A stretch of DNA of 64,000 bases from Asanoa sp. WMMD1127 (GTDB lineage: Bacteria; Actinomycetota; Actinomycetes; Mycobacteriales; Micromonosporaceae): assembly GCF_029626225.1 (NCBI RefSeq), contig NZ_JARUBP010000001.1, forward strand, positions 6,200,001-6,264,000. Direction: 5' to 3'. The translations under genes and the position numbers were made by a program. The notes beneath the pieces are model-generated. The model had not been told where the DNA came from, did not search any database, and saw only the letters and a program-made list of their open reading frames with translations. Below, one piece after another: positions 1 through 64,000 of the stretch (within the stretch, counting starts at the first letter, position 1; each line of letters starts with the position of its first letter).

Positions 1-866
1 TTGTTGATGTTCAGGAAGTCACCCAAAGCCGGGTTAGCGAAATACCAACCCGTACCCTTCGGATGTTCGGCGGAAGGAGGTTCCCCTTCATCCCGCCAGT
101 CCCAATCGCGGGGCACGTTCCGGCGGAACACGAACCGAGCAGGGTCCGTTTCCGGCTTCTTCTCGATCAGCTCCCCGTACTCATGCTCCGCAAGCGCGAA
201 CGCCGCGGTTGTGTACGCCGCGGTAGTAGCGGCCAACAGCAGAGGCTCTTTACGGGTACCGAAGCCCTGGCGTAGCGAGTCCCAAAGGTGCCGGTCCTTC
301 TGCGTCAGCACCTCATCGAAGAGGACCGCTGACGGGTTGGTGCCGAGAGCGCCGGCAGCGTCACCGGGTAGCACCTGATAGAAGCTGTTCGTCTTCGCGT
401 ACACGAGACGCTTCTTGCTGTCGATGATCTCGACAACCTTGGAGAGAGCCGGCGACAGCTCGACCATGCGCTTAGCCGTGTTGTAGACCAAGGACGCTTG
501 GTCCTTGTCAGCCGCTACGGAGTAAACCTCCGCGGACTCTTCACCATCCGCGACCAAGTGATACAGCGCCAGGGCCGACAAGACTTCACTCTTGCCGTTC
601 TTCCGGGCCATCTCCATCCACGCGATCCGGTACTGCCTGACCCATTCGTCGTACTGATCGTCATAGGCAACGGTCGCGTACAGCGGACGAATGATCTCGT
701 CCTTCTGCCAAGCGGCCAGCAAGAACGGAGCCCGTGCGTGCCTACCTTTGGTGTGCACGATGAAGCGTTCAATGAAGTTGATTACGCGTTGAGCCCGCTT
801 CTCGTCGTAACGAAAAAGGCCCGCCTCCGGGGAGGTCGGGCCGTGTGGGGCGAGAGGGTATTCCAA
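1..866 (-). CDS. terL: Phage terminase large subunit (N-terminal part)
   Basis: This is the ATPase-nuclease motor that pumps DNA into proheads. Translating 866 down to 1 gives an open frame of 288 codons that continues off the window. It contains a Walker-A-like stretch (MEMARKNGKSEV, roughly residues 85-96) and a Walker-B-like SAVLFDEV further on; the C-terminal nuclease lies outside. The start is a TTG at 866, chosen because a purine-rich ribosome site (GGAAGGGGGCGGGA) precedes it directly. It follows the LamG-like tail gene by 16 bases. The two terminase genes are separated here by tail-type genes, which is unusual. The family call is good; the exact start is inferred. Confidence 0.85.
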   Translation of the reverse strand, partial: MEYPLAPHGPTSPEAGLFRYDEKRAQRVINFIERFIVHTKGRHARAPFLLAAWQKDEIIRPLYATVAYDDQYDEWVRQYRIAWMEMARKNGKSEVLSALALYHLVADGEESAEVYSVAADKDQASLVYNTAKRMVELSPALSKVVEIIDSKKRLVYAKTNSFYQVLPGDAAGALGTNPSAVLFDEVLTQKDRHLWDSLRQGFGTRKEPLLLAATTAAYTTAAFALAEHEYGELIEKKPETDPARFVFRRNVPRDWDWRDEGEPPSAEHPKGTGWYFANPALGDFLNIN

Positions 867-882
867 TCCCGCCCCCTTCCGT

Positions 883-1689
883 TTACGAGATCGCGAAGTT
901 GAACCCCGGAGGAGGGTCGGTTGTGTCGACTGACGTTCCGGTGATCGCTGTCTGATTCGCTCCGCCCCCGGTGATGTCGGGTACGGGCGTACTGATGTCG
1001 GCTTGGTTGAACAGCCACATGGCGTTAGGCCCGCGGGTCAGCCATGCCGCCGCACTGAGATGCATCCCTGATGCCTCAATGGCCGCGTCGCCCGCGGTGT
1101 CCGCCGCGAACGGCAGAGCGTTCGACCAAGCGGCCCGTACCGCGACCTTCGCCAACGGGAAGTCAGAGCCGGCCGCCGACATCTTGATTGAGCCGCCGAC
1201 CCCCGCGGGAGTCCAGGCCGCGCGAGCGTTCGCACCGTTGACGTGCTGCCAGGTTCCGCCCGTGTAGTCGTAGGAGCTGAACCGTGGAGTAGACGTGCCC
1301 GCCGGCTTCCTGGCGACCACGAAGAACCAACGGTTGTTCGTGAGCGCTCCACCGATGGACGCTGCCCCGCTATACCACTGCCAGGCGTTACCCGTGCTGG
1401 TCCCAACCTCGCCGCGGAACGTGCCGTCCGAAGAGTGCGGGGCGAACATGGCCTCGACCGCACCGGAGCCGGTTCGCTTCATGATGAACGCGACCGTTCC
1501 GTGCGTCATGGCGGACAGCGCACCGACACCGGTCACGATCTCGTCATCGATGCCATCGAACGCCCGGACGTACGGGAGAGCCGGCTCCGGGGAGCCGCCG
1601 GCTAGCGTGATCCACTGGCCGTTTAAACGCACCTTGCGGACAGCCGGGAACCAAGCTCCGCCAACGCGGGCCTTACGCATCCGTGTCAT
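883..1689 (-). CDS. LamG/concanavalin-like phage tail or receptor protein
   Basis: A 268-residue protein whose central part (about residues 40-215) reads as a laminin-G/concanavalin-type beta-sandwich: phrases such as FDGIDDEIVTG, GTVAFIMKR, NNRWFFVVARK and the run of small and aromatic residues are typical of LamG_3 domains on virion surface proteins. The likely role is host-surface carbohydrate binding at the virion tail. The start at 1689 is ATG within a 17-bp overlap with the end of the upstream fibre gene, which implies coupling; a second ATG lies three codons later. A CGTTTAAACG palindrome sits inside the gene at 1620. No enzymatic motif is visible. Confidence 0.6.
   Translation of the reverse strand: MTRMRKARVGGAWFPAVRKVRLNGQWITLAGGSPEPALPYVRAFDGIDDEIVTGVGALSAMTHGTVAFIMKRTGSGAVEAMFAPHSSDGTFRGEVGTSTGNAWQWYSGAASIGGALTNNRWFFVVARKPAGTSTPRFSSYDYTGGTWQHVNGANARAAWTPAGVGGSIKMSAAGSDFPLAKVAVRAAWSNALPFAADTAGDAAIEASGMHLSAAAWLTRGPNAMWLFNQADISTPVPDITGGGANQTAITGTSVDTTDPPPGFNFAIS
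1620..1629. repeat. CGTTTAAACG palindrome, copy 1
   Basis: A perfect 10-bp palindrome inside the LamG-like tail gene. Identical copies are at 5560 and 6277, and one-mismatch forms CGTGTAAACG at 2252 and 2773. It is a candidate phage repressor or stoperator site; see findings. Confidence 0.5.
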
Positions 1690-2509
1690 CCCAAACGGAG
1701 CCGTCAGGGACAGCTCCGGGGTCCTGCGGTCCCGGGTAGTAGCCCGCTCCGGTAGCCGGTACATAGGCTGTGCCGTCCCAACGGAACGCGGCCAGTAGGG
1801 CAGTGTGGGTGTGGCCCGTATCGGCTTTCCCTGTAAGGGAAGCAGCGAGCCCGATCACGTCAGACTGAGCGTGCGAATGCGTCGCCGCGGCCTTGCCAGC
1901 AAGGGCCGCATCGAGCCCGCTTACGTCCGCCGTCGAGTGCCCGTGAACCGCGGGAGCGTAGGTGCCAGCGTGGGTGTGGGTGGTGTCGCTCTTGCCCGCC
2001 AGGGCCGCCGTAAGGCCGGTCACGTCCGCCAGGGCGTGACTGTGCACCGCGGGGGCGTAAACGCCCGCGTGCGTGTGAGCTAGGGCCGCGTAGCGGTCCG
2101 CCAGGGTTACGACGCCAGTCCGGCCGTCGACCGATGACACCGCGCCGTCTCCGCCCCCACCCACCGGGTATAGCGGGTCCGGGCCAACCGGAGCCGTGAC
2201 GAGGATCGAGCGGACGTCGAACGGGCCGGGGGAGCCGGACGGAACCGCGACCGTGTAAACGGTCCGCGCGGACGGCCCGCGATCCTCCGTGATCCGGTAG
2301 TGCGTGTTGGTCGGAAGGATGTCTTCGTTCGGGACCAGCTCGACCGACCAAGCTCCGTCAGCTCCGGTCGTGAACCGGCGGACGCCGCCGATCGTGCCGC
2401 CGGCTACGAAGCCGGGAAGGTCCCGCCCGGAGACGAGAGCCACGGAGACCTCCGCACCCCGTACCGGGTTGCCGTCCGGCCCCCGGACGATGTTGGTAAC
2501 GGTGGCCAC
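1673..2509 (-). CDS. Phage tail fibre-like protein with His-x-His repeats
   Basis: 278 residues. The N-terminal ~95 residues resemble a carboxypeptidase-regulatory/Ig-like beta domain (VRGPDGNPVRGAEVSV). The middle has three to four ~25-28-residue repeats of the form HTHAGVYAPAVHSHALADVTGL and THTHAGTYAPAVHGHSTADV. Such His-x-His repeats bind metal along the axis of trimeric phage fibres. The C-terminus (WDGTAYVPATGAGYYPGPQDPGAVPDG) is like fibre ends. The start is GTG at 2509. It heads a pair with the LamG-like gene. It probably forms the host-contact fibre; host specificity cannot be read from the sequence. Confidence 0.7.
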   Translation of the reverse strand: MATVTNIVRGPDGNPVRGAEVSVALVSGRDLPGFVAGGTIGGVRRFTTGADGAWSVELVPNEDILPTNTHYRITEDRGPSARTVYTVAVPSGSPGPFDVRSILVTAPVGPDPLYPVGGGGDGAVSSVDGRTGVVTLADRYAALAHTHAGVYAPAVHSHALADVTGLTAALAGKSDTTHTHAGTYAPAVHGHSTADVSGLDAALAGKAAATHSHAQSDVIGLAASLTGKADTGHTHTALLAAFRWDGTAYVPATGAGYYPGPQDPGAVPDGSVWDDTDA

Positions 2510-2525
2510 CTTCTAGGCTCCCTTC

Positions 2526-2810
2526 ATGGCTGACTACTGCGAGGTTTTCGAGGGCGTGCTTGCGGAAGCGCGAGCCGCGCACCCGGCTTCCTCCCGGGTG
2601 TCGTTTGACCACGCGATCGGAACCGGCGACGAAGCCGCCGAGAAGCTGTTGAGCGAAGCCATCGACCGGGCCGCGAACCGCGGCCTACCGCCCGTCGACC
2701 GGGTGATGCGGATACAGCGGCACACGTGGCTACGTCGGCAGCTTGAGCCGGACCTACGCGCTTACCGTGTGGCGTGTAAACGCCTTGCCGGCAGACCGCC
2801 GGCTGAGTAG
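2526..2810 (+). CDS. Small phage protein, function unknown
   Basis: A 94-residue, mostly helical, charged protein on the strand opposite to the surrounding late genes. Its ATG is 16 bases from the divergent fibre gene start, and its stop abuts the tRNA-like element on the other strand. The composition (balanced acidic and basic residues, ordinary codon use) looks genuinely coding, and the antisense frame is poor. No motif was recognised. The ribosome site is weak. Its position suggests a late insertion of a small cargo-type gene in the packaging module, but that is inference. Confidence 0.5.
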   Translation: MADYCEVFEGVLAEARAAHPASSRVSFDHAIGTGDEAAEKLLSEAIDRAANRGLPPVDRVMRIQRHTWLRRQLEPDLRAYRVACKRLAGRPPAE

Positions 2811-2811
2811 G

Positions 2812-2889
2812 TGGACCTACGGGGATTCGAACCCCGCTCCGCCCGGGGTCCGCGTGCGGCTTTCCCGAGCGTCGAAACCAGATAGGCCC
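2812..2889 (-). ncRNA. tmRNA-like / tRNA-like element, 78 nt
   Basis: On the minus strand a 7-bp acceptor stem (GGGCCTA with TAGGTCC, one G-U) closes a perfect 5-bp T arm with loop TTCGAAT, followed by discriminator A and CCT (no encoded CCA). The 5' side reads TGGTTTCGAC, the D-loop signature of tmRNA rather than of tRNA. Between them is only a 7-bp stem (GCTCGGG with CCCGGGC, one G-U) and a ~16-nt loop. There are no pseudoknots, no tag reading frame and no normal anticodon arm. It could be a deletion relic of a phage tmRNA, a minimal tRNA mimic, or an aberrant tRNA. Expression is unknown. Confidence 0.5.
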
Positions 2890-3055
2890 TCACCGACCGC
2901 ACCGGAGCCGGACTAAACCGTCCGGTCTTACCAACGGTGGGTATCGGCTGTACGCGCGCCCCCGGGGGAGTCCTCACCGTCCCGCCCAAGTGACGGGGAC
3001 TCGACCTCCGGGGGCAAGTGCTACCCGGAGTGGGGATCAACCCGCCTCCGGTGTC

Positions 3056-3508
3056 TTAGAGGCCCGCAAGCTCCTTCTCGAAGGAGTCGCCTTCGCCAGG
3101 GTCGGAAGTGATCCCGAGGTTCTGACGATCGCGCGGCGTGAAGCCGAACTTGGAGCCGTAGTTGAGCATGATCGCGGCAGAGTCCTTCATGATCTGAGCC
3201 GCGGGGTTCTTGACCAAGAGTCCGTCTCGACCCTCGACCAACGTCCCGTACTTCGCTAGCGCCTGGCGAGCGTCGTTGAACGCCGCCCATGATGCGCAGT
3301 AGACGACTAGCGCCGCGTGGTCGATGCTCTCGATCCGTCCCGCCTTATCGAGGAACGAGACGATCCGAGACCACTCAGCGAAGGCTTCGCCTTCCAGATC
3401 CGCGGGAGGCAACGGCCGACCAGTGAGCGACTTCGCCTTACCGCCTTGGGGGCGGTTGCCGGGATTGCCGTGGAGGTAATGAACCTCCGCGGCTTTTCTG
3501 TCTGCCAT
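3056..3508 (-). CDS. terS: Phage terminase small subunit, P27 family
   Basis: A 150-residue DNA-recognition subunit of the packaging terminase. The N-terminus LHGNPGNRPQ and the later pattern of LPPADLEGEAFAEWSRIV, AALVVYCASWAAFNDA and SKFGFTPRDRQNLGI are characteristic of P27-type small terminases. The ATG at 3508 has a strong purine ribosome site (GGAGGGAGGGTAAC). An HNH nuclease gene lies upstream, as in cos-type phages where HNH proteins assist terminase. The 242 bases between them (3509-3750) hold no convincing gene and would be the natural place for a cos or packaging-recognition site. The usual large-subunit neighbour is displaced ~2.2 kb downstream. Confidence 0.88.
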   Translation of the reverse strand: MADRKAAEVHYLHGNPGNRPQGGKAKSLTGRPLPPADLEGEAFAEWSRIVSFLDKAGRIESIDHAALVVYCASWAAFNDARQALAKYGTLVEGRDGLLVKNPAAQIMKDSAAIMLNYGSKFGFTPRDRQNLGITSDPGEGDSFEKELAGL

Positions 3509-3750
3509 GTGTTACCCTCCCTCCGTTGGGATCAAGAGCGATTGCGCGCTATCGCGCTTCGCCTACGCTGAATCAGATCCGCCTTCCCCTCGATTCCCAC
3601 CAACCTAGGGAAATGTGCAGCCGCGCCAACGGAGCTAAGGCGTGGGTCTTAGGGGGAGTTGCCGGAAAGTTTCTGGTCCCCCCTCCATGGGGGAAAGTCA
3701 AGAGTGAGCAGGCACTTTGTGATTTTTCCTGTGTGCTCTTGACTAAGACT

Positions 3751-4056
3751 TTATTTGAGTCGCAAAGGCCGATTGCCTTTGCTTGTGTTGCATCTCTTGT
3801 GGGCTGGCTTGAGATTAGAGAGGCGGTTACTACCGCCTCTTGATAGGGGTATTACATGGTCTGCTGTATCAGCACCATAGCCACCACATAACCAACAGAC
3901 CGTACTCTTACTGAGTACGATCCTACGATTGGTTAGGTATTCCCTATCGTATCCTCGTTGTGTACTGGATAGGGTATGTTTAGGCCGGTGCTCTGTGCAC
4001 CGGCTTTCCCCTAGGGGTATTAGGCGTTTGCATTTAGTGCAGCTACTAAAGCTCAC
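3751..4056 (-). CDS. HNH endonuclease
   Basis: A 101-residue zinc-supported HNH nuclease. CTKCKRLIPLGESRC and CWLCGG supply Cys pairs; ADHVIPLSRGG carries the HNH histidine pair region and LKPAHKRCNTSKG the Asn/His end. Such genes next to terS aid DNA cutting during packaging; some are homing enzymes. I chose GTG at 4056 because AAGGGG precedes it and conserved sequence begins there; the longer frame upstream runs through two hairpins and lacks family resemblance. Codon use is clearly more AT-rich than its neighbours, which suggests recent acquisition. Confidence 0.85.
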   Translation of the reverse strand: MSFSSCTKCKRLIPLGESRCTEHRPKHTLSSTQRGYDREYLTNRRIVLSKSTVCWLCGGYGADTADHVIPLSRGGSNRLSNLKPAHKRCNTSKGNRPLRLK

Positions 4057-4074
4057 TGCTAAACCCCTTATTAA

Positions 4075-4096
4075 GGGCAGCCTTTGAGGGCTGCCC
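4075..4096. terminator. 8-bp hairpin upstream of HNH gene
   Basis: GGGCAGCC, a six-base loop TTTGAG, then GGCTGCCC form a perfect stem. With the next hairpin at 4117-4137 it sits between the divergent early and late modules, just upstream of the HNH ribosome site. It may be a terminator or a leader structure for leftward transcripts. No clear T-tract follows on either strand. Confidence 0.5.
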
Positions 4097-4116
4097 GTTA
4101 TAGAACCCCTATCTAG

Positions 4117-4137
4117 GAGGCCCCTTGAGGGGGCCTC
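4117..4137. terminator. Second 8-bp hairpin in the phage control region
   Basis: GAGGCCCC, loop TTGAG, GGGGCCTC: a perfect 8-bp stem 20 bases from the 4075 hairpin. Tandem hairpins in the intermodule region fit a leader/attenuator or terminator pair in the late transcript. Confidence 0.45.
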
Positions 4138-4218
4138 TACTAGTAGTAGGTAGGCCGCTCGGTCGTCGGGAGGTCCGCCTTCGGCTCCCCTCCCTCCTCC
4201 CTCACTACCTATAACTAG

Positions 4219-4240
4219 GTTCACCGTGGGACGGGTGAAC
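4219..4240. promoter_or_regulatory. Inverted repeat, candidate phage operator
   Basis: GTTCACC and GGTGAAC are separated by eight bases, in the gap between the leftward late genes and the rightward early genes, upstream of the first early ribosome site. On the minus strand TTCACC is followed after 16 bases by TAGTTA, a weak -35/-10 candidate for the late module. This is pattern-based; no repressor gene is in the window to pair with it. Confidence 0.35.
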
Positions 4241-4344
4241 ATGGGATGTGACCCACTTCACTCGCTAGGGCTGTCTGTCGTACCTCCGCTCTAATGTTCA
4301 GCCCAACAGGGAAGCTGTGGTTGGGAACGTTAAAGGAGGTCACG

Positions 4345-4470
4345 ATGGCAAAGGCGCACAACCGGCCGGGCCGCAGGATCGGCCACGTGGGGCAGGCGTA
4401 CTTGGAGGCCCGTGCAGCACAGACGGAGCGCACCAAGCAGGCCCTTCGGAAGATCGCGGAGGCCAAGTGA
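4345..4470 (+). CDS. 41-residue basic phage early protein
   Basis: The ATG at 4345 has a near-perfect ribosome site (AAAGGAGGTCACG), the strongest in the early module, so this is probably the first early gene. The product is short, basic and helical (PGRRIGHVGQAYLEARAAQ in the middle, ending in RKIAEAK), without a recognised family. Its stop overlaps the GTG of the next gene by four bases, so the two are translationally coupled. A nucleic-acid-binding role is possible from charge alone. Confidence 0.65.
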   Translation: MAKAHNRPGRRIGHVGQAYLEARAAQTERTKQALRKIAEAK

Positions 4471-4694
4471 GCAACCCGACTGACCTCATCGAGCCCTACC
4501 GCGCACACCGGCTCTACGGAGCCGCTTACGGCGCTATCAAGATGGCGGAGGCCCAAGAAGGCGAGTTCGCAGCGTTGTTCCTTGCGAACCGCATCCGGAT
4601 CGAGTTCGAAGAGGTCACCCTTCGGGAAACGGCCAATCGGATTCGCCTGACGATGGAAGAAGCGCCGGAATCAACGAAAGGGGATTGCGAGTGA
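4467..4694 (+). CDS. 75-residue phage early protein, unknown
   Basis: Starts at a GTG overlapping the previous stop and ends in a GTGA overlap with the next gene. The product is mostly alpha-helical and amphipathic, with two charged helices (FEEVTLRETANRIRLTMEE near the C-terminus). No family was recognised. The tight overlaps on both sides argue that it is a real gene of the early operon. Confidence 0.6.
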   Translation: MSNPTDLIEPYRAHRLYGAAYGAIKMAEAQEGEFAALFLANRIRIEFEEVTLRETANRIRLTMEEAPESTKGDCE

Positions 4695-4846
4695 CCGCAC
4701 TCGCACTCTTCCTCTACTGCGTATCCGAAATCGGCCCTTTCTGGGCCGCCCATTGGTTCGGGAGGTTCAGGGATGGCTTCATTCTGGGCCGGGGTCGCCT
4801 TCGTAGCCCTGCTGACGCTCAACATCGTGATTCGGAGGCTCCGTGA
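4691..4846 (+). CDS. Tiny phage protein with hydrophobic N-terminus
   Basis: 51 codons from a GTG that overlaps the preceding stop. The first ~27 residues are hydrophobic and aromatic (LALFLYCVSEIGPFWAAHWF), after which codon third positions lose their GC bias while the +1-shifted frame (4773-4850) gains it. The coding signal therefore passes to the next small gene around 4773. Either the two genes genuinely overlap, or this one is a frameshifted or shortened remnant. Confidence 0.4.
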   Translation: MTALALFLYCVSEIGPFWAAHWFGRFRDGFILGRGRLRSPADAQHRDSEAP

Positions 4847-4850
4847 CTGA
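4773..4850 (+). CDS. 25-residue single-span membrane peptide
   Basis: ATG at 4773 with GGGAGG eight to ten bases upstream. The product is a short N-terminus, one membrane span (FWAGVAFVALLTLNIVI) and a basic tail RRLRD. Codon third positions are GC-rich, unlike the overlapping frame. Its stop overlaps the start region of the next tiny gene. It resembles small holin-like or superinfection-type membrane peptides in size only; the function is unknown. Confidence 0.5.
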   Translation: MASFWAGVAFVALLTLNIVIRRLRD

Positions 4851-4950
4851 GATTATCGCGAACGCGATCCTAACCGCGTTGGCCTTGGGAGTGTTCGCCT
4901 TCGTTGTCGGCTCGATCTTCACGGATGGCGACTCTGAGAATCACGATTGA
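4843..4950 (+). CDS. 35-residue single-span membrane peptide
   Basis: GTG at 4843 inside CCGTGACTGA, overlapping the stops of the two preceding frames. One hydrophobic span (ILTALALGVFAFVVGSIF) is followed by an acidic tail TDGDSENHD. With 4773-4850 it makes a back-to-back pair of one-span peptides, one ending basic and one acidic. The 3' end overlaps the clamp-like gene by 26 bases. No homologue was recognised. Confidence 0.5.
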   Translation: MTEIIANAILTALALGVFAFVVGSIFTDGDSENHD

Positions 4951-5557
4951 GGCTCCGGAGCTAGCCCGTGTCCTTGGGAACGCGTTGGCGTTCATTCCAG
5001 CGGCTTCGAAGATCCAACACGCGATGATCGAGGTAACCCCGGAGACGGTTTACGCCGTAGGGACCGATGGATACGCCGCGGGAACCGATTGGGCCTCCGT
5101 CAACGATCACGAAGGCGAGAAAGAGACCCGCCGGCTAGTGATCACGAAATCGGGGTTGGCGGACCTCGAAAAGTCCGCCCGGATGGCCAAGAAGACCGTA
5201 GCCGAGATCAAGGTCTTTCCTGACTTCCTGCTGTTGAGCGTGGAGGAAGGCGAAGGCGTAACCGTGCCCCTCGTCAAGGGCCACAACCACCAACCGGCCC
5301 TCGAAGCGATCCCGGCGATGATCGGGGAGGCGGAGAAGCGCCCGGAGACGATCCCTGGACTCATCATGCTCGACCCGTCTCTGTTGAGCCGCTTTTCGAA
5401 GGTCAAGGCAGACAAGGGCGACCGGAGGGCCGATTTCCTGTTCGGTCACGAAGGTGAGCCTGTTCTAATCAAGGTAGGCCCGTTCTTTAAGGGCCTGATC
5501 ATGCCGATTGACCGGGAAGTGCATTCGGAGAACGTCGGCCCGGAAGGTCTGTGGTGA
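4925..5557 (+). CDS. Putative phage sliding-clamp (DnaN-like) protein
   Basis: 210 residues. The N-terminal part (ELARVLGNALAFIPAASK, MIEVTPETVYAVGTDGY) has the beta-clamp pattern of an amphipathic helix followed by a strand that reports on the substrate site. The second half (PGLIMLDPSLLSRFSKVK, FLFGHEGEPVLIKVGPFFKGLIMPI) repeats a similar fold and ends in a clamp-like LIMPI strand. Two domains instead of three would fit a trimeric phage clamp. I chose ATG 4925 over an earlier start because conserved sequence begins there. The call is inferred from pattern, not from a search. Confidence 0.45.
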   Translation: MATLRITIEAPELARVLGNALAFIPAASKIQHAMIEVTPETVYAVGTDGYAAGTDWASVNDHEGEKETRRLVITKSGLADLEKSARMAKKTVAEIKVFPDFLLLSVEEGEGVTVPLVKGHNHQPALEAIPAMIGEAEKRPETIPGLIMLDPSLLSRFSKVKADKGDRRADFLFGHEGEPVLIKVGPFFKGLIMPIDREVHSENVGPEGLW

Positions 5558-5865
5558 AGCGTTTAAACGTGTCCGCACCAATCGGCAGAGACGGGAGACC
5601 GTACGGCACGAAGTGTGCCGCCGGCTGTCCCAAGGCGAAGGGCCTCGAAGCCCATTGCACCGTCTGTCACAACCACTTCTCCGGTGTGACGTACTTCGAC
5701 GCTCACCGGAGCGACGGCTACTGCCACAACCCCGCATCACTCGGTCTACGGCTCGAAGACGGCTTGTGGGCTACCCCGGAGGGTCATGAGTCCCGCCGGG
5801 CCGCATCTGAACGCATGGCGATTGCCCGCGCAGGCCGCGGGAAAGACAAGGAGGCTGACCAGTGA
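5551..5865 (+). CDS. FDXHR-type zinc-binding phage protein
   Basis: About 104 residues, starting at tandem GTG codons (5551 or 5554). CAAGC, then HCTVCHNHFSG, FDAHRSDGYC and PASLGLRLEDGLW match the FDXHR putative zinc-binding family found in actinobacteriophages; Cys/Cys/His/Cys are likely zinc ligands. The role in infection is unknown. It overlaps the clamp-like gene by seven bases and the next gene by four. A CGTTTAAACG palindrome lies over its first codons (5560-5569). Confidence 0.8.
   Translation: MVKRLNVSAPIGRDGRPYGTKCAAGCPKAKGLEAHCTVCHNHFSGVTYFDAHRSDGYCHNPASLGLRLEDGLWATPEGHESRRAASERMAIARAGRGKDKEADQ
5560..5569. repeat. CGTTTAAACG palindrome, copy 2
   Basis: The same 10-bp palindrome across the first codons of the FDXHR-protein gene, where protein binding could block translation-coupled transcription. 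Confidence 0.5.
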
Positions 5866-6269
5866 TCGAGTCTGTTAAAGAGCAGTGGCTGACCGCGCTT
5901 CGGTCCGGCGAGTACGAGCAGGCGCAAGGCACCCTCTACGAGGATGGCGGTTACTGCTGCCTCGGTGTCCTGTGCGACATCGCGGTCAAGAACGACGCGA
6001 TCCCGGAGCCGACAGACTTCCCCTACCCAAGGTGGGATGGCGTCATCCGAACCGATGTCACCCGCCGCGCCTACATGGCCGAAAAGATGGTTCTTCCGGC
6101 CGCGGTGGCGGAGTGGGCTGGCCTCACTGACGTTGACCCGATGGTGAACGTCCCGGAAGAGGACTACGACACTGAGCTTGTCGTCAGCGTCGAAAAGCAC
6201 CTGTCGGAGCTGAACGACGACGGCTCAACGTTCGCTGAGCTTGCGGACCTGATCGAAGCACAGCTCTAA
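5862..6269 (+). CDS. Conserved actinophage protein, unknown function
   Basis: A 135-residue acidic protein. The stretch WLTALRSGEYEQAQGTLYED followed by GYCCLGVLCDIA is a recurrent signature of small phage and actinobacterial proteins of unknown function. GTG at 5862 overlaps the previous stop by four bases. It is the last gene of the rightward early operon, with a strong hairpin 24 bases after its stop. Confidence 0.75.
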   Translation: MIESVKEQWLTALRSGEYEQAQGTLYEDGGYCCLGVLCDIAVKNDAIPEPTDFPYPRWDGVIRTDVTRRAYMAEKMVLPAAVAEWAGLTDVDPMVNVPEEDYDTELVVSVEKHLSELNDDGSTFAELADLIEAQL

Positions 6270-6276
6270 CCGAGAG

Positions 6277-6286
6277 CGTTTAAACG
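6277..6286. repeat. CGTTTAAACG palindrome, copy 3
   Basis: The same 10-bp palindrome, directly between the last early-gene stop and the terminator hairpin. Confidence 0.5.
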
Positions 6287-6292
6287 GAAGAA

Positions 6293-6314
6293 GCCCCCGG
6301 CATCTGCCGGGGGC
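6293..6314. terminator. Bidirectional terminator between early genes and integrase block
   Basis: GCCCCCGGCA, a two-base turn, then TGCCGGGGGC form a perfect 10-bp stem flanked by AAGAA on the left and CTCTTCGTGTTTG on the right. It separates the rightward early operon from the leftward integrase/zinc-protein pair and could serve both. Confidence 0.8.
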
Positions 6315-6360
6315 CTCTTCGTGTTTGTGGAGGGTGTTGGACTCTCCGCCTACCAAGCTA

Positions 6361-6588
6361 TCAGTCGATGGGCACCATTCGGTGTCCGTGTCGCTCCCTG
6401 GCCTGAGGCTCCATCGGTTCTTCCGGGGGTCCGGCGGACAGTTGGTCCCAAAGCTTCTGTAGCGGCTTCATGTGGGTTTCGCAGAGGACCGCACCCTTGA
6501 TCTCGGTCCCGATGTTGATCGTCACGGGAGGGGCCGTCTCCGCGGCCTTGCCGCAGATCGAGCACCGGCGAGGAGCCGCCATCGTCAT
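6361..6588 (-). CDS. Small zinc-ribbon-like phage protein
   Basis: 75 residues. CSICGK near the N-terminus and CETHMKPL ~25 residues later form a two-part Cys/His zinc site, with VTINIGTEIKGAVLC between. ATG 6588 overlaps the integrase stop (ATGA), so it is translated after integrase. Position and coupling make it a candidate excisionase or integration cofactor, but small phage zinc proteins of this type have many roles. No family was named with confidence. Confidence 0.6.
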   Translation of the reverse strand: MTMAAPRRCSICGKAAETAPPVTINIGTEIKGAVLCETHMKPLQKLWDQLSAGPPEEPMEPQARERHGHRMVPID

Positions 6589-7640
6589 GCCACCTTCCAT
6601 CGGTCGATGGGAACCACGTTACCGCTGGCCTGGCCGCGGGAGATGAACGGCTTCCCGCGTAGGGCCGCATCGACGTTGCGCCGTTCGTGGTCGAGCCCAA
6701 GGTAAAGCTCTGTCGTCTTCACGCTCGCATGGTCAAGGAACGCCTGAGTCATCCGGAGCGCCGCATCCCACCCGTCTTCGAGGCAGTCATTGAAGAACAG
6801 GCGAGCCGCGGACCGCCGTAGGGTGTGCCACCCGTCACCCGGCTCAAGCTCGATCCCTGCCCGCTCCGCCAACGGTTGGATGATCTCCCGGGCCGCCGTG
6901 ATCCTCGCATCCGGCCGGTAGCCCTCCGGTTGGAACGGGTCACGCGGACCGCGGAAGCGGGCCTTGTGTCGAGCAGGGAACAGCCGGTACCCCTTCTCAA
7001 GCGGCCCGTCGACCGAGGCCGCGTAGTGGGTCAGCCACACCCGAAGCTCTGCGTCCAGGTCCGACGTGATCGGGAACGTCTGCACCCGCTCCGTCTTGAA
7101 GCGGGTCAGGTACATCTCCTCACGGTCTAGCCGAAGGTCCCCGATCGTCATCCCGACCGCCTCAGAGATCCGGCACGCTGTGTTGGCCGTGAACGCCACA
7201 AGCGCGCGGTCCCGCGGGTCGGTGGCCGCTTCCATGAGATCGAGGATCTGAGGCCGGTTCAGGCGGAACCGGTCGCGGTTCGGAGTCATCCGCTTCTCAC
7301 GGATGCCGGCTAGCAGGAAGTCCCCCGTGTGCGGAGTCCAACCGCGTCGGTGGCAGAAGTCTAGGAAGCCCTTCAACGTCGAGCGGTAGTTCGCAAGGGT
7401 CGTCTTGGCTACCGGCTTGCCGTACTTGCCCCCGGAGAGCCCACCCTTGCCGTAGAAGAACCGTTCGAGGTGCGCCGGCTCAAGCGAGCCGACGTGACAG
7501 TCACGGGAGAACCTGACGAACCGTTCGAGGATCGATCGGTGGCTGTACCGCGACTGCTGCGACCCGTTCCCGGATGCTTCCCGGATGTCGCGATACTCCG
7601 CCGCAGCGATGCTTAGGTTGGGTGTCTGCTTCCGTGCCAC
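6585..7640 (-). CDS. int: Tyrosine recombinase (phage integrase)
   Basis: 351 residues. The N-terminal ~120 residues carry a SAM-like core-binding domain (YRSTLKGFLDFCHRRG). The catalytic set is complete: R157 in ACRISEA, K182 in RFKTERV, H272 and R275 in HTLRR, H304 in FLDHASV, and nucleophile Y313 in ELYLGL. Such enzymes insert circular phage DNA at attB by paired strand exchange. The gene reads away from the phage-chromosome junction, 132 bases from the disrupted esterase gene, the usual int-attP layout. The stop overlaps the downstream zinc-protein gene. Confidence 0.95.
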   Translation of the reverse strand: MARKQTPNLSIAAAEYRDIREASGNGSQQSRYSHRSILERFVRFSRDCHVGSLEPAHLERFFYGKGGLSGGKYGKPVAKTTLANYRSTLKGFLDFCHRRGWTPHTGDFLLAGIREKRMTPNRDRFRLNRPQILDLMEAATDPRDRALVAFTANTACRISEAVGMTIGDLRLDREEMYLTRFKTERVQTFPITSDLDAELRVWLTHYAASVDGPLEKGYRLFPARHKARFRGPRDPFQPEGYRPDARITAAREIIQPLAERAGIELEPGDGWHTLRRSAARLFFNDCLEDGWDAALRMTQAFLDHASVKTTELYLGLDHERRNVDAALRGKPFISRGQASGNVVPIDRWKVA

Positions 7641-7772
7641 GTGCCCCTCCGGGGTGTCCCTGCCTGCTGACGGAGGCGAGCGTACGGCACGTAACCCCTG
7701 CTTGGGAACACTGAGTGACGTAGGAAGCTTGGGTTGAAACTGTGTTTGGGAAGCTCATACCCAACTAAAGCT
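7641..7772. other. attP-side region next to the attachment junction
   Basis: 132 bases between the integrase start and the broken esterase gene, with AT-richer stretches (GAAGCTTGGGTTGAAACTG, AACTAAAGCTTCAG) and short repeats of CTTGGG/TTTGGGAAG that could be integrase arm sites. The core must span the point where esterase homology ends, near 7773-7805. The exact core cannot be set because the other attachment end is outside the window. Confidence 0.5.
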
Positions 7773-7961
7773 TCAGTCGAAGTAGAAGCCGCACGCGTTG
7801 AAGCCGCGGGTGATGGAGTCACCCATGCTGGCCATCGACGAGGGCGGCGGGCCGGGGTCGGCCTGGGCGGGGGAGCTGAGCGCTGCGGTGCTGACGGTGG
7901 CGCTGAGCGCGGCGGCGGCCAGCACGGCGATCAGCCGGCGGGGGGATCTGACAGGACTCAC
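7773..7961 (-). pseudogene. 5' fragment of an SGNH/GDSL hydrolase gene, cut by the prophage
   Basis: GTG at 7961 (GGGAGG six bases upstream) opens a signal peptide (basic RSPRRL, long hydrophobic core, AQA cleavage site) followed by the block-I motif MGDSITRGFNACG, where the serine is the nucleophile. The frame stops after FYFD at 7773, only 62 residues in, while family members exceed 200. The rest must lie beyond the other prophage end. It is predicted to have been an exported lipase/esterase. The fragment has no function unless the phage excises. Confidence 0.85.
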
Positions 7962-8134
7962 GCGACCTCCCATGGGTGCACGAGTTACCGCCGGGTAACG
8001 GCGAGTGCACGCACGTTAACTCGCTGTAAGATCGATATCAATGGCTGTGTACGAGGTTTCGCCCCAGCCGCAAGGATCAGCATTCCTGGTTGGCGGCGTG
8101 TGGGCGGTGCGCCACGCCGGCTCGTTTGTGCTGG

Positions 8135-9241
8135 TCAGCGCGCGTTCTGGAAGAACGCCTCGAGGTCCTGGGCGAGCAGGTGCGGCTGTTCGGTGGCGAG
8201 AAAGTGGCCGCCGCGGTCGAGGCGGGTCCAGCGGCGCAGGTCGGCGTAGGCGCGCTCGGCCCAGGTCCGTGGGGCGTCGAAGTTCGGCGTTCTGATGACG
8301 GCCGTCGGCGGGGTGATCCTTTTCGGTAGGGGCCGGCCGTCGGCGCCGGGCGGGGCGTCGGGGTAGAGGTCGGCGGCCGGAGGGACGGCGGCGGTGGCCA
8401 GGCCCAGGTCGGCGTACGCGTGGCAGGACGACAGGGCCGTGCCGGTCAGCCAGTAGAGGGTGACGGTGGTGAGCAGGTCGTCGGCGTCGGGCTCGTCGTC
8501 GCTCCACCTTCGCCACTTGTCGGCGATCCAGGCGGCCAGGGCGACGGGGGAGTCGTGCAGGGCGTACCCGATGGTGGTCGGGTCGGAGCGCTGCAGGTGC
8601 GCGTACGCCTGGTCGCGTTCGTGGTTCCTGGCTCGGCGCTCGAGGTATTCGCGTTCTTCGTCGGTGAGCGGTGCCGACGTGGTGTCGGGCTCGGCGACGG
8701 CGGTGACGTGGATGCCGATCAGCGGCTCGGGGAAGTCGAGGGCCATGCGGTTGGTGACGTAGGCGCCGATGTCGGTGCCGTGCGCGCCGAAGCGGTCGTA
8801 GCCGAGGACGTCCCGCATGAGCGTCGTCCATAGGCGTGGCGTTTCGCGGATCAGGTGGCGGCCGGGCGGGCCGGGGGTGAAACCGAAGCCGGGCAGCGAC
8901 GGGACGACGACGTCGAAGGTGTCGGTGAGGAGGGGGAGGAGGGGCAGGAACTCGGCGTACGAGCTGGGCCAGCCGTGGGTGAGCAGGAGCGGAATCGGGT
9001 TCGTTGCTCGGCTTCGCAGGTGTACGAAGTGGACGGTGTGGCCGTCGACGTCGGCGGTGAACTGGTCTGGTTGGTTGAGGCGGCGTTCCTGTGTGGGCCA
9101 GTCGAAGTCGGTGCGCCAGTGTTCGATAAGCTCGCGCAGGCCGGCGGTGTCGGTCGGTGGCCAGCGGGTCGTGGCGAGGCGCTCGCGGAGGTCGTCGAGA
9201 TCTTTCTGCGGCGCATGGAATCGGAACGGTCTCACCGGCAT
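8135..9241 (-). CDS. Epoxide hydrolase (EHN-domain alpha/beta hydrolase)
   Basis: 368 residues. An N-terminal EHN lid region (FRFHAPQKDLDDLRERLATTRWP) precedes the alpha/beta core. The oxyanion HGW motif is at residues 89-91, the predicted nucleophile D157 in HGTDIGAYV (a variant of GGDWGA), and the catalytic His in GGHFLATEQP near the C-terminus. It would hydrolyse an epoxide to a diol in the cytoplasm; the substrate is unknown. I chose ATG 9241, where family similarity begins, rather than an upstream arginine-rich extension. A second EHN enzyme is at 25071. The ~160 bases downstream hold nothing I recognise. Confidence 0.85.
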   Translation of the reverse strand: MPVRPFRFHAPQKDLDDLRERLATTRWPPTDTAGLRELIEHWRTDFDWPTQERRLNQPDQFTADVDGHTVHFVHLRSRATNPIPLLLTHGWPSSYAEFLPLLPLLTDTFDVVVPSLPGFGFTPGPPGRHLIRETPRLWTTLMRDVLGYDRFGAHGTDIGAYVTNRMALDFPEPLIGIHVTAVAEPDTTSAPLTDEEREYLERRARNHERDQAYAHLQRSDPTTIGYALHDSPVALAAWIADKWRRWSDDEPDADDLLTTVTLYWLTGTALSSCHAYADLGLATAAVPPAADLYPDAPPGADGRPLPKRITPPTAVIRTPNFDAPRTWAERAYADLRRWTRLDRGGHFLATEQPHLLAQDLEAFFQNAR

Positions 9242-9439
9242 CGTCGGTCGCCCATCGGGTGGTCGGCCCGTGTGCCTACCCGCGGGCCGGGCGGGCCAAA
9301 CGACGGGCCCCTCCTTCTGCGGCTGTAGCCCTCCGCCAGTCGGCGTGGCGCCACCGCGAATCCGTCGGCGGACGCTCCGACCAGGCCGCCGCGCGGCGGA
9401 GCTGCGCCTCGTCGCGCCGCTGGGCACGGCTGCCGGGGC

Positions 9440-11512
9440 TCAGGCCGGTGTGGGGTGGCGGTCCAGCCAGGAGACGACGGCGTCGCCGGGCATGGCGGGC
9501 GCGTATAGGTAGCCCTGGGCCAGGTCGCAGCCGGCTTCGGCGAGGAGGCGGGCCGTGTAGTGGTTCTCGACGCCCTCCGCGACCACCCGCAGGCCGAGCG
9601 CGCGGGCCAGGTCCACTGTCGACCGGACGATGACGGCGTCGTCGGCGTTGTGGGCGATGCCGGCGACGAACGAGCGGTCGATCTTGATCTCGCGTAGCGG
9701 TAGCCGGCGGAGGTGCTGCAGCGACGAGTAGCCCGTACCGAAGTCGTCCAGGGAGATCGCGACGCCGGCGTCTGCGAGGCGCTCGATGGTGGCGCGCAGC
9801 TGGCCCAGGTCGGCGGTCAGCGCGCTCTCGGTGACCTCGACCTGGATGAGGTCGGCGGGCACGTTGTGCTCGGCCAGGCGGGCGGTGAGCTGGGTGAGGA
9901 TCTCCTCGCCGTGCAGGTCCCGGATGCTGACGTTGAGCGAGCTGCGCAGCTTGACGCCGGCGGCGAGCCAGCGGCCCTGCTGGGCCACGACCTCGTCGAT
10001 CACCCGCTGGGTGATCATGCGCATGACCGGGGTGTGCTCGGCGATCCGGAGAAGATCGCCGGGCGGGATGGCGCCGCGGGTCGGGTGCTCCCAGCGCAGC
10101 AGCGCCTCGAAGCCGACGACCCGGCCGGTGGCGAGGTCGATCTGCGGCTGGTGGTGCAGGGCGACCGAGCCGTCGCCGCTCTCCAGCGCCTGCCGGAAAT
10201 CGGTGAGCAGCCCCAGCCGTTCCGGGGAGTTGTGGTCGTCCTCGGCCCGGTAGGTCTGGATCGGCCGGCCGCGCTGCTTGGCCAGGTACATGGCGACGTC
10301 GGCGTGCCGCATCACCGTCGCGAAGTCGTCGCCGTCGCGCGGGGCGAGGGCGACGCCGATCGAGCCGGTGATGTCGACCTGCAGACCGTCGAGCACGACC
10401 GGCGTGGCCATCGCCTCGGTGACCGACTCGGCCAGCCGGCGGGCCTGGCACTCGTTGTTGGCCGGGGCGACGACCGCGAACTCGTCGCCGCCGAGTCGGG
10501 CCGCGACGGCGCCGGCGGGCAGCGCGGCCCGCAGTCGCTGGCCGACCGCGATCAGCAGGCGGTCGCCGACCTCGTGGCCGAGCGCGTCGTTGACGTACTT
10601 GAAGCGGTTGAGATCGAGCAGCAGCATCGCGAGGGGTTGGCCCTGGTTCGGATGCAGCCCGTTGGGCCGGAGCCGACCGAACGCGGCGCGCAGGCCGGTG
10701 CGGTTGGCGAGGTCGGTCAGCGGGTCGACCCGGGCGGTGCGGTCGCGTTCGGCGGAGAGCCGGGCCATCCGCTCGAACGCGTAGAGCGGCACGAAGACCA
10801 GCGGTACGAACGCGGCGCTGACGTGGGCGGAGACGGCGAGCAACGGGCTGAGCAGGAGGAGCGCGGCGATCGACAGCAGCTCGTAGGCGGGTGCCGGGCG
10901 GAGCATCTGCACGCCCGTGCGCCGGCGGGAGGCGACCCGCGCGAGCGTGCGCAGGAGCTGGTAGGCGATCAGCCAGACCGCGGCGGCCGCGACGACGGAG
11001 ACCGCGTCACGGACGGCGTCGACGGTGCCGATCGAGTTGAACGGGTCGGGGCGGCCGATGACGAGCACCCCGAACGCCGCGGCCGTCGCCACCGAGAACT
11101 GGCCGGCCATCAGCGCGGCGCGGGCCGGTGGGTAGCGCATCCGCCAGGCGACCACGGCCGCGGCCGCGGCCTGGACGAGGATCGCCGGTCCCAGCCCCCA
11201 GCAGAGCAGGATCGCGAACGTGAAGCAGAGCGACGGGCAGATCATCACGGGTTTGCCGTGGCGCCCGAGCGCGATGAACGCACGCGCGTCGGCGAGCAGG
11301 GCCAGCGACGCCATCAGCCAGAACTCGGGATGCGAGAAGCCCGCGGCCAGCTCGCCGGAGATCGTGGACAGAGTGAGGCCGACCACACCGAGCAGCACCA
11401 CGCCGATGCCGTAGGCGGCGAGGAGGGAGAAGCGCTGGCGGCGGACGGACCCCTTGACGGCCTGGCCGACACGCGGGGTCAGGGGTGCCGGGGGTGCCTC
11501 GACCCTGAACAT
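9440..11512 (-). CDS. Membrane GGDEF-EAL cyclic-di-GMP protein
   Basis: 690 residues. The first ~270 contain about eight membrane spans in a MASE-like arrangement. A diguanylate cyclase domain follows with intact GGDEF at residues 341-345, then an EAL phosphodiesterase domain with EALLRW at ~469, the metal-binding EVTESAL, DDFGTGYSSL and KIDRSFV. Both active sites look complete, so it could make and break c-di-GMP. No inhibitory RxxD site is obvious. ATG 11512 follows a weak GG-rich site; a GTG a few codons upstream is possible. It is divergent from the xylanase gene, sharing a ~270-base intergenic region. Confidence 0.9.
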   Translation of the reverse strand: MFRVEAPPAPLTPRVGQAVKGSVRRQRFSLLAAYGIGVVLLGVVGLTLSTISGELAAGFSHPEFWLMASLALLADARAFIALGRHGKPVMICPSLCFTFAILLCWGLGPAILVQAAAAAVVAWRMRYPPARAALMAGQFSVATAAAFGVLVIGRPDPFNSIGTVDAVRDAVSVVAAAAVWLIAYQLLRTLARVASRRRTGVQMLRPAPAYELLSIAALLLLSPLLAVSAHVSAAFVPLVFVPLYAFERMARLSAERDRTARVDPLTDLANRTGLRAAFGRLRPNGLHPNQGQPLAMLLLDLNRFKYVNDALGHEVGDRLLIAVGQRLRAALPAGAVAARLGGDEFAVVAPANNECQARRLAESVTEAMATPVVLDGLQVDITGSIGVALAPRDGDDFATVMRHADVAMYLAKQRGRPIQTYRAEDDHNSPERLGLLTDFRQALESGDGSVALHHQPQIDLATGRVVGFEALLRWEHPTRGAIPPGDLLRIAEHTPVMRMITQRVIDEVVAQQGRWLAAGVKLRSSLNVSIRDLHGEEILTQLTARLAEHNVPADLIQVEVTESALTADLGQLRATIERLADAGVAISLDDFGTGYSSLQHLRRLPLREIKIDRSFVAGIAHNADDAVIVRSTVDLARALGLRVVAEGVENHYTARLLAEAGCDLAQGYLYAPAMPGDAVVSWLDRHPTPA

Positions 11513-11604
11513 CCCGTAAACCGTAACGGATGATATCCGGATAAGTAACCATCTGAGACGACTTTTCTTGGTTGATCGGAGGCACGTCCGAGTATCGAAA
11601 GGTG

Positions 11605-11634
11605 TTGACGTCCTGCTGGGCGTCGCCGCACGAT
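11605..11634 (+). promoter_or_regulatory. Candidate promoter of the xylanase gene
   Basis: TTGACG at 11605-11610 and CACGAT at 11629-11634 with an 18-base spacer suit a housekeeping-type promoter. The -10 end abuts the CebR-like palindrome, so bound repressor would block initiation. Confidence 0.5.
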
Positions 11635-11647
11635 GGGAGCGCTTCCA
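11634..11647. promoter_or_regulatory. CebR/CelR-like operator
   Basis: TGGGAGCGCTTCCA differs at one base from the 14-bp palindrome TGGGAGCGCTCCCA used by LacI-family CebR/CelR repressors upstream of actinobacterial cellulase and xylanase genes. It lies 136 bases before the xylanase start. Control by cello-oligosaccharides is therefore inferred. Confidence 0.8.
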
Positions 11648-11782
11648 TAGATGTAGCTCCGCGGATGGGCGTCCGTGGCGGGCTCCGTGGTCCTCCGGGC
11701 GGGCACGGCGCGCGAGCGGGCACCCGGCGGTCGTCCGTGGCGCGCTGCCGCCTGTAACCCATCGCAAGGAGGAACCGTTCCC

Positions 11783-13507
11783 ATGATCACCCTTGCCCGC
11801 GGCGCCCGCCCGGCGCGGACGGCCGTCATCGCCGTCGCCGCGGCGCTCGCGGTACCGCTCGTCGTGGCGCCCCCCGCCGCGGCTGACGCACCGCTGCGCG
11901 TGCACGCCGCCGCGCGCGGCAAGTTCATCGGCTACGCGGCCGCCACCAGCCCGCTCGCCAACGAGGCCGCCTACCGCACGATCGCGGCGTCCGAGTTCAA
12001 CCAGGTCACCGCCGAGAACGCGATGAAGTGGGAGTCGACCGAGCCGTCGGACGGCAACTACACCTTCGCCGGCGCCGACCAGGTGGTCGCGTTCGCGACC
12101 GCCAACGACCAGCAGGTGCACGGCCACACGCTGGTCTGGCACAGCCAGACGCCCGGCTGGGTGCAGAACCTGTCGGCCACGGCGATGCGGACCGCGATGC
12201 AGGACCACATCGCGACCGTGGTCGGCCGCTACGCCGACAACCCGGCAGTCGTGTCGTGGGACGTCGTCAACGAGGTGTTCGAGGAGAACGGCAGCATGCG
12301 GCCGAGCTTCTGGTACAACACCCTCGGCACGTCGTTCATCGCCGACGCCTTCCGTTATGCCCGCGCCGCCGACAGCAACGCGCGGCTGTGCATCAACGAC
12401 TACAACGTCGAGGGCATCAACGCGAAGAGCACCGCGATGTACAACCTGGTGCGCCAGCTCCGCGCCGACGGCGTGCCGGTGGACTGTGTCGGTTTTCAAG
12501 GTCACCTCGCTATCCAGTACGGGTTCCCGTCGTCGCTGCGCGAGAACATGGAGCGCTTCGCCGCGCTCGGTGTGCAGGTGCGGGTCACCGAGCTCGACGT
12601 GCGGATGCAGATGCCGCGCGACGCCACCAAGGACACGACCCAGGCGACCTACTACCGCAACGTCGTGCAGGCCTGCCTTGCCGTGACCGCGTGCGCGGGC
12701 ATCACGATCTGGGGCTTCACCGACAAGTACTCGTGGGTGCCAGACACGTTCAGCGGCGAGGGTGCGGCGCTGCCGTGGGACGCCAATTACTCGCCGAAGC
12801 CGGCGTACACCGCGATCCACGACGCCCTCGACGACGGCTCGGGCCCTGGTCCGGACCCGGACACGACGCCACCGACCACGCCGGGTACGCCGGTCGCCTC
12901 GGGGGTGACCTCGTCCGGTGTCTCGTTGTCATGGACGGCCTCCACGGATGCTGTCGGTGTCGCGGGTTATGACGTGTTGCGGGCGACCGGCGCGAGCGGC
13001 GGCACGTTCGCGGTGGTCGGCACGCCGTCGGCGGCGTCCTTCGTGGACAGTGGCCTGACGGCCTCGACCACCTACCGCTACCAGGTGCGCGCCCGCGACG
13101 CCGCCGGCAACGTGTCGGCGCTGTCGCCGGTCGTCTCGGTGACCACGACCACCGGTGGCGGCGGTCCTGGTCCTGGTCCGTCGTCCTGCCGGGTGGCCTA
13201 CACGATCAGCCCCTGGGGCGGCTCGTCCGGCTTCACGGCGAGCGTCGTGCTCACCAACACGGGTACCTCCTCGCTCTCGGGTTGGACACTGGCGTTCGCT
13301 CTGCCGAGCGGTCAGCGGATCACTCCGCCGGGCTGGTCGGCGACGTGGACGCAGTCCGGCCAGGCGGTGACCGCGGCACCCCTGTCGTGGAACGCCACGC
13401 TCGCGCCGGGCGGCTCCACGACGATCGGCTTCAACGGCACGCACACCGGCGGAACCGGGGAGCCGACCACGTTCACTGTGGGCGGTAGCTCCTGCACTGT
13501 CGTCTGA
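11783..13507 (+). CDS. Secreted endo-1,4-beta-xylanase, GH10-FnIII-CBM2
   Basis: 574 residues. A signal peptide ends near AAADA. The GH10 barrel (about 40-350) has the acid/base E164 in WDVVNEVF and the nucleophile E270 in VTELDV. A Gly/Pro linker leads to a fibronectin-III domain (~358-455), another linker, and a family-2 cellulose-binding module (~467-574) with paired Cys and exposed Trp. It would cut xylan outside the cell while anchored to cellulose. ATG 11783 follows AAGGAGGA. A strong terminator begins 16 bases after the stop. Confidence 0.95.
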   Translation: MITLARGARPARTAVIAVAAALAVPLVVAPPAAADAPLRVHAAARGKFIGYAAATSPLANEAAYRTIAASEFNQVTAENAMKWESTEPSDGNYTFAGADQVVAFATANDQQVHGHTLVWHSQTPGWVQNLSATAMRTAMQDHIATVVGRYADNPAVVSWDVVNEVFEENGSMRPSFWYNTLGTSFIADAFRYARAADSNARLCINDYNVEGINAKSTAMYNLVRQLRADGVPVDCVGFQGHLAIQYGFPSSLRENMERFAALGVQVRVTELDVRMQMPRDATKDTTQATYYRNVVQACLAVTACAGITIWGFTDKYSWVPDTFSGEGAALPWDANYSPKPAYTAIHDALDDGSGPGPDPDTTPPTTPGTPVASGVTSSGVSLSWTASTDAVGVAGYDVLRATGASGGTFAVVGTPSAASFVDSGLTASTTYRYQVRARDAAGNVSALSPVVSVTTTTGGGGPGPGPSSCRVAYTISPWGGSSGFTASVVLTNTGTSSLSGWTLAFALPSGQRITPPGWSATWTQSGQAVTAAPLSWNATLAPGGSTTIGFNGTHTGGTGEPTTFTVGGSSCTVV

Positions 13508-13523
13508 TCCATCGTTGTTCGCG

Positions 13524-13555
13524 GTGGGCGGCCCGTTCTGGCGGCGGGCCGCCCA
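13524..13555. terminator. Xylanase terminator
   Basis: GTGGGCGGCCCG and CGGGCCGCCCAC form a perfect 12-bp stem with an 8-base loop just after the xylanase stop. No T-tract follows, as is common in high-GC actinobacteria. Confidence 0.8.
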
Positions 13556-13689
13556 CCGTTCGCGTTTCACCCCCTTTCCGGGCTCGGCACACCCGCCCGA
13601 CACGTAGCCCGCGGCGGCACCTCGCGGCGTGTCAGCGGTGTGCGATCTGTCGACTTGCCTGCGCGCCGACGGCCGGCGGTGGCCACGTG

Positions 13690-14015
13690 CGCGCGGCAAG
13701 CCGCGGTGTTGCCGGTAGTGGTGCGGTTGGTGGCGGCTCTCCACGGTGCGGTTGGTGGTGGCTCCCAGCGGTGCGATGGCCGGCGGGTTTCCACGGTGCG
13801 GTTGGCGGCGGCTCCCAGCGGTGCGATGGCCGGCGGGTCTCCACGGTGCGGTTGGTGGTGGTTCACAGCGGTGCGATGGGCGGCGGGTCTCCACGGTGCG
13901 GTTGGTGCGGCTCTCAAGTTGCGGTGGCCGGCGGGTCTCGATGGTGCGGTTGGCGGCGGTTCGCGAGGTGTGGTTGGCGGCGGCTCCCGAAGGTGGCGAC
14001 CGGCGGCGCTGTTGC
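13690..14015. repeat. 50-bp minisatellite built from 25-bp half-units
   Basis: CCACGGTGCGGTTGG recurs at 13741, 13791, 13841 and 13891 (exact 50-base steps), with degenerate copies on both sides. Each unit consists of two related 25-base halves, GGTGCGGTTGGTGG... and GGTGCGATGGCCGG.... Because 50 is not a multiple of three, each copy shifts the frame, so the long frames across it are not credible proteins. The rest of 13556-14350 holds no gene I can support. Confidence 0.85.
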
Positions 14016-14350
14016 TGGTTGCCGACCGTGCTGCCCGGCTGGGCACACGGTGGCTGTAGTTGGATGAAGGGGCAGGGCTGGCGTACCGCGGCGAAGCATG
14101 GCCGTTGCTCCAGCGCTGAGCTTTGCGTCGGACGGAACCGCCTGCAGAACGGTGTCCGGTAGGGCTGTTGGTGGTGCGCCGCCGTGATCGAACGTACCCA
14201 TGGCTGTCGGGCGGCGGTAGCGGCGTTTTTCGAGCCAGCGCACGGTTTCCCGGGCAATCGCGCGTCGCTATATCGATTCGTGACGTGCGGCGACGCCGGC
14301 GGCGGGGCGCGGGCGGTGCGCGTGTCGGTGGGGCGCGCGATGATGTGCCC

Positions 14351-15805
14351 GTGACTGAACCGAGCGGCGTGATCTTCCCGCCCACCACCAGCGGCACCGG
14401 CCTGACCTCGTCGTTGGGGCGGGCGGTGGTGGGCGACGCGCTGCGGGCTGTCGACCCGATCGGCGCGGCGGCGGCGCAGCGCGAGACCGACTGGCGACGG
14501 GGCTACCTGGTGCATTTCCGCCGCCTGGTCGAGGCCGGGCTGGGTGACGGCTCGGCGGCGCGGCGGATCGCGGCCGAAGGGCTGGCATCGGTCAACGAGC
14601 GCATGCGGTTCCGCACCGCCGACGGCGCCGTGAAGCCGCTGGCGGACGCGTTCGCGGGGCCGGTCGAGCCGCCGACGACGGCGACGGTGGGGGGCCAGGG
14701 GCGGGTCGACAAGGAGCTGACGTTGCCCTACCGTGGCGAGCGGCTACGTGGCGACGGCATCAAGCGGCGGCTCGATGCCTGGCTGGCGGCGGGCATCATC
14801 GAGCCGTCCTGTGCGGAGGCGGTCCGCACGGTGCAGGCCAACCCCGACTGGCTCGACCTCGGCGGCACGACGGTCGTGGCGCTGGGCGCCGGCGCCGAGA
14901 TGGGTCCCGTCCCGTCGCTCCTGCGGTGGGGCAATCCGGTCGTGGCGGTCGACCTGGCGCGGCCGGCACTGTGGTCGCGGTTGATCGACACGGCGTCCAA
15001 ATACGGCGGCCGCCTGCACGTCCCGGCCCTGAAAGGCGACGGTGACCTCGCCGAGCGGGCCGGCGCCGACCTGCTCCACGGCGTCGCAACCGTCGCCGCC
15101 TGGCTCGACGGCTTCGACGGCCGGTTGGTGCTGGGCAACTACGTCTACGCCGACGGTGCGATCAACGTGCGGCTCAGCACCGCGGTCGACGCGCTGACCG
15201 GGCACGTGCGGCAGTCCCGGCCCGACACGGCCCTGGCGTTCCTGGCGACGCCGACCGACGTCTTCGCGGTGCCGGGCGATGCGGTGGCGCACGCCGAGCG
15301 CGCCTACGGATCGCCGCAGGGGGTGGCCCGACTACGCCGGCCGCTACGGCTGCTGTCGGGCGGACGGATGCTGCGGCGGAACTACGCTCCGGGCGACGAC
15401 CCGGGGATTTGCGATTCCCTGGTCGCGCAACAGGGCCCGAACTACGCCCTGTCCAAACGGATCCACCGTTGGCGGGCGACGGTGGCCCGCGCGGAGGGCG
15501 CGACGGTCAGCATGAACGTCGCGCCGCCGACCCGCACCCGGTCGGTGGTCAAGAACCGCGCGCTGGCGGCGGCCTACGCGGGCGCACACCGCTTCGGCGT
15601 CGAGGTCTTCGAGCCGGCCACGAGCAACACCCTGATGGCGGCGCTGCTGGTGCACGACCTGCGCAACCCACCTCGCCCGGCGGCCGAGGTGTGGCACGAG
15701 GAGGCGGAGTACGCGGCCCACGGCGGCCTGTGGCGCTGCGCCTACGCGCCTCGGAGCGCCCTGGGCATCGCCGCCCTGCTCGGCCTGGGAGCGGCCCGCG
15801 GCTGA
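14351..15805 (+). CDS. Conserved protein with Rossmann-like core, unknown function
   Basis: 484 residues. The centre (TTVVALGAGAEMGPVPSLL, then NPVVAVDLARP) looks like a nucleotide- or SAM-binding Rossmann fold. Later parts (DGRLVLGNYVYADGAINV, LAFLATPTDVFAVP, GPNYALSKRIHRWRA) are conserved-looking, with no family I can name firmly. There is no signal peptide; the last ~20 residues are moderately hydrophobic. GTG 14351 is chosen because upstream sequence is arginine-rich and continuous with repeat-adjacent DNA. It stands alone between two minisatellites. Confidence 0.7.
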   Translation: MTEPSGVIFPPTTSGTGLTSSLGRAVVGDALRAVDPIGAAAAQRETDWRRGYLVHFRRLVEAGLGDGSAARRIAAEGLASVNERMRFRTADGAVKPLADAFAGPVEPPTTATVGGQGRVDKELTLPYRGERLRGDGIKRRLDAWLAAGIIEPSCAEAVRTVQANPDWLDLGGTTVVALGAGAEMGPVPSLLRWGNPVVAVDLARPALWSRLIDTASKYGGRLHVPALKGDGDLAERAGADLLHGVATVAAWLDGFDGRLVLGNYVYADGAINVRLSTAVDALTGHVRQSRPDTALAFLATPTDVFAVPGDAVAHAERAYGSPQGVARLRRPLRLLSGGRMLRRNYAPGDDPGICDSLVAQQGPNYALSKRIHRWRATVARAEGATVSMNVAPPTRTRSVVKNRALAAAYAGAHRFGVEVFEPATSNTLMAALLVHDLRNPPRPAAEVWHEEAEYAAHGGLWRCAYAPRSALGIAALLGLGAARG

Positions 15806-15859
15806 CTGCGCCGGCCGGGCCGCCGGCTCTGTCGGAAGGCTCGGCGGCGTGCGGGGACG

Positions 15860-16105
15860 GCCAGGGCGGACGGCGGCTTCGGTTAGAACGCGGCGGCAAG
15901 GCTGGGGTGGGACGGCAAACGGCGGACGGCGGCTTCGGTCAGAACGCGGCGGCAAGGCTGGGGTGGGACGGCAAACGGCGGACGGCGGCTTCGGTCAGAA
16001 CGCGGCGGCAAGGTTGGGGCGGGACGGCAAACGGCGGCGGGCGTCTTGCGTGAGATAGCGGGGCGGACGGCGGCTTCGGTCAGAACACGGCGGCAAGGCT
16101 GGGGC
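15860..16105. repeat. 56-bp minisatellite
   Basis: GGACGGCGGCTTCGG recurs at 15868, 15924 and 15980 (exact 56-base steps), with a degenerate fourth copy near 16062-16105. It follows the stop of the 484-residue protein and ends at a large hairpin. It is not a multiple of three and has no coding potential. The region 15806-16355 otherwise contains only the hairpin and the TCCTAGGACG motif. Confidence 0.85.
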
Positions 16106-16115
16106 CGGACCGCAT

Positions 16116-16154
16116 GCGGGCATGGCGTTGCACCCTGTGAAACGCCATGCCCGC
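16116..16154. terminator. 14-bp perfect hairpin
   Basis: GCGGGCATGGCGTT and AACGCCATGCCCGC pair perfectly around an 11-base loop (GCACCCTGTGA). It could end transcription from the upstream gene or be an independent structured element at the edge of the minisatellite. Confidence 0.6.
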
Positions 16155-16267
16155 GAAGCGCCGCCGACCCGGCGGCACTTGCATGCGCATCAGCCAGTCG
16201 AGCTAGACGGCGCGTCTCCTAAACGAGCGGCGGTCTGGGCGGCGCGCGCTACCAGCCGGAACCATCA

Positions 16268-16292
16268 TCCTAGGACGGTCTAGAGGGTGTGC
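16268..16292 (+). promoter_or_regulatory. TCCTAGGACG intergenic motif, copy 1
   Basis: TCCTAGGACG, three variable bases, TA, then a G-rich run ending GTGTGC. It is shared with 29921-29945 and 32879-32903. Copies 1 and 2 also share ten upstream bases, GAACCATCATCCTAGGACGG in full. It lies 64 bases before the 2H-phosphoesterase start. GGAAC at 16258 could be an ECF-type -35. Confidence 0.55.
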
Positions 16293-16355
16293 GAGGTGGC
16301 ATGGAAGGAGAGGGAGGTTCTTGATCTCTGCGACCGCGACACAGACACTTGCGGC

Positions 16356-16883
16356 GTGCAGGCGATCGAGACCGCGTTGATCGTGCCCGTGCCCGAGGCC
16401 GAAGAGGTGGTCGGGGAGCATCGGGCGCGGTTCGACACGGCCGCGCGCTGGGGAGTGCCGGCTCATGTGACCGTGCTCTACCCGTTCGTCGCGCCGGACG
16501 AGGTGACCGACGACGTGCTGGCTGCCGTCGCCGAGACGGTCGCCGCCCACCCACGGTTCGACGTCGAGTTCGCGCGCGTGAGCTGGTTCGGCGATCACGT
16601 CGCCTGGCTGGCGCCGCGCCCCGACCAGCCGTTCCGGGCGCTGACCGCCGCGCTGTGGGAGCGGTTTCCGCAGCACCCGCCGTACCGTGGGGAGTTCGAC
16701 GACGTCGTGCCCCATCTGACGATCGGGCACGACGTGCCGGTCGATGACCTGCGGGCGGCGGCCGACGCGGTCAGCGCGAGCCTCCCACTACGGGCGAGAG
16801 CGCGCGAGGTCTGGCTCATGGTGGGCGCGCCGGAACCGGACGCCTGGCGCACCGCGGCACGCTTCACGTTGGGCGACACGTAG
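16356..16883 (+). CDS. 2'-5' RNA ligase family (2H phosphoesterase) protein
   Basis: 175 residues with the two H-x-T/S motifs of 2H phosphoesterases: HVTVLYPF near residue 36 and HLTIGHDV near 122. Such enzymes open or join 2'-5' and cyclic phosphates on RNA or nucleotides in the cytoplasm; the substrate here is unknown. The start is set at GTG 16356 (VQAIETALIVPVP), where the beta-strand pattern begins. It is followed by kdpD after 54 bases, though a functional link is not evident. The TCCTAGGACG motif lies upstream. Confidence 0.8.
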   Translation: MQAIETALIVPVPEAEEVVGEHRARFDTAARWGVPAHVTVLYPFVAPDEVTDDVLAAVAETVAAHPRFDVEFARVSWFGDHVAWLAPRPDQPFRALTAALWERFPQHPPYRGEFDDVVPHLTIGHDVPVDDLRAAADAVSASLPLRARAREVWLMVGAPEPDAWRTAARFTLGDT

Positions 16884-16937
16884 CGATCCCGTCAAGATCG
16901 GCCGCTGCGGCGCCGCGACGCGCGAATATGGAACGCG

Positions 16938-19900
16938 ATGGCTCGTGGACAGTTGCGGATCTACCTCGGCGCCGCGCCCGGTGTCGGGAAGACGTTCGCC
17001 ATGCTCGAGGAGGCGCAGCGGCGGGCCGGGCGGGGCACCGATCTGGTGATCGGGTTCGTCGAGACGCACGGGCGGCCGCACACGGCGGAGCTGCTCGACG
17101 ATCTCGAGGCGATGCCGCGCCGGGAGATGGCGTACCGCGGCGCGCGGTTCACCGAGATGGACGTCGACGCGATCCTGCGCCGCAACCCGCAGGTCGCCGT
17201 CGTCGACGAGCTCGCGCACACCAACGTGCCCGGCTCCCGCAACGCGAAGCGCTGGCAGGACATCCAGGAGCTGCTCGACGCCGGGATCACCGTGCTGTCG
17301 ACGGTCAACATCCAGCACCTCGAGTCGCTCAACGACGTCGTCGAGCAGATCACCGGGGTGGTGCAGAGAGAAACCGTTCCGGACTCGGTCGTACGCGGCG
17401 CGGACCAGGTCGAGCTCGTCGACATGACGCCCGAGGCGCTGCGGCGGCGGATGGCGCACGGCAACGTGTACCCGCCGGAGAAGGTCGACGCGGCGCTGGC
17501 CAACTACTTCCGCGTCGGCAACCTGACCGCGCTCCGGGAGCTCGCGCTGCTCTGGCTGGCGGACAAGGTCGACGAGCAGCTCGACCGCTACCGCGAGCAG
17601 CACGGCATCGGCACCACCTGGGAGGCCCGCGAACGCGTCGTGGTCGCGTTGACCGGCGGGCGCGAGGGGGAGACGCTGATCCGCCGCGCCGCCCGGATCG
17701 CCGCCCGCAGCAAGGGCGCCGACCTGCTGGCCGTGCACGTGTCGCGCAGCGACGGCCTCGTCGACGCCGACCCGGCCCTGCTGTCCCGGCAGCGGCTGCT
17801 GGTGGAGAGCCTCGGCGGCACGTACCACCAGGTCGTCGGCGCCGACGTGCCGCGCGCATTGCTCGACTTCGCCCGCGGTGTCAACGCCACGCAGCTCGTG
17901 CTCGGCGCCAGCCGGCGCGGCCGCGTCCAGCAGATCCTCTCCGCCGGCGTCGGCGTGACCACGACGGCGCTGTCCGGCGCGATCGACGTGCACCTGGTCA
18001 CCCATGAGGAGGTCGGGGCCGGCCGGCGGCGGTGGCGCAGCGGCGGCGCGGCGCTGTCGCGGAGCCGGCGCGTCGCCGGGTACCTGGTCGCGCTCATCGG
18101 CCTGCCGGCGCTGACCGCGATCCTGGTGCCGTTCGTCGACGAGCTGTCGCTGGCCAGCGACATGATGCTCTTCCTGCTGTGGGTGATCGTGGTCGCGCTG
18201 ATCGGCGGACGCCTGCCCGCTATCGCCGCCGCGGTGGCCGGGTTCCTGCTGCTCAACTACTTCTTCACGCCGCCGCTGCGACGCTTCACGATCAACGAGA
18301 CGGAGAACGTGCTGGCGCTGATCGTGTTCGTCGCGGTGGCGATAGCGGTCAGTGCCGTCGTCGACACCGCCGCCACGCGGACCCGGGAGGCGGCGGCCGC
18401 GAGCGCCGACGCACAGACCCTGGCAACCGTGGCAGGAAGCGTGCTGCGCGGCGTACGCCCGCTGGAAGCCCTGTTGCGCCAACTGCGCGACATGTTCGGT
18501 CTGGAGTCGGTGGCGCTGCTGGAACGCGCGCCCGGCGCGGTCGACGTGCCGGACCTCCGTCGCGACCCGGCCGCGTGGCGCGTCGCCGCCGTCGACGGGG
18601 CAGAGCCGAGCCGAGCCCCGGCGGAGGGTACGAGCGACGTGCCGATCGGCGACGACCTCGCCCTCGTGCTGCGGGGGAGCACCCTGGAGGCCAGCGACCG
18701 CCGGATCGTCGAGGCGTTCGCGGCCCAGGCGGCGGTCGCGTTGCGCCAGGAGCGCCTGGCCGAGCAGGCGGCCGAGGCGCTCCCGCTGGCCGAGGCCGAC
18801 CGGATGCGCACGGCGCTGCTCGCGGCGGTGAGCCACGACCTGCGTACGCCGCTCGCGTCCGCCAAGGCGGCGGTGACCAGTTTGCGCAGCGACGAGGTGG
18901 AGTTCTCGCCCGAGGACCGCGACGAGCTGCTGGCCACCGCCGACGAGTCGCTGGACCGGCTCGGACGGCTGGTCGCGAACCTGCTCGACATGAGTCGCCT
19001 GCAGGCCGGCGCGCTCGGGGTGGTGCCGGCGTCGCTGGGTTTGGAGGAGGCGGTGCCGCGGGCGCTGGACGAGATCGGCGCGGCCGCCGCCCCGGTGGTC
19101 CTGCGGATGCCGGACGACCTGCCGCTGGTGGTCGCGGACCCGGGCCTGCTGGAGCGGATCCTGGTCAACGTGATCGGCAACGCGATCCGGTTCAGCCCCG
19201 ACGACCGGCCACCGAAGATCACGGCGAGCGACCACGCCGGCTGGGTCGAGCTGCGGGTGATCGACCGCGGCCCCGGCATCCCGGACACGGACCGCGACCG
19301 GGTGTTCCAGCCGTTCCAGCGGCTCGGCGACCGCACCAACCACGCGGGCGTCGGCCTCGGCCTGGCGCTGTCGCGCGGTTTGGCGGAGGCGATGGGTGGC
19401 TCGCTGGTGCCGGAGACGACACCGGGCGGCGGGCTGACGATGGTGCTGACCCTGCCGTCGACCGAGGCGTCGGTGGAACCGACGGAGACCCGCGCGACGG
19501 AGATCGCCGACCAGGCGATCCGGGAACGCCTACGGCGCTGGCCGCGCGACCCGCAGCCGATCCCGCGGCTCGGCCCGTCGGACCTGGAGCTTCGCGGACC
19601 TGGACCGGTCGACGGCGCCCCGGTGCCGGAACCGGTCCATCCGTCGCGGCTCGCAGACAGCGCCGCTGTCGACCGGAAGGGGCGCGACCCGGTCAACGGC
19701 GGCTCGCCGCCTCGGCTCACGGAAGACGACTCGGCCAACCGCCGGCCGCGTGACGCCGCCGCGACCACGGGCCAGGGCGCGCCGGGCAGTCACGTTCAAG
19801 GACGTGACCGGCCCCGGCGCGGCCACGGCGTCCGGCACGGCGGCGGTGGCGCGGGCGGCGCCGAGAGCGACCCGCGGAAGGCGGAAGGTGAACACATGAG

Positions 19901-19940
19901 CGAGGGCGACGAGCAGCCGCCGAACGGTGGTGTGCGGTGA
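16938..19940 (+). CDS. kdpD: Osmosensitive K+ channel sensor kinase KdpD
   Basis: 1000 residues. The N-terminal KdpD domain has Walker A GAAPGVGKT (10-19) and VVDELAHTN. A universal-stress-like domain (~235-350), a four-span membrane region (~375-475), a GAF-like segment, then the kinase core follow: H-box VSHDLRTPLA with H633, N-box NVIGNAIRFSP, DRGPGIPD and GVGLGLALS. It would sense K+ limitation or turgor and phosphorylate KdpE. After the ATPase domain there is an extra ~160-residue disordered tail rich in Pro, Arg and Asp, not usual for KdpD. kdpE overlaps by four bases; kdpFABC is absent from the window. Confidence 0.92.
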   Translation: MARGQLRIYLGAAPGVGKTFAMLEEAQRRAGRGTDLVIGFVETHGRPHTAELLDDLEAMPRREMAYRGARFTEMDVDAILRRNPQVAVVDELAHTNVPGSRNAKRWQDIQELLDAGITVLSTVNIQHLESLNDVVEQITGVVQRETVPDSVVRGADQVELVDMTPEALRRRMAHGNVYPPEKVDAALANYFRVGNLTALRELALLWLADKVDEQLDRYREQHGIGTTWEARERVVVALTGGREGETLIRRAARIAARSKGADLLAVHVSRSDGLVDADPALLSRQRLLVESLGGTYHQVVGADVPRALLDFARGVNATQLVLGASRRGRVQQILSAGVGVTTTALSGAIDVHLVTHEEVGAGRRRWRSGGAALSRSRRVAGYLVALIGLPALTAILVPFVDELSLASDMMLFLLWVIVVALIGGRLPAIAAAVAGFLLLNYFFTPPLRRFTINETENVLALIVFVAVAIAVSAVVDTAATRTREAAAASADAQTLATVAGSVLRGVRPLEALLRQLRDMFGLESVALLERAPGAVDVPDLRRDPAAWRVAAVDGAEPSRAPAEGTSDVPIGDDLALVLRGSTLEASDRRIVEAFAAQAAVALRQERLAEQAAEALPLAEADRMRTALLAAVSHDLRTPLASAKAAVTSLRSDEVEFSPEDRDELLATADESLDRLGRLVANLLDMSRLQAGALGVVPASLGLEEAVPRALDEIGAAAAPVVLRMPDDLPLVVADPGLLERILVNVIGNAIRFSPDDRPPKITASDHAGWVELRVIDRGPGIPDTDRDRVFQPFQRLGDRTNHAGVGLGLALSRGLAEAMGGSLVPETTPGGGLTMVLTLPSTEASVEPTETRATEIADQAIRERLRRWPRDPQPIPRLGPSDLELRGPGPVDGAPVPEPVHPSRLADSAAVDRKGRDPVNGGSPPRLTEDDSANRRPRDAAATTGQGAPGSHVQGRDRPRRGHGVRHGGGGAGGAESDPRKAEGEHMSEGDEQPPNGGVR

Positions 19941-20620
19941 CGCGGATCCTGGTCGTCGACGACGAGCCGCAGATCCTGCGGGCCATGCGGATCAATCTGC
20001 GGGCCCGCGACTACGACGTGGACGTCGCCGCCGATGGTGGGACGGCGTTGAAGGCCGCCGCGGCCCGGCCGCCCGATCTCGTCGTGCTCGATCTCGGCCT
20101 TCCCGACATGGAGGGCACCGATGTGATCCGCGGGCTCCGCGGGTGGACCGCCGTGCCGATCATCGTGCTGTCCGGCCGCGCGGACAGTGCCGACAAGGTG
20201 GCCGCGCTCGACGCCGGGGCGGACGACTACGTGACCAAGCCGTTCGGGGTCGACGAGCTGCTCGCCCGGATCCGGGCCGTCACCCGGCGGATGGGCGCCA
20301 CCAGTGACGCCGCGCCGGTGATCAAGGTGGGTGCGTTCACCGTCGACCTGGCGGCGCGGACCGTCGACCCGCCCGACGGGGCCGGCGAGGTGCGGCTCAC
20401 CCCGACCGAGTGGCATCTGCTGGAGATCCTCCTGCGCAACCCCGGCAAGCTGGTCAGCCAGCGCCAGCTGCTCCAGGACGTCTGGGGGCCGCAGTACCAG
20501 ACCGAGACCAACTACCTCCGCCAGTACATGGCTCAGCTCCGGCGCAAGCTCGAGGTCGACCCCGGCCACCCGCGGCACCTGCTGACCGAACCGGGGATGG
20601 GTTACCGCTTCCAACCCTGA
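19937..20620 (+). CDS. kdpE: Response regulator KdpE
   Basis: 227 residues, OmpR class. The receiver has the acidic pair DDE near residue 8, the phosphoacceptor Asp in LVVLDLGLPDMEG and the conserved Lys in YVTKPFG. A winged-helix DNA-binding domain follows (TPTEWHLLEILLRNPGKLVSQRQLL, ETNYLRQYMAQLRRKLE, LLTEPGMGYRF). GTG 19937 overlaps the kdpD stop. It would activate kdpFABC in response to low K+, but the target operon is elsewhere or missing. The next gene is convergent. Confidence 0.93.
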   Translation: MTRILVVDDEPQILRAMRINLRARDYDVDVAADGGTALKAAAARPPDLVVLDLGLPDMEGTDVIRGLRGWTAVPIIVLSGRADSADKVAALDAGADDYVTKPFGVDELLARIRAVTRRMGATSDAAPVIKVGAFTVDLAARTVDPPDGAGEVRLTPTEWHLLEILLRNPGKLVSQRQLLQDVWGPQYQTETNYLRQYMAQLRRKLEVDPGHPRHLLTEPGMGYRFQP

Positions 20621-20632
20621 GCTGCGGCAGGG

Positions 20633-21127
20633 TCACCGCAGGGATTTGACCAGCATCGTGATCGTCTCGGGGACCCAGCGCTTGACGCCGTCCCTGCCGA
20701 CCCAGTCGTACCCCGTCGAGATCAGGCCGTGGGGCCACTCGCCGTAGCCGAGCCGCTCGTACAGCCGTCGCGCGCCTGGGTTGTCGACCGCCACGCCGAG
20801 CGCGATCCTCGCGTGCTCGCGGGAGCGGGCCAGCGACTCGGCCGCCCCGATGAGCGACGTGCCGAACCCGCGGTTGCGCAGCACCGACACCACCTCGAGG
20901 TGGACCAGCACCGGCACCCCGCCGAGGTGCTCATTGACCTCGCGCTCCGGCACCGGCGACAACGCCACCCACACGTCGGCGACCGGCGAGCCGTCGAGGC
21001 ACCCGACGAGCAGCACCCCCTCGCCGCGGGACTGCGCGGCGAGCTTGGCGGCGAAGAACTCCCGTTGCCCGAGCAGCGCGACCAGACCGTCCACATGGGA
21101 CGCGGCACCACGGGCGACGGTGAACAT
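20633..21127 (-). CDS. GNAT N-acetyltransferase
   Basis: 164 residues with the GNAT acetyl-CoA pyrophosphate loop LRNRGFGTSLIGAAE (an R-x-x-G-x-G/A variant) and the later ARRLYERLGYGEW block. The substrate is unknown. Its ATG overlaps the stop of the upstream DUF899 gene by one base (TGATG), so the two form a coupled pair. The 3' end converges on kdpE with 12 bases between stops. Confidence 0.8.
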   Translation of the reverse strand: MFTVARGAASHVDGLVALLGQREFFAAKLAAQSRGEGVLLVGCLDGSPVADVWVALSPVPEREVNEHLGGVPVLVHLEVVSVLRNRGFGTSLIGAAESLARSREHARIALGVAVDNPGARRLYERLGYGEWPHGLISTGYDWVGRDGVKRWVPETITMLVKSLR

Positions 21128-21774
21128 CAGTACTCGTCGTGCAGGCGCCACCAGGAGTACGGCTCCGTCTGCGGCCAGCCCAGCGGCGAGTCCTCCCAGC
21201 TCTCCTGCCGCCCGTACGGCGTGAGGTCGAGGATGTTGAAGTCGAAGCGCAGCCGGTCGACGCCGCGGTCGCTGGTGAGGTAGGTCTGGTAAGCGTCGAC
21301 GCCGTCGGTGACGAACACGGCCAGCGCGAAGCCCCGCCCGGCCCCGATGTCGGCGCTGAACGTGGTGCCGCGCGACGAGTAGACCGGCACCGTCCACTCC
21401 ATCCGCGTCCGCACCGACCGGAGCTGGTCCAACGGCATGTCGGAGACGACGGCGTACGAGGTGCCGCGCGCGTGCAGGTGCTCGAGCCGCCCGACGTTGT
21501 CGGTGAAGCTGGCGCAGCCGGAGCAGATGTCGTCGGGGCCGTTGTCCATGAACTGGTAGACGACGAGCTGGTCGCGACCCTCGAACAGGTCCCGCAAACT
21601 CGCTTTCCCGTCGGGCCCGTCGAACGCATAATCGGCCGGCATCCGCACCATCGGCAGCCGTCGTCGCTGGGCGGCCAGGTCGTCCAGCGCCCGGGTCGCC
21701 TCCTTCTCCTTGACCAGGAGCGCGTCACGGGCGGTCTGCCACTGTGCGCGGGACACGACTTCGGGGAGCGCCAT
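21127..21774 (-). CDS. DUF899 thioredoxin-like protein
   Basis: 215 residues. The pattern of a short helical N-terminus, LRDLFEGRDQLVVYQFM, then CSGCASFTDNV and VYSSRGTTFSADIG with a C-terminal tryptophan-rich segment matches the DUF899 family, which has a thioredoxin fold. A CxxC-like pair (CSGC) sits where the redox site would be. The role is unproven; members are often annotated as dithiol-disulfide isomerase-like. It is divergent from the DUF4037 gene and coupled to the GNAT gene. Confidence 0.8.
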   Translation of the reverse strand: MALPEVVSRAQWQTARDALLVKEKEATRALDDLAAQRRRLPMVRMPADYAFDGPDGKASLRDLFEGRDQLVVYQFMDNGPDDICSGCASFTDNVGRLEHLHARGTSYAVVSDMPLDQLRSVRTRMEWTVPVYSSRGTTFSADIGAGRGFALAVFVTDGVDAYQTYLTSDRGVDRLRFDFNILDLTPYGRQESWEDSPLGWPQTEPYSWWRLHDEY

Positions 21775-21831
21775 CGCCTCGTCCTCTCGTCACCGACAGT
21801 GATCGTCTCCAGCCTAACCCGGGAGGGGCGC

Positions 21832-22836
21832 ATGGGGTTCACACCCGGCATCGACGTCAGTCGCAGGTTGTACGCGGAGCTGGTAGCGCCGGCCCTGACC
21901 GCCCTGCCGCACGCGGCCGGCCGCGTCGACAGCGGCTCGGACGTGCTCGGCTTCGACACGGAGCGTTCCATGGACCACGACTGGGGCCCGCGCCTGCAGG
22001 TCTTCGTCGCCGACCGGGCCGCCCGGGTGATCGCAGAGAACGCCATCGTCCTGCCGCCCACCTTCCACGGCATCCCCACCTCCGGCGGCGGCGAGCAGAT
22101 CGGCGTCAAGGTCGAGATCCTCGCCGACTACCTGGTGCCGCTGCGCACGGAGAGCGCCGGCGACTGGCTCGCCCTGCCGACCCAGCGCCTGGCCGAGTTC
22201 ACCGGCGGCGCCGTCTTCCACGACGACCTGGGCCTCGACGCGGCCCGGCGACGCCTGCGCTGGTACCCGGACGACGTCTGGCGGCACGTCCTGGCGGCCC
22301 AGTGGACCCGGATCGACCAGGAGGAGCCGTTCGTCGGCCGCTGCGGGGAGCTGGGTGACGACCTGGGCAGCCGGATCGTCGCCGCCCGCCTCGCCCGCGA
22401 CCTGATGCGGCTGTTCCTGCTCCTGGAGCGCCGCTATCCGCCGTACGCCAAATGGATCGGCACCGCCTTCGCCCGCCTCGAGAACGGCCCGCACGAGGCG
22501 CTCGCCGGCGCCCTGGCCGCGGCCGACTGGCGCGACCGCGAGCGCCACCTGGTCGCCGCCGCCAGCGCGGCGGGGGAGCGCACCAACGAGGTCTTCGGGA
22601 CGACCGTCGACCCCGCCCCGCGCCCGTTCCACGACCGGCCGATCATGGTGGTCGGCGGGGCCCGGTTCGCCGAAGCGCTCGTCGCCACCATCGCCGATCC
22701 GGCGCTGCGGGCCCGGCCCTTGACGGGCGCCGTGGACCAGTGGGTCGACAGCACGGACGTGTTGTCGCATGTCGGACGCGCCCGGGCCGCGGCGCGCGGG
22801 CTCGACGGGGCCGAAAGCCGCCCGAACGACCGTTAA
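21832..22836 (+). CDS. DUF4037 nucleotidyltransferase-like protein
   Basis: 334 residues. GSDVLGFDTERSMDHDWGPR near the N-terminus is a nucleotidyltransferase-type signature (Gly-Ser then Asp-x-Asp-like acids) seen in DUF4037 proteins. The remainder is helical, with RLFLLLERRYPPYAKWIGTAF. A nucleotide-transfer or antitoxin-like role is inferred only from fold. ATG 21832 has GGGAGGGG upstream. It is followed after nine bases by the M24 peptidase gene, probably in one transcript. Confidence 0.75.
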   Translation: MGFTPGIDVSRRLYAELVAPALTALPHAAGRVDSGSDVLGFDTERSMDHDWGPRLQVFVADRAARVIAENAIVLPPTFHGIPTSGGGEQIGVKVEILADYLVPLRTESAGDWLALPTQRLAEFTGGAVFHDDLGLDAARRRLRWYPDDVWRHVLAAQWTRIDQEEPFVGRCGELGDDLGSRIVAARLARDLMRLFLLLERRYPPYAKWIGTAFARLENGPHEALAGALAAADWRDRERHLVAAASAAGERTNEVFGTTVDPAPRPFHDRPIMVVGGARFAEALVATIADPALRARPLTGAVDQWVDSTDVLSHVGRARAAARGLDGAESRPNDR

Positions 22837-22845
22837 GCTAGGGGC

Positions 22846-23949
22846 GTGCTCAGTGCGGAGCTCTACCCACCCGAGCGGCTCGTGGCCGCCCAGCGCGCGA
22901 CGGCCGCGGTCGGCCTCGACGCGCTGCTCGTCACACCGGGCTCCGACCTGCGCTACCTCACCGGCTACGACGCCCACGCCCAGGAGCGGTTGACCTGCCT
23001 GGTGCTGCCCGCCCGCGGCGAGCCCACCCTGATCGTCCCGACGCTGGAACGCCCGGCCGCCGAGACGGCGACGACGAACGTGCGGATCGTCGACCACCCC
23101 GACGGCGCCGACCCGTTCCCGCTGGTGGCGCGGGCCCTCGACGGCGACCCCAGCGTGGTGGCGCTCAGCGATCGGATGTGGGCCGCGCACGTGCTCGGCC
23201 TGCGGGCCGCCCTCCCCGGCGCCGAGCAGCGGCTGGCCGGCGACGTGCTCGGTGAGCTGCGGATGCGCAAGTCACCGGCCGAGGTCGAGGCGCTGCGGGC
23301 GGCCGGCGCCGCCATCGACGCGGTGCACGCCCGGATGGGCGAGTGGCTGCGCCCGGGCCGCACCGAGCGCGAGGTCGGCGTCGACATCGCCGACGCGATC
23401 CTGGCCGCCGGCCACGCCACCGTCGACTTCGTCATCGTCGCGTCCGGGCCCAACGGGGCGAGCCCGCACCACGCCACCGCCGACCGGGTGATCGGGCCCG
23501 GTGACCCGGTGGTGGTCGACATCGGCGGCACGATGCCGTCCGGCTACTGCTCCGACTCGACCCGCACCTATGTGGTCGGTCGCCCGGCGCCCGACATGGC
23601 CGAGCTCTACGCGGTGCTGCACACCGCCCAGCGCGCCGCCGTCGAGGCCGTGCGGCCGGGTGTGACGTGCGCGCAGGTCGACGCCGCGGCCCGGGAGGTG
23701 ATCGCCGACGCCGGCTACGGTCCGGCGTTCCTGCACCGCACCGGGCACGGGATCGGTCTAGACGGCCACGAGGAGCCCTACATCGTGGCGGGCAACGATC
23801 GTCCCCTGGAGCCCGGCATGGCGTTCTCGATCGAGCCGGGCATCTACCTCGCGGGCCGCCACGGCGCCCGCATCGAAGACATCGTCGTCTGCACCGACGG
23901 GGGCGCGGACGTCCTCAACACCACACCCACGGAGCTGGCCGAACTATGA
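22846..23949 (+). CDS. M24 family Xaa-Pro dipeptidase/aminopeptidase
   Basis: 367 residues: creatinase-like N-terminal domain and pita-bread catalytic domain. The five metal ligands are visible: D in VVVDIGG, D in CSDSTRTY, H in HRTGHGIG, E in IEPGIYL and E in ARIEDIV. It would remove an N-terminal residue before proline in cytoplasmic peptides using two metal ions. GTG 22846 start. The stop overlaps the acyl-CoA dehydrogenase start (ATGA). Confidence 0.9.
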   Translation: MLSAELYPPERLVAAQRATAAVGLDALLVTPGSDLRYLTGYDAHAQERLTCLVLPARGEPTLIVPTLERPAAETATTNVRIVDHPDGADPFPLVARALDGDPSVVALSDRMWAAHVLGLRAALPGAEQRLAGDVLGELRMRKSPAEVEALRAAGAAIDAVHARMGEWLRPGRTEREVGVDIADAILAAGHATVDFVIVASGPNGASPHHATADRVIGPGDPVVVDIGGTMPSGYCSDSTRTYVVGRPAPDMAELYAVLHTAQRAAVEAVRPGVTCAQVDAAAREVIADAGYGPAFLHRTGHGIGLDGHEEPYIVAGNDRPLEPGMAFSIEPGIYLAGRHGARIEDIVVCTDGGADVLNTTPTELAEL

Positions 23950-25088
23950 CCATCGACCGCGTCCTGCCCACCGAAGAGGCCGGAGACCTCCTCGACCTCG
24001 CCACCGAGATCGCCGACCGCGAGCTCGCGCCGAAGGCCGCCGACTACGAGGCCCGCCGCGAGTTCCCGCGCGAGCTGGTCCGCACCATCGGCCGGGCCGG
24101 GCTGCTCGGCCTGCCCTACCCCGAGGAGATGGGGGGCGGCGGGCAGCCGTACGAGGTCTATCTGCAGGTCCTGGAGATCCTCGCCTCCCGCTGGCTGGTC
24201 GCCGCCGAGGCGGTCAGCGTGCACACCCTGGCCTGCTACCCGGTGGCCTCCGCCGGCAGCGAGCAGCTGCGCAAGCTGCTGCCCGACATGCTCGGCGGCG
24301 AGCTGCTGGGTGGCTACTGCCTCTCGGAGCCGCAGGGTGGCTCCGACGCGGCGGCGATGACCACGCGGGCGCGGCGCGACGGCGACGCCTACGTCATCGA
24401 AGGCACCAAGGCGTGGATCACCCACGCCCACGACGCCGACTTCTTCAACGTGTTCGCCCGCACCGGCGGCCCCGGCGCCCGGGGCATCTCGTGCCTGCTC
24501 GTCGACGCGAGCACGCCCGGCATCGTGCCGCAGGCCCCGGAGCGCACGATGGGCCTGCACGCCTCGCCGATCTCCCAGATCGCGTTCGACGGCGCGCGCG
24601 TGTCCGCGGACCGGCTCGTCGGCGACGAGGGCACCGGCTTCGGCATCGCGATGCGGGCCCTCGACTCCGGCCGGCTCGGCATCGCCGCCTGCGCCGTCGG
24701 CCTGGCCCAGGCGGCCCTCGACTACGCGGCCGGCTACGCCCGGGAGCGGGAGCAGTTCGGCACGCCGATCATCGACTTCCAGGGCCTGGGCTTCATGCTG
24801 GCCGACATGGCCACCCAGGTCTCCGCCGCCCGCGCGCTGACCCTGTCGGCGGCCCGGCTGCGGGACCACGGCCGCCCCTACTCGGTCGAGGCGGCCAAGG
24901 CCAAGCTGTTCGCCACCGACGTCGCGATGAAGGTGACCACCGACGCCGTCCAGGTGCTCGGCGGCTACGGCTACGTCGCCGACCACCCGGTGGAGCGCTA
25001 CATGCGCGAGGCCAAGGTGCTGCAGATCGTCGAGGGCACCAACCAGATCCAGCGCCTGGTCATCTCCCGGTCACTGGCGAAGGGCTGA
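23946..25088 (+). CDS. Acyl-CoA dehydrogenase
   Basis: 380 residues, standard length. The FAD/acyl-CoA motifs YCLSEPQGGSDAAAM and AWITHAH are present, with the C-terminal LGGYGYVADHPVERYMREAK and catalytic Glu in VEGTNQIQR. It oxidises an acyl-CoA to the enoyl-CoA, passing electrons to ETF. The position of the Glu fits short/medium or branched-chain enzymes. It is coupled to the M24 peptidase by ATGA. The 3' end overlaps the convergent epoxide hydrolase gene by 18 bases. Confidence 0.93.
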   Translation: MTIDRVLPTEEAGDLLDLATEIADRELAPKAADYEARREFPRELVRTIGRAGLLGLPYPEEMGGGGQPYEVYLQVLEILASRWLVAAEAVSVHTLACYPVASAGSEQLRKLLPDMLGGELLGGYCLSEPQGGSDAAAMTTRARRDGDAYVIEGTKAWITHAHDADFFNVFARTGGPGARGISCLLVDASTPGIVPQAPERTMGLHASPISQIAFDGARVSADRLVGDEGTGFGIAMRALDSGRLGIAACAVGLAQAALDYAAGYAREREQFGTPIIDFQGLGFMLADMATQVSAARALTLSAARLRDHGRPYSVEAAKAKLFATDVAMKVTTDAVQVLGGYGYVADHPVERYMREAKVLQIVEGTNQIQRLVISRSLAKG

Positions 25089-26195
25089 GAAGAAGGCGAC
25101 GATGTCGGCCGCGTGCGCGGCCGGCTGCTCCATCGCCACGAAGTGGTTGCCGGGGTTCCCCTGCGGCCAGTGCGTGATCGTGTTGTCCCGCTCGGCGAGC
25201 CTGCGCATGAGTGGGGAGCCGCCCCCGTAAACGCCCGACGGGACCGCCTTCTGCCCCTGCGGCCAAGCGAAACCGCCACCCGGCGCGAGCGTCAGCAGGT
25301 CGTACATCGGCCACGACGACGTGCCCGCCGTGCCGGTGAACCACCACAGGCTGGCGTTGGTCAGCATCAGGTCGCGGTCGATCACCTGGTCGGGGGTCTC
25401 GGCCATGAACGCGAACTCCTTGAACTTGTGCGTCAGCCAGGCCAGCAGGCCGACGGGGGAGTCGGTCCAGGCGTACGCGAACGTCTGCGGCGCCGCCCGC
25501 AGCAGCGCGTGATGGTCGACGCCGCCGGCCATCCACTCCTGCATCTGTTCCCACTCGACCCGCTCCGGCTCCGTCATCGAGGGCACGTCGGCCTCGGTCG
25601 GGAAGCCGAACCCGCCGTCGATGTGCACGCCGACCACGTGGTCCGGCGCGACCCGGGCCACCGCCGGCGCGACGTAGGCGCCGAGGTCGCCGCCCTGCGT
25701 GCCGTAGCGGTCGTAGCCGAGCCGGCGCATCAGCTCCGCCCACATCCGCCCGACCCGCTCCACGGTGAACCCGGTCTCCGCCGGCGCGGCCGAGAAGCCG
25801 AACCCGGGCACCGACGGCACGACCACGTGGAAGCCCGCGCCGGTGAGCCGCCCGATCAGGTCGGTGAACTCCACGAACGAGTTGGGCCACCCATGGGTCA
25901 GCAGCAGCGGCAACCCGTCGGAGGCCGCTTCGGAGCGCGCGTGCAGGAAGTGCACCGTGAGCCCGTCGATCTCCGTCACGAACTGCGGGAACTCGTTGAG
26001 CCGGGCCTCGTGGGCGCGCCAGTCGTACGTCGTCGCCCAGTGATCCGCGAGGCCGCGCAGGTAGTCGACCGGCACGCCGCGGCTCCACCCGTCGCCGGGC
26101 AGCTGCCGCGGCCAGCGGGTCCGGGTGAGCCGGTCGCGCAGGTCGTCGAGGTCGGCTTGCGGGATGTCGATCCGGAAAGGCGTCATGCGGGCCAC
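25071..26195 (-). CDS. Epoxide hydrolase (EHN-domain), second copy
   Basis: 374 residues. EHN N-terminal region (FRIDIPQADLDDLRDRLTRTRWP), HGW at 101-103, nucleophile D170 in TQGGDLGAYV, and catalytic His in GNHFVAMEQP near 350. It has the same architecture as the enzyme at 8135 but a different sequence in the cap, so these are paralogues rather than a recent duplication. The start at 26195 could also be the internal ATG at 26186. It is divergent from the WYL regulator, which may control it. Confidence 0.88.
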   Translation of the reverse strand: MARMTPFRIDIPQADLDDLRDRLTRTRWPRQLPGDGWSRGVPVDYLRGLADHWATTYDWRAHEARLNEFPQFVTEIDGLTVHFLHARSEAASDGLPLLLTHGWPNSFVEFTDLIGRLTGAGFHVVVPSVPGFGFSAAPAETGFTVERVGRMWAELMRRLGYDRYGTQGGDLGAYVAPAVARVAPDHVVGVHIDGGFGFPTEADVPSMTEPERVEWEQMQEWMAGGVDHHALLRAAPQTFAYAWTDSPVGLLAWLTHKFKEFAFMAETPDQVIDRDLMLTNASLWWFTGTAGTSSWPMYDLLTLAPGGGFAWPQGQKAVPSGVYGGGSPLMRRLAERDNTITHWPQGNPGNHFVAMEQPAAHAADIVAFFSALRQ

Positions 26196-26249
26196 GCTAC
26201 GGACCCAGTAGGTCAGTTCCTGTCACATATGGCTGGCATTCTGGCGGAC

Positions 26250-27215
26250 ATGGCGAACACCCCGGCGCGGCTGCTGACCCTGCTGTCGCTGTTGCAGACC
26301 CCGCGCGAGTGGCCCGGCGGCGAGCTCGCCGACCGGCTGGGCGTCAGCCTGCGCACCGTCCGCCGCGACGTCGACCGGCTGCGTGAGCTCGGTTACCCGG
26401 TGCGGGCGACGATGGGCGCGGTCGGCGGCTACCGCCTCGTCTCGGGCAAGGCGATGCCGCCGCTGCTGCTCGACGACGAGGAGGCGGTGGCGATCGCCGT
26501 GGGCCTGCGCAGCGCCGCCTCGCACGCGGTCACCGGCATCGACGAGGCCGCGGTGCGCGCCCTGGCCAAGCTCGAGCAGGTGCTCCCGGCCCGGCTGCGA
26601 CACCGGGTCGGCGCGCTCGGCCGGGCCACCGAGCCACTGCTGGCCTGGTCCCCGCCGACGGTCGACCCGGCCCGGCTGAGCGACCTCGCGGCGGCCATCG
26701 GCGGCGGCGACCGGCTGCGGTTCACCTATCGCCGCCACGACGGCGCCGACGCGGAACGCCACGCCGACCCGCACAAGCTCGTCTCGGCCGGGCGGCGCTG
26801 GTACCTGGTCGCCTACGACCTCGACCGCGCCGACTGGCGGGTCTTCCGCGTCGACCGGATCACCGACGTCAACCCCACCGGGTCCCGGGCCACGCCGCGC
26901 GAGCTGCCGGCGGCCGACGCGGCCGCGTACGTCACCGGCAAGCTCACCGAGTTCACCCCCGTCCACCGGGCCGTGGCGACGCTGCACGCCCCGATCGAGC
27001 GGCTGGCCGGCCGCGTCGGCGACTCGCCCGCCGACCTGACCGCGATCGACGCCGACACCTGCCTGCTGCGCGGCCACTCCGACACCCTCGAATACCTGGC
27101 CTGGCGGCTGCTCACCCTCGGCTGCGCGTTCGAGGTGCACGAGCCGCCGGAGCTGATCGCCTACCTGGCCGAGATCGGCGACCGGGCCACCCACGCGGCC
27201 GGCCGGGCGGTCTAG
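26250..27215 (+). CDS. WYL-domain helix-turn-helix regulator
   Basis: 321 residues. The N-terminal winged helix (RLLTLLSLLQTPREWPGGELADRLGVS then RTVRRDVDRLRELGYPV) is of the YafY/DeoR type. The WYL domain includes RRWYLVAYDLDRADWRVFRVDRI. These sense nucleotides or other ligands and regulate transcription. ATG 26250 has GGCGG upstream; an in-frame ATG at 26229 is possible. It is divergent from the epoxide hydrolase with ~55 bases between, and nine bases before the sigma factor gene. Confidence 0.88.
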   Translation: MANTPARLLTLLSLLQTPREWPGGELADRLGVSLRTVRRDVDRLRELGYPVRATMGAVGGYRLVSGKAMPPLLLDDEEAVAIAVGLRSAASHAVTGIDEAAVRALAKLEQVLPARLRHRVGALGRATEPLLAWSPPTVDPARLSDLAAAIGGGDRLRFTYRRHDGADAERHADPHKLVSAGRRWYLVAYDLDRADWRVFRVDRITDVNPTGSRATPRELPAADAAAYVTGKLTEFTPVHRAVATLHAPIERLAGRVGDSPADLTAIDADTCLLRGHSDTLEYLAWRLLTLGCAFEVHEPPELIAYLAEIGDRATHAAGRAV

Positions 27216-27224
27216 CCTCGGAGC

Positions 27225-28388
27225 GTGGTCGACGCAGCCGGCGCCCTGGACGCGGTCTGGCGGACCGACGCGCCCGGGATGCGGGCGGTGCTGGCCCGCC
27301 GCCTCGGCGACCTCGACCGGGCGGAGGAGGCCCTGCAGGACGCGGTGTCGGAGGCGCTGCGGCGCTGGCCGGCCGAGGGCGTCCCCGACCGGCCCGCCGG
27401 CTGGCTGGTCACCACCGCCTGGCGCAAGGCCCTCGACGCGCTGCGCCGCGAGGCCACCGGCCGTGCGAAGGCCGCCCAGCTGGCCCTGGAACCGCCGGCC
27501 GAGCCGACCGGCGACGACCGCCTGGCCATGATCTTCGCGTGCTGCCATCCGGCGCTGAGCGAGCCGTCGCAGGTGGCGCTGACCCTGTCGGCCGTCAGCG
27601 GCCTGGCCACCGAGGAGATCGCCGCCGCCTACCTCGTGCCGACCTCGACGATGGCCCAGCGCCTCGTGCGGGCCAAGCGCGCCCTGCGCGGCGCGACCTT
27701 CGAAGCGCGCCCGGATCGGCTGTCGGCCGTGCTCGCCACGGTCTACCTCGTCTTCAACCAGGGCTACGACGCGGCCCGGCGCGACCTCGCCCGCGAAGGG
27801 CTCGACCTGGCCCGGCAGCTCGCCGACCTGCTCCCCGCCGAGCCCGAGGCGGCCGGCCTGGCCGCGCTGCTGACCCTGCACGAGGCCCGGGCCGCGACCC
27901 GCGTCGACGACGCCGGCCGCCTGGTGCTGCTGCCCGACCAGGACCGGTCCCGGTGGGACCGCGCCATGATCGCCGACGGGGTACGCCGCCTCGGCCGCGC
28001 CGCCGCCCTCGACGCACCGGGCCCCTACCAGCTGCAGGCCGCCATCGCCGCCCAGCACGCCCTCGCGCCGTCCTGGGCGGCGACCGACTGGACCGCCGTC
28101 CGCGGCCTCTACGACCGGCTGCTCACCCTGACCCCGTCGCCGGTGGTGGCGCTGTCCCGGGCGGTCGCCACGGGCTTCGTCGAGGGCCCCGGAGCCGCCC
28201 TGGCCGAGGTCGACGGCCTGGCCGAGCGGCTCGCCGGCTACCGCATGTGGCCCGCCACCCGGGCCGACCTGCTGGTCAAGCTCGGCCGGCGCGACGAGGC
28301 GGCGCAGGCCACCCGGCGCGCGCTGGCGCTGGCCACCAACGACGCCGAGCGCGACCTGCTGCGCCGCCGCCTCGCCGACCTGACCTGA
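27225..28388 (+). CDS. ECF42-type RNA polymerase sigma factor
   Basis: 387 residues. Region 2 is near the N-terminus (LGDLDRAEEALQDAVSEALRRWP, PAGWLVTTAWRKALDALRR), followed by the DUF6596-type segment MIFACCHPALS and region 4 (GLATEEIAAAYLVPTSTMAQRLVRAK). The long C-terminal TPR-like half is the hallmark of ECF42. This group works without an anti-sigma factor and is genetically linked to DGPF/YCII proteins; one faces it at 28403. GTG 27225 start. A TGACC pentamer run crosses its stop. Confidence 0.9.
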   Translation: MVDAAGALDAVWRTDAPGMRAVLARRLGDLDRAEEALQDAVSEALRRWPAEGVPDRPAGWLVTTAWRKALDALRREATGRAKAAQLALEPPAEPTGDDRLAMIFACCHPALSEPSQVALTLSAVSGLATEEIAAAYLVPTSTMAQRLVRAKRALRGATFEARPDRLSAVLATVYLVFNQGYDAARRDLAREGLDLARQLADLLPAEPEAAGLAALLTLHEARAATRVDDAGRLVLLPDQDRSRWDRAMIADGVRRLGRAAALDAPGPYQLQAAIAAQHALAPSWAATDWTAVRGLYDRLLTLTPSPVVALSRAVATGFVEGPGAALAEVDGLAERLAGYRMWPATRADLLVKLGRRDEAAQATRRALALATNDAERDLLRRRLADLT

Positions 28389-28400
28389 CCTGACCTGACC
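28377..28400. repeat. TGACC pentanucleotide run across a stop codon
   Basis: GACC followed by four TGACC units covers the last codons and stop of the ECF42 gene. Gain or loss of one unit would change the C-terminal frame. It may simply be a local slippage product. Confidence 0.7.
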
Positions 28401-28402
28401 GG

Positions 28403-28753
28403 CTAGCGCCCCGTGGTGGGCCGGACCTCGACCTGGTCGCCGACCGCCTCGATGCCCGGCCAGGTCGCGGCGCAGGCGACGGCCTCGTCCATCGAGTCGG
28501 CCTCCAGCAGCATGAAGCCGCCGACCACGTCCTTGAGCTCGATGTAGGGCCCGTCGGTGACCATGGCCTTGCCGTCGGCGCCCCGGCGGACCGTCTTCGC
28601 GGTGGCCACGGGCTGCAGCTCCGCGCCGCCCTGGATGACCACGCCCGCGGCGTGCCACTTCTCCCACCACGCGCCGACGGTCGCCATCAGCTCCTCGACG
28701 TGCTCGCCCTCCCAGTTCGACTCGGGGCCGCAGATCATCATCACGTACCGCAT
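28403..28753 (-). CDS. YCII/DGPF-domain protein, ECF42 partner
   Basis: 116 residues with the DGPF signature MVTDGPYIELKD and the ferredoxin-like YCII pattern (RYVMMICGP at the start, SMDEAVACAATWPG later). Such proteins are regular neighbours and targets of ECF42 sigma factors; their biochemistry is unclear. ATG 28753 has AGGTGAAC nearby. It is convergent with the sigma factor, the stops being 14 bases apart, instead of the more usual same-strand order. Confidence 0.88.
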   Translation of the reverse strand: MRYVMMICGPESNWEGEHVEELMATVGAWWEKWHAAGVVIQGGAELQPVATAKTVRRGADGKAMVTDGPYIELKDVVGGFMLLEADSMDEAVACAATWPGIEAVGDQVEVRPTTGR

Positions 28754-28858
28754 GTGTTCACCTTTCCTGCCTCGTACGGCGTTGTCGTGGGGATGACGAA
28801 CGGCGCCGTGTCGGGATCGACATCGCCGCGCCGCCGGCCGACCGGTATTTTCACTGCC

Positions 28859-29329
28859 GTGGAGGACATCGACCGCGCCATCGTCGCAGCCCTGACCGCC
28901 GACGGCCGGCTGTCCTACACCGACCTCGCCGAACGGGTGGGGCTCTCGGTGTCGGCGGTGCACCAGCGGGTCCGCCGGCTCGAGCAGCGGGGAGTGATCC
29001 ACGGTTACACGGCCAAGGTCGCCTACGACGCGATCGACCTGCCCCTGGCCGCATTCGTGGCGATCCGGCCGTTCGACCCGTCACAGCCCGACGACGCCCC
29101 CGAGCGGCTGGCGCACATCCCGGAGATCGAGTCGTGCTACTCGGTCGCCGGCGACGACTTCTACCTGCTGCTGGTACGCGTGGCCGGGCCGGCCGACCTC
29201 GAACGGGTGCTGCAGGAGATCCGGACCGCGGCCAACGTCACGCACCGCACGACGGTGGTGCTGTCGACGCCGTACGAGGGACGCCCCCCGAAGGTGTCGC
29301 TCAGCGACCCGAGTTCCACTGCAGGATGA
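28859..29329 (+). CDS. Lrp/AsnC family regulator
   Basis: 156 residues. The N-terminal HTH (IDRAIVAALTADGRLSYTD, VGLSVSAVHQRVRRLEQRGVI) and C-terminal RAM ligand domain (LAAFVAIRPF, VAGDDFYLLLVRV, TTVVLSTPYEG) are typical of amino-acid-responsive regulators. GTG 28859 start. It is divergent from the YCII gene, ~105 bases apart, so it may regulate it. The 3' end overlaps the convergent phosphatase gene by 29 bases. Confidence 0.9.
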   Translation: MEDIDRAIVAALTADGRLSYTDLAERVGLSVSAVHQRVRRLEQRGVIHGYTAKVAYDAIDLPLAAFVAIRPFDPSQPDDAPERLAHIPEIESCYSVAGDDFYLLLVRVAGPADLERVLQEIRTAANVTHRTTVVLSTPYEGRPPKVSLSDPSSTAG

Positions 29330-29873
29330 CCCGCGTGCCGTGCTCGAAGCCGAGCACGGAGATCGTGGCGGTGTCGAGCTTGAGCAGCCCGCCGCCCTCG
29401 GGGCCGAGCCCGATCCAGCGTGCGCCGACCACGCGCAGGGTGTGGCCGTGGCCGACCAGCGCCACGTCGCCCTGGTCGAGCAGCTTGGCGGCCTTGGCGA
29501 GGACCCGGTCGACGCGCGCGCCGACCTGGGGCGGGGTCTCGCCCTCGGGCGCGCCGTCGGTCCACAGCGACCACGTCGGGTCGTACCTCTCGTGGATCTC
29601 CTTCGAGGTGATGCCCTCGTAGCGGCCGTAGTTCCACTCCGCGAGGTCGTCGTCGATCTCGGTGATCCGCAGGCCGGCGAGCTCCGCGGTGCGCACGGCC
29701 CGTTCCCGCGGTGAGCTGATCACCGCCGCGAACGCGCGGTCCTCGAGCCGGGCGCCGAGCTCGGCGGCCTGCCGTTCGCCGGTCGGGGTCAGCTCGATGT
29801 CGCTGTAGGAGGTGTGCTGCCCGCTGGCGCTCCACTCGGTCTGCCCGTGCCGCACGAGGACGATCTCCGCCAT
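29301..29873 (-). CDS. Histidine phosphatase (phosphoglycerate mutase-like)
   Basis: 190 residues. The catalytic RHG is in VLVRHGQTEW, the second Arg in SSPRERAVRTA, the proton donor Glu in LAEWNYGRYEG and the second His in VALVGHGHTLR. It would hydrolyse a small phosphoester in the cytoplasm; the EWNYGRYEG segment is found in acid-phosphatase/SixA-like and sugar-phosphatase members. ATG 29873 is where the family begins. It is divergent from peptide deformylase, with the TCCTAGGACG motif between. Confidence 0.88.
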   Translation of the reverse strand: MAEIVLVRHGQTEWSASGQHTSYSDIELTPTGERQAAELGARLEDRAFAAVISSPRERAVRTAELAGLRITEIDDDLAEWNYGRYEGITSKEIHERYDPTWSLWTDGAPEGETPPQVGARVDRVLAKAAKLLDQGDVALVGHGHTLRVVGARWIGLGPEGGGLLKLDTATISVLGFEHGTRVILQWNSGR

Positions 29874-29920
29874 GCGTCCATCCAACCGGTTCCGCTCCGC
29901 TCCCGCTGGACGAACCATCA

Positions 29921-29945
29921 TCCTAGGACGGCTTAGGGGGTGTGC
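29921..29945 (+). promoter_or_regulatory. TCCTAGGACG intergenic motif, copy 2
   Basis: Identical to copy 1 over GAACCATCATCCTAGGACGG, then TTAG and a G-run ending GTGTGC. It ends 44 bases before the peptide deformylase ATG. Confidence 0.55.
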
Positions 29946-29989
29946 GCCGGGCCGAAGATCGACCGGCGGCGGGGGATAGGGTTCGGCCC

Positions 29990-30493
29990 ATGACCGTTCG
30001 CCCGATCCGGATCATCGGAGACGCGGTGCTGCGCGCCGAGTGCGACCCCGTCCGCGCGTTCGACGCCGAGCTGCGGGCGCTGGTCACGGACCTGATGGAC
30101 ACGCTGCTGGGCGTGCCGGGGCGCGCGGGCGTCGCCGCCAACCAGATCGGCGTCGCGGCTCAGGTCTTCGTCTACGACGCCGAGGGCCGGCGCGGGCATG
30201 TGGTCAATCCGTCGATCACGGTGTCGGAGGAGCTCCAGGAGGGCGACGAGGGCTGTCTGTCCATCCCGGAGCTGTACTTCGCGACCCCACGCGCCATGCA
30301 CGCGACGGTGACCGGCTTCGACCAGCACGGCGAGCCGCTCACGGTGTCGGGCAGCGGCTTCCTGGCGCGGGCGCTGCAGCACGAGACGGACCATCTGGCG
30401 GGCAAGCTGTTCGTCGACGGGTTACGCGGCCAGACGCGCCGCGAGGCGCTACGCGAGATCCGCTCCGCGCCCTGGGCGCGCCGCGCTACCTGA
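29990..30493 (+). CDS. def: Peptide deformylase
   Basis: 167 residues. The three metal/active-site motifs are present: GVAANQIGV (a GxGLAAxQ variant), EGCLSIPE with the Cys ligand, and LQHETDHLAGKLF with the two His ligands and catalytic Glu. It removes the formyl group from nascent proteins. ATG 29990. Actinomycetes often carry more than one def gene; the altered first motif suggests this may be a secondary copy. A hairpin at 30611 follows. Confidence 0.93.
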   Translation: MTVRPIRIIGDAVLRAECDPVRAFDAELRALVTDLMDTLLGVPGRAGVAANQIGVAAQVFVYDAEGRRGHVVNPSITVSEELQEGDEGCLSIPELYFATPRAMHATVTGFDQHGEPLTVSGSGFLARALQHETDHLAGKLFVDGLRGQTRREALREIRSAPWARRAT

Positions 30494-30610
30494 CGCGCGG
30501 ACCACACCGCACCCTGACGGCGCAGATCTCCCCGCCGCGGACCTCGCTACCGCGGCTGAGCCGCTGGGCGCGGCCGGAGGCGTGGTGCTCCCTGATCGGG
30601 TGACGGACGG

Positions 30611-30629
30611 GCCGGGAAGCGAGCCCGGC
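30611..30629. terminator. Small hairpin after def
   Basis: GCCGGG and CCCGGC pair around a seven-base loop, 118 bases after the deformylase stop and shortly before the next rightward gene. It is a modest terminator candidate. Confidence 0.4.
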
Positions 30630-30649
30630 TGCTTCACCCTCTCTCTGTC

Positions 30650-31168
30650 ATGTCCGGTTTGAGCACGAGCGATCGGTTGGCGCTGGTCGGGATTCTCGTC
30701 GCCGCGGCGGCGATCGTCACCGGGATGTACGCGACCCGGCGCTGGGGCACCCGCCGGCGGACGATCACGCTGGACTGCGTCAGCACGCCGTTGATCTCGT
30801 CGCAGCTCGGGGCGATGGGGCGGGACCTGCTCAAGGTCACCTACCGCGACATCGAGGTGATGGACCCGCATCTCGTGCAGATCCGGATCAGGAACGTGGG
30901 GCCCAGCGACGTGGCGAGCGCCCATTTCGACGGGGAGACGCCGCTGACCGTCGAGCTGAGCTGCCGCGTGCTCGGCGTGACGAATCCGGGGCCGGTGCCG
31001 GCGGGTGTGACGTCGATGGGGGCGCAGGGGCACATCACGTTCCGGCCGGGGCTGTTGCGCCGCAACGAGGAGTGGGTCCTCGGCGTGCTGGTCGAGGGCA
31101 ACCCGCGGCCCGAGATGGTCAGCTCGCTGATCGACACCGACGTGATCGTGCGGGCGGGTGGTCGCTGA
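30650..31168 (+). CDS. Single-span membrane protein with beta-sandwich domain, unknown
   Basis: 172 residues. One N-terminal membrane span (LALVGILVAAAAIVTGMYAT) is followed by a basic stretch RRWGTRRR and a ~130-residue beta-rich domain (VQIRIRNVGPSDVASAHFDG looks Ig-like). The orientation cannot be settled: basic residues after the span favour a cytoplasmic domain. No family was recognised. It converges on the next leftward gene with 12 bases between stops. Confidence 0.65.
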   Translation: MSGLSTSDRLALVGILVAAAAIVTGMYATRRWGTRRRTITLDCVSTPLISSQLGAMGRDLLKVTYRDIEVMDPHLVQIRIRNVGPSDVASAHFDGETPLTVELSCRVLGVTNPGPVPAGVTSMGAQGHITFRPGLLRRNEEWVLGVLVEGNPRPEMVSSLIDTDVIVRAGGR

Positions 31169-31180
31169 CGGAGCGGCGCC

Positions 31181-31828
31181 TCAGGTGGTGGTCCACTGTG
31201 CGCCGACGTGGGTGCGGGTCGCCGTCTCGCCGGGCGTCAGGTCGAGCACGTCGAGCAGCGTCGGGTCGGCGTCGAGGGCGTGGTAGAGGTGGCCGATCTT
31301 GCCGGTGCTGGCGGCCGCGTCGGTGGTGCCGATGAGCTGCCACAGCTCGTCGTCGGCGTCGTGGGTGACGAGCAGGACCGGTTCGCGGCGTTCGAACACC
31401 TCGAGCGTCTGGATGCAGTTGGTGCCGAGCACCCAGTGCCGCATCCACCAGGCGCGGCGGTCGCGTTCCATGACGCGGTCGACGACGAACCAGATGAACG
31501 GCAGGTCCTCGTGGGCGCGGGCCTCGTCAGCGGTGAGGTCGGGGCCGCCTTCAGGCACGCTCTCGAAGGGCTCGTCGGTCAGGGCGTACGCGATCTGTCC
31601 GCCGTTGTCGAACACCCGCGCGTGGAACGTGCCGCCGCCCGGGTTGCCCGCGCCGATGCCGACGGTCAGCCAGCCGGCGTGCGGGTCGGCGCCGGTGGTC
31701 CAGCCGAACGCGTAGGACGCGAGCTCGCCCTGGGGTCCGACGAACTCACCGAACGCGCGCCGGTCCATGCCGGTGGCCGCGGCGTCGGGTCCCTCGAGGA
31801 GCCGGCCTTCCACCACTTGGATCTTCAC
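31181..31828 (-). CDS. Conserved hypothetical protein (DUF2185-like C-terminus)
   Basis: 215 residues, acidic, soluble. The C-terminal ~70 residues (PVLLVTHDADDELWQLIGTTD, GKIGHLYHALDADPTLLDVLDL) resemble small immunity-type or DUF2185-like domains that report on a neighbouring protein; the N-terminal half (LASYAFGWTTGADPHAG, HARVFDNGGQIAYALTDEPF) is unassigned. The start is GTG 31828 from the position of conserved sequence. It is divergent from the arginase-fold gene by 42 bases. Confidence 0.6.
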   Translation of the reverse strand: MKIQVVEGRLLEGPDAAATGMDRRAFGEFVGPQGELASYAFGWTTGADPHAGWLTVGIGAGNPGGGTFHARVFDNGGQIAYALTDEPFESVPEGGPDLTADEARAHEDLPFIWFVVDRVMERDRRAWWMRHWVLGTNCIQTLEVFERREPVLLVTHDADDELWQLIGTTDAAASTGKIGHLYHALDADPTLLDVLDLTPGETATRTHVGAQWTTT

Positions 31829-31870
31829 GCGGCCCACCCTAGGGTCTGCCCGGCCGATACGCTGCCCGGG

Positions 31871-32884
31871 GTGACGATCATTCGCGTTCCGTTCCATCAG
31901 GACGAGCGGCTGCCCGACGACAGTGTCCCGGTGGGCGGTGAGACGGTCGAGCCGGCGCTGCCGGACGGCGCCATCTGGGAGCGGCTGACCGCGTTGCACG
32001 ACGCGGTCGCCGACCGTGTGGCGCGGCAGATCCGGGCCGGCGCGGTGCCGACGGTGGTGTCGGGCGACTGCCTGGTCGCGCTGGGCACGGTGGCCGGCGT
32101 GCAGCGGGCCGGCGTCGACCCGGGCCTGGTGTGGTTCGACGCGCACGGCGACGTCCACACGCTCGACACGACGACGTCGGGCTACCTCGGCGGCCTGTCG
32201 CTGCGGTTGGCCCTGGGGGCGCACCCGGACCTGGTGGCCGGACCGCTCGGCCTGCGGCCCGTCGAGCGCGCCCTCCTGGTCGGCGCCCGGGACCTGGACC
32301 CGGCGGAGGTCGCCTACCTGTCCGGCGACACCGCGCCCGCGGTGCGTGCTGTCGACGACCTGGGCGCCCGGCCGCGAGACCGGGAGGCTGCGGCGCCCAT
32401 CGTGGACGACCTCGGCGCGTTGCCGCGACGCTCGGACGGCGATGTCCCGGCGGCGCCGATCGTGGACGACCTGGGCGCGTTGCCGCGAGGCTCGGACGGG
32501 GATGTCCCGGCGGCGCCCGTCGTGGCCGACCTGGGCGCGTTGCCGGATGGTCCGTTGGTGTTGCACGTCGACGACCTGGGCGCGTTGCCGCGAGGCTCGG
32601 ACGGGGATGTCCCGGCGGCGCCCGTCGTGGCCGACCTGGGCGCGTTGCCGGATGGTCCGTTGGTGTTGCACGTCGACGTCGACGTGATTGACGACGCCGA
32701 GCTGCCCGGCCTGCTCTTCCCGGCTCCCGACGGCCCGTCGGCGGCCGCGGTGCACGAGGCGATGCGGCGCATCCTGGCTACCGGCCGGGTCGTCGCCCTC
32801 GACATCGCCTGCCCGTGGCATCCCGCCCCGACGGCCGAGATCCAGGCCGCCCGCCGAGACCTCCTCGCCACCCTTACGTCCTAG
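31871..32884 (+). CDS. Arginase/agmatinase-fold protein with internal duplication
   Basis: 337 residues. The ureohydrolase motifs are present: SGDCLVALG, the metal site WFDAHGDVHT, and HVDVDVIDD. The expected product is a Mn-dependent amidinohydrolase or relative; the substrate is unknown. Between the two metal motifs is a low-complexity insertion of repeating VDDLGALPRGSDGDVPAAP and VADLGALPDGPLVLHV, including an exact 35-residue tandem duplication. A normal member would pass from VRAVDDLGALP straight to GPLVLHVDVDV. The insertion is in frame and preserves the second metal motif, so activity may survive. GTG 31871 start. Confidence 0.8.
   Translation: MTIIRVPFHQDERLPDDSVPVGGETVEPALPDGAIWERLTALHDAVADRVARQIRAGAVPTVVSGDCLVALGTVAGVQRAGVDPGLVWFDAHGDVHTLDTTTSGYLGGLSLRLALGAHPDLVAGPLGLRPVERALLVGARDLDPAEVAYLSGDTAPAVRAVDDLGARPRDREAAAPIVDDLGALPRRSDGDVPAAPIVDDLGALPRGSDGDVPAAPVVADLGALPDGPLVLHVDDLGALPRGSDGDVPAAPVVADLGALPDGPLVLHVDVDVIDDAELPGLLFPAPDGPSAAAVHEAMRRILATGRVVALDIACPWHPAPTAEIQAARRDLLATLTS
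32465..32674 (+). repeat. Exact 105-bp tandem duplication inside the arginase-fold gene
   Basis: 32465-32569 and 32570-32674 are identical over 105 bases (35 codons). A related but diverged 60-base copy precedes them (32405-32464). The perfect identity points to a very recent event. Confidence 0.95.
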
Positions 32885-32903
32885 GACGCTTTACGGAGTG
32901 TGC
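32879..32903 (+). promoter_or_regulatory. TCCTAGGACG intergenic motif, copy 3
   Basis: TCCTAGGACG followed by TTTA and a run ending GTGTGC. Its first bases overlap the arginase stop; it ends 121 bases before the sigma-hydrolase fusion start. The upstream GAACCATCA half of copies 1 and 2 is absent. Confidence 0.5.
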
Positions 32904-33024
32904 TGCCGGTCGCGATGACAAGCCAGGCCCCGACAAACAGCAGGGGTGCCTTAAATCTGTTATCCGGCGGTCGCCCCGGTCGTCTCCTGTGCGCCACGAT
33001 GAGGCGGCTTCGAGGAGAGGTGCG

Positions 33025-35016
33025 ATGCGCGAAGGGTACGAGCAGGCGTTGGTGTCCGCTGCTCGCGACGGTGATCCGCGGGCGGTCGACCGGCTGGTGG
33101 CGGAGTACCTGCCGCTGGTCTACAACGTCGTCGGTCGCGCGCTCGACGGGCACGCCGACGTCGACGACGTCGTGCAGGAGACGATGCTGCGCTGTGTCAC
33201 CGGTCTGCGTCAGCTGCGCGACCCGGCGCGGTTCCGGGCGTGGCTGGTCGCGATCGCGGTGCGGCAGGTGCGCGACCGCCAGGCGGACCCCTACCGGGCG
33301 CGGCAGGCCGGCCACCTCGGCTACCCCGGCGACCATGACGTCAGCGACCCGGGCGCGGACTTCGCCGACCTGACGATCCTGCGGCTGGAGCTGTCCGGGC
33401 AGCGGCGCGAGGTGGCCGAGGCGACCCGCTGGCTTGACGCGGACGACCGCGAGCTGCTGTCGCTGTGGTGGCTCGAGGCGTCCGGCGAGCTGACCCGCGA
33501 CGACCTGGCGCAGTCGCTGGGGCTGTCGAACCAACACGCGGCGGTACGCGTCCAGCGCATGAAGGCCACCCTCGACACCGCCCGGATCGTGGTGCGGGCC
33601 CTGGCTGCCCGGCCACGCTGCGCGGAGCTGGCCGACGTGCTCGCCGGCTGGTCGGGCCGGCCGGACGCGTTGTGGCGCAAGCGGCTGGCCCGGCACGTCC
33701 GCGAGTGCCCGCACTGTGGTGTGGCGGTGGGGCAGCTGGTGGCAGCGGAGCGGCTGCTCGCCGGCATCGGCCTGGTCGCTCCGGCGGCGGGGCTGGTGGC
33801 GGCGATGGTCAGCGCCGCTGGTGGCGCGATCGCCGGAGGAGCGGTCGGCAGCGCGGCGGGCGCCGCCTGGAACGGTGCGACCGGCTCGGCCACGGGCGCC
33901 TGGAGCACCACGACGGCCGTGCCAGGCGCCGGAACCGCTCAGCTCGGCGGGGTGGCGGCCACGGGAGCCGGCGGGCCCGGGAGCGTGGGCACCGCGGCCA
34001 AGGGTGCGGCGTGGGTGTTGAAGGGTGTCGCGATCAGCAAGCCGGTCGCGGCCGCGGTCGCCACGGTGGCGGTCGCCGCCGCGGCCGTGGTCACGTTCGG
34101 TGTCGTGCGGAGCGGGGACCCGGTTCCGGCCGCGGCGGTGTTGCCTCCTGCGGCCTCGAGCGCCCCGCCGCGCGTATCCCCTGATGCGACGCCGCCGCCG
34201 ACGGCGTCGCCGTCGGCGGCGGTCTCGCCCACCGCGAAGCCGTCCCCGAAGAAGAAGCCCGTGGCGCCGTTGCCGCCGACGCGTAAGACGGCGAAGAAGG
34301 GCGCGGCGGTGTGGGACTTCCCGGCGGTGAACGCGGGTCTGAAGGCGGTCGGGGCGTCCTGGTACTACAACTGGGGGGCCGACAACGACCGGATGCCGGC
34401 GTCGGGGGTCGAGTTCGTGCCGATGATCTGGGGCACGGCGAACGTCACGGACGCGACCCTCGCCAAGGCGAAGCGGGAGGGTGACACGCTGCTCGGGTTC
34501 AACGAGCCCGACATGGCGGAGCAGTCCAACATGACGCCGGGCAAGGCGCTGGAGCTGTGGCCGCGGCTGCAGGCGACGGGGATGCGGTTGGGCAGCCCGT
34601 CGGTGGCGTTCGGGGCGGCGGACAGCGGGAAGTGGCTGGACCAGTTCATGGCGGGCGCGAAGCAGAGGGGCTACCGGGTCGACTTCATCACGCTGCACTG
34701 GTACGGCGGTGACTTCTCGTCGGCGGCGGTCGGGCACCTGAAGGGCTACCTGCAGCAGGTGTACGCGAAGTACAAGCTGCCGATCTGGTTGACGGAGTTC
34801 GCGTTGATCCGGTTCGACGGTTCGGGGGCGTCGTATCCGAGTGACGCGCAGCAGGCGGCGTTCATCGAAGGTGCGACGGACATGCTGCAGGGCCTGTCGT
34901 ACGTGGAGCGTTATTCGTGGTTCGGTCTGCCGTCGGCGGGTGACAGCCGGACGGGTCTCTACAAGGAGAACGGCACGTTGACGCCGATGGGCAGCGCCTA
35001 CCGGGCGGCGGGCTGA
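33025..35016 (+). CDS. ECF sigma factor fused to membrane anchor and glycosyl hydrolase
   Basis: 663 residues in one uninterrupted frame. Sigma region 2 (about 5-85, LVAEYLPLVYNVVGRAL, DVDDVVQETML) and region 4 (~140-195) come first. A zinc-finger-like HVRECPHCGV (~225) follows, then a Gly/Ala-rich hydrophobic stretch, a membrane span near 340-362, a Pro/Ser/Lys linker (~365-418), and an asl1-like GH128-type domain (~420-663) with acid/base E494 in GFNEPDM and nucleophile E591 in WLTEFAL. The sigma part would be cytoplasmic and the hydrolase part outside. ATG 33025 follows GAGGAGAGG. ECF groups with such extensions are known in actinobacteria; ligand and targets are not. Confidence 0.88.
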   Translation: MREGYEQALVSAARDGDPRAVDRLVAEYLPLVYNVVGRALDGHADVDDVVQETMLRCVTGLRQLRDPARFRAWLVAIAVRQVRDRQADPYRARQAGHLGYPGDHDVSDPGADFADLTILRLELSGQRREVAEATRWLDADDRELLSLWWLEASGELTRDDLAQSLGLSNQHAAVRVQRMKATLDTARIVVRALAARPRCAELADVLAGWSGRPDALWRKRLARHVRECPHCGVAVGQLVAAERLLAGIGLVAPAAGLVAAMVSAAGGAIAGGAVGSAAGAAWNGATGSATGAWSTTTAVPGAGTAQLGGVAATGAGGPGSVGTAAKGAAWVLKGVAISKPVAAAVATVAVAAAAVVTFGVVRSGDPVPAAAVLPPAASSAPPRVSPDATPPPTASPSAAVSPTAKPSPKKKPVAPLPPTRKTAKKGAAVWDFPAVNAGLKAVGASWYYNWGADNDRMPASGVEFVPMIWGTANVTDATLAKAKREGDTLLGFNEPDMAEQSNMTPGKALELWPRLQATGMRLGSPSVAFGAADSGKWLDQFMAGAKQRGYRVDFITLHWYGGDFSSAAVGHLKGYLQQVYAKYKLPIWLTEFALIRFDGSGASYPSDAQQAAFIEGATDMLQGLSYVERYSWFGLPSAGDSRTGLYKENGTLTPMGSAYRAAG

Positions 35017-35798
35017 TCGGCGAGCAGGTGTTCGTAGGGGAAGCCGTCGACGAGCTCGGCGCGGTGGGCTGACAGGTCGCGGAGCCGGGCCTCGATGTGG
35101 GCGAGGTCGACGAGGTCCGGTGCGGCGCTGTGGCGCAGTTTGAGGCGTTGGCCGATGGCGGCGCCGGCGAGGTCCTCGGCGAGGCGGTCGGCGGGTACGC
35201 CGCAGGTGGTGCGGTGTTCGGCGAGGCGGACGCGTTCGAAGACGTAGCCGCCTTCGCGGAGTTGGAGCCAGGCCCAGCCTTCGGCGGGTCCGCCGGTCCA
35301 GCGGACGCGGATGCCGCGGATGATGGGGTCGAAGAGCTGGCGGGCGGCGTACGCGTCGACGGCGGCGGCGCGGGCGACGGAGGAGAGGTCGTTGACGTAG
35401 CCGGTGCGGCCGTCGGGGAGGCGGCCGACGATGTCGCGGTAGCCGCCGGTGCCGTCGTCGGCGCCGAACGCGCGGGCGTCGAGGATGTAGTGCAGGATCT
35501 GCGCGCCGTGGTCGGCGGCGGTCAGGGTGGGTGAGGTGACGCGCAGGAACGGCAGGCCGACGGCGTCGCAGACGGCGGCGGTCATCCGGGCGGCGCGCTG
35601 GTTGGCGGTGTCGTCGGTGATGAACAGCGCGAAGTCGGGCTGGTCGGTGGCGGCGTCGGTGACGAGGTGGTCGACGACGACGGCGCTGGCGGTGTTCCAC
35701 TGGCCGGCGGTGACGCCGGTGGGTTTGCGGCCGATCACCTGGCCGAGGCGGCGTCCGGTGTGGACGCGGCGGCCGCCGCGCAGGTTGGATGGCGTCAC
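34998..35798 (-). CDS. Unknown protein, fourth gene of siderophore operon
   Basis: 266 residues. It starts with a basic segment, then VVVDHLVTDAATDQPDFALFITDDTANQRAARM and a central RYRDI/GRTGYVNDLSSVA-type region. There is no signal peptide and no family I recognise. GTG 35798 is nine bases after the PLP-decarboxylase stop, so it belongs to the operon and may supply or modify a siderophore building block, comparable in position to accessory enzymes of staphyloferrin clusters. The 3' end overlaps the sigma-hydrolase fusion gene by 19 bases. Confidence 0.6.
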   Translation of the reverse strand: MTPSNLRGGRRVHTGRRLGQVIGRKPTGVTAGQWNTASAVVVDHLVTDAATDQPDFALFITDDTANQRAARMTAAVCDAVGLPFLRVTSPTLTAADHGAQILHYILDARAFGADDGTGGYRDIVGRLPDGRTGYVNDLSSVARAAAVDAYAARQLFDPIIRGIRVRWTGGPAEGWAWLQLREGGYVFERVRLAEHRTTCGVPADRLAEDLAGAAIGQRLKLRHSAAPDLVDLAHIEARLRDLSAHRAELVDGFPYEHLLADQPAAR

Positions 35799-35807
35799 GG
35801 GCCGACG

Positions 35808-36932
35808 CTAACCCACGGCGGGCAGGACGGTCACTTCCGGGTACGGGTGACGGAGGAAGTCGTGGTGGGAGATGTCCCACCCGTAGGCGCCGGTGCGGGC
35901 GTAGACGAGCACGTCGCCGACGCGGAGCCGGTCGACGTGCTGGCCGCGGGTGAGGACGTCGCGTGGGGTGCAGAGCTCGCCGGTGGCGTCGACGGGGACG
36001 TCGGTTACCTCCGGACGGGGGAACGGGTGGGGCCAGTCGTCGACGGCGTGGATCGTGAACGGGTGGCTGTAGCCCCAGGCGGCGGGTAGCCGGAAGTGGT
36101 GGGTGCCGCCGCGCAGGACGGCGAACCAGCGGCCGTGGTTGCGTTTGAGGTCGATGACTTCGGCGGCGTACCAGCCGGCGTCGGCGGTGATCCACCGTCC
36201 GGGTTCGACGGTGACCGGTGTGCGGATCGTGCGCAGGGCGGTGAGGTCGAACCGCTGGTCGCCGGTGTAGTCGATGCCGAGGCCGCCGCCGACGTTGACG
36301 TAGGTGAGGTCGATGCCCAGTCGCGCGGCGGCGGCGGTCGACCAGCGCACGGCGTCGTCGATGAAGGCGGCGTGGGCGGCGGCGTCGAGGTTGTTGGAGA
36401 CGGCGTGCAGGTGGAAGCCGCTGATCGGCAGGTCGCGGGGCAGGGTGTCGAGGTCGTCCTCGGCGATGCCGAACGGGGTGGGTGTGCCGGTCATGCGGTG
36501 GCTGCCGCTGGGGGTGTCGGCGGCCCGGTTGACGCGCAGGGCGACCCTGGTGGGCCGGCCGGCGGCGAGGTGGGTGAGGCGGCGCAGCTCGTGGGCGCTC
36601 TCGACGTGGATCATCGCGCCGGCGGTGACGGCGGCGGCGAGCTCGTCGTCGGTCTTGGCGGGGCCGGCGAACGCGATGGTCCTGGCGCCGGCGGCTTGGG
36701 CGAGGGCGAGCTCGCCGCCGGAGGCGACCTCGAGGCCGTCGGCGTGGGCGGCGATGGCGCGCAGCAGGTCGGGGTTGCCGTTGGCCTTGACGGCGTAGAG
36801 GACCTGGGTGCCGGCAGGCAGCGCGGCGCGCAGGGCTGCGATGCGGTCGATGGCGACGGTGGGGTCGTAGACGTAGGCGCAGACCGGGCGGCGGGCGGCG
36901 CGCAGGGCGGCGGCGACCGGTTCAGGGACCAT
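35808..36932 (-). CDS. Fold-III PLP decarboxylase/racemase of siderophore pathway
   Basis: 374 residues of the ornithine/diaminopimelate decarboxylase fold. The Schiff-base Lys is in VLYAVKANGNP, the phosphate-binding GGG in VNVGGGLGIDY, and the dimer-partner region is GELCTPRDVL with its Cys. In NRPS-independent siderophore clusters such enzymes either decarboxylate a citryl-diamino acid intermediate (SbnH-like) or epimerise ornithine (SfaC-like); sequence alone does not decide. ATG 36932 overlaps the upstream synthetase gene by 11 bases. Confidence 0.85.
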   Translation of the reverse strand: MVPEPVAAALRAARRPVCAYVYDPTVAIDRIAALRAALPAGTQVLYAVKANGNPDLLRAIAAHADGLEVASGGELALAQAAGARTIAFAGPAKTDDELAAAVTAGAMIHVESAHELRRLTHLAAGRPTRVALRVNRAADTPSGSHRMTGTPTPFGIAEDDLDTLPRDLPISGFHLHAVSNNLDAAAHAAFIDDAVRWSTAAAARLGIDLTYVNVGGGLGIDYTGDQRFDLTALRTIRTPVTVEPGRWITADAGWYAAEVIDLKRNHGRWFAVLRGGTHHFRLPAAWGYSHPFTIHAVDDWPHPFPRPEVTDVPVDATGELCTPRDVLTRGQHVDRLRVGDVLVYARTGAYGWDISHHDFLRHPYPEVTVLPAVG

Positions 36933-38514
36933 GGAGCGGATTCTGCACGGCGACGTAGCGGTCGCCGTCGCCGGCCAGCCGCATCCGGACCAGAGCCTTG
37001 TGCGGGACGGTACGGGCGGTCAGGGCGGCGTGGTCGGCCCGGGCGGCGGCGCTGGTGGCGGGGTCGCGCAGGAGTGGCTCGTACGCCTCGTCCAGGGCTT
37101 CGCGGATCTCCTGCCAGGCGCGGTCCTCGTCGAGGTCGTGGGAGCGGGTGAGGCGCACGACGATCTCACCGAGGTGGGCCTGCAGGGCGGTGTAGCCGAG
37201 CTTGGCCCGCATGACGTCGACGTCGGTGGTGGCGACGACGGAGCCGGGCCAGAGGGTCGGCGGGTCGGCCAGCCGCGGCAGGTGCAGGCGCAGGCCGGCG
37301 AAGTCGCGGAAGACGATGCGGTGCGGGCGACCGGCGACGAAGGTGGGCAGGCAGTTCTGCAGGTGGGCTTCGAGGGCGATGCCGTGCCGGGCGGCGAGGG
37401 TGACCAGGGGCGGCAGGAGCAGCCGGGCGTACGCGGAGACGAAGCGGAGGGCGTTGTCCGGTCCCGCGGGGACGAGGTGGTCGAGGGTGTCGCCGGCGGT
37501 GAGGCCGCCGCCGGGTATCGCGGTCTCCCCGTCGCTGAGGTGGCGGTCGAGGCCGTCGCGCAGGATCGCGGACCCGTCGCGGCCCTGTCCGGCGGTGAGC
37601 GCCGCCCCGTGGGTCTCGGCCAGGAGGACCACGGTCGGCTGGTCGGCGAGGAGCCGGTGCAGCAGGGTCGAGATGGCGGGGCCGTTGCGGGTGCTGGCGG
37701 TGGAGATGCTGCGCCGGGTCGAGGTGACCTGGATGTCGAGGGAGAGCTTGAGGTAGCGGCGGTGGCCGTCGCGGGCGGGTGGGAGCAGCAGGGTGCGCAC
37801 GGCGGCGGTGGGCGCGGCGTCGAGGGCGCCGTCGAGGTCCCGGAGGCGGCCGTCCGCGTAGAGGTCGGCGTAGCGGGTGCGCAGGACGGTGTCGCGCTGC
37901 CACCGGTGGACGGGCACGACGGCGTGGCCGGCCGGTGTGTCGTAGAGGTCGGCGAGGGTCGCGCCGAGGTCGTCGCCGACGTGCAGGTCGGGGTGCACGG
38001 CGACGAACACGACGGTGGTGGCGCCGGCCTCGACGTCGTGGTGGAGGGTGTCGGCGGTGTCCCAGCCCAGGCGGGTGCGGCCGCACGGGTGCAGGTTGTG
38101 CCCGTCGACGGCGAGCCGCTCGTACGCCAGGGCAAGCCCGTCCGGATCGTCGCCGGCATCGGGTGGTGGCTGCCGGCGGGCGTACGCGAGGGCGAGGTTG
38201 ACCGTCGCGTCGGTGAGCTCCTCGGCGAGCTGGCGTCCGCCGGGCAGGCCGGGCGGCAGCAGCTCGGCGGGGCCGGTGGGCGGCTCGTCGAGCTTGTCGA
38301 CCTCGAGCCGGTCGAAGCCGTGGCGGCGGCCGCGGCCCGCGAACCGTTCCCGGGCGTCGCCGATGTTCTCCCGGTAGAGGGCGCCGGCGAGGCGGCGACC
38401 GACGGTGGTGGCGGCGCGCGGCAGGGCGGCCCGGAACGGCGCGACCAGTTCGGGCGCGACGCGGTTGAGGCGGCCGGCGGTGTGCCGGGCGGCGGTGTCG
38501 AGGTCTGTGCTCAC
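36922..38514 (-). CDS. IucA/IucC siderophore synthetase (second)
   Basis: 530 residues of the NIS synthetase family, which joins a carboxylate such as citrate to an amine or alcohol through an acyl-adenylate. The nucleotide-site motif is DGHNLHPCGRTRLGW, then YLKLSLDIQVTSTRRSIS, and the FhuF-like C-terminal half with HLQNCLPTFVAGRPHRIVFRD (split here by position ~400). GTG 38514 overlaps the preceding synthetase stop by four bases, indicating obligate coupling. Length is slightly short of the ~580-residue norm. Confidence 0.9.
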   Translation of the reverse strand: MSTDLDTAARHTAGRLNRVAPELVAPFRAALPRAATTVGRRLAGALYRENIGDARERFAGRGRRHGFDRLEVDKLDEPPTGPAELLPPGLPGGRQLAEELTDATVNLALAYARRQPPPDAGDDPDGLALAYERLAVDGHNLHPCGRTRLGWDTADTLHHDVEAGATTVVFVAVHPDLHVGDDLGATLADLYDTPAGHAVVPVHRWQRDTVLRTRYADLYADGRLRDLDGALDAAPTAAVRTLLLPPARDGHRRYLKLSLDIQVTSTRRSISTASTRNGPAISTLLHRLLADQPTVVLLAETHGAALTAGQGRDGSAILRDGLDRHLSDGETAIPGGGLTAGDTLDHLVPAGPDNALRFVSAYARLLLPPLVTLAARHGIALEAHLQNCLPTFVAGRPHRIVFRDFAGLRLHLPRLADPPTLWPGSVVATTDVDVMRAKLGYTALQAHLGEIVVRLTRSHDLDEDRAWQEIREALDEAYEPLLRDPATSAAARADHAALTARTVPHKALVRMRLAGDGDRYVAVQNPLHGP

Positions 38515-39926
38515 CGGTGCTCCGTCAGCGGGTTCGGTACGTGGGCCCAGCGCGGTTCGAGCGGGTCGTCGGCGAGGCGCATGGTGGTGGTGGCCTTGAT
38601 CGGCAGGGTGTCGCGGCGGGTGAGCTGTTCCCCCGCGGTCGTGGCGGCCGCCGCCCACAGCTCGGTGGGCGGGGTGGCGGTGCAGTCGGCGAGGGTGGCG
38701 ACGAGTTGGCCGAGGACGACGGTGAGAGCCGCGAGCACGGTCGTCTCCGGCTCGTCAGGGGTGGCGGCGGCGATGTCGCCGTGCAGGGGCGGCGCGTCGG
38801 TGAGCCGGCGGGGGTCGATGCGGATGCCGCCGACGTCGCGGTAGAAGAGGGTGGCCGGGCGGCCGTGGTCGAGGGTGACGAGGGTGTTCTGGCCGTGCGC
38901 TTCGAGGCCGACGCCCCGCTGCAGCAGGCGCATCGGGCCGGTGACGAGCAACCGGGTCAGGTCGGCGAGGAACGGTCTCGGGTCGCCGCGGTAGGCGAGG
39001 CGGACCGCTTCCCGGGCGATCGGGGCGCCGTCGGCCGGTGATGGCGCGGACAGGGCGGCGACCGGGATGGCGCGCGGCGGCGGGGCCTGGCGGTGGACGA
39101 CGGCGAGGCGGCGGTCCGGGCGGCCGTCGGTGCGGACGGCGCCGGCGGCGTGCTCCCGCAGGATCACCATGTCGTCGGTGAGGTCGGCGAGGAATGCGGT
39201 CAGGGTCGGTCCGTTTTCGACGGCGGCCGCGGAGACGGTGCGCACGGCGCTGGTCAGCTGCGCGTCGACGGCGGTTTTCAGGTGCAGGGCGGGTTGGTCG
39301 AGCGGGGCGAGGGTGCGCAGCGACATCAGCGGGCGGGCGCGGGTGGTGCCGGTCGGGCGCAGGTCCTGTCGTTCGTCGAGGACCCTTCGCGCCTGCCAGG
39401 GATGGAGGTGGAGCACGGGTGGGAGGCCCTTGCCGGTGGTGTGCCAGCGGTCGGCGGGCACGGCCACCTCGACGAGATCGACGACCGGGCGGTGCTCTGG
39501 CGCGTAGGCGAGGACGTCTTGCGTGTCCATGCCTGAGCGGGTGCGGCAGCCGGGGTGCAGGGGGTGGCCGTCGACGACGAGCTGCTCCCAGTGCGGCGGG
39601 CGCGGGCGGGTGATGACGGGTGGGCCCCCGTCGGGGCGGGGCTGGGTGGCGTGGGCCAGGGCGAGGTTGGCGACGCTGTTGTCGACCTCGGCGGCGAACC
39701 GGTCGTGGCCCATGGCGCGCAGCAGGGCGGCCGGGTCGGCGTACCCCTTGGGCGCGTGGAGGTTTTCGCGGTCGATGCCGGTGGTGAGGCGGCGCATGAC
39801 GGCCGCGCGGGCCGCGGGGAGCTCACGCTGGAACGCGGGATGCAGGTCGGGGCGGTGGCGTGCGAGCCATCGCGCGGTTGCCGACGGGTCGGGCCCGCCG
39901 AGGGGCGCCGCCGTCGTGCCACTCAC
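38511..39926 (-). CDS. IucA/IucC siderophore synthetase (first)
   Basis: 471 residues, shorter than usual, with the family motifs DGHPLHPGCRTRSGM, LHLKTAVDAQLTSAVRTVS and EAHGQNTLVTLDHGRPATLFYRD. It is the first gene of the operon: GTG 39926 lies 15 bases downstream of the iron box. The residues lost compared with longer members are mainly in inter-motif loops; all named motifs are intact. Together with the second synthetase it would make two condensations, as in staphyloferrin A-type assembly. Confidence 0.9.
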   Translation of the reverse strand: MSGTTAAPLGGPDPSATARWLARHRPDLHPAFQRELPAARAAVMRRLTTGIDRENLHAPKGYADPAALLRAMGHDRFAAEVDNSVANLALAHATQPRPDGGPPVITRPRPPHWEQLVVDGHPLHPGCRTRSGMDTQDVLAYAPEHRPVVDLVEVAVPADRWHTTGKGLPPVLHLHPWQARRVLDERQDLRPTGTTRARPLMSLRTLAPLDQPALHLKTAVDAQLTSAVRTVSAAAVENGPTLTAFLADLTDDMVILREHAAGAVRTDGRPDRRLAVVHRQAPPPRAIPVAALSAPSPADGAPIAREAVRLAYRGDPRPFLADLTRLLVTGPMRLLQRGVGLEAHGQNTLVTLDHGRPATLFYRDVGGIRIDPRRLTDAPPLHGDIAAATPDEPETTVLAALTVVLGQLVATLADCTATPPTELWAAAATTAGEQLTRRDTLPIKATTTMRLADDPLEPRWAHVPNPLTEHR

Positions 39927-39940
39927 GGAGCCCAGCCTAC

Positions 39941-39959
39941 TAAGGGAAGCCTTACCTAG
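39941..39959 (-). promoter_or_regulatory. Iron box (DmdR/IdeR-type operator)
   Basis: On the minus strand the 19 bases read CTAGGTAAGGCTTCCCTTA in the core, matching about 15 of 19 positions of the actinobacterial iron box TTAGGTTAGGCTTACCTAA. It sits immediately upstream of the first siderophore synthetase, where an iron-loaded DmdR/IdeR repressor would shut off the operon. Confidence 0.85.
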
Positions 39960-39988
39960 CCCGTGGGGGCCGTGGCGTGTCGCCCGGT

Positions 39989-40078
39989 TCAGCGGTCGCG
40001 CGACCGTCGCACGTAGATGCCCGCCATCCCGATCAGGATGAACACGAGCGCGGCGCAGACCAGGACCTTGAAGATCAC
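39989..40078 (-). CDS. 29-residue membrane peptide
   Basis: GTG 40078, with AGGGTGG upstream, encodes VIFKVLVCAALVFILIGMAG, then a basic end YVRRSRDR: one span with a cytoplasmic tail. It lies between the iron box and the divergent EEP nuclease gene, in the same direction as the siderophore operon but downstream of its own start only. It may be a real small membrane protein; a chance frame cannot be excluded. Confidence 0.4.
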   Translation of the reverse strand: MIFKVLVCAALVFILIGMAGIYVRRSRDR

Positions 40079-40115
40079 GCGGCCACCCTGCCACAAGAAC
40101 CCGTAGGGTGCATAG

Positions 40116-40913
40116 GTGCGGTTGGCGACCTTCAACGTGCTACATGGCCGGTCCATCGACGACGGGATCGTCGACCGGCAACGGTTCGCCGAGTCGGTGG
40201 CGAAGATCGACGCGGACGTGCTCGCCCTGCAGGAGGTGGACCGGCTGCAGCCGCGGTCGGGCTCACTGGACCTGACCGCCGTCGCCGCCGAGGCCGCCGG
40301 CGCGGTCGCGTGGCGGTTCGTGGCGGCGGTCGTGGGCACGCCGGGGGAGACCTACCGACCCCTGGCGTACGACGACGACGGCGCCGCCGAGCCCAACTAC
40401 GGCATCGGCCTGGTCAGCCGCTATCCGGTGCGGTCGTGGCGGACGGTGCGGCTGTCGGCGTCGCCGGTGCCCGGGCCGATCTACGCGATGGGTCCCGGCG
40501 GCCGCGGCCGGCCGATGCTGCTGCGCGACGAGCCGCGCGCCCTCGTCATGGCGGTCCTGGACACGCCGTGGGGCCCGGTCTCGGTCGGTGCGACGCATCT
40601 GTCGTTCGTGCCGGGCTGGAACGTGTGGCAGCTGCGCCAGGTCGTCCGGGCCATGCGCACCCTGCCGGCGCCGCGGCTGCTGCTGGGTGACCTGAATCTG
40701 CCGGCGGGGGCGGCCGCGGTCGGGTCGGGGTGGCGTCCGCTGGGCCGACTGCCGACGTTCCCGTCGTCGGAGCCGCGGGTGCAGCTCGATCACGTGCTGG
40801 CGGACCCGCGGGGCTGGGGGAGCTGGCCGTCGTCGGCGGAGGCGTCGACGCCGGCCCTCACGGTCTCGGACCACCGCCCCTTGGTCGTCGACCTCCCCTT
40901 GAACGGATCATGA
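40116..40913 (+). CDS. Endonuclease/exonuclease/phosphatase (EEP) family protein
   Basis: 265 residues. The EEP signatures are FNVLHGRSIDDG (Asn at the active site), LALQEVDRLQ (metal Glu), THLSFVPGWN (His), LLLGDLNLP (Asp/Asn) and VSDHRPLVVDL (terminal Asp-His). The family contains DNases, phosphodiesterases and sphingomyelinases; no signal peptide is seen, so a cytoplasmic role is likely. GTG 40116 start, directly at the first strand. Confidence 0.85.
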   Translation: MRLATFNVLHGRSIDDGIVDRQRFAESVAKIDADVLALQEVDRLQPRSGSLDLTAVAAEAAGAVAWRFVAAVVGTPGETYRPLAYDDDGAAEPNYGIGLVSRYPVRSWRTVRLSASPVPGPIYAMGPGGRGRPMLLRDEPRALVMAVLDTPWGPVSVGATHLSFVPGWNVWQLRQVVRAMRTLPAPRLLLGDLNLPAGAAAVGSGWRPLGRLPTFPSSEPRVQLDHVLADPRGWGSWPSSAEASTPALTVSDHRPLVVDLPLNGS

Positions 40914-41000
40914 ACGCGCCTTCGCTGAGTGGATCATGGGTGGGGCAGGGGAGAGGGAACACTTGCTGCGCTGTGGTCCGGACGCGAGAGCCCGCCGCGC

Positions 41001-41200
41001 ACACGGCCGCTGGAGGACCACCGCGATGAGCGACCTCGACGACCTGGAGCGGCGGACAGCTGCGATCGAGGATCGGCTTGGGGTGGAATCCAAGCTGCGT
41101 ACACGGCCGCTGGAGGACCACCGCGATGAGCAACCTCGAGGACCTGGAGCGGCGGATCGCTGCGATCGAGGATCGGCTTGGCGTGGAATCCGGGCTGCGT
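41001..41200 (+). repeat. 100-bp tandem duplication of a gene start
   Basis: ACACGGCCGCTGGAGGACCA recurs at 41001 and 41101; each copy includes a ribosome site, ATG and the first ~24 codons of the coiled-coil protein, with several substitutions. The period is not a multiple of three, so reading from the first ATG (41026) shifts out of frame in the second copy. Confidence 0.9.
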
Positions 41201-41473
41201 GCCAGCGGCGGCGACCGTGCGGCCCTCGAGCACCGCGGCGAGGGCGCGCCCGGTCCGCCGGGCGGTGGTCGGGTCGAGGGCCGTGGTCGCGACCTCGCCG
41301 ACATGGCTCAGACGCTGCGCGCCCAGCAGCACACCATCCAGGCGCTGGCCATCGCGCAGTCGCAGCACAACGAGAAGCTCGACCGACACGAGGATTCGCT
41401 GACCGCCGCGCACGGCAGGCTGGACCGCGTCATCGCCATGCTCGACCGACTGCTCGACCCGGACGGCCGCTAG
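41126..41473 (+). CDS. Small coiled-coil protein
   Basis: 115 residues. The N-terminus NLEDLERRIAAIEDRLG is a heptad helix, then a Gly/Pro/Arg-rich hinge, then a second long coiled coil (ADMAQTLRAQQHTIQALAI, ending LDRVIAMLDRLLD). No enzyme motif. The start is the second of two duplicated ATGs, the one that keeps the full frame, with GGAGGACC upstream. It could be a scaffold or dimeric regulator; the function is unknown. Confidence 0.7.
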   Translation: MSNLEDLERRIAAIEDRLGVESGLRASGGDRAALEHRGEGAPGPPGGGRVEGRGRDLADMAQTLRAQQHTIQALAIAQSQHNEKLDRHEDSLTAAHGRLDRVIAMLDRLLDPDGR

Positions 41474-41592
41474 GCCGGGGCTCCCAGGTCCCTTCCGGCC
41501 GATCTTCCAGATCCGCAACCCTTTCACGTCCAGTTCGCAGGTTTACATAATGCGCATTATCGAACAACCGAGAATCGGGTGGGTGTCCTGAC

Positions 41593-42039
41593 ATGTTCCG
41601 TGCGGCGGGTCCGGGCGATCTGGAGGCGATCCTCGGCCTCTACCGGCAGCTACATCCGTCCGATCCGCCTCCGACCGACGCCGCAGGCACCTTCGAGCGG
41701 ATCTTGGACTCACCCGGGCTGCACCTCTTCGTCCTGGACCGCGACGGCGCCGTCGTCGCCACCACCTACCTCAACGTGATCCCGAACCTGACCCGCACTG
41801 GCGCGCCGTACGCCGTCATCGAGAACGTCGTCGTCGACCAGTCCCACCGCGGCACCGGACTCGGGCGCGAGATCATGGCCGCCACGCTCCAGGCCGCGTG
41901 GGACGCCGGCTGCTACAAGGCGATGCTGCAGACCGGCTCGCGCACCCCGGCCACGCACGCCTTCTACCGCGCCTGCGGCTTCTCACCCGACGCGAAGCAG
42001 GCCTACCTCGCCAGGCCACCGGCTGTCACAAATCCCTGA
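41593..42039 (+). CDS. GNAT N-acetyltransferase
   Basis: 148 residues with the acetyl-CoA loop VVVDQSHRGTGLGREIM and the C-terminal ATHAFYRACGF block. The IENVVVDQSHRGTGLG pattern is common in small-molecule or protein N-acetyltransferases; the acceptor is unknown. ATG 41593. It converges on the next leftward gene and overlaps its 3' end by 14 bases. Confidence 0.88.
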   Translation: MFRAAGPGDLEAILGLYRQLHPSDPPPTDAAGTFERILDSPGLHLFVLDRDGAVVATTYLNVIPNLTRTGAPYAVIENVVVDQSHRGTGLGREIMAATLQAAWDAGCYKAMLQTGSRTPATHAFYRACGFSPDAKQAYLARPPAVTNP

Positions 42040-42484
42040 TTTCGGACACAGTGGACAGGATGTCGGCCACGGTCGCCGGGCGGTCCGCAGGCTGGTCAAG
42101 CCAGAGGTCCGACAGGACGACGAGCCGGAGCGCCAGGTCGTCGGTCCGCTCGTCCGACTCCGCGAGTCCGCACAGCAACGCGGCGATGTCCTCCGCGGCG
42201 TTCGGCGGCGCGGCCCGCCGCGTGAACAACCGGTCGGCGATGTCCCGGATCCGGGCCCACGCCACCGCATCCTTCGACCGCGGTGGATGCCCGAGTTCCG
42301 CCATCGCGCGCTCGAACAGCTCGGCCGCCTCCCGCACATCGCTTCGCCCGAGCCCGGCCAGCTCCCGCAACGCCGGCGAGTCGACACCCCGCGCCAACGC
42401 CTCCGCGGCCACCATCGGCAGCTCCTCGCTCCGCCCGCGCCCCAGCACACGGTCGTCAGCCACCCGGACAAGGCGCTCCACCAT
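42026..42484 (-). CDS. Conserved helical protein, unknown function
   Basis: 152 residues, almost entirely alpha-helical and acidic: LPMVAAEALARGVDSPALRE, ERAMAELG, RIRDIADRLFTRR, EDIAALLCGLAESDERTDDL. The pattern is that of a conserved actinobacterial family often found near regulatory genes, without assigned function. ATG 42484 is preceded by CGGGAG; a GTG four codons upstream is possible. No neighbouring gene explains it. Confidence 0.65.
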   Translation of the reverse strand: MVERLVRVADDRVLGRGRSEELPMVAAEALARGVDSPALRELAGLGRSDVREAAELFERAMAELGHPPRSKDAVAWARIRDIADRLFTRRAAPPNAAEDIAALLCGLAESDERTDDLALRLVVLSDLWLDQPADRPATVADILSTVSEIRDL

Positions 42485-42954
42485 GATCTCCCGCACTGCG
42501 AACGCGAGTCCCGCCGACGCCGGCCAGGGCCGACCGTCGACAAGTGAATCATCAGTCCACCCGGACCGCCCAAACGGGCCCGGGTGGGGCCCGACCTGGG
42601 GTCCGGCGACGAAGCGGGCGAAGCGGCGGCCCGACCTGGGCCGGTCCGCTGCCCACAATCGGCGCCCCGGGCGGTCAACCAACATGGCCCAGTCCTGCTG
42701 TGCGGTCCGTTCGTCGCCCGCGAGCCGCGACCTGCGGCCTCCACCGCAGACCGAAAAACCCGGAACGCACGCCGGCAGGCAGATGCCGCTCCACCCCGAT
42801 GGCGGCCCATCTGGTCGCATCCACCGTTCCCCACCTCTCCCCCGCCCCGGGCCATGATCAACAGCCGGTGACACCGCCGCCCCGGCTTCGGTGCACAGGT
42901 GAGCGGGAGCGGGCGCGTGCCCGTACCCTGTGGGCACTTTCAGCGGAGGTGCGC
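42485..42954. other. 470-base region without a supported gene
   Basis: It separates the divergent helical-protein and patatin genes. It contains repeated GACCTGGG cores, including a 19-base sequence CCGACCTGGGCCGGTCCGC at 42631 that recurs exactly at 45254. Frames through it are Arg/Pro-rich and unconvincing. It may be a degraded gene or a long regulatory region. Confidence 0.5.
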
Positions 42955-43794
42955 ATGGGTGGCAGGGCCCTGGTGTGTGGCGGTGGCGGGGTCACCGGGA
43001 TCGCGTGGGAGATCGGCATGCTGGCCGGGCTCGCGGACGCCGGTGTGGACCTCTCGGCCGCCGACGTCGTGATCGGCACGTCGGCGGGGTCGTTCGTCGG
43101 CACGGGCGTGGCGGCCGGCGTACCCCTGAGCGATCTTTACGAGTCCCAGCTCGCGCCGCCGGAGACCGGGACGCCGGCGAAGCTCGGGTGGGGGTCCGTG
43201 GCGTCGTGGGTGTGGGCGTCGGCGACGTCGCGGGACCCGGTGCGGGCGGCGGCGCGGGTCGGCGCGATGGCGTTGCGGGCGCCGACGATGCCGGAGGAAC
43301 GGCGGCGGGCCGCGATCGCCTCGCGGCTGCCGGCGTTGGAGTGGCCCGAGCGCGAGCTGCGGATCGTGGCGGTCGACGCGGTCAGCGGCGAGACGTCGGT
43401 GTTCACCCGCGAGTCCGGCGTCGAGGTCGTCGACGCGGTCGGTGCGAGCTGCGCGGTCCCCGGGGTGTGGCCGCCGGTGACGATCAACGGCCGGCGGTAC
43501 GTCGACGGCGGCGTGCGCTCCACCACCAACGTCGACCTGGCGGCGGGGTGTGACCGGGTGGTGCTGCTGGCGCCGATCCCGCGCTCGTTGGGCCGGCACG
43601 GCCGGTTGGACCGGCAGCTGACGACGCTGCGCCGGGCCGGGGCCGAGGTGGTCGTGGTGGCGCCGGACGCGGCGGCGCGGCGGGCGATCGGCCGCAACGT
43701 GCTGGATCCCGCGGCGCGGGCGCCGTCGGCGCGGGCCGGGCGGGCGCAGGCGGCGGCCGAGGCGGAGCGGGTCGCGGCGGTCTGGTCGGCCTGA
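42955..43794 (+). CDS. Patatin-like phospholipase
   Basis: 279 residues. The glycine-rich oxyanion loop CGGGGVTGI, nucleophile Ser in GTSAGS and catalytic Asp in YVDGGVRST are intact. The enzyme would release fatty acids from lipids at the membrane; no signal peptide, so intracellular. GCGGAGGT precedes ATG 42955. The C-terminal ~35 residues are Ala/Arg-rich. A PlsC-like acyltransferase lies three genes downstream, which may or may not be related. Confidence 0.88.
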   Translation: MGGRALVCGGGGVTGIAWEIGMLAGLADAGVDLSAADVVIGTSAGSFVGTGVAAGVPLSDLYESQLAPPETGTPAKLGWGSVASWVWASATSRDPVRAAARVGAMALRAPTMPEERRRAAIASRLPALEWPERELRIVAVDAVSGETSVFTRESGVEVVDAVGASCAVPGVWPPVTINGRRYVDGGVRSTTNVDLAAGCDRVVLLAPIPRSLGRHGRLDRQLTTLRRAGAEVVVVAPDAAARRAIGRNVLDPAARAPSARAGRAQAAAEAERVAAVWSA

Positions 43795-43885
43795 GGCGGC
43801 GCGCCGCGTTCATTTTTGTCGCAGCCGCCTGGTAAGAAGAGCCTGCACAAAATCAAACATGTGTACGGATGAGAGGGGTTCCCCG

Positions 43886-44635
43886 ATGGCCGCCGCGCGC
43901 ACCGCTGTCCGCGGTCTGTCCACCGACGAGTTGTCGTCGATCCGCGACAGTCTCGCCGCCGGTCGCAAGCCCAAGGTGGTGTTCACCGCGTCGGCGGGCC
44001 AGATCGAGGGCCAGACCGGCCAGGTGGTCGAGCTGACCGACCCGGACGTCTCCGACGAGTTCGTGGTGGTCCGGTTCGGCCGCGACGAGTTGCCGTTCTC
44101 CCCCACCGACCTGGCGGTCGCGCCGCGTGGCGCCGGCCGGGCCGCCGCGGCGAAGTCGACCGCGGCCAAGGCGGCGCCGCCGGCGGAGGAGCCGCCGCCC
44201 GGGCCGGGCCTGCTACCGCCGGCCGCACCGGCCCCAGCCCCCGCCAAGTCCGCCGTCCCGGCGCCACGTGAGGAGACCAAGGTGACCACGTCCACGGTGG
44301 AGGAGCCGGCGGAGGCCGCCCCGCGTCCGGCGAAGCGGGCCGCGAAGACGGCCAAGCCGAAGGGTCCGGCCGGGCTGACGGTGACGCTGGCCTACGCCGA
44401 CGGTGAGTGGACGGTGGCCGCCGCCCAGGGCAGCAAGAGCCTGGCCAAGCCCTATGTGATCCGCCCGGCCGAGGCGTTGAAGATGGTCGCCCTGGTCGAC
44501 GTGCCGGGCGTCCACGAGGCCGTCGAGCAGATCATGGCGTCGGAGCGGGCCGAGGCGGAGTCGCAGGCGGAGAAGCTACGCGCGGAGCTGGCCGAGATCG
44601 AGGCGCGGCTGGCCGAGCTACGCGACGTGGGCTGA
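43886..44635 (+). CDS. Two-domain protein with Pro/Ala linker, unknown
   Basis: 249 residues. An N-terminal ~80-residue domain (STDELSSIRDSLAAGRKPKV, GQTGQVVELTDPDVSDEFVV) is joined by a ~75-residue Ala/Pro/Lys linker to a C-terminal domain (LTVTLAYADGEWTVAAAQG) ending in a coiled coil (AEKLRAELAEIEARLAEL). The basic linker suggests nucleic-acid contact. It resembles an uncharacterised actinobacterial family (possibly DUF6319), which I cannot confirm. It ends three bases before the PPOX gene. Confidence 0.65.
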   Translation: MAAARTAVRGLSTDELSSIRDSLAAGRKPKVVFTASAGQIEGQTGQVVELTDPDVSDEFVVVRFGRDELPFSPTDLAVAPRGAGRAAAAKSTAAKAAPPAEEPPPGPGLLPPAAPAPAPAKSAVPAPREETKVTTSTVEEPAEAAPRPAKRAAKTAKPKGPAGLTVTLAYADGEWTVAAAQGSKSLAKPYVIRPAEALKMVALVDVPGVHEAVEQIMASERAEAESQAEKLRAELAEIEARLAELRDVG

Positions 44636-44638
44636 GCC

Positions 44639-45115
44639 GTGACGTCCTGGGCGGTCTTCGTGGCGGAGGCGCCGGACCTGGCGGTCCGGGTGCGGGCGGC
44701 GCTCAACGCCAACAAGCACAAGACGCTGGCCACGATCCGCGGCGACGGCGCGCCCAGGATCAGCGGCATCGAGACCATGGTCGCCGGCGACGACCTGTGG
44801 CTGGGTTCGATGTGGCAGGCCCGCAAGGCGCAGGACCTGCTACGCGACCCACGGTTCGCGCTGCACTCGGGCACGATCGACCCGGGCGACGACCCGAGCT
44901 CGTGGCCGGGCGAGGCGAAGCTGTCCGGCCGCGCGGAGGCGGTCACCGACTTCGACCGCTTCAGCGCCGTCGTCCCCGACGGTTCACCGGACAGCATGCA
45001 CCTGTTCCGCCTCGACCTGCTGGAGGTGGTCCACACGGGGTTGTCGCCGGCGATCGACAAGCTGGTCATCGAGCTGTGGCGGCCCGGCGCCGCGGTGCGG
45101 CGCTTCGAGCGCTGA
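44639..45115 (+). CDS. Pyridoxamine 5'-phosphate oxidase-like flavoprotein
   Basis: 158 residues with the split-barrel FMN-binding pattern: LNANKHKTLATIRGDGAPRISGI, LWLGSMWQARKAQDLLRDPR and a C-terminal barrel strand. Members bind FMN, F420 or haem and reduce varied substrates; the short actinobacterial form here could use F420. GTG 44639 is three bases after the previous stop, so the two are co-transcribed. Confidence 0.8.
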   Translation: MTSWAVFVAEAPDLAVRVRAALNANKHKTLATIRGDGAPRISGIETMVAGDDLWLGSMWQARKAQDLLRDPRFALHSGTIDPGDDPSSWPGEAKLSGRAEAVTDFDRFSAVVPDGSPDSMHLFRLDLLEVVHTGLSPAIDKLVIELWRPGAAVRRFER

Positions 45116-45202
45116 CCATCTCGGCTCCTGGCGGAGCCGTCCCGGCGCCCGGCGGAGCGTCCGAGCGCCCGGCGGCAACTACGGCTGTGGGTTGCGTCCG
45201 CG

Positions 45203-45240
45203 CCGGCGGGTCGACAGCCCGCAGCGCGTCGACCCGCCGG
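45203..45240. terminator. 13-bp perfect hairpin after the PPOX gene
   Basis: CCGGCGGGTCGAC and GTCGACCCGCCGG pair around a 12-base loop, 88 bases after the PPOX stop. It is probably the terminator of the two-gene unit; the duplicated 19-base CCGACCTGGG element follows directly. Confidence 0.7.
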
Positions 45241-45309
45241 GCGGAACCGCCGTCCGACCTGGGCCGGTCCGCGTCCCATGATCGGCGGGTGTGGCACGAT
45301 CAACTGTTG

Positions 45310-46110
45310 ATGGAGCCCGCGACCGTATCTCCGACGCCTGCCGCGACCTGGCAGGCGCCGCGGTTCTGGCTCGGTCTGCAGACCTTCGCCCGTGTGGTCG
45401 TGTCGTCGGTGGCGCGGGTCAGGGTCAGCGGTGAGGTGCCCGACGAGCTGCGCCGCGGGCCACTGATCATGGCGGTCAACCACATCAGCCCGTTCGACCC
45501 GGTGGCGCTGACGGTGGCCACCCGCATGATGGGGATCGCTCCGCGGATCATGGCCAGCGGCGGCCTGTTCCGGGCGCCGATCGTCGGCCCGGTGATGCGC
45601 GCGTCGGGGCACATCCGGGTCGACCGCCGCACCGCCACCGTCGGTGACGCGCTCGGTGTCGCGGCCGAAGCGGTCCTCGAGGGATCCGTGGTCATGGTCT
45701 ACCCGGAGGGCCGCATCGGTCTCGACCCCGCCATGTGGCCGGAACGCGGCAAGACCGGCGCGGCCCGTCTCGCGTTCGCGACCGGCGCACCGGTCATCCC
45801 GGTCGCCCAGTGGGGCTCCCACGAGGTCATGCCGTACGTGACGTCCTTCCGCAACGTCACCCGCGGCTTCGCCCGGTCGCTGCTCCGGCGGCCGGTCATC
45901 CGCGTCCACTTCGGGCCGCCGATAGACCTGTCCGACCTGACCCCAGGCACGCCCGGCGCGGCCATGCGGGCGACCGAACGCATCATCGACGCGCTGACGG
46001 ACACCCTGGCCACGATCCGGCCGGATGAGCTCGACGGTCCGCGCTACGTCGACAAGTCCCGACCCGTCGACCTCACCCGCCGCCACCGCCGCCGCGCACC
46101 GGAGGCATAG
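45310..46110 (+). CDS. PlsC-like 1-acyl-glycerol-3-phosphate acyltransferase
   Basis: 266 residues with acyltransferase block I NHISPFDP (H-x4-D), block II GLFRAPIVG, block III YPEGRIGLDP and block IV VIPVAQWG. It would acylate lysophosphatidate or a related lipid at the inner membrane. ATG 45310 is preceded by an in-frame TTG. The C-terminus is basic and could bind membrane. The reaction is well supported; the acceptor is not. Confidence 0.88.
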   Translation: MEPATVSPTPAATWQAPRFWLGLQTFARVVVSSVARVRVSGEVPDELRRGPLIMAVNHISPFDPVALTVATRMMGIAPRIMASGGLFRAPIVGPVMRASGHIRVDRRTATVGDALGVAAEAVLEGSVVMVYPEGRIGLDPAMWPERGKTGAARLAFATGAPVIPVAQWGSHEVMPYVTSFRNVTRGFARSLLRRPVIRVHFGPPIDLSDLTPGTPGAAMRATERIIDALTDTLATIRPDELDGPRYVDKSRPVDLTRRHRRRAPEA

Positions 46111-46244
46111 GCCGGAAGAGGCGCGCCAACCTTGGCCTGAGGGCCAGTGCCGGGTCTTGCACGACCCGCGCGCCAGCGGCACGCGCCTCCACCATCCTCG
46201 ACGACGACCCAAACCGTGCGGGCGATGCGACCGCGGCGGCGCGG

Positions 46245-46769
46245 TTAGTTGCTGCGTTGGCTGAGGTAGGCCAGAACGGCTTCGCGGGTGGTGCGGACGC
46301 CCAGGGTTTCGCGGGCCTGGGCTATGCGGCGGTTGGCCGTGCGCAGCGACAGGAACTCCGCGGCCGCCGCGGCGGCGATCGTTTCGCCGTTGGCGAGGCG
46401 GTCCAGCAGCGCCCGCTGTTCCGGGAGCAGCTCCCCGGACGGCGCCGGTCCCGGGTCGGCGCCCGGGTCGCGGTGCACGGGGCCCAGGCGGGTCAGGTCG
46501 GCGAGCAGTGACCGGCCGATGTCGCCGGTGGCGTCGGTGATCGCGACCACCCCGGCACCGCGGGCGGCGGCGAGCACGACCAGGCGTACGGTCTCGCGGT
46601 CCGGCACCCGGCCGAACAGCAGCAGCCGGTTGCCGGTCAGGTCCCATGCCTGCTCGGTGAGGGCGAAGCCCTCCCGGGTCGTCCAGCCGGAGCGGGCCAG
46701 GCGGCGCAGCACCGCCGTCGCGTCGCCGGCGCTCGGCAGGACGTAGCGGGGCTGGTCGTCGCCGTTCAC
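46245..46769 (-). CDS. Small LuxR-type regulator
   Basis: 174 residues. A receiver-like N-terminal half (LLLFGRVPDRETVRLVVLAAARGAG) lacks a phosphoacceptor Asp at the usual place. The C-terminal helix-turn-helix is of LuxR type (LLDRLANGETIAAAAAAEFLSLRTANRRIAQARETLG). GTG 46769 is 13 bases after the large regulator's stop, so both form an operon. It probably acts with or under that regulator. Confidence 0.8.
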   Translation of the reverse strand: MNGDDQPRYVLPSAGDATAVLRRLARSGWTTREGFALTEQAWDLTGNRLLLFGRVPDRETVRLVVLAAARGAGVVAITDATGDIGRSLLADLTRLGPVHRDPGADPGPAPSGELLPEQRALLDRLANGETIAAAAAAEFLSLRTANRRIAQARETLGVRTTREAVLAYLSQRSN

Positions 46770-46782
46770 GGCCTCCCCTTGG

Positions 46783-49707
46783 TCATCGCAGCTGCTCCAG
46801 CGCCATCGCGGCGGCCGCGGTGCGGGTGCGGGCGCCGAGTTTGCGCATGCCGGCCCGGATGTGGGTCTCGACGGTCTCGGCGGAGATGCCGAGCTGGCCG
46901 GCGATCCGGCGGCTCGGCTCGCCGCGGGCGACCAGGCGCAGCACGTCGCGTTCGCGTTCGGTCAGGTCGGCGCCGGCGCGTGGGCCCCGGGTCTCGCGTC
47001 GGACCGCGTGGCGGCGCAACGCCCGGCGGGCCCGGCCGAGCAGCACCACCAGGCCCGCCGACTCCGCGAGCCCTTCGGCCGCGAGCAGCGCCGCCACCGC
47101 CCGCTCCGGGTCGGTCTCGTGCAGGCCGGCCGCCAGCAGGCAGCGCACCTCCTCGCGGACGACCAGGTCGTGCCACGCCGCCGCGGCCCGGTCGAAGCCG
47201 CCCGTACCCGACCACGCCGAGAGGGTCTCGCGTACGGCCGTCGGCAAGGCGGACGGGGCGTCCGTCGCGTCGAGATCGGCCGGGTCAGGATCGCCACCGT
47301 CGTACGCCGCCCAGCGCGCGGTGATCCGCCGCAGCCCGTCGACCAGCGGTGGCGCCGCACCACCGGCGGGGTTGGCGGCCCGGTCCGGCTGCCCGTCGAG
47401 CCACGCGGCCTCGCGGGCCACCCAGTCCAGCAACGCGGCGGCGGCCGGCGCGGGCGCGGCGGCGGCGATCCGCGCGCGGGCCGGGGCGAGCAGGCCTCCG
47501 TCGGCCTCGACGAGGCTGGCCGCCGCGACCGCGTACGCCCGCGCCACCGTCGGCACCGTCCGGTCCGTGAGGTCCGCGGCCCGCCGGACCACGTCGTCGG
47601 CCGGGGTGCCGGCCGGGTCACCGCGCAGCGCCTCGCACCACAGGGCGGCGGCGAGGAATCGGGCCTGCCAGCTGTACGCGAGGTCGGCCGCGCACGCCGC
47701 CGCCGCCCGCTGCGCCGTGGCCGCGGCCTCGGTGAGCCGCCCGTCGGCGGCGAGCGTCTCGACGAGCAGCCACGCGCTCCACCGGGTCGCGAGCGCGTCA
47801 CCGGCCGCGGCGGCGGCCTCGGCCGCGGAGGCGAGCCCGTACTCCCAGCCCGGGACCCGCCCCGCCGCCCGCACCGCGGCGACCGCGGCCCGCAGCCCCG
47901 CGTGCGATGGCGCGTCGCCGTGCCGGGTGGCCGAGGCGAGGGCGCCGGGCAGGTCGGTGGCCAGCTGGACCAGCAGCAGCACCCGGTCGCGGCCGGCCTG
48001 CACATCGGGCGGCGCGTCGTCGGGCACCGGCGAAGCGGCCGCCCGCGCTGCCGACAGGTCGCCGGTCTGCAGCAACGCCTCGGCCCGCAGCACGGCGGCG
48101 GCGACGCCGAGCGGGCCACCGGCGGCGAGCACCCGTGCCGCGTCGCGGGGCCGGCCGGCGGCGAGCGCGGCCTGCGCGGCGGCGATCCGGGTCTCGTCGG
48201 TCGGGCGGGCGCCCGGCAGGCCGCACGCGAGCAGCAGCAGCTCCGCCCGCTCGCCCGCGGTCGCGGCCCGGTCGACAGCGGCCAGGGCCCGCGCGGCCGC
48301 GGCGGTGTCGTCACCGGCGGCTGCCAGGTGCCGGGCCGCCTCCCGGTCAGGTGTCAGCTCCGCGAGCCGCCGGTGCAGGGCGGCGCGCGCCGCCGGATCG
48401 AGCATGCCCGCGGCGACCTCGGCCACATACGGCGAGGCCGGCCCGACCAGCTCGCCCAGGTCGCCGGCCGAAGCCAGACCGGCGAAGACCGACCCGACCG
48501 ACTCGTCCTGCTCTTCGGCGCCATCGACCGGCCGCCCGTGGGCGGCCGTACCCGACTCACCCTGCTCCTCGGCCCCGCCGACCGGCCGCCCGTGGGCGGC
48601 CGTACCCGACTCACCCTGCTCCTCGGCCCCGCCGACCGGCCGCCCGTGGGCGGCCGTACCCGACTCACCCTGCTCCTCGGCCCCGCCGACCGGCCGCCCG
48701 TTGGCGGCGGCAGCCGTGTCGCCGTCGTCCAGCGCTGACGACGCTGCGACAGGCCCGCCGCCGGGCCCACCGGTTGCGGCGCCGAGCGGCACATCCGCGG
48801 CCCCCGCCGCACCAGGCCCACCGTCGACGGACGCGGGCGGCGCCATGACCGTGACCACAAGCCCCGCCGCGCGCAACTCGTCGACTCCCGCGCCCAGCAA
48901 CCCCGCCAGGGCGGGCCGGCCGAGCAAACCCAACGCCGCCATGGCCGTGCGGGCCGGGCGGGTCAGGTCGGCGAGCGCCTCGGCGACCGCGTACGCCACC
49001 TGGTCGACCTCCGCCGTCACCGGCGGCACCACTGGCAGCGCGCCGGTGACCTCCGCGCCAAGATCTGGCGCACGGCCGGCCGCGTGCCGGGCCAGCGCCG
49101 TCACCGCCAGCGGCACCCCACCGGCCCGGCGCACCACCTCGGCGACCGCCGCGGGATCGAGGGACGGCGCCACCCGCCGCGCCAGGTCGGTGGCTTCCGA
49201 AGCCGTCAGCGGCGGAAGCGCCAGCCAGCCCGCCGCCGCCCGGCGTAGCGCGCCGACCGCCTCGGCCGGCAGCCGGTGCGGGGTCCGCAGCGCTACCGCG
49301 ACCCGGGTGTGCGCGGCCAGGGCGGCGACGGCCTCGACCGTGGCCGGGTCGGCCCACTGCAGGTCGTCGACGACGAGCAGGCCCGACCGGACCCGGGACC
49401 GGACCGCCTCGGCGAGCAGGGCCGCGTCGTGGGCCGGCAGCCGCACCCGGACCGCCCGGGACAGCGCCAGGGCCGGCACGTCCTGGAGCATCGCGAGGCC
49501 GCCGCCGGCGTAGACCGGGCCGCGGAACCCGGCCGCGAGCTCCCGCAGCGCCGTGCTGCGGCCGCTGCCCGGCGCGCCGGTCAGCACCACCAGGCCGGGC
49601 GTGGCCAGCAGGGCGCGGGCGTGCGCGACGACCCCGTCGGGCGCCGTGCCGGCGGGTTCCCCGGCGGCACGGTCGGCGACGCCGGTGCCCGGTGCGTGCG
49701 GCGGCAC
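46783..49707 (-). CDS. Large LuxR-family ATPase regulator (LAL/MalT-like)
   Basis: 974 residues. An N-terminal AAA/NACHT-like ATPase has Walker A TGAPGSGRST and Walker B SGLLVVDDLQW, typical of LAL activators. A long TPR-type Ala-rich middle follows, then a LuxR helix-turn-helix at the end (LTERERDVLRLVARGEPSRRIAGQLGISAETVETH split across ~905-940). Around residues 330-400 sits an 18-residue repeat (GRPVGGAEEQGESGTAAH, about four copies). It would activate transcription upon ligand and ATP binding. GTG 49707 is preceded by GGAGGATGA. Confidence 0.9.
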   Translation of the reverse strand: MPPHAPGTGVADRAAGEPAGTAPDGVVAHARALLATPGLVVLTGAPGSGRSTALRELAAGFRGPVYAGGGLAMLQDVPALALSRAVRVRLPAHDAALLAEAVRSRVRSGLLVVDDLQWADPATVEAVAALAAHTRVAVALRTPHRLPAEAVGALRRAAAGWLALPPLTASEATDLARRVAPSLDPAAVAEVVRRAGGVPLAVTALARHAAGRAPDLGAEVTGALPVVPPVTAEVDQVAYAVAEALADLTRPARTAMAALGLLGRPALAGLLGAGVDELRAAGLVVTVMAPPASVDGGPGAAGAADVPLGAATGGPGGGPVAASSALDDGDTAAAANGRPVGGAEEQGESGTAAHGRPVGGAEEQGESGTAAHGRPVGGAEEQGESGTAAHGRPVDGAEEQDESVGSVFAGLASAGDLGELVGPASPYVAEVAAGMLDPAARAALHRRLAELTPDREAARHLAAAGDDTAAAARALAAVDRAATAGERAELLLLACGLPGARPTDETRIAAAQAALAAGRPRDAARVLAAGGPLGVAAAVLRAEALLQTGDLSAARAAASPVPDDAPPDVQAGRDRVLLLVQLATDLPGALASATRHGDAPSHAGLRAAVAAVRAAGRVPGWEYGLASAAEAAAAAGDALATRWSAWLLVETLAADGRLTEAAATAQRAAAACAADLAYSWQARFLAAALWCEALRGDPAGTPADDVVRRAADLTDRTVPTVARAYAVAAASLVEADGGLLAPARARIAAAAPAPAAAALLDWVAREAAWLDGQPDRAANPAGGAAPPLVDGLRRITARWAAYDGGDPDPADLDATDAPSALPTAVRETLSAWSGTGGFDRAAAAWHDLVVREEVRCLLAAGLHETDPERAVAALLAAEGLAESAGLVVLLGRARRALRRHAVRRETRGPRAGADLTERERDVLRLVARGEPSRRIAGQLGISAETVETHIRAGMRKLGARTRTAAAAMALEQLR
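48500..48715 (-). repeat. 54-bp in-frame tandem repeat inside the LAL regulator
   Basis: GACTCACCCTGCTCCTCGG recurs at 48554, 48608 and 48662, exact 54-base (18-codon) steps with one more diverged copy at 48500. Three copies are nearly identical, so copy number may vary among strains. Confidence 0.92.
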
Positions 49708-49819
49708 TCATCCTCCGACCCTCGGCGGCAGACTCCCCGTGGCACGAACTTGGGATCCTGCCGCCGGCAGGATATTCGTAGTGTTGGTCGAGCGACCCAG
49801 CCAGGAGGACCACGCCCCG

Positions 49820-49936
49820 ATGACCGCGCACCCCCGCCGGGCCACCGTCATTGTCGCCGACGGCTCGCGCCGTGACGACCCCAGCACGGGCGGCATGCCC
49901 GGTTCGGGCGGTTTGCGGGGGAGTGTGGCGGCGTGA
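49820..49936 (+). CDS. 38-residue leader-type ORF of the dynamin operon
   Basis: ATG 49820 has CAGGAGGACC, the best ribosome site in this operon. The peptide (ATVIVADGSRRDDPSTGG then a Gly-rich tail) ends in a GTGA overlap with the first dynamin gene, so translation of that GTPase is probably coupled to it. It may be a small protein or only a coupling device. Confidence 0.5.
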   Translation: MTAHPRRATVIVADGSRRDDPSTGGMPGSGGLRGSVAA

Positions 49937-51453
49937 CGGCGCCCGTCGCGCTGCGCCAGGTCGTCGCCGGGCTGTGTGACGAGGTCGGGCCGCGGCTCAC
50001 CTCCGACGCCGCCCGCACCCAGGTGCGGCGGGTGCGGCAGCGCCTCGACGAGCCGCTGCGGGTCGCGATCGCCGGGCGTCTCAAGGCCGGCAAGTCGACG
50101 CTGGTCAACGCGCTGATCGGCCGGCGGGTGGCGCCGACCGAGGTCGGCGAGTGCACCCGCGTGGTCACCCAGTTCCGCTACGGCACCGCCGACCGGGTCG
50201 ACGTGGTGCGCCGCGACGGCAGCCGGGTCAGCCTGCCCCTCGACGAGACGGGGATGATCCCGCAGAGGTTGGGCGTACCCGCGGCTGAGGTGGCTTTTGT
50301 CGACGTGGCCCTGACCAGCGCCAACCTGCGGGACCTGACCGTCGTCGACACGCCCGGGCTGTCGTCGACGAACGCGTCCGTGTCCGCCGGCGCCCGGCGC
50401 TTCCTGTTCGAGGACGCGACGGCCCCCATCGACGACGGGATCGACGCCGACTCCGCAGGCGCGATCTCCGGGGCAGAGGCGATCGTGTACGTGTTCACCC
50501 AGGCGGTCCGCGACGACGACCTCGCGGCGCTCGAGGCCTTCCGGTCGGTGTCGGCGCGGCTGGCCAGCAACCCGATCAACTCGCTGGGCCTGTTCAACAA
50601 GGCCGACAAGCTCGTCGAGGGCCCGTCGGACCCGTGGCCGGTCGCCGAAGGCCTCGCCCAGGACCAGGGGCGGACGCTGCGGCGGGTCGTGTCCGGGGTC
50701 GTGCCGGTCGTCGGGCTGCTCGCCGAGACCACCGAGGCCGGCCGGCTCACGGCGGCCGACTGCGAGGCGCTGCGGCAACTGTCCACATTGCCGGTCGCCG
50801 AGCGTACGCTGCTGCTCGCGTCCGTCGACCTGTTCGTGTCCCGGCCGGCGCCCGTGCCGCGCGAGCACCGGGAACGGCTGCTGACGCTGCTCGACCTCTA
50901 CGGCATCGGGTTCTCGCTCGCCCAGCTGGCCGCCCACCCGGGCCTGGGCAGCGGCGACCTGGTGCGGATGCTCTACCAGGCGTCCGGGTTCCCGCGGCTG
51001 CGGCACACCCTCGACCACGCGTTCCGGTGGCGCACCGACGCGATCAAGGCCGGCTGGGCGCTGTCGACCCTGGAGAAGACCGCCGGGCACGCCGACAGCA
51101 TCCCCGACCGGGAGGTGCTGCGGGACGCGATCGAACGGGTGCTGCAACGCCCCGAGTACCACCGGCTGCGGCTGCTCGAGGTCGCCCAGCAGGTCAGCGG
51201 CGGCGCCGTCGAGCTGCCCGCGCCGATGGAGCAGGAGCTGACCCGGCTGGCGCTCTCCCAGGATCCACAGTGGATTCTGAGCCTGCCCGCCGCCGGCGTC
51301 GACGAGCTGCGCACCGCCGCCCTCGAGGCCGCCGCCCGCTGGCGGGTCTACGCCGTCGCCGGGGCCAGCCCCGCCCAGTCCCGGGTCGCGCTCGTCGTGC
51401 ACCGCGGCTTCCACCTGCTTTCCCAACGCCTGCGTACGGAGGTCGGGGCATGA
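49933..51453 (+). CDS. Dynamin-like GTPase, first of pair
   Basis: 506 residues. P-loop GRLKAGKST (48-56), switch I Thr in GECTRVVT, DTPGL at 139-143 and NKAD at 222-225 define a dynamin-superfamily GTPase. The C-terminal half is helical, without an obvious membrane span. Bacterial dynamins act in membrane remodelling, sporulation septation (Streptomyces DynA/DynB) or membrane defence (mycobacterial IniA/IniC). It is followed after 70 bases by a second, different dynamin. Confidence 0.85.
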   Translation: MTAPVALRQVVAGLCDEVGPRLTSDAARTQVRRVRQRLDEPLRVAIAGRLKAGKSTLVNALIGRRVAPTEVGECTRVVTQFRYGTADRVDVVRRDGSRVSLPLDETGMIPQRLGVPAAEVAFVDVALTSANLRDLTVVDTPGLSSTNASVSAGARRFLFEDATAPIDDGIDADSAGAISGAEAIVYVFTQAVRDDDLAALEAFRSVSARLASNPINSLGLFNKADKLVEGPSDPWPVAEGLAQDQGRTLRRVVSGVVPVVGLLAETTEAGRLTAADCEALRQLSTLPVAERTLLLASVDLFVSRPAPVPREHRERLLTLLDLYGIGFSLAQLAAHPGLGSGDLVRMLYQASGFPRLRHTLDHAFRWRTDAIKAGWALSTLEKTAGHADSIPDREVLRDAIERVLQRPEYHRLRLLEVAQQVSGGAVELPAPMEQELTRLALSQDPQWILSLPAAGVDELRTAALEAAARWRVYAVAGASPAQSRVALVVHRGFHLLSQRLRTEVGA

Positions 51454-51523
51454 GGGAGCTCGCGACCGAATCATCCAGCTCAGTAGCCAGGTCATGCTCC
51501 TCCGAGCGAAGCGAGGCAGGCGC

Positions 51524-53371
51524 ATGAGCGATCTGGCCCCGCTGCTCACTGAGGCGGTCGACGGGTCGCTGGCGTTCCTGCGCCGGGCCGACGCCGACGC
51601 GGCCGCCGACATCGAGGCGATCCGCCGCCGGGCCGTCACGCGACCGTCCATCGTGGTCGTCGGCGAGACCAAGCGCGGCAAGAGCTCTCTGGTCAACGCG
51701 CTCATCGGGGTCCCCGACCTGTCCCCGGTCGACGCGGCCGTGGCCACCGCCACCTACCTCGAGTTCGTGCCCGGCAGCCCGCCGGCCGCGCAGGCGTGGC
51801 TGCCCGACCGCGCGCAGCCCGTACACCTGGAACTGGCGCAGTTGCGCGACTGGGCGACCACCCTCGGGCAGCTGCCCGAGGGCACCCGGCCGCCGCGGCG
51901 CGTCGAGGTCACCCACACCGCGCCGCTGCTGCAATATCTCAGCCTGGTCGACACGCCCGGCGCCGGCGGCCTCGACCCGCTGCACGCCGAGGTCGCCCTG
52001 GACGCGGCCGCGCAGGCCGGCGCGCTGCTGTTCGTCGTCGACGCGTCCGGGCCGTTCACCCGGCCCGAGCTCGAGTTCCTGATCGAGGCCAGCAAACGGG
52101 TCAACGTGGTGGTGTTCGCGCTGACCAAGACCGACGCGTACCCGGGCTGGCGCACCATCCTCGCCGACGACAAAGCGCAGCTGCAGACCCACGCGCCCCG
52201 GTTCGCCCAGGCGCCGTGGTTCCCCGTGTCGGCGCGGCTCGCGCAACTGTCGATGACGCTGCCGGGCGAGGCGGGCGCCGAGCTCGTACGCGAGTCCCGG
52301 ATCGCCCCGCTCCAACACGCGCTGATCGAGCTGGCCGGCAAGGGCCACCTGCTGCGCCAGGCCAACGTGCTGCGGGCCGTCCGCAGCGAGCTCGTCCGCC
52401 TCGACCTGCGGGCCGGCGAGCGCCTCACCGCCAGCGACCCCGACCCCGCCGACGTCGCCAAGGCCCGCGCCGACCGCGCCGCGCTCGCGGCCCGCAAACG
52501 CACCGAGTCACGGCAGTGGTCGCTGACGCTCAACACCGAGACCCAACGCGCGCGGGTCGAGGCGACCGGGAAGCTGCGCACGTACGTGTCGCAGCTCCAG
52601 GAGGACCTCCTCACAAAGATCGACAAGGCGAAGAGCGACGAGCTCAAGGCCCTGCCCAGCGACCTCGACACGGCGCTGCAGGCCCTGTCGGTGCGGCTGT
52701 CGCAGGACCTCGAGTTCCGGTTCCGCAAGGTCGCCGAGAAGGTCCTCGCCCAGGTGTTCGGGGCCGAGGAGCTGCAGTTCGTGCTGGCCCGGCTCAACGC
52801 GACGCTGCGGCACGCGCTGACCAGCCGCCCGCCCCGGGACACCGGCACCGACAACATGATGATCGCGATGTCGGCCGGCGGGATGGCGTTCATGGCCGGG
52901 CGCGGCGCGATGGCCGGCGCGTCCGCCCTCGGCGCCAGCGCGCTGCTCGGCGGCGGCCTGCTCGTCCCCGTCGCCGGCCTCGGGCTCGGGTTGGCCGCGG
53001 GCGCGTTCATCCTCTACCGGCGGCGCGCCCAGAGCGACCGGGCCCAGGCCCGGCTCTGGCTGCGCGACGTGCTCAGCGAGGCCCGCGCCGCCCTCTCCGA
53101 CGAGATCATGCACCGATTCACCGACCTGCAGTACGCGCTGACGTTGGCGCTCGACGACGCGATCGAGCGGCGGCTGGCCCAGCTCGACGCGCACATCGCC
53201 GAGATCGACAAGGCGCTCGCCGACGACAAGGCCGAGCGGACCCGGCGGCGGGCCGCGATCGCCGCCGAACGCGAGGCGATCCGCTCGCGCATCAAGCAGG
53301 TCGACACGGTGCTGGTCCGCGCCCGGACCCTGGCGCCCGCGCCGACCACCGACGACCAGGAGCTGCCATGA
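51524..53371 (+). CDS. Dynamin-like GTPase with membrane hairpin, second of pair
   Basis: 615 residues. P-loop GETKRGKSS (47-55), DTPGAGG (143-149) and TKTD (~188). Long helical segments flank a hydrophobic Gly/Ala hairpin at about 445-502 (ends in AAGAFILYRRR) that could insert in membrane, then a C-terminal coiled coil (LAQLDAHIAEIDKALADDKAE). With the first GTPase it probably forms a hetero-oligomer. ATG 51524. The stop overlaps the next gene (ATGA). Confidence 0.85.
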   Translation: MSDLAPLLTEAVDGSLAFLRRADADAAADIEAIRRRAVTRPSIVVVGETKRGKSSLVNALIGVPDLSPVDAAVATATYLEFVPGSPPAAQAWLPDRAQPVHLELAQLRDWATTLGQLPEGTRPPRRVEVTHTAPLLQYLSLVDTPGAGGLDPLHAEVALDAAAQAGALLFVVDASGPFTRPELEFLIEASKRVNVVVFALTKTDAYPGWRTILADDKAQLQTHAPRFAQAPWFPVSARLAQLSMTLPGEAGAELVRESRIAPLQHALIELAGKGHLLRQANVLRAVRSELVRLDLRAGERLTASDPDPADVAKARADRAALAARKRTESRQWSLTLNTETQRARVEATGKLRTYVSQLQEDLLTKIDKAKSDELKALPSDLDTALQALSVRLSQDLEFRFRKVAEKVLAQVFGAEELQFVLARLNATLRHALTSRPPRDTGTDNMMIAMSAGGMAFMAGRGAMAGASALGASALLGGGLLVPVAGLGLGLAAGAFILYRRRAQSDRAQARLWLRDVLSEARAALSDEIMHRFTDLQYALTLALDDAIERRLAQLDAHIAEIDKALADDKAERTRRRAAIAAEREAIRSRIKQVDTVLVRARTLAPAPTTDDQELP

Positions 53372-53991
53372 CGGACGACTGGACCTGGGACGACGGGCAC
53401 CACGACGATCCCGGCCACCACGATCCAGGATTCGAGGAACACCACGACCTGAGGTACGACGGGACCGAGGACACCGACCCGTTCGGCGCCGACCTCGGCG
53501 GCGGCGACCTGGCCGGACACGACGATCTCCCGGGTCACGACGACCTCGGCGCCGCCGACTGGGACGCCGGCGACGGCTTGGGCGCGGCGGACGACCCGTT
53601 CGCGCCCGACGCGCTGGTCAGCGACCACCACGACTGGGCGGCCGGCCTCGACGACGACGGCGACTCCATCGGCCCGGTCGAGCCGGCGGGGCTGTTCGGG
53701 GCCGACCCGGACGTCGCCGCGTACGCGCTGTGGCCCGCGCCGGAGTTCCCCGCGCCGCTGGACCTCGGCGCCGACCTGCCGGCGCCCGTTGACGGTCCAC
53801 CATGGACGGATGCGGCGCTGCTCGGCTCCTACGGGCCCGCCGACCTGACGACGGCGGCCGCGCCGGAACCGTCGGACCTGGCCGGCTACGCGGGCCTGGA
53901 CCCGGCGACCGCCGGCTGGGAGGCCCTCGCCGGCTCCGACGACCCGGCCACCGCCGCACTGGCCCGGTTCTGGGCACCGCCGCCGGCCTGA
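53368..53991 (+). CDS. Acidic Asp/His-rich protein of the dynamin operon
   Basis: 207 residues, very acidic, with an N-terminal half dominated by DD, HH, GHDD and PGHHD patterns that look metal-binding or disordered. The C-terminal part (PADLTTAAAPEPSDLAGYAGL, ending AALARFWAPPP) is Ala/Pro-rich. No known domain. ATGA coupling to the second dynamin argues for a stoichiometric partner. A chaperone or metal-sensing role is speculation. Confidence 0.7.
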   Translation: MTDDWTWDDGHHDDPGHHDPGFEEHHDLRYDGTEDTDPFGADLGGGDLAGHDDLPGHDDLGAADWDAGDGLGAADDPFAPDALVSDHHDWAAGLDDDGDSIGPVEPAGLFGADPDVAAYALWPAPEFPAPLDLGADLPAPVDGPPWTDAALLGSYGPADLTTAAAPEPSDLAGYAGLDPATAGWEALAGSDDPATAALARFWAPPPA

Positions 53992-54037
53992 GCGCTCAGC
54001 CGCGCAGCCGGGGCGTTGAGGCGGGCGGCCTGCCGCG

Positions 54038-54481
54038 TCAGGTGGTCGCGTTCAGTTGCTCGGCCAGCCCGACGAGGATGCCCTGGGGGCCGCGGACGTA
54101 GCAGAGGCGGTAGCTGTCCTCGTAGCGGGCCAGCTGGCCGACGACCTCGGCGCCGTGGCGGCGCAGGCGGGCGACGACGTCCTCGATGTCCTCGACGGCG
54201 AACATCACGCGGTGCAGGCCCAGGGTGTTGGGCGCCGGCGGTGGGGCGGCGATGGCCGCCGGGGCGAGGTACTTCGTCAGCTCCAACCGGCCGTGGCCGT
54301 CCGGGGTGCGCATCATCGCGATGTCGGTGCTGACGCCGTCGAGGCCGACGGTGTGGTCGGCGACGAGGCCCTCGATGTGCGCGCGGCCCTCCACCTCCAT
54401 GCCGAGCTCCTCGAAGAACGCGACGGCGGCGTCCAGGTCGTCGACGATGATGGCGACGTTGTCCATCCGTTTGATGGTCAC
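54038..54481 (-). CDS. VOC/glyoxalase-fold protein
   Basis: 147 residues with two beta-alpha-beta-beta-beta modules: MDNVAIIVDDLDAAVAFFEELGM and HRVMFAVEDIEDVVARLRRHG. The candidate metal ligands are His and Glu at the strand ends (GRLELTKY). Family members include glyoxalases, ring-cleaving dioxygenases and antibiotic-binding proteins; no assignment is possible. GTG 54481 follows GAAGGAGAA. It converges on the dynamin operon. Confidence 0.82.
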   Translation of the reverse strand: MTIKRMDNVAIIVDDLDAAVAFFEELGMEVEGRAHIEGLVADHTVGLDGVSTDIAMMRTPDGHGRLELTKYLAPAAIAAPPPAPNTLGLHRVMFAVEDIEDVVARLRRHGAEVVGQLARYEDSYRLCYVRGPQGILVGLAEQLNATT

Positions 54482-54594
54482 GCGGTGGTTCTCCTTCACT
54501 TTCGACGCACGGCCCGTCGTGGGCGCGTGATGCACCTGGGACGGAGCCGGCGCCGCGTTCTCGACATCCGCGGCTCGCCGTTTCTCGGGTTTGT

Positions 54595-56277
54595 TCAGCA
54601 GAGAACGTCGGCGTAGTTGGCGGCGTCGACCGCGATGTCGTCGCCGCGCAGGTGGCGGCGGGTCCACAGCCGGGCGGCGGTCTCGGCGAGCTCGTCGCGC
54701 TCGGCCGCCTGCTCGACGAGCAACGCCCCGGCGAGGGCGTACGCGGTGCGCAGCGCGAGCCCGCGGGCGCCGGCGACGACCGGCGCGGCGGTCGGGTCGG
54801 CCGCCGCCTCGGCCAGGCGGGCGCCGAGGTCGCGGGCCGTCGCGGCGAGGGTGTCGGCGACGGCCGGCGACAGGCCGCGGGCCAGGTCGGCGGCCGCCGC
54901 CACGCGGGCCAGGACCGGGGTGGCGGCGTCGTCGCGGGCGACAGCCCGCAGCGCGTCGAGGGCCAGCACGTTGGTGGTGCCCTCCCAGATCGGCAGGACC
55001 TGGGCGTCGCGGAGCAGGCGCGGCACGCCCGTGTCCTCGACGTAGCCGGCGCCGCCGAAACACTCGACGTATTCACTGGCCGAGCTGACCGCCAGCCGGC
55101 CCGTGGCCAGCTTCGCCAGGGGTGCGACGAGGCGCAGCTCCGCCGCGGCGGCCGGGTCGGACCCGACCTCGACCCGGCCGAGCAGCGCGAAGGCGTGACC
55201 GGCGAGGACGAACGCGCCGTACGCGTCGACGGCCAGCGTGGCCAGGGTGGCGCGGTGCAGCGGCGAGTCGTAGAGCAGGCCGCCGGCGACCTGCCGGGCT
55301 TTCGCGAAGGCGATCGCGTAGTCGAGCCCGCGCCGCATCCCACCGGCGGCCGCGGCGGCGTTGTGGAGGCGGGTGACCACGACGAGGGTCATCGCGCGTA
55401 CGAGGCCCGGCTGGGCGGGGTCGCCGAGCGGGACGCCTTCGGCGTCGGTGAGGCCGATCTCGGCGGTCGGCAGGGCGCGGGTGCCGAGCTTGTCCTTGAG
55501 CCGGTGCACGGTGACGCCGGGTGCGGGGGCGCCGCGGTCGGCGCCGTCGGCGTACCGGGGCATCAGGAACGGCACCAGGGCCCGGCTGCCGGGCCGCGCT
55601 CCCTCGGGCCGGGCCAGCGCGACCGCCATCGCGGAGTCGGCGGCCGAGCAGAACCACTTGTCGCCGGTGAGCAGCCACCGGTCCCCGTCGCGGCGGGCGA
55701 CGGTCGAGGAGCGCGCCAGGTCGGACCCGCCCTGCGACTCGGTCATCCACTGCCCGCTGGTGATCGCGGTATCCGGGTCGGTGGACAGCAGCCGCGGCAG
55801 CCACCGGTCGCGGACGGACCGGTCGACGTCACCGCGGCTGAGCAGCGCGGCCGCGCCGTCGGCCATCGCGACGGGGCAGGAGAACGTCGCGGACTCGGGG
55901 CCGTAGAGGTGCAGCAACGCGTGCTGCACGCTGCGGGTGGCGGCGCCCCAGGTGCCGCGCGCCTCGTCGAGATAGGGCAGCGCGACCACCGCGTGCCGGG
56001 CGGCCGCGGCCCGCTGCGCCTGCCAGCCGGCGGACGTGTCGACCCGGTCGACCCGGGCCCCCCACGGGTCGTAGCGGACCAGCTCCGGCGGATGCGCCTC
56101 CGCGTCCGCGTGCGCGGCCCGCAACGGCCCGACCACGTCGGCGGCGAGCTCGGTCAACCGCCCCTTGGCCAGCGCATGCCCCGCGGAACCGAGCTGCCGG
56201 TCGAGCCAGGACCGCAGAAACCGATCCCCCGCATAAGGATCCTCCGGCGGTGGCAGCGGCTGCACGAACCGGGCCAT
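54595..56277 (-). CDS. AidB-like acyl-CoA dehydrogenase
   Basis: 560 residues, the long form typical of AidB: an N-terminal extension of ~120 residues, [11 protein letters not shown] and [12 protein letters not shown] in the acyl-CoA domain, the catalytic-region [17 protein letters not shown], and a C-terminal helical extension. AidB relatives bind DNA and protect against alkylation in E. coli; actinobacterial versions may simply be branched-chain acyl-CoA dehydrogenases. ATG 56277. It is not in an operon with its neighbours. Confidence 0.85.
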
Positions 56278-56632
56278 GGGCGCTCCTTCGCGGCGGGGAA
56301 CGGGTTGGCCCCGACGGTAATGGACACGGCGCCGACCCGACCAGGCAACAGCCCGGGACGGCGCGCCGCGATCGCCACGGGCGGCTCGTCACCGTGCCGG
56401 CGGTCGGGGCACAGCGCGAGACCGGATTGGACGCTGGGCCGCGCATGCGCAGCGATCCGAGAGCGGCGCACCTCGACCCAGCGCAGCAACAGCGAGCCGA
56501 GGGCGCGAGCCGCTGGCGTGGCCCGCCGACGGCGGCCCCGAGCGCGCGGCGGGCTGGGCCGCACGGCGGCCAGCAGCCCAGCGCGCCAACGGCGCGCCCC
56601 GTGGGCCGCGCCAACGGCGCGCCCCGTGGGCG
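56278..56632. other. 355-base intergenic region with a duplicated block
   Basis: The region lies upstream of the AidB-like gene and downstream of the Gly/Pro membrane-protein gene. It is extremely GC-rich; no frame looks coding. The only structure I see is the 25-base duplication at 56582. Confidence 0.6.
56582..56631. repeat. 25-bp perfect tandem duplication
   Basis: Two identical 25-base copies beginning CGCGCCAACGGCGCGCC, each holding a GGCGCGCC palindrome, end directly at the stop of the membrane-protein gene and could act as its terminator. Confidence 0.9.
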
Positions 56633-57589
56633 CTAGCTGGCTCGGGCGTCGGGCGAGGCGATCGCCCGCCGCCGGCGTAGGTGGGGCGGTGACCACGTCG
56701 CACCGACGACCGTGGCCAACGCCGCCGCCCCCAACAACGCCGCCCAGCGGTCGTGAGCTGCCGACCAGGCCGGATGGTCCAGCGCCACCAGCAGCGCCAC
56801 CCGGTCGGGTAGGAAACCCGCCGCGAACGCGGCCGCCAGGAACGCCGGCGCGGCCACCAGGCCGACCGTGCCACGCGCCGCCCGGCGCCAGACCACTGTG
56901 GCCACCGCCAGGACCACGACCGCGACCGTCGCCGCCTCCAGGGTCAGGTCGCCGCGCGGCAGCCCGACGGCGGCCGGACCCGCCGCGACGGCGGCGGTCG
57001 CCAGCGTCGCCCACCACCAACCGGCGACCAGCACGCCGCCGCCGGCCACCCGCGCGGCGAGAGGGAGCCAGGCCGGCGACGGCACGGTCTCGGTCGTCGG
57101 CCGGGCCGGATCGTCGAACAGGAAACCGATCCCCAGGCCCGCGCAGAGCGCCGCCAGCCGCAGCAGGACCACGACCAGCAACGGATCCAACGGACCGGTG
57201 GCCGCGACCGGCACTCCGAGCATCGCGTAGCCGACCAGCAGCGCCGCCAGGAGCGGCGTCCAGCGCGTCGCCCGCAGCGCCGGCGGCGCAGCCGCCAGGC
57301 CGACCCGAAGCCACCGGACCACCGCCGGGCCGCCCACCGCCGGCCCGCCGGACGCCGGCCCGCCGGACCCTGGCCCCCCAGACCCCGGCCCCCCGGACCC
57401 CGGCCCGCAGGACGCCGGCCCGCCGGACCCTGGCCCGCCGGACCCTGGCCCGCCGGGCGCCGGCCCGCCGGGCGCCGGCCCGCCGGGCGCCGGCCCGCCG
57501 GGCGCCGGCCCGCCGGGCGCCGGCCCGCCGGGCGCAGAGCCCGGAGCGGCCCCGTCGATGCCCGGGGCGACCGGCTTGTGGGTGGTCAT
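56633..57589 (-). CDS. Membrane protein with Gly/Pro repeat N-terminus
   Basis: 318 residues. The N-terminal ~85 residues are tandem PGGPA and PGSGGP pentapeptides, encoded by 15-base repeats. About six membrane spans follow (LLAALLVGYAMLGVPVAA, LLVVVLLRLAALCAGLGIGF and others) and a basic tail. The spans read like an ABC-2 transporter permease-type subunit or helper. ATG overlaps the permease gene's stop (ATGA). It is the last gene of the sigma/ABC operon. The repeat would make a flexible, collagen-like cytoplasmic arm. Confidence 0.75.
   Translation of the reverse strand: MTTHKPVAPGIDGAAPGSAPGGPAPGGPAPGGPAPGGPAPGGPAPGGPGSGGPGSGGPASCGPGSGGPGSGGPGSGGPASGGPAVGGPAVVRWLRVGLAAAPPALRATRWTPLLAALLVGYAMLGVPVAATGPLDPLLVVVLLRLAALCAGLGIGFLFDDPARPTTETVPSPAWLPLAARVAGGGVLVAGWWWATLATAAVAAGPAAVGLPRGDLTLEAATVAVVVLAVATVVWRRAARGTVGLVAAPAFLAAAFAAGFLPDRVALLVALDHPAWSAAHDRWAALLGAAALATVVGATWSPPHLRRRRAIASPDARAS
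57330..57540 (-). repeat. 15-bp tandem repeat encoding a Gly/Pro arm
   Basis: About 13-14 copies of a CCGCCGG-cored 15-base unit, one run perfectly regular (57455-57535). In frame, each copy adds a pentapeptide; length variation between strains is likely. Confidence 0.9.
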
Positions 57590-59177
57590 CGCTCGCACGA
57601 CATGTTGGCGAACGCCGGATCCGGCGCCGGACCGACCTCGACCCCGAACAGTGAACCCACCTGCTCGATCGTCGCCCCCGGAGCGGTCAGCTCGGCCCAG
57701 TGGTCGGCCACCACCGGGGCCACCTCGGCCGCCGGCCGACGGAGCAACGCCAGGCCGACGGCGGCATCGCGGTCCTCGACGAACAGGCCGTTGTCGATCG
57801 AGTGGTCGATCAGGGCCAGCGACCCGCTGCTCTGGTTGTCGAGCTGCCGCACGCCCGCCGCCGTCCGCGCGTTGGCCTGGCCCGCGAGCCAGACGACCAG
57901 CGCGCCCCGCGCCCCGCACAGGGTGGCGTCGCCGGCCACGGCGCGGCCCGTCACGAGTCGGTAGGCCACGCCGCCCGCGAACGCCGCCGCGGACGGTGGG
58001 TCGCCCCACTCCGTGCCGACCGGGATCGCCTCCGGTGTGCCGCCGGCCCGGTCAGCGGCGCGTTGGGCGCGTTCGCGGGCCTGCTCGTCCTCCGGGCCGA
58101 AGACGCCACCGCGCACCGGATAGCCCTCGGCCCAGACCCACTGCCGCACCGCCAGCCGCGGGACGGCAGCGGGCGGCACTGCCTTCGTCACGTCGCGCAG
58201 GACCGCGTCCCAGGCCGGGACCCAAGGGGTGAAGTCGTCGAACGCGCAGTAGGTGACGCCGTCGCGGGTCGTGCACGTCTGGACCGGCGTCGGGTCGGCG
58301 TTGACGGCGGCCCGGGTCGCCCGAACCCCGCTGTCGTGGCCGAGTTGGGCGGCGCCCGCCGCCACGGTCACGGCCAGGGCCGCCGCCAGCGCCGGCACGG
58401 CAAACCCACGACGGGCGCCCGAGCGCAGCAGCGCCAGCGTCGCCAAGACGGCGGCCACGCCGGCCAGGTAGGCGAGGTGCCAGCCCGACGGCCGGTCGAC
58501 CAGCGCCCACGGCAGGGCCAGCGGCAGGTCGTCGGGGAGCACCGGCAGCAGCCGGCCCCAGGTGGTGCCGGTGGCGACCGACGCGACGGCGACGAAGCCG
58601 ACCGCGGCGAACACGACCGCGGCCAGCGGCGCGACGACCGGTGAGCGCAGCAGGCGGCCCAGCAGCACGCCGGCGGCGCCGAGGACCGCGACGATGCCCG
58701 CCGGGATCGCCACGTCGAACGGGTCGACCGTGCCCGCGCTGCCGGGCAGTAGGGACAGCGTGGCGACCTGACCGACCACGACGGCGAGGGTCAGGGCCGC
58801 CGGGGCGAGAACCGCCAGCAGGAACGCGCCCGTGCGCCATGCCTGCGGCAGCACTAGCAGGTCGGAGACCGCGTCGGTGCGGTGGCGCCGCTCGCGCAGC
58901 ACCGCCAGGTTGCCGACCACCATGGCCGCCCCGCCGAGCACCAGCATCGCCGCCATCTGCAGCGGCACCACGTCGGCGTGCACGACCGGGAAGCGGTCGG
59001 CGCCGGGCTTGGCGAGGGTCCACACCCACGGCCCGAGGTAGAGCAGGAACGCCGCCAGCGTCACCGGGTGACGCAGCATCCGGACCGCCTCGAACCGCGC
59101 CAGCGCCAGCATCGCCCGCCGCCCCGAGCCGGCGGGCGCCACCGGCGACGGCGCCAGCGGCGCCTCGGCCAGCGCCG

Positions 59178-59181
<4 letters not shown>
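57586..59181 (-). CDS. ABC transporter permease of the sigma operon
   Basis: 531 residues. The first ~300 hold about eight membrane spans beginning ALARFEAVRMLRHPVTLAAFLLYLG, an ABC-2-type permease start. The C-terminal ~230 residues are soluble (TCTTRDGVTYCAFDDFTPWV onwards), with paired Cys in TCTTRDGVTYC suggesting an extracytoplasmic domain. GTG 59181 overlaps the ATPase gene's stop (GTGA). The exported substrate is unknown. Confidence 0.82.
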
Positions 59182-60052
<871 letters not shown>

Positions 60053-60056
<4 letters not shown>

Positions 60057-60850
60057 CGGAGCCTCCGGGTCGGAAGGACGTCGAACAGCGCGGCCCGGCG
60101 GGCCAGCAGCACGGACAGGACCGCCGCGGCGGCGAGCAGGGACAGCTGCCCGGCGGCGGTGAACGGGACCGAGCCGGCCCAGGTGACCGTCAGCAGCCAC
60201 AAGGAGCCGACCAGGAGCGCGGACCAGGCCGCGCCGAACCGGGGCGAGAGCACCAGGGTCGCCACGGTCAGCGCGAGCGACGGCAGGAACCAGCCGACGA
60301 TGCTCAGCCCGTAGTCGGGGACGAACGCGGTCGCCGCCACGCACAGGACGGTGTTGGCGGACAGCACGGCCACGCACCGCAGCAGCAGGAGCCGGAACGC
60401 GTGGACCGGCGACGTCACCGTGATCTCGTAAGTCGGGTCGACGCCCGGACCGAACGACACCGCCACCCCGGCCAGCGTCAGCAGCGGCGCCGCGCCGAGG
60501 AACACCATGGCCCCGCCGAACACCCGGGCCAGCAGGGCCGTCAGCACCAGCGTGGTCGCGACCGCCAGCAGCCACGACAGCCGCATCGCCGGAGTGGCCG
60601 TCAGCAGCCGCGCCGTGTGGTCGGGCACCCCGACCGCCACCAGCAGCCGCTCGACCGGCCCGGGCCGCGGCGCGTCCAGCGCCGCGTCCAGCCGGGCCCA
60701 CCCGACGTCGACGGGCACGAGCGAGGCGAGCCGCCCTCGGCAGACGGCGCACGACGCGAGATGGGTCTCCGTCGACCACAGCAGCGGCGGGCCGAGCCCG
60801 CGGCCGGCATAGGAGCGCAGGTCGTCGTCGGGAACATGCCACGTCGTCAT
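60053..60850 (-). CDS. Zinc-finger membrane anti-sigma factor
   Basis: 265 residues. An N-terminal zf-HC2-like motif (ETHLASCAVCRGRLASL, i.e. H-x3-C-x2-C) is followed by about six membrane spans. The finger would hold the ECF sigma factor at the membrane. The multi-span domain, larger than the usual single span, could contact the ABC permease and read its transport state. ATG overlaps the sigma gene's stop (ATGA). Confidence 0.85.
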
Positions 60851-61392
60851 GTCAGCTCCGCACGTAGCTGTTGGCGGGCCCGCATCGCCCGGGACTTGAC
60901 GGTGCCGGCGGGAATGCCCAGCAGGACCGCGGCCTCGGCCGTCGAGAGGCCGTCGATCACGGTCGCCTGGATGACGGCGCGTAGCTCCGGCGACAGCCGG
61001 GCCAGCGCGCCCGACAGGTCGCCGTGCTCGACGCCGAGCAGGACCTGCTCCTCGGCCGACGGCTCGTCACGGCGGCGGAACCGGCCCAGCAGCCGGCCCA
61101 GCCGGTCACGGGAATGGCGTTTGCGTAGCGCGTCGACCAGCCGCCGCGAACCGACCCGCCACAGCCAGCCCGCCACGTCGGCGGACGGCGACGCGTGGAA
61201 CCGCGCCGCACCCCGCCAGACGTCGAGGAACGTCTCCTGCACCACCTCGTCGACGAGCCCGTCGTCGGGGCACCGGTGCCGTAGTCGCAGCAGCAACCAC
61301 GCGGCGTGCCGCCGGTAGAAGGCCTCGAACGCGGCCCGGTCGCCGGCCGCGACATGGGCCAGCAGATCGGCGTCGGTCGGTGGTGGTCTCAC
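60847..61392 (-). CDS. ECF RNA polymerase sigma factor
   Basis: 181 residues. Region 2 (FEAFYRRHAAWLLLRLRHR, DGLVDEVVQETFLDVWRG) and region 4 (LARLSPELRAVIQATVIDG, LSTAEAAVLLGIPAGTVKSRAMRAR) are complete. GTG 61392 follows GAAGAGG. It heads a five-gene operon and is translationally coupled to its anti-sigma. It probably drives its own operon in response to cell-envelope stress or to a peptide the exporter handles. Confidence 0.92.
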   Translation of the reverse strand: MRPPPTDADLLAHVAAGDRAAFEAFYRRHAAWLLLRLRHRCPDDGLVDEVVQETFLDVWRGAARFHASPSADVAGWLWRVGSRRLVDALRKRHSRDRLGRLLGRFRRRDEPSAEEQVLLGVEHGDLSGALARLSPELRAVIQATVIDGLSTAEAAVLLGIPAGTVKSRAMRARQQLRAELT

Positions 61393-61447
61393 ACCCTCTT
61401 CATCGGAACGGGAGACCGATCTGGTTCGCGTACCGAGGAAGAATTTC

Positions 61448-62137
61448 TCACATGCCCGGCAGCGCCGGCTGCGGCAAGGCGGCACCCAGGTCGCCGGCCA
61501 TGAAATGCCGCCGGCACAACACCTGGTAACGGACATCCGCGTCCGCGACCGTATCCCCGATCACGACCTGCTCACCCGACCGCGCGACGACGCCGTCGAC
61601 CACCCGCGCGTTCAACGCCCCCGCCCGGCCGCACCAGCACAGCACCTCGACCTGGATCCGCTCCACGGAGTCGGCCAGCTCGAACAGCCGCCGCGCCGCC
61701 GGGAACAGCACCGACCGGAAGTCGCTGGCCAGCCCGAACGCGAACACGTCCACGTCGTAGCAGTCGACGAGCTCCACCAGCTGCTCGATGTGGTGCTCGC
61801 CGTAGAAGCAGGCCTCGTCGCAGATCAGATAGTCGACACCGACGCCGGCGGCCCACTTGGACCGCACCAGGGCGACCAGATCGAGGTCGTCGGTCACCTC
61901 GATCGCGTCGTGGGCCAGCCCGATCCGGGTCGTGACCTGCGGCCCGAGTGACCGGTCGATCCGGGTCAGCACCAGCCCGCGCCGCCCCTGCCGCGCGTGG
62001 TTGTAGTTCATCTGCAGCGCCATCGTCGACTTGCCGCAGTCCATCGGCCCCCAGAAGAACTTGAGGGCCGCGCCGTGGCGCAACCGCCCGTCGCCGGCGG
62101 CGTGGCAGGTCGTGGACAGGGCGGAGTCGTCGGTCAC
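61448..62137 (-). CDS. tdk: Thymidine kinase (type II)
   Basis: 229 residues. P-loop GPMDCGKST, the DEACFY motif, the lasso/zinc region CWCGRAGALNARVV and a C-terminal CRRH completing the zinc site. It phosphorylates thymidine for salvage in the cytoplasm. GTG 62137. The ~20-residue N-terminal lead before LKFFWGPMDCG is longer than in E. coli, so a later start is possible. It follows the MFS gene by 37 bases. Confidence 0.93.
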   Translation of the reverse strand: MTDDSALSTTCHAAGDGRLRHGAALKFFWGPMDCGKSTMALQMNYNHARQGRRGLVLTRIDRSLGPQVTTRIGLAHDAIEVTDDLDLVALVRSKWAAGVGVDYLICDEACFYGEHHIEQLVELVDCYDVDVFAFGLASDFRSVLFPAARRLFELADSVERIQVEVLCWCGRAGALNARVVDGVVARSGEQVVIGDTVADADVRYQVLCRRHFMAGDLGAALPQPALPGM

Positions 62138-62174
62138 GATCCGGCAGCCTAACCGCCGGATACGCGAGAACGGC

Positions 62175-63575
62175 TCACAGCACGCGCGGCGGCGTGTTCC
62201 CCGCGGCCACGATCGCGCGCCGGACCGGCACCGCGAGCAGCAGGAAGAAGCCCACGACGAAGAAGAACACCAACGACACGATGCCCACGCGGTACGAGTC
62301 AGTGAGCTGGAACACCAGACCGAACGCCAGCGGGCCGAGCCAGCTCGTACCCTTGTCGCTGATTTCGTAGAAACCGTAGTATTCGCCCTCTTTGCCCTCG
62401 GGGATCATCTGGCTGAACAGCGACCGGCTCAACGCCTGGCTGCCGCCCAGCACGATGCCGATGCACGCACCGAGGATCATGAACGGTACCGGCGCGCCCT
62501 CCGGCAGCCAGAACGCCGCGACGATCACGCCCGTCCACAGGACGAGGCTGAGCAGCACGGTCTTCCACGCGCCGATCTTCTCCGCGAGCCGGCCCAGCCC
62601 CAGCGCCCCGCCGAACGCCAGGAACTGCACGATCAGGATCGTGATGATCAAGGTGTTCTGCTCGAGTTTCAGCTCCTCGGTGCCGTACTGGCTGGCCAGG
62701 GTGATCACCGTCTGGATGCCGTCGTTGAACACCAGGAAGGCGAGCAGGAAGAACAACGTCAGCGGGTACGCCTTGAGGTGCCGCAACGTGCCCCCGAGCT
62801 GCCGGAACCCGTCGGTCAGCACGTTGCCCCGCGCCCGCGGCGTGGTCTCGTCGACCACGACGGGCCGGTCCCGCAGCCAGAGCAGCGGCAACACCGTGAA
62901 CGCCGCCCACCAGATGCCCGCCGACACGATCGACCAGCGGGCCAGGTCCATGGTGCGCTGGTCGTTGCCGTCCTCGCTGAGCAGCATCACCGCGACGAGG
63001 TTGAGCAGCAGCAACAGGCCGCCGCCGAGGTAGCCGAGGGCCCAGCCGCGACTCGACACCCGGTCACGGTCGTCGGGGGCGGCCAGCTGCGGCAGGAACG
63101 AGTTGTTGACCACGAACGCCGCGCCGAACGAGATGTTGGCGACCAGGAACAGCACCCCGCCGAGCAGGTAGCGGTCGCCGGTGACGAACGCGAACAGGAT
63201 CGTGGCGAGCGAGCCCAGGAACGCGAAGCCGGCCAGCAGCCACTTCTTGCGCGGCGTGCGGTCGGCGATCGCCCCGACGATCGGCAGCACGAAGACCTGG
63301 AGCAGGACCGACAGCGAGATCAGGTACGGGTAGAAGGAGCCGGCCGCGATGCTGATCCCGAGTGGGTGGACGCGACCGGAGCACTCGTCGGCGCCCAGCG
63401 CGCACCCGGCGGCGAGCTCGGTGACCGTGGTCAGGAAAGGCCCGAGGAAGACCGTGATGACCGTGGTCTGGAAGGCCGAGTTGGCCCAGTCGTACATGTA
63501 CCAGCCGGTGCGCTCCCGCTTCGTGCTCGGCGGCGGCGCCGCGTCGACGGGGGTGGCGGCGGTGACCTCGGCCAT
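62175..63575 (-). CDS. MFS transporter, Atg22/UMF1 family
   Basis: 466 residues, about 12 membrane spans. GWYMYDWANSAFQTTVITVF at the first span is the Atg22/UMF1 signature, and GAIADRTPRKKWLLAG is the MFS loop-2 motif. The vacuolar yeast homologue exports amino acids; bacterial substrates are unknown. ATG 63575. It lies 21 bases downstream of the glycerophosphodiesterase gene, probably on the same transcript. Confidence 0.9.
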   Translation of the reverse strand: MAEVTAATPVDAAPPPSTKRERTGWYMYDWANSAFQTTVITVFLGPFLTTVTELAAGCALGADECSGRVHPLGISIAAGSFYPYLISLSVLLQVFVLPIVGAIADRTPRKKWLLAGFAFLGSLATILFAFVTGDRYLLGGVLFLVANISFGAAFVVNNSFLPQLAAPDDRDRVSSRGWALGYLGGGLLLLLNLVAVMLLSEDGNDQRTMDLARWSIVSAGIWWAAFTVLPLLWLRDRPVVVDETTPRARGNVLTDGFRQLGGTLRHLKAYPLTLFFLLAFLVFNDGIQTVITLASQYGTEELKLEQNTLIITILIVQFLAFGGALGLGRLAEKIGAWKTVLLSLVLWTGVIVAAFWLPEGAPVPFMILGACIGIVLGGSQALSRSLFSQMIPEGKEGEYYGFYEISDKGTSWLGPLAFGLVFQLTDSYRVGIVSLVFFFVVGFFLLLAVPVRRAIVAAGNTPPRVL

Positions 63576-63596
63576 CGGGTGATCCTCGGGGGTGGG

Positions 63597-64000
63597 TCAG
63601 GCGGGCCAGTGGCCGCGCGCGATGAAGACGTCGCGCAACACGTCGACGCGATCGGTCATGATGCCATCCACGCCGAGATCAAGTAAGTGGTGCATCGGGT
63701 CGGGATCGTCGATCGTCCAGACATGGACCTGCAGGCCGAGCCGATGGGCGTACGCGACGAAACGCGGATCGACGACCGTCAGGCGGCCGTAGCGGGGCGG
63801 CACCTGGGCGGCGACGACGCTCGGGTGCAGCTTCACCGGTCGGTTGCGGCGCGAGGCGAGCCAGAGTCTCGTGACGCCGCGCATGCCCAGGCTCGTCGCG
63901 ATGGTCGGGCCGGCGAGGGCGCGGATCCTGGCCAGCCGGGCGTCGCTGAAGCTCGCGAGCAGGACCCGGTCGCCGGCCTTGGCGTCGTTGACCGCCTGGA
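63597..64000 (-). CDS. Glycerophosphodiester phosphodiesterase, C-terminal part
   Basis: The frame enters from the right edge and ends at 63597, giving 133 residues. LLASFSDARLARIRA, RFVAYAHRLGLQVHVWTIDD and LLDLGVDGIMTDRVDVLRDV are the last strands and the C-terminal motif of the GDPD TIM barrel. The catalytic His/Glu pairs lie outside the window. It would hydrolyse glycerophosphodiesters to glycerol-3-phosphate. The start is not visible. Confidence 0.9.
   Translation of the reverse strand, partial: QAVNDAKAGDRVLLASFSDARLARIRALAGPTIATSLGMRGVTRLWLASRRNRPVKLHPSVVAAQVPPRYGRLTVVDPRFVAYAHRLGLQVHVWTIDDPDPMHHLLDLGVDGIMTDRVDVLRDVFIARGHWPA

What the first reader, a model, noticed from the sequence alone, without database searches (positions are those of the whole stretch)
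33025..35016. Sigma factor, membrane span and extracellular glycosyl hydrolase in one protein
One uninterrupted frame joins sigma regions 2 and 4, a Cys/His finger, a transmembrane segment, a Pro-rich wall-spanning linker and a GH128/asl1-like domain with both catalytic Glu residues (494, 591). This could be a one-protein signalling device: wall glucan binding or cleavage outside might release the sigma domain inside by proteolysis. ECF groups with C-terminal extensions are known, but an apparently active hydrolase as sensor is striking. The TCCTAGGACG motif upstream suggests a regulon.
Basis: partly seen in the sequence, partly recalled or inferred. Interest (0 to 1): 0.82.

Follow-up and report, generated by a model that had tools for sequence, protein, structure and literature searches.

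The report
One-protein sigma factor with glucanase sensor
A soil actinobacterium makes a single membrane protein that joins a gene-switching factor inside the cell to a sugar-cutting enzyme outside it; comparisons suggest that it senses beta-1,3-glucan, as found in fungal walls, and switches on itself and, in relatives, matching enzymes.

Summary
Window 33025-35016 (Asanoa) encodes one 663-residue protein: ECF sigma factor, Cys/His anti-sigma-like finger, membrane segment, disordered Pro-rich linker and GH128 beta-1,3-glucanase domain. Both catalytic Glu (494, 591) are kept in 31 of 31 non-redundant fused proteins, the window's included. The architecture is in print as a kind: some ECF52/ECF53 sigma factors carry predicted hydrolase or carbohydrate-binding domains, not validated by experiment (PMC10766802).

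Added here: (1) one sigma-finger chassis carries exchangeable ectodomains (GH128, CAP, AbfB, others). (2) TCCTAGGACG is no regulon marker; the sigma genes share GTTAT-N17/18-RTCTCC instead (61 of 93 upstream regions; shuffled mean 0.02). (3) Elsewhere that motif precedes secreted proteins of the sensor's own theme: GH16, GH64, GH128 and thaumatin-like genes in GH128-sigma genomes, CAP genes in CAP-sigma genomes, AbfB genes in AbfB-sigma genomes. In the own genome it occurs once, before this gene.

Best reading: a one-polypeptide beta-1,3-glucan sensor and sigma factor, probably released by proteolysis and autoregulated, working like the SigI/RsgI biomass sensors of Clostridium thermocellum. 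Ligand, release and transcription are inferred.

The parts
32959..32987 (+). predicted own promoter, GTTATC (-35-like) N17 GTCTCC (-10-like)
   Evidence: present before the gene in 6 of 6 Asanoa; GTTAT-N17/18-RTCTCC in 61 of 93 upstream regions of the family, shuffled mean 0.02; only strict copy in the own genome
33012..33020 (+). likely ribosome-binding site GAGGAGAGG
   Evidence: sequence; near-identical in six Asanoa
33025..35016 (+). sigma-finger-membrane-GH128 gene, 663 aa
33094..33279 (+). sigma-70 region 2 (residues 24-85)
   Evidence: PF04542 E 5e-13; fold like ECF sigma region 2 structures
33433..33573 (+). sigma region 4-like helices (residues 137-183)
   Evidence: within TIGR02937 match 20-183; helices in the models
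33610..33744 (+). anti-sigma-like zinc finger region with C199, H224, C228, C231 (residues 196-240)
   Evidence: invariant in 32 aligned sequences; no zf-HC2 match in this protein
33754..33810 (+). first hydrophobic segment (residues 244-262), role unsure
   Evidence: low confidence in the models
34051..34107 (+). likely transmembrane segment (residues 343-361)
   Evidence: Kyte-Doolittle mean 2.36, net +2 before it; helix 339-356 at low confidence
34120..34296 (+). Pro/Ser/Lys-rich linker (residues 366-424)
   Evidence: sequence; pLDDT under 50 up to residue 409
34297..35013 (+). GH128 domain (residues 425-663)
   Evidence: PF11790 E 1e-53; 6UAQ
34504..34506 (+). catalytic Glu494
   Evidence: 31 of 31 fused proteins; altered in 6UAT
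34795..34797 (+). catalytic Glu591
   Evidence: 31 of 31 fused proteins; altered in 6UFL/6UAS
32879..32888 (+). TCCTAGGACG, part of a 12-base palindrome at the end of the upstream arginase-family gene; not a regulon marker
   Evidence: 8 genome places vs 6 reversed control; kept in 6 of 6 Asanoa

Best explanation
The protein is a one-polypeptide sigma/anti-sigma/sensor. The N-terminal ECF sigma factor is held inactive at the membrane by its own fused finger domain; a transmembrane segment and a long flexible linker place a GH128 domain outside. GH128 binding (and perhaps cutting) of external beta-1,3-glucan is the signal; a protease then frees the sigma domain, which starts transcription at GTTATC-N16/17-GTCTCC promoters. 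In the own genome the only strict target is its own gene, so the response would amplify the membrane-bound glucanase itself; in some relatives the sigma would also switch on secreted beta-1,3-glucan enzymes (GH16, GH64, GH128, thaumatin-like). Shown by sequence: architecture, intact active site, conserved motif before the own gene, matching theme of part of the motif-linked genes. Inferred: ligand, topology, self-inhibition, proteolysis, transcription.
For: Domains. E494 and E591 in 31 of 31. In six Asanoa the GH128 domain is as constrained as sigma: dN/dS 0.151 vs 0.154, finger 0.327, linker 0.454. Motif in 61 of 93 upstream regions against shuffled mean 0.02 and reversed 0. In 24 GH128-sigma genomes 47 motif sites against 7 reversed controls; 21 of the 47 are the sigma gene's own (by comparison). 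Of the other 26, 7 precede beta-1,3-glucan-type genes (GH16 x3, GH64, GH128, thaumatin-like x2) in 6 genomes and 3 precede DUF1996 genes. No beta-1,3-glucan-type gene was found at the 42 non-self sites fetched from the 23 other genomes (6 of 24 vs 0 of 23 genomes, Fisher p 0.022). Over four sensor types 17 of 19 genome-target pairs match, permuted mean 5.4, none of 20,000 as high. Without the motif, a separate CAP gene lies in the flanks of 11 of 43 CAP-sigma loci, AbfB in 2 of 5 AbfB-sigma loci and thaumatin-like in 1 of 23 GH128-sigma loci, with no cross-matches. Segment 343-361 or its counterpart has net positive charge before it in 23 of 23 proteins examined. Proteolytic activation was proposed for ECF52 SCO4117 (passages).
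Against: No experiment. 16 of the 26 non-self sites precede nothing of the theme (some intragenic), and 14 of the 42 in the other genomes likewise. 32 of 93 upstream regions lack the motif, among them all 10 AbfB-sigma genes and 4 GH128-sigma genes. In Asanoa no glucanase was seen with the strict motif; the best GH16 orthologue group shows another palindrome instead. One-mismatch N18 copies in the own genome do not exceed control (13 vs 11), though they do in the five other Asanoa (36/10, 19/10, 28/12, 17/15, 20/10), and N17 copies do in the own genome (33 vs 14); the genes behind them were not examined. Fisher test and permutation ignore phylogeny (the GH128-sigma genomes are mostly not Streptomyces, the others mostly are), and the alginate-lyase/repeat-protein class was paired after seeing the data. 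Two hydrophobic segments leave topology open. Domain packing is unsure (pTM 0.54 and 0.43).
Confidence: 0.7

Rival explanations
1. The GH128 domain is a pure binding module: the Glu pair is kept but turnover plays no part in signalling, as described for the low-activity GH10 of RsgI6.
For: Passages of PMC4711584: RsgI6-GH10 has very low activity but binds its carbohydrates. Other ectodomains on the same chassis (AbfB, CAP) are not hydrolase families.
Against: Both Glu are kept in 31 of 31 and 61 GH positions are near-invariant; constraint equals that on sigma. This argues for an active site but does not prove turnover.
Confidence: 0.45
2. The protein is mainly a membrane-anchored beta-1,3-glucanase whose fused sigma factor only tunes its own amount; there is no wider regulon in Asanoa.
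For: The strict motif occurs once in the own genome, before this gene; the genome holds only one PF11790 match.
Against: In some relatives the motif precedes other secreted glucanases; weaker promoters in Asanoa would be missed (one-mismatch excesses).
Confidence: 0.3
3. Two products are made: a free sigma factor and a separately started membrane-anchored hydrolase.
For: GTG codons occur before the transmembrane segment, and a start there would give a signal-anchored enzyme; not tested.
Against: Sigma and GH128 stay in one frame in 31 proteins with linkers of different length (chosen for this, but no GH128 hit in the sigma-family loci was out of frame).
Confidence: 0.07
4. The shared motif is the target of another regulator, and the matched genes are only neighbours in function.
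For: No transcription data; all 10 AbfB-sigma upstream regions lack the motif while a neighbouring AbfB gene has it.
Against: The motif has a spacing usual for ECF promoters (recalled), lies before sigma genes that carry different ectodomains, and is rare in the genomes.
Confidence: 0.12

Closest known systems
ECF52/ECF53 sigma factors with fused anti-sigma, transmembrane and carbohydrate domains (SCO4117 of Streptomyces coelicolor)
   Same: ECF sigma, zinc finger, transmembrane segment(s), Pro-rich extension and carbohydrate domain in one protein; hydrolase domains predicted in some members (passages of PMC5826349, PMC8999054, PMC10766802)
   Different: Here the ectodomain is a GH128 with an intact active site; SCO4117 carries a carbohydrate-binding module and a different proposed motif (CSGYN-17-SRHA).
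SigI/RsgI biomass sensing of Clostridium thermocellum (RsgI6 with GH10, RsgI5 with CBM42)
   Same: an extracellular carbohydrate domain senses a polysaccharide, and an autoregulated sigma controls enzymes for it (passages of PMC4711584)
   Different: two proteins, SigI class of sigma, RsgI autoproteolysis (title cited in PMC10766802); here one polypeptide with an ECF sigma
IutY (ECF243) of Pseudomonas putida
   Same: sigma fused to its anti-sigma, released by regulated proteolysis (passage of PMC8999054)
   Different: cell-surface iron signalling; no hydrolase described
GH128 enzyme of PDB entry 6UAQ (recalled as AmGH128_I of Amycolatopsis mediterranei)
   Same: 58-59% identity over the domain, same catalytic Glu pair
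   Different: the deposited construct holds no sigma factor

Membership tests
GH128 (subgroup I-like) | Glyco_hydro_cc domain over its cut-off | tested here: met
   182.6 bits vs cut-off 21
GH128 (subgroup I-like) | both catalytic Glu | tested here: met
   E494, E591; 31 of 31; the positions altered in 6UAT, 6UFL, 6UAS
GH128 (subgroup I-like) | beta-1,3-glucanase activity | not testable with these tools
   no assay
ECF sigma factor | ECF superfamily model with regions 2 and 4 | tested here: met
ECF52/ECF53 | fused zinc finger, transmembrane helix, Pro-rich extension, carbohydrate domain | tested here: met
   description from passages of PMC5826349 and PMC10766802
ECF52/ECF53 | sequence assignment by the group HMMs | not testable with these tools
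   classification models not on hand; founding papers not held
class I anti-sigma domain (zinc-binding) | C/H...HxxxCxxC motif | tested here: met
   C199, H224, C228, C231 invariant in 32 aligned sequences
class I anti-sigma domain (zinc-binding) | Pfam zf-HC2 match in this protein | tested here: not met
   no zf-HC2 in P0001 at E up to 1; among 7 relatives scanned only L011 showed it, 18.8 bits, under its cut-off of 22.2
SigI/RsgI | SigI sigma plus separate RsgI anti-sigma | tested here: not met
   single ECF-type polypeptide; no RsgI family among the 5 Pfam rows; the likeness is of working, not of membership

The most novel reading that the evidence does not exclude
A working enzyme is the sensor of a sigma factor that is physically part of it: glucan turnover by GH128 is read as the signal, and in this Asanoa the sigma serves one promoter, its own, so substrate makes the cell display more of the same enzyme. 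Across actinobacteria the chassis swaps ectodomains while the promoter element stays and target genes follow the ectodomain: a plug-in rule by which sensor type predicts regulon type.
Probability: 0.3. Interest if true: 0.82.

Novelty: new member of a known kind. Interest (0 to 1): 0.6.

Why it matters
[quoted passage not shown] A shared promoter element, and the rule that the ectodomain matches motif-linked genes, turn a large family (524 related stretches, a capped list) into testable predictions (GH128: beta-1,3-glucan; AbfB: arabinose-containing glycans; CAP: CAP proteins), and suggest ready-made one-protein polysaccharide biosensors.

Tried and rejected
TCCTAGGACG as regulon motif: rejected (8 vs 6 control). 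The solved GH128 as ectodomain of a sigma factor: not supported. In 394 class genomes 24 hold a close GH128, at 26 places: 6 sigma-fused (L118, L120, L124, L125, L128, L129) and 20 not; many of these show signal or lipoprotein sequences by eye, some with thaumatin-like or F5/8 parts. Own-genome GH16 (best group, L322 and orthologues) as target: no motif in the part scanned; other own GH16 loci had upstream regions partly out of reach. One-mismatch motif: own genome N18 13 vs 11; other five Asanoa above control (36/10, 19/10, 28/12, 17/15, 20/10); N17 33 vs 14 in the own genome, but the listing was cut before its sites, so they were not seen. Neighbours (arginase family, PLP decarboxylase, IucA/IucC synthetases; two of six scanned without Pfam match) give no glucan link. 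Tree: quick method, 94 rows; six truncated or frameshifted rows left out. Upstream set: 93 regions, duplicates L017 and L032 and seven overlapping, same-genome or short entries left out before the count; start sites were estimated by alignment, so some regions may be misplaced. L045 and L051 genomes were not held and not searched. Papers: PMC10766802, PMC8999054, PMC5826349, PMC4711584 and PMC10956234 were seen as found passages; others only in search listings; Huang 2015, Pinto 2019 and Casas-Pastor 2021 not held, known here only through the review or by recall. That the promoter element and matching rule were not seen in print rests on searches of an open-licence library only.

Full report
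OBSERVATION. The frame runs from ATG 33025 to the stop at 35014-35016 and encodes 663 residues. It contains an ECF sigma factor (TIGR02937, 20-183; PF04542, 24-85), C199 and H224-x3-C228-x2-C231 (invariant in 32 aligned sequences), two hydrophobic segments (244-262; 343-361), a Pro-rich linker and GH128 (PF11790, 443-659, E 1e-53; nearest solved 6UAQ). AlphaFold on 21 aligned fusions gives a confident sigma part and a confident 425-663 domain, with 252-409 under pLDDT 50; mean pLDDT 70.3, pTM 0.43. A sigma-finger model (pTM 0.54) matches region 2 of several ECF sigma structures at rmsd 1.6-2.6 A; rows that span both regions have rmsd of 12-23 A, so relative placement is not informative.

RELATIVES. 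The source genus is Asanoa: the window protein is nearest to named Asanoa records, and the five other genomes of its genus all carry the gene at about 80-85%. E494 is Glu in 31 of 31 and E591 in 31 of 31. Deposited variants of the 6UAQ protein differ at exactly these two positions. Among six Asanoa orthologues dN/dS is 0.154 (sigma), 0.327 (finger), 0.454 (linker/membrane) and 0.151 (GH128). The hydrolase is thus kept as strictly as the sigma factor. That argues for a working active site but does not prove turnover: RsgI6 of C. thermocellum has a GH10 of very low activity that still binds (passage).

ONE CHASSIS, MANY SENSORS. Among 100 sigma proteins labelled by ectodomain, 46 carry CAP, 31 GH128, 10 AbfB, 6 a type without Pfam match (called X36), 1 another, and 6 truncated or frameshifted ones none (Pfam on seven examples). 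The own genome has an AbfB-type paralogue (L010, 51% in residues 8-281). On the sigma tree (94 rows, quick method) the labels need 6 changes, 4 being the least possible; well-supported branches force two origins each for AbfB and X36. Ectodomains have been exchanged, but rarely.

PROMOTER. TCCTAGGACG fails as a regulon marker. Upstream regions showed another element, GTTAT-N17/18-RTCTCC, in 61 of 93 (200 mononucleotide shuffles: mean 0.02, maximum 1; reversed 0; opposite strand 4). The 32 without it include all 10 AbfB-sigma genes and 4 GH128-sigma genes. It lies at 32959-32987 in the window, is present before this gene in 6 of 6 Asanoa, and is the only strict copy in the own genome; the six genomes hold 9 copies, 6 of them before this gene, against 2 reversed controls. 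The other three lie in or before an aminopeptidase-like, a glyoxalase-like and a flavin-oxidoreductase-like gene (named by eye). One-mismatch copies in the own genome number 13 against 11 reversed at N18 and 33 against 14 at N17; the five other Asanoa exceed control at N18 as well. So weaker targets in Asanoa are not excluded.

TARGETS IN RELATIVES. In 24 genomes with GH128-sigma there are 47 sites against 7 reversed controls; 21 are the sigma genes' own (compared). I examined the remaining 26. Seven precede GH16-ricin genes (three Actinoplanes, G400, G406, G408; one Pfam-confirmed, two by 95-97% identity to it), GH64 and thaumatin-like genes (both Trebonia, G401), a secreted F5/8-GH128 gene (G280) and a thaumatin-like gene divergent from the sigma gene (G336; 67.5% identity to the Pfam-confirmed one). 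Three precede DUF1996 genes (two Lentzea, G280). Sixteen precede nothing of this theme: intragenic sites, a periplasmic-binding protein, a ricin-like secreted protein without Pfam match beside another sigma paralogue (L177), and a lipoprotein cut by the contig end beside the sigma gene of L031 (by eye). A second search covered 24 genomes, one of them the own genome and one without a match: 57 sites against 10 controls. 42 were fetched, the other 15 being sigma genes' own. The 42 are 3 CAP genes (3 genomes), 5 AbfB or GH43 genes (3 genomes), 12 alginate-lyase-like or large secreted repeat genes (7 genomes), 1 pectinesterase-like gene (by eye), 7 further sigma genes of the family and 14 others; none is of the beta-1,3-glucan type. 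Scored by sensor type, 17 of 19 genome-target pairs match, against a permuted mean of 5.4 and a maximum of 12 in 20,000. Glucan-type targets alone: 6 of 24 against 0 of 23 genomes, Fisher p 0.022. Both ignore phylogeny, and the alginate-lyase/repeat class was paired with X36 after the fact. A motif-free check agrees: a separate CAP gene stands in the flanks of 11 of 43 CAP-sigma loci, AbfB in 2 of 5 AbfB-sigma loci, thaumatin-like in 1 of 23 GH128-sigma loci, with no cross-matches; the only other hit was a CAP gene in the frameshifted, unlabelled L071.

MECHANISM. Most likely the finger holds the fused sigma inactive at the membrane, external beta-1,3-glucan engages GH128, a protease releases sigma, and sigma starts its own promoter and, in some relatives, glucanase promoters. 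Net positive charge before segment 343-361 or its counterpart in 23 of 23 proteins examined favours inside sigma and outside hydrolase. The conserved first segment 244-262 could be part of the anti-sigma fold or a second membrane pass; this must be settled. For ECF52, expression of a truncated SCO4117 lacking finger, membrane and sugar-binding parts activated its own gene, and proteolytic excision was proposed (passages). In the own genome the response may amplify only the membrane-bound enzyme itself; its PF11790 domain is the only one there.

STANDING. As a kind this is known: a 2024 review says some ECF52 and ECF53 proteins have predicted glycosyl hydrolase catalytic and carbohydrate-binding domains, with experimental validation yet to be performed. 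Added here are the intact GH128 pair in 31 fusions, the shared promoter element, and the match between ectodomain and part of the motif-linked genes. I found none of these three in the searches listed, which cover open-licence papers only; the founding classification papers were not available and may hold promoter logos for these groups.

Noticed in passing
window 32390-32678: Tandem repeats (60-base x2.6, 92%; 105-base x2.1, 99%) inside the upstream arginase-family gene, just before its HVDVDVID stretch; not compared with other strains.
   Followed up: no
L010 (G000:C1:5472888-5473700): Own-genome paralogue of the sigma chassis with an AbfB ectodomain; matches in 4 of 5 other Asanoa; without the strict promoter motif.
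   Followed up: partly
L318-L323 upstream regions: GH16 orthologues of six Asanoa share a conserved GAGAGCGCTCTC palindrome, like LacI-type operators (recalled), so glucanase control there may run by another route.
   Followed up: partly
L180, L182, L183: DUF1996 secreted proteins follow the motif in three GH128-sigma genomes; the domain may act on beta-1,3-glucan.
   Followed up: partly
L120 and L129 (G336:C22): Two sigma-GH128 genes next to each other, one divergent from a thaumatin-like gene.
   Followed up: partly
L234, L240, L244, L247, L260, L264 and L239, L256, L257, L259: Large secreted repeat proteins and alginate-lyase-like proteins with the motif, in 7 genomes of which 5 are known to hold X36-type sigma genes.
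   Followed up: partly
G001:C1:3174449, G002:C24:618044, G003:C65:15764, G004:C4:299872: A palindromic GGTTGACGCGTCAACC kept in four Asanoa, before a flavin-oxidoreductase-like gene where it was read (G003); looks like an operator rather than a sigma promoter.
   Followed up: no
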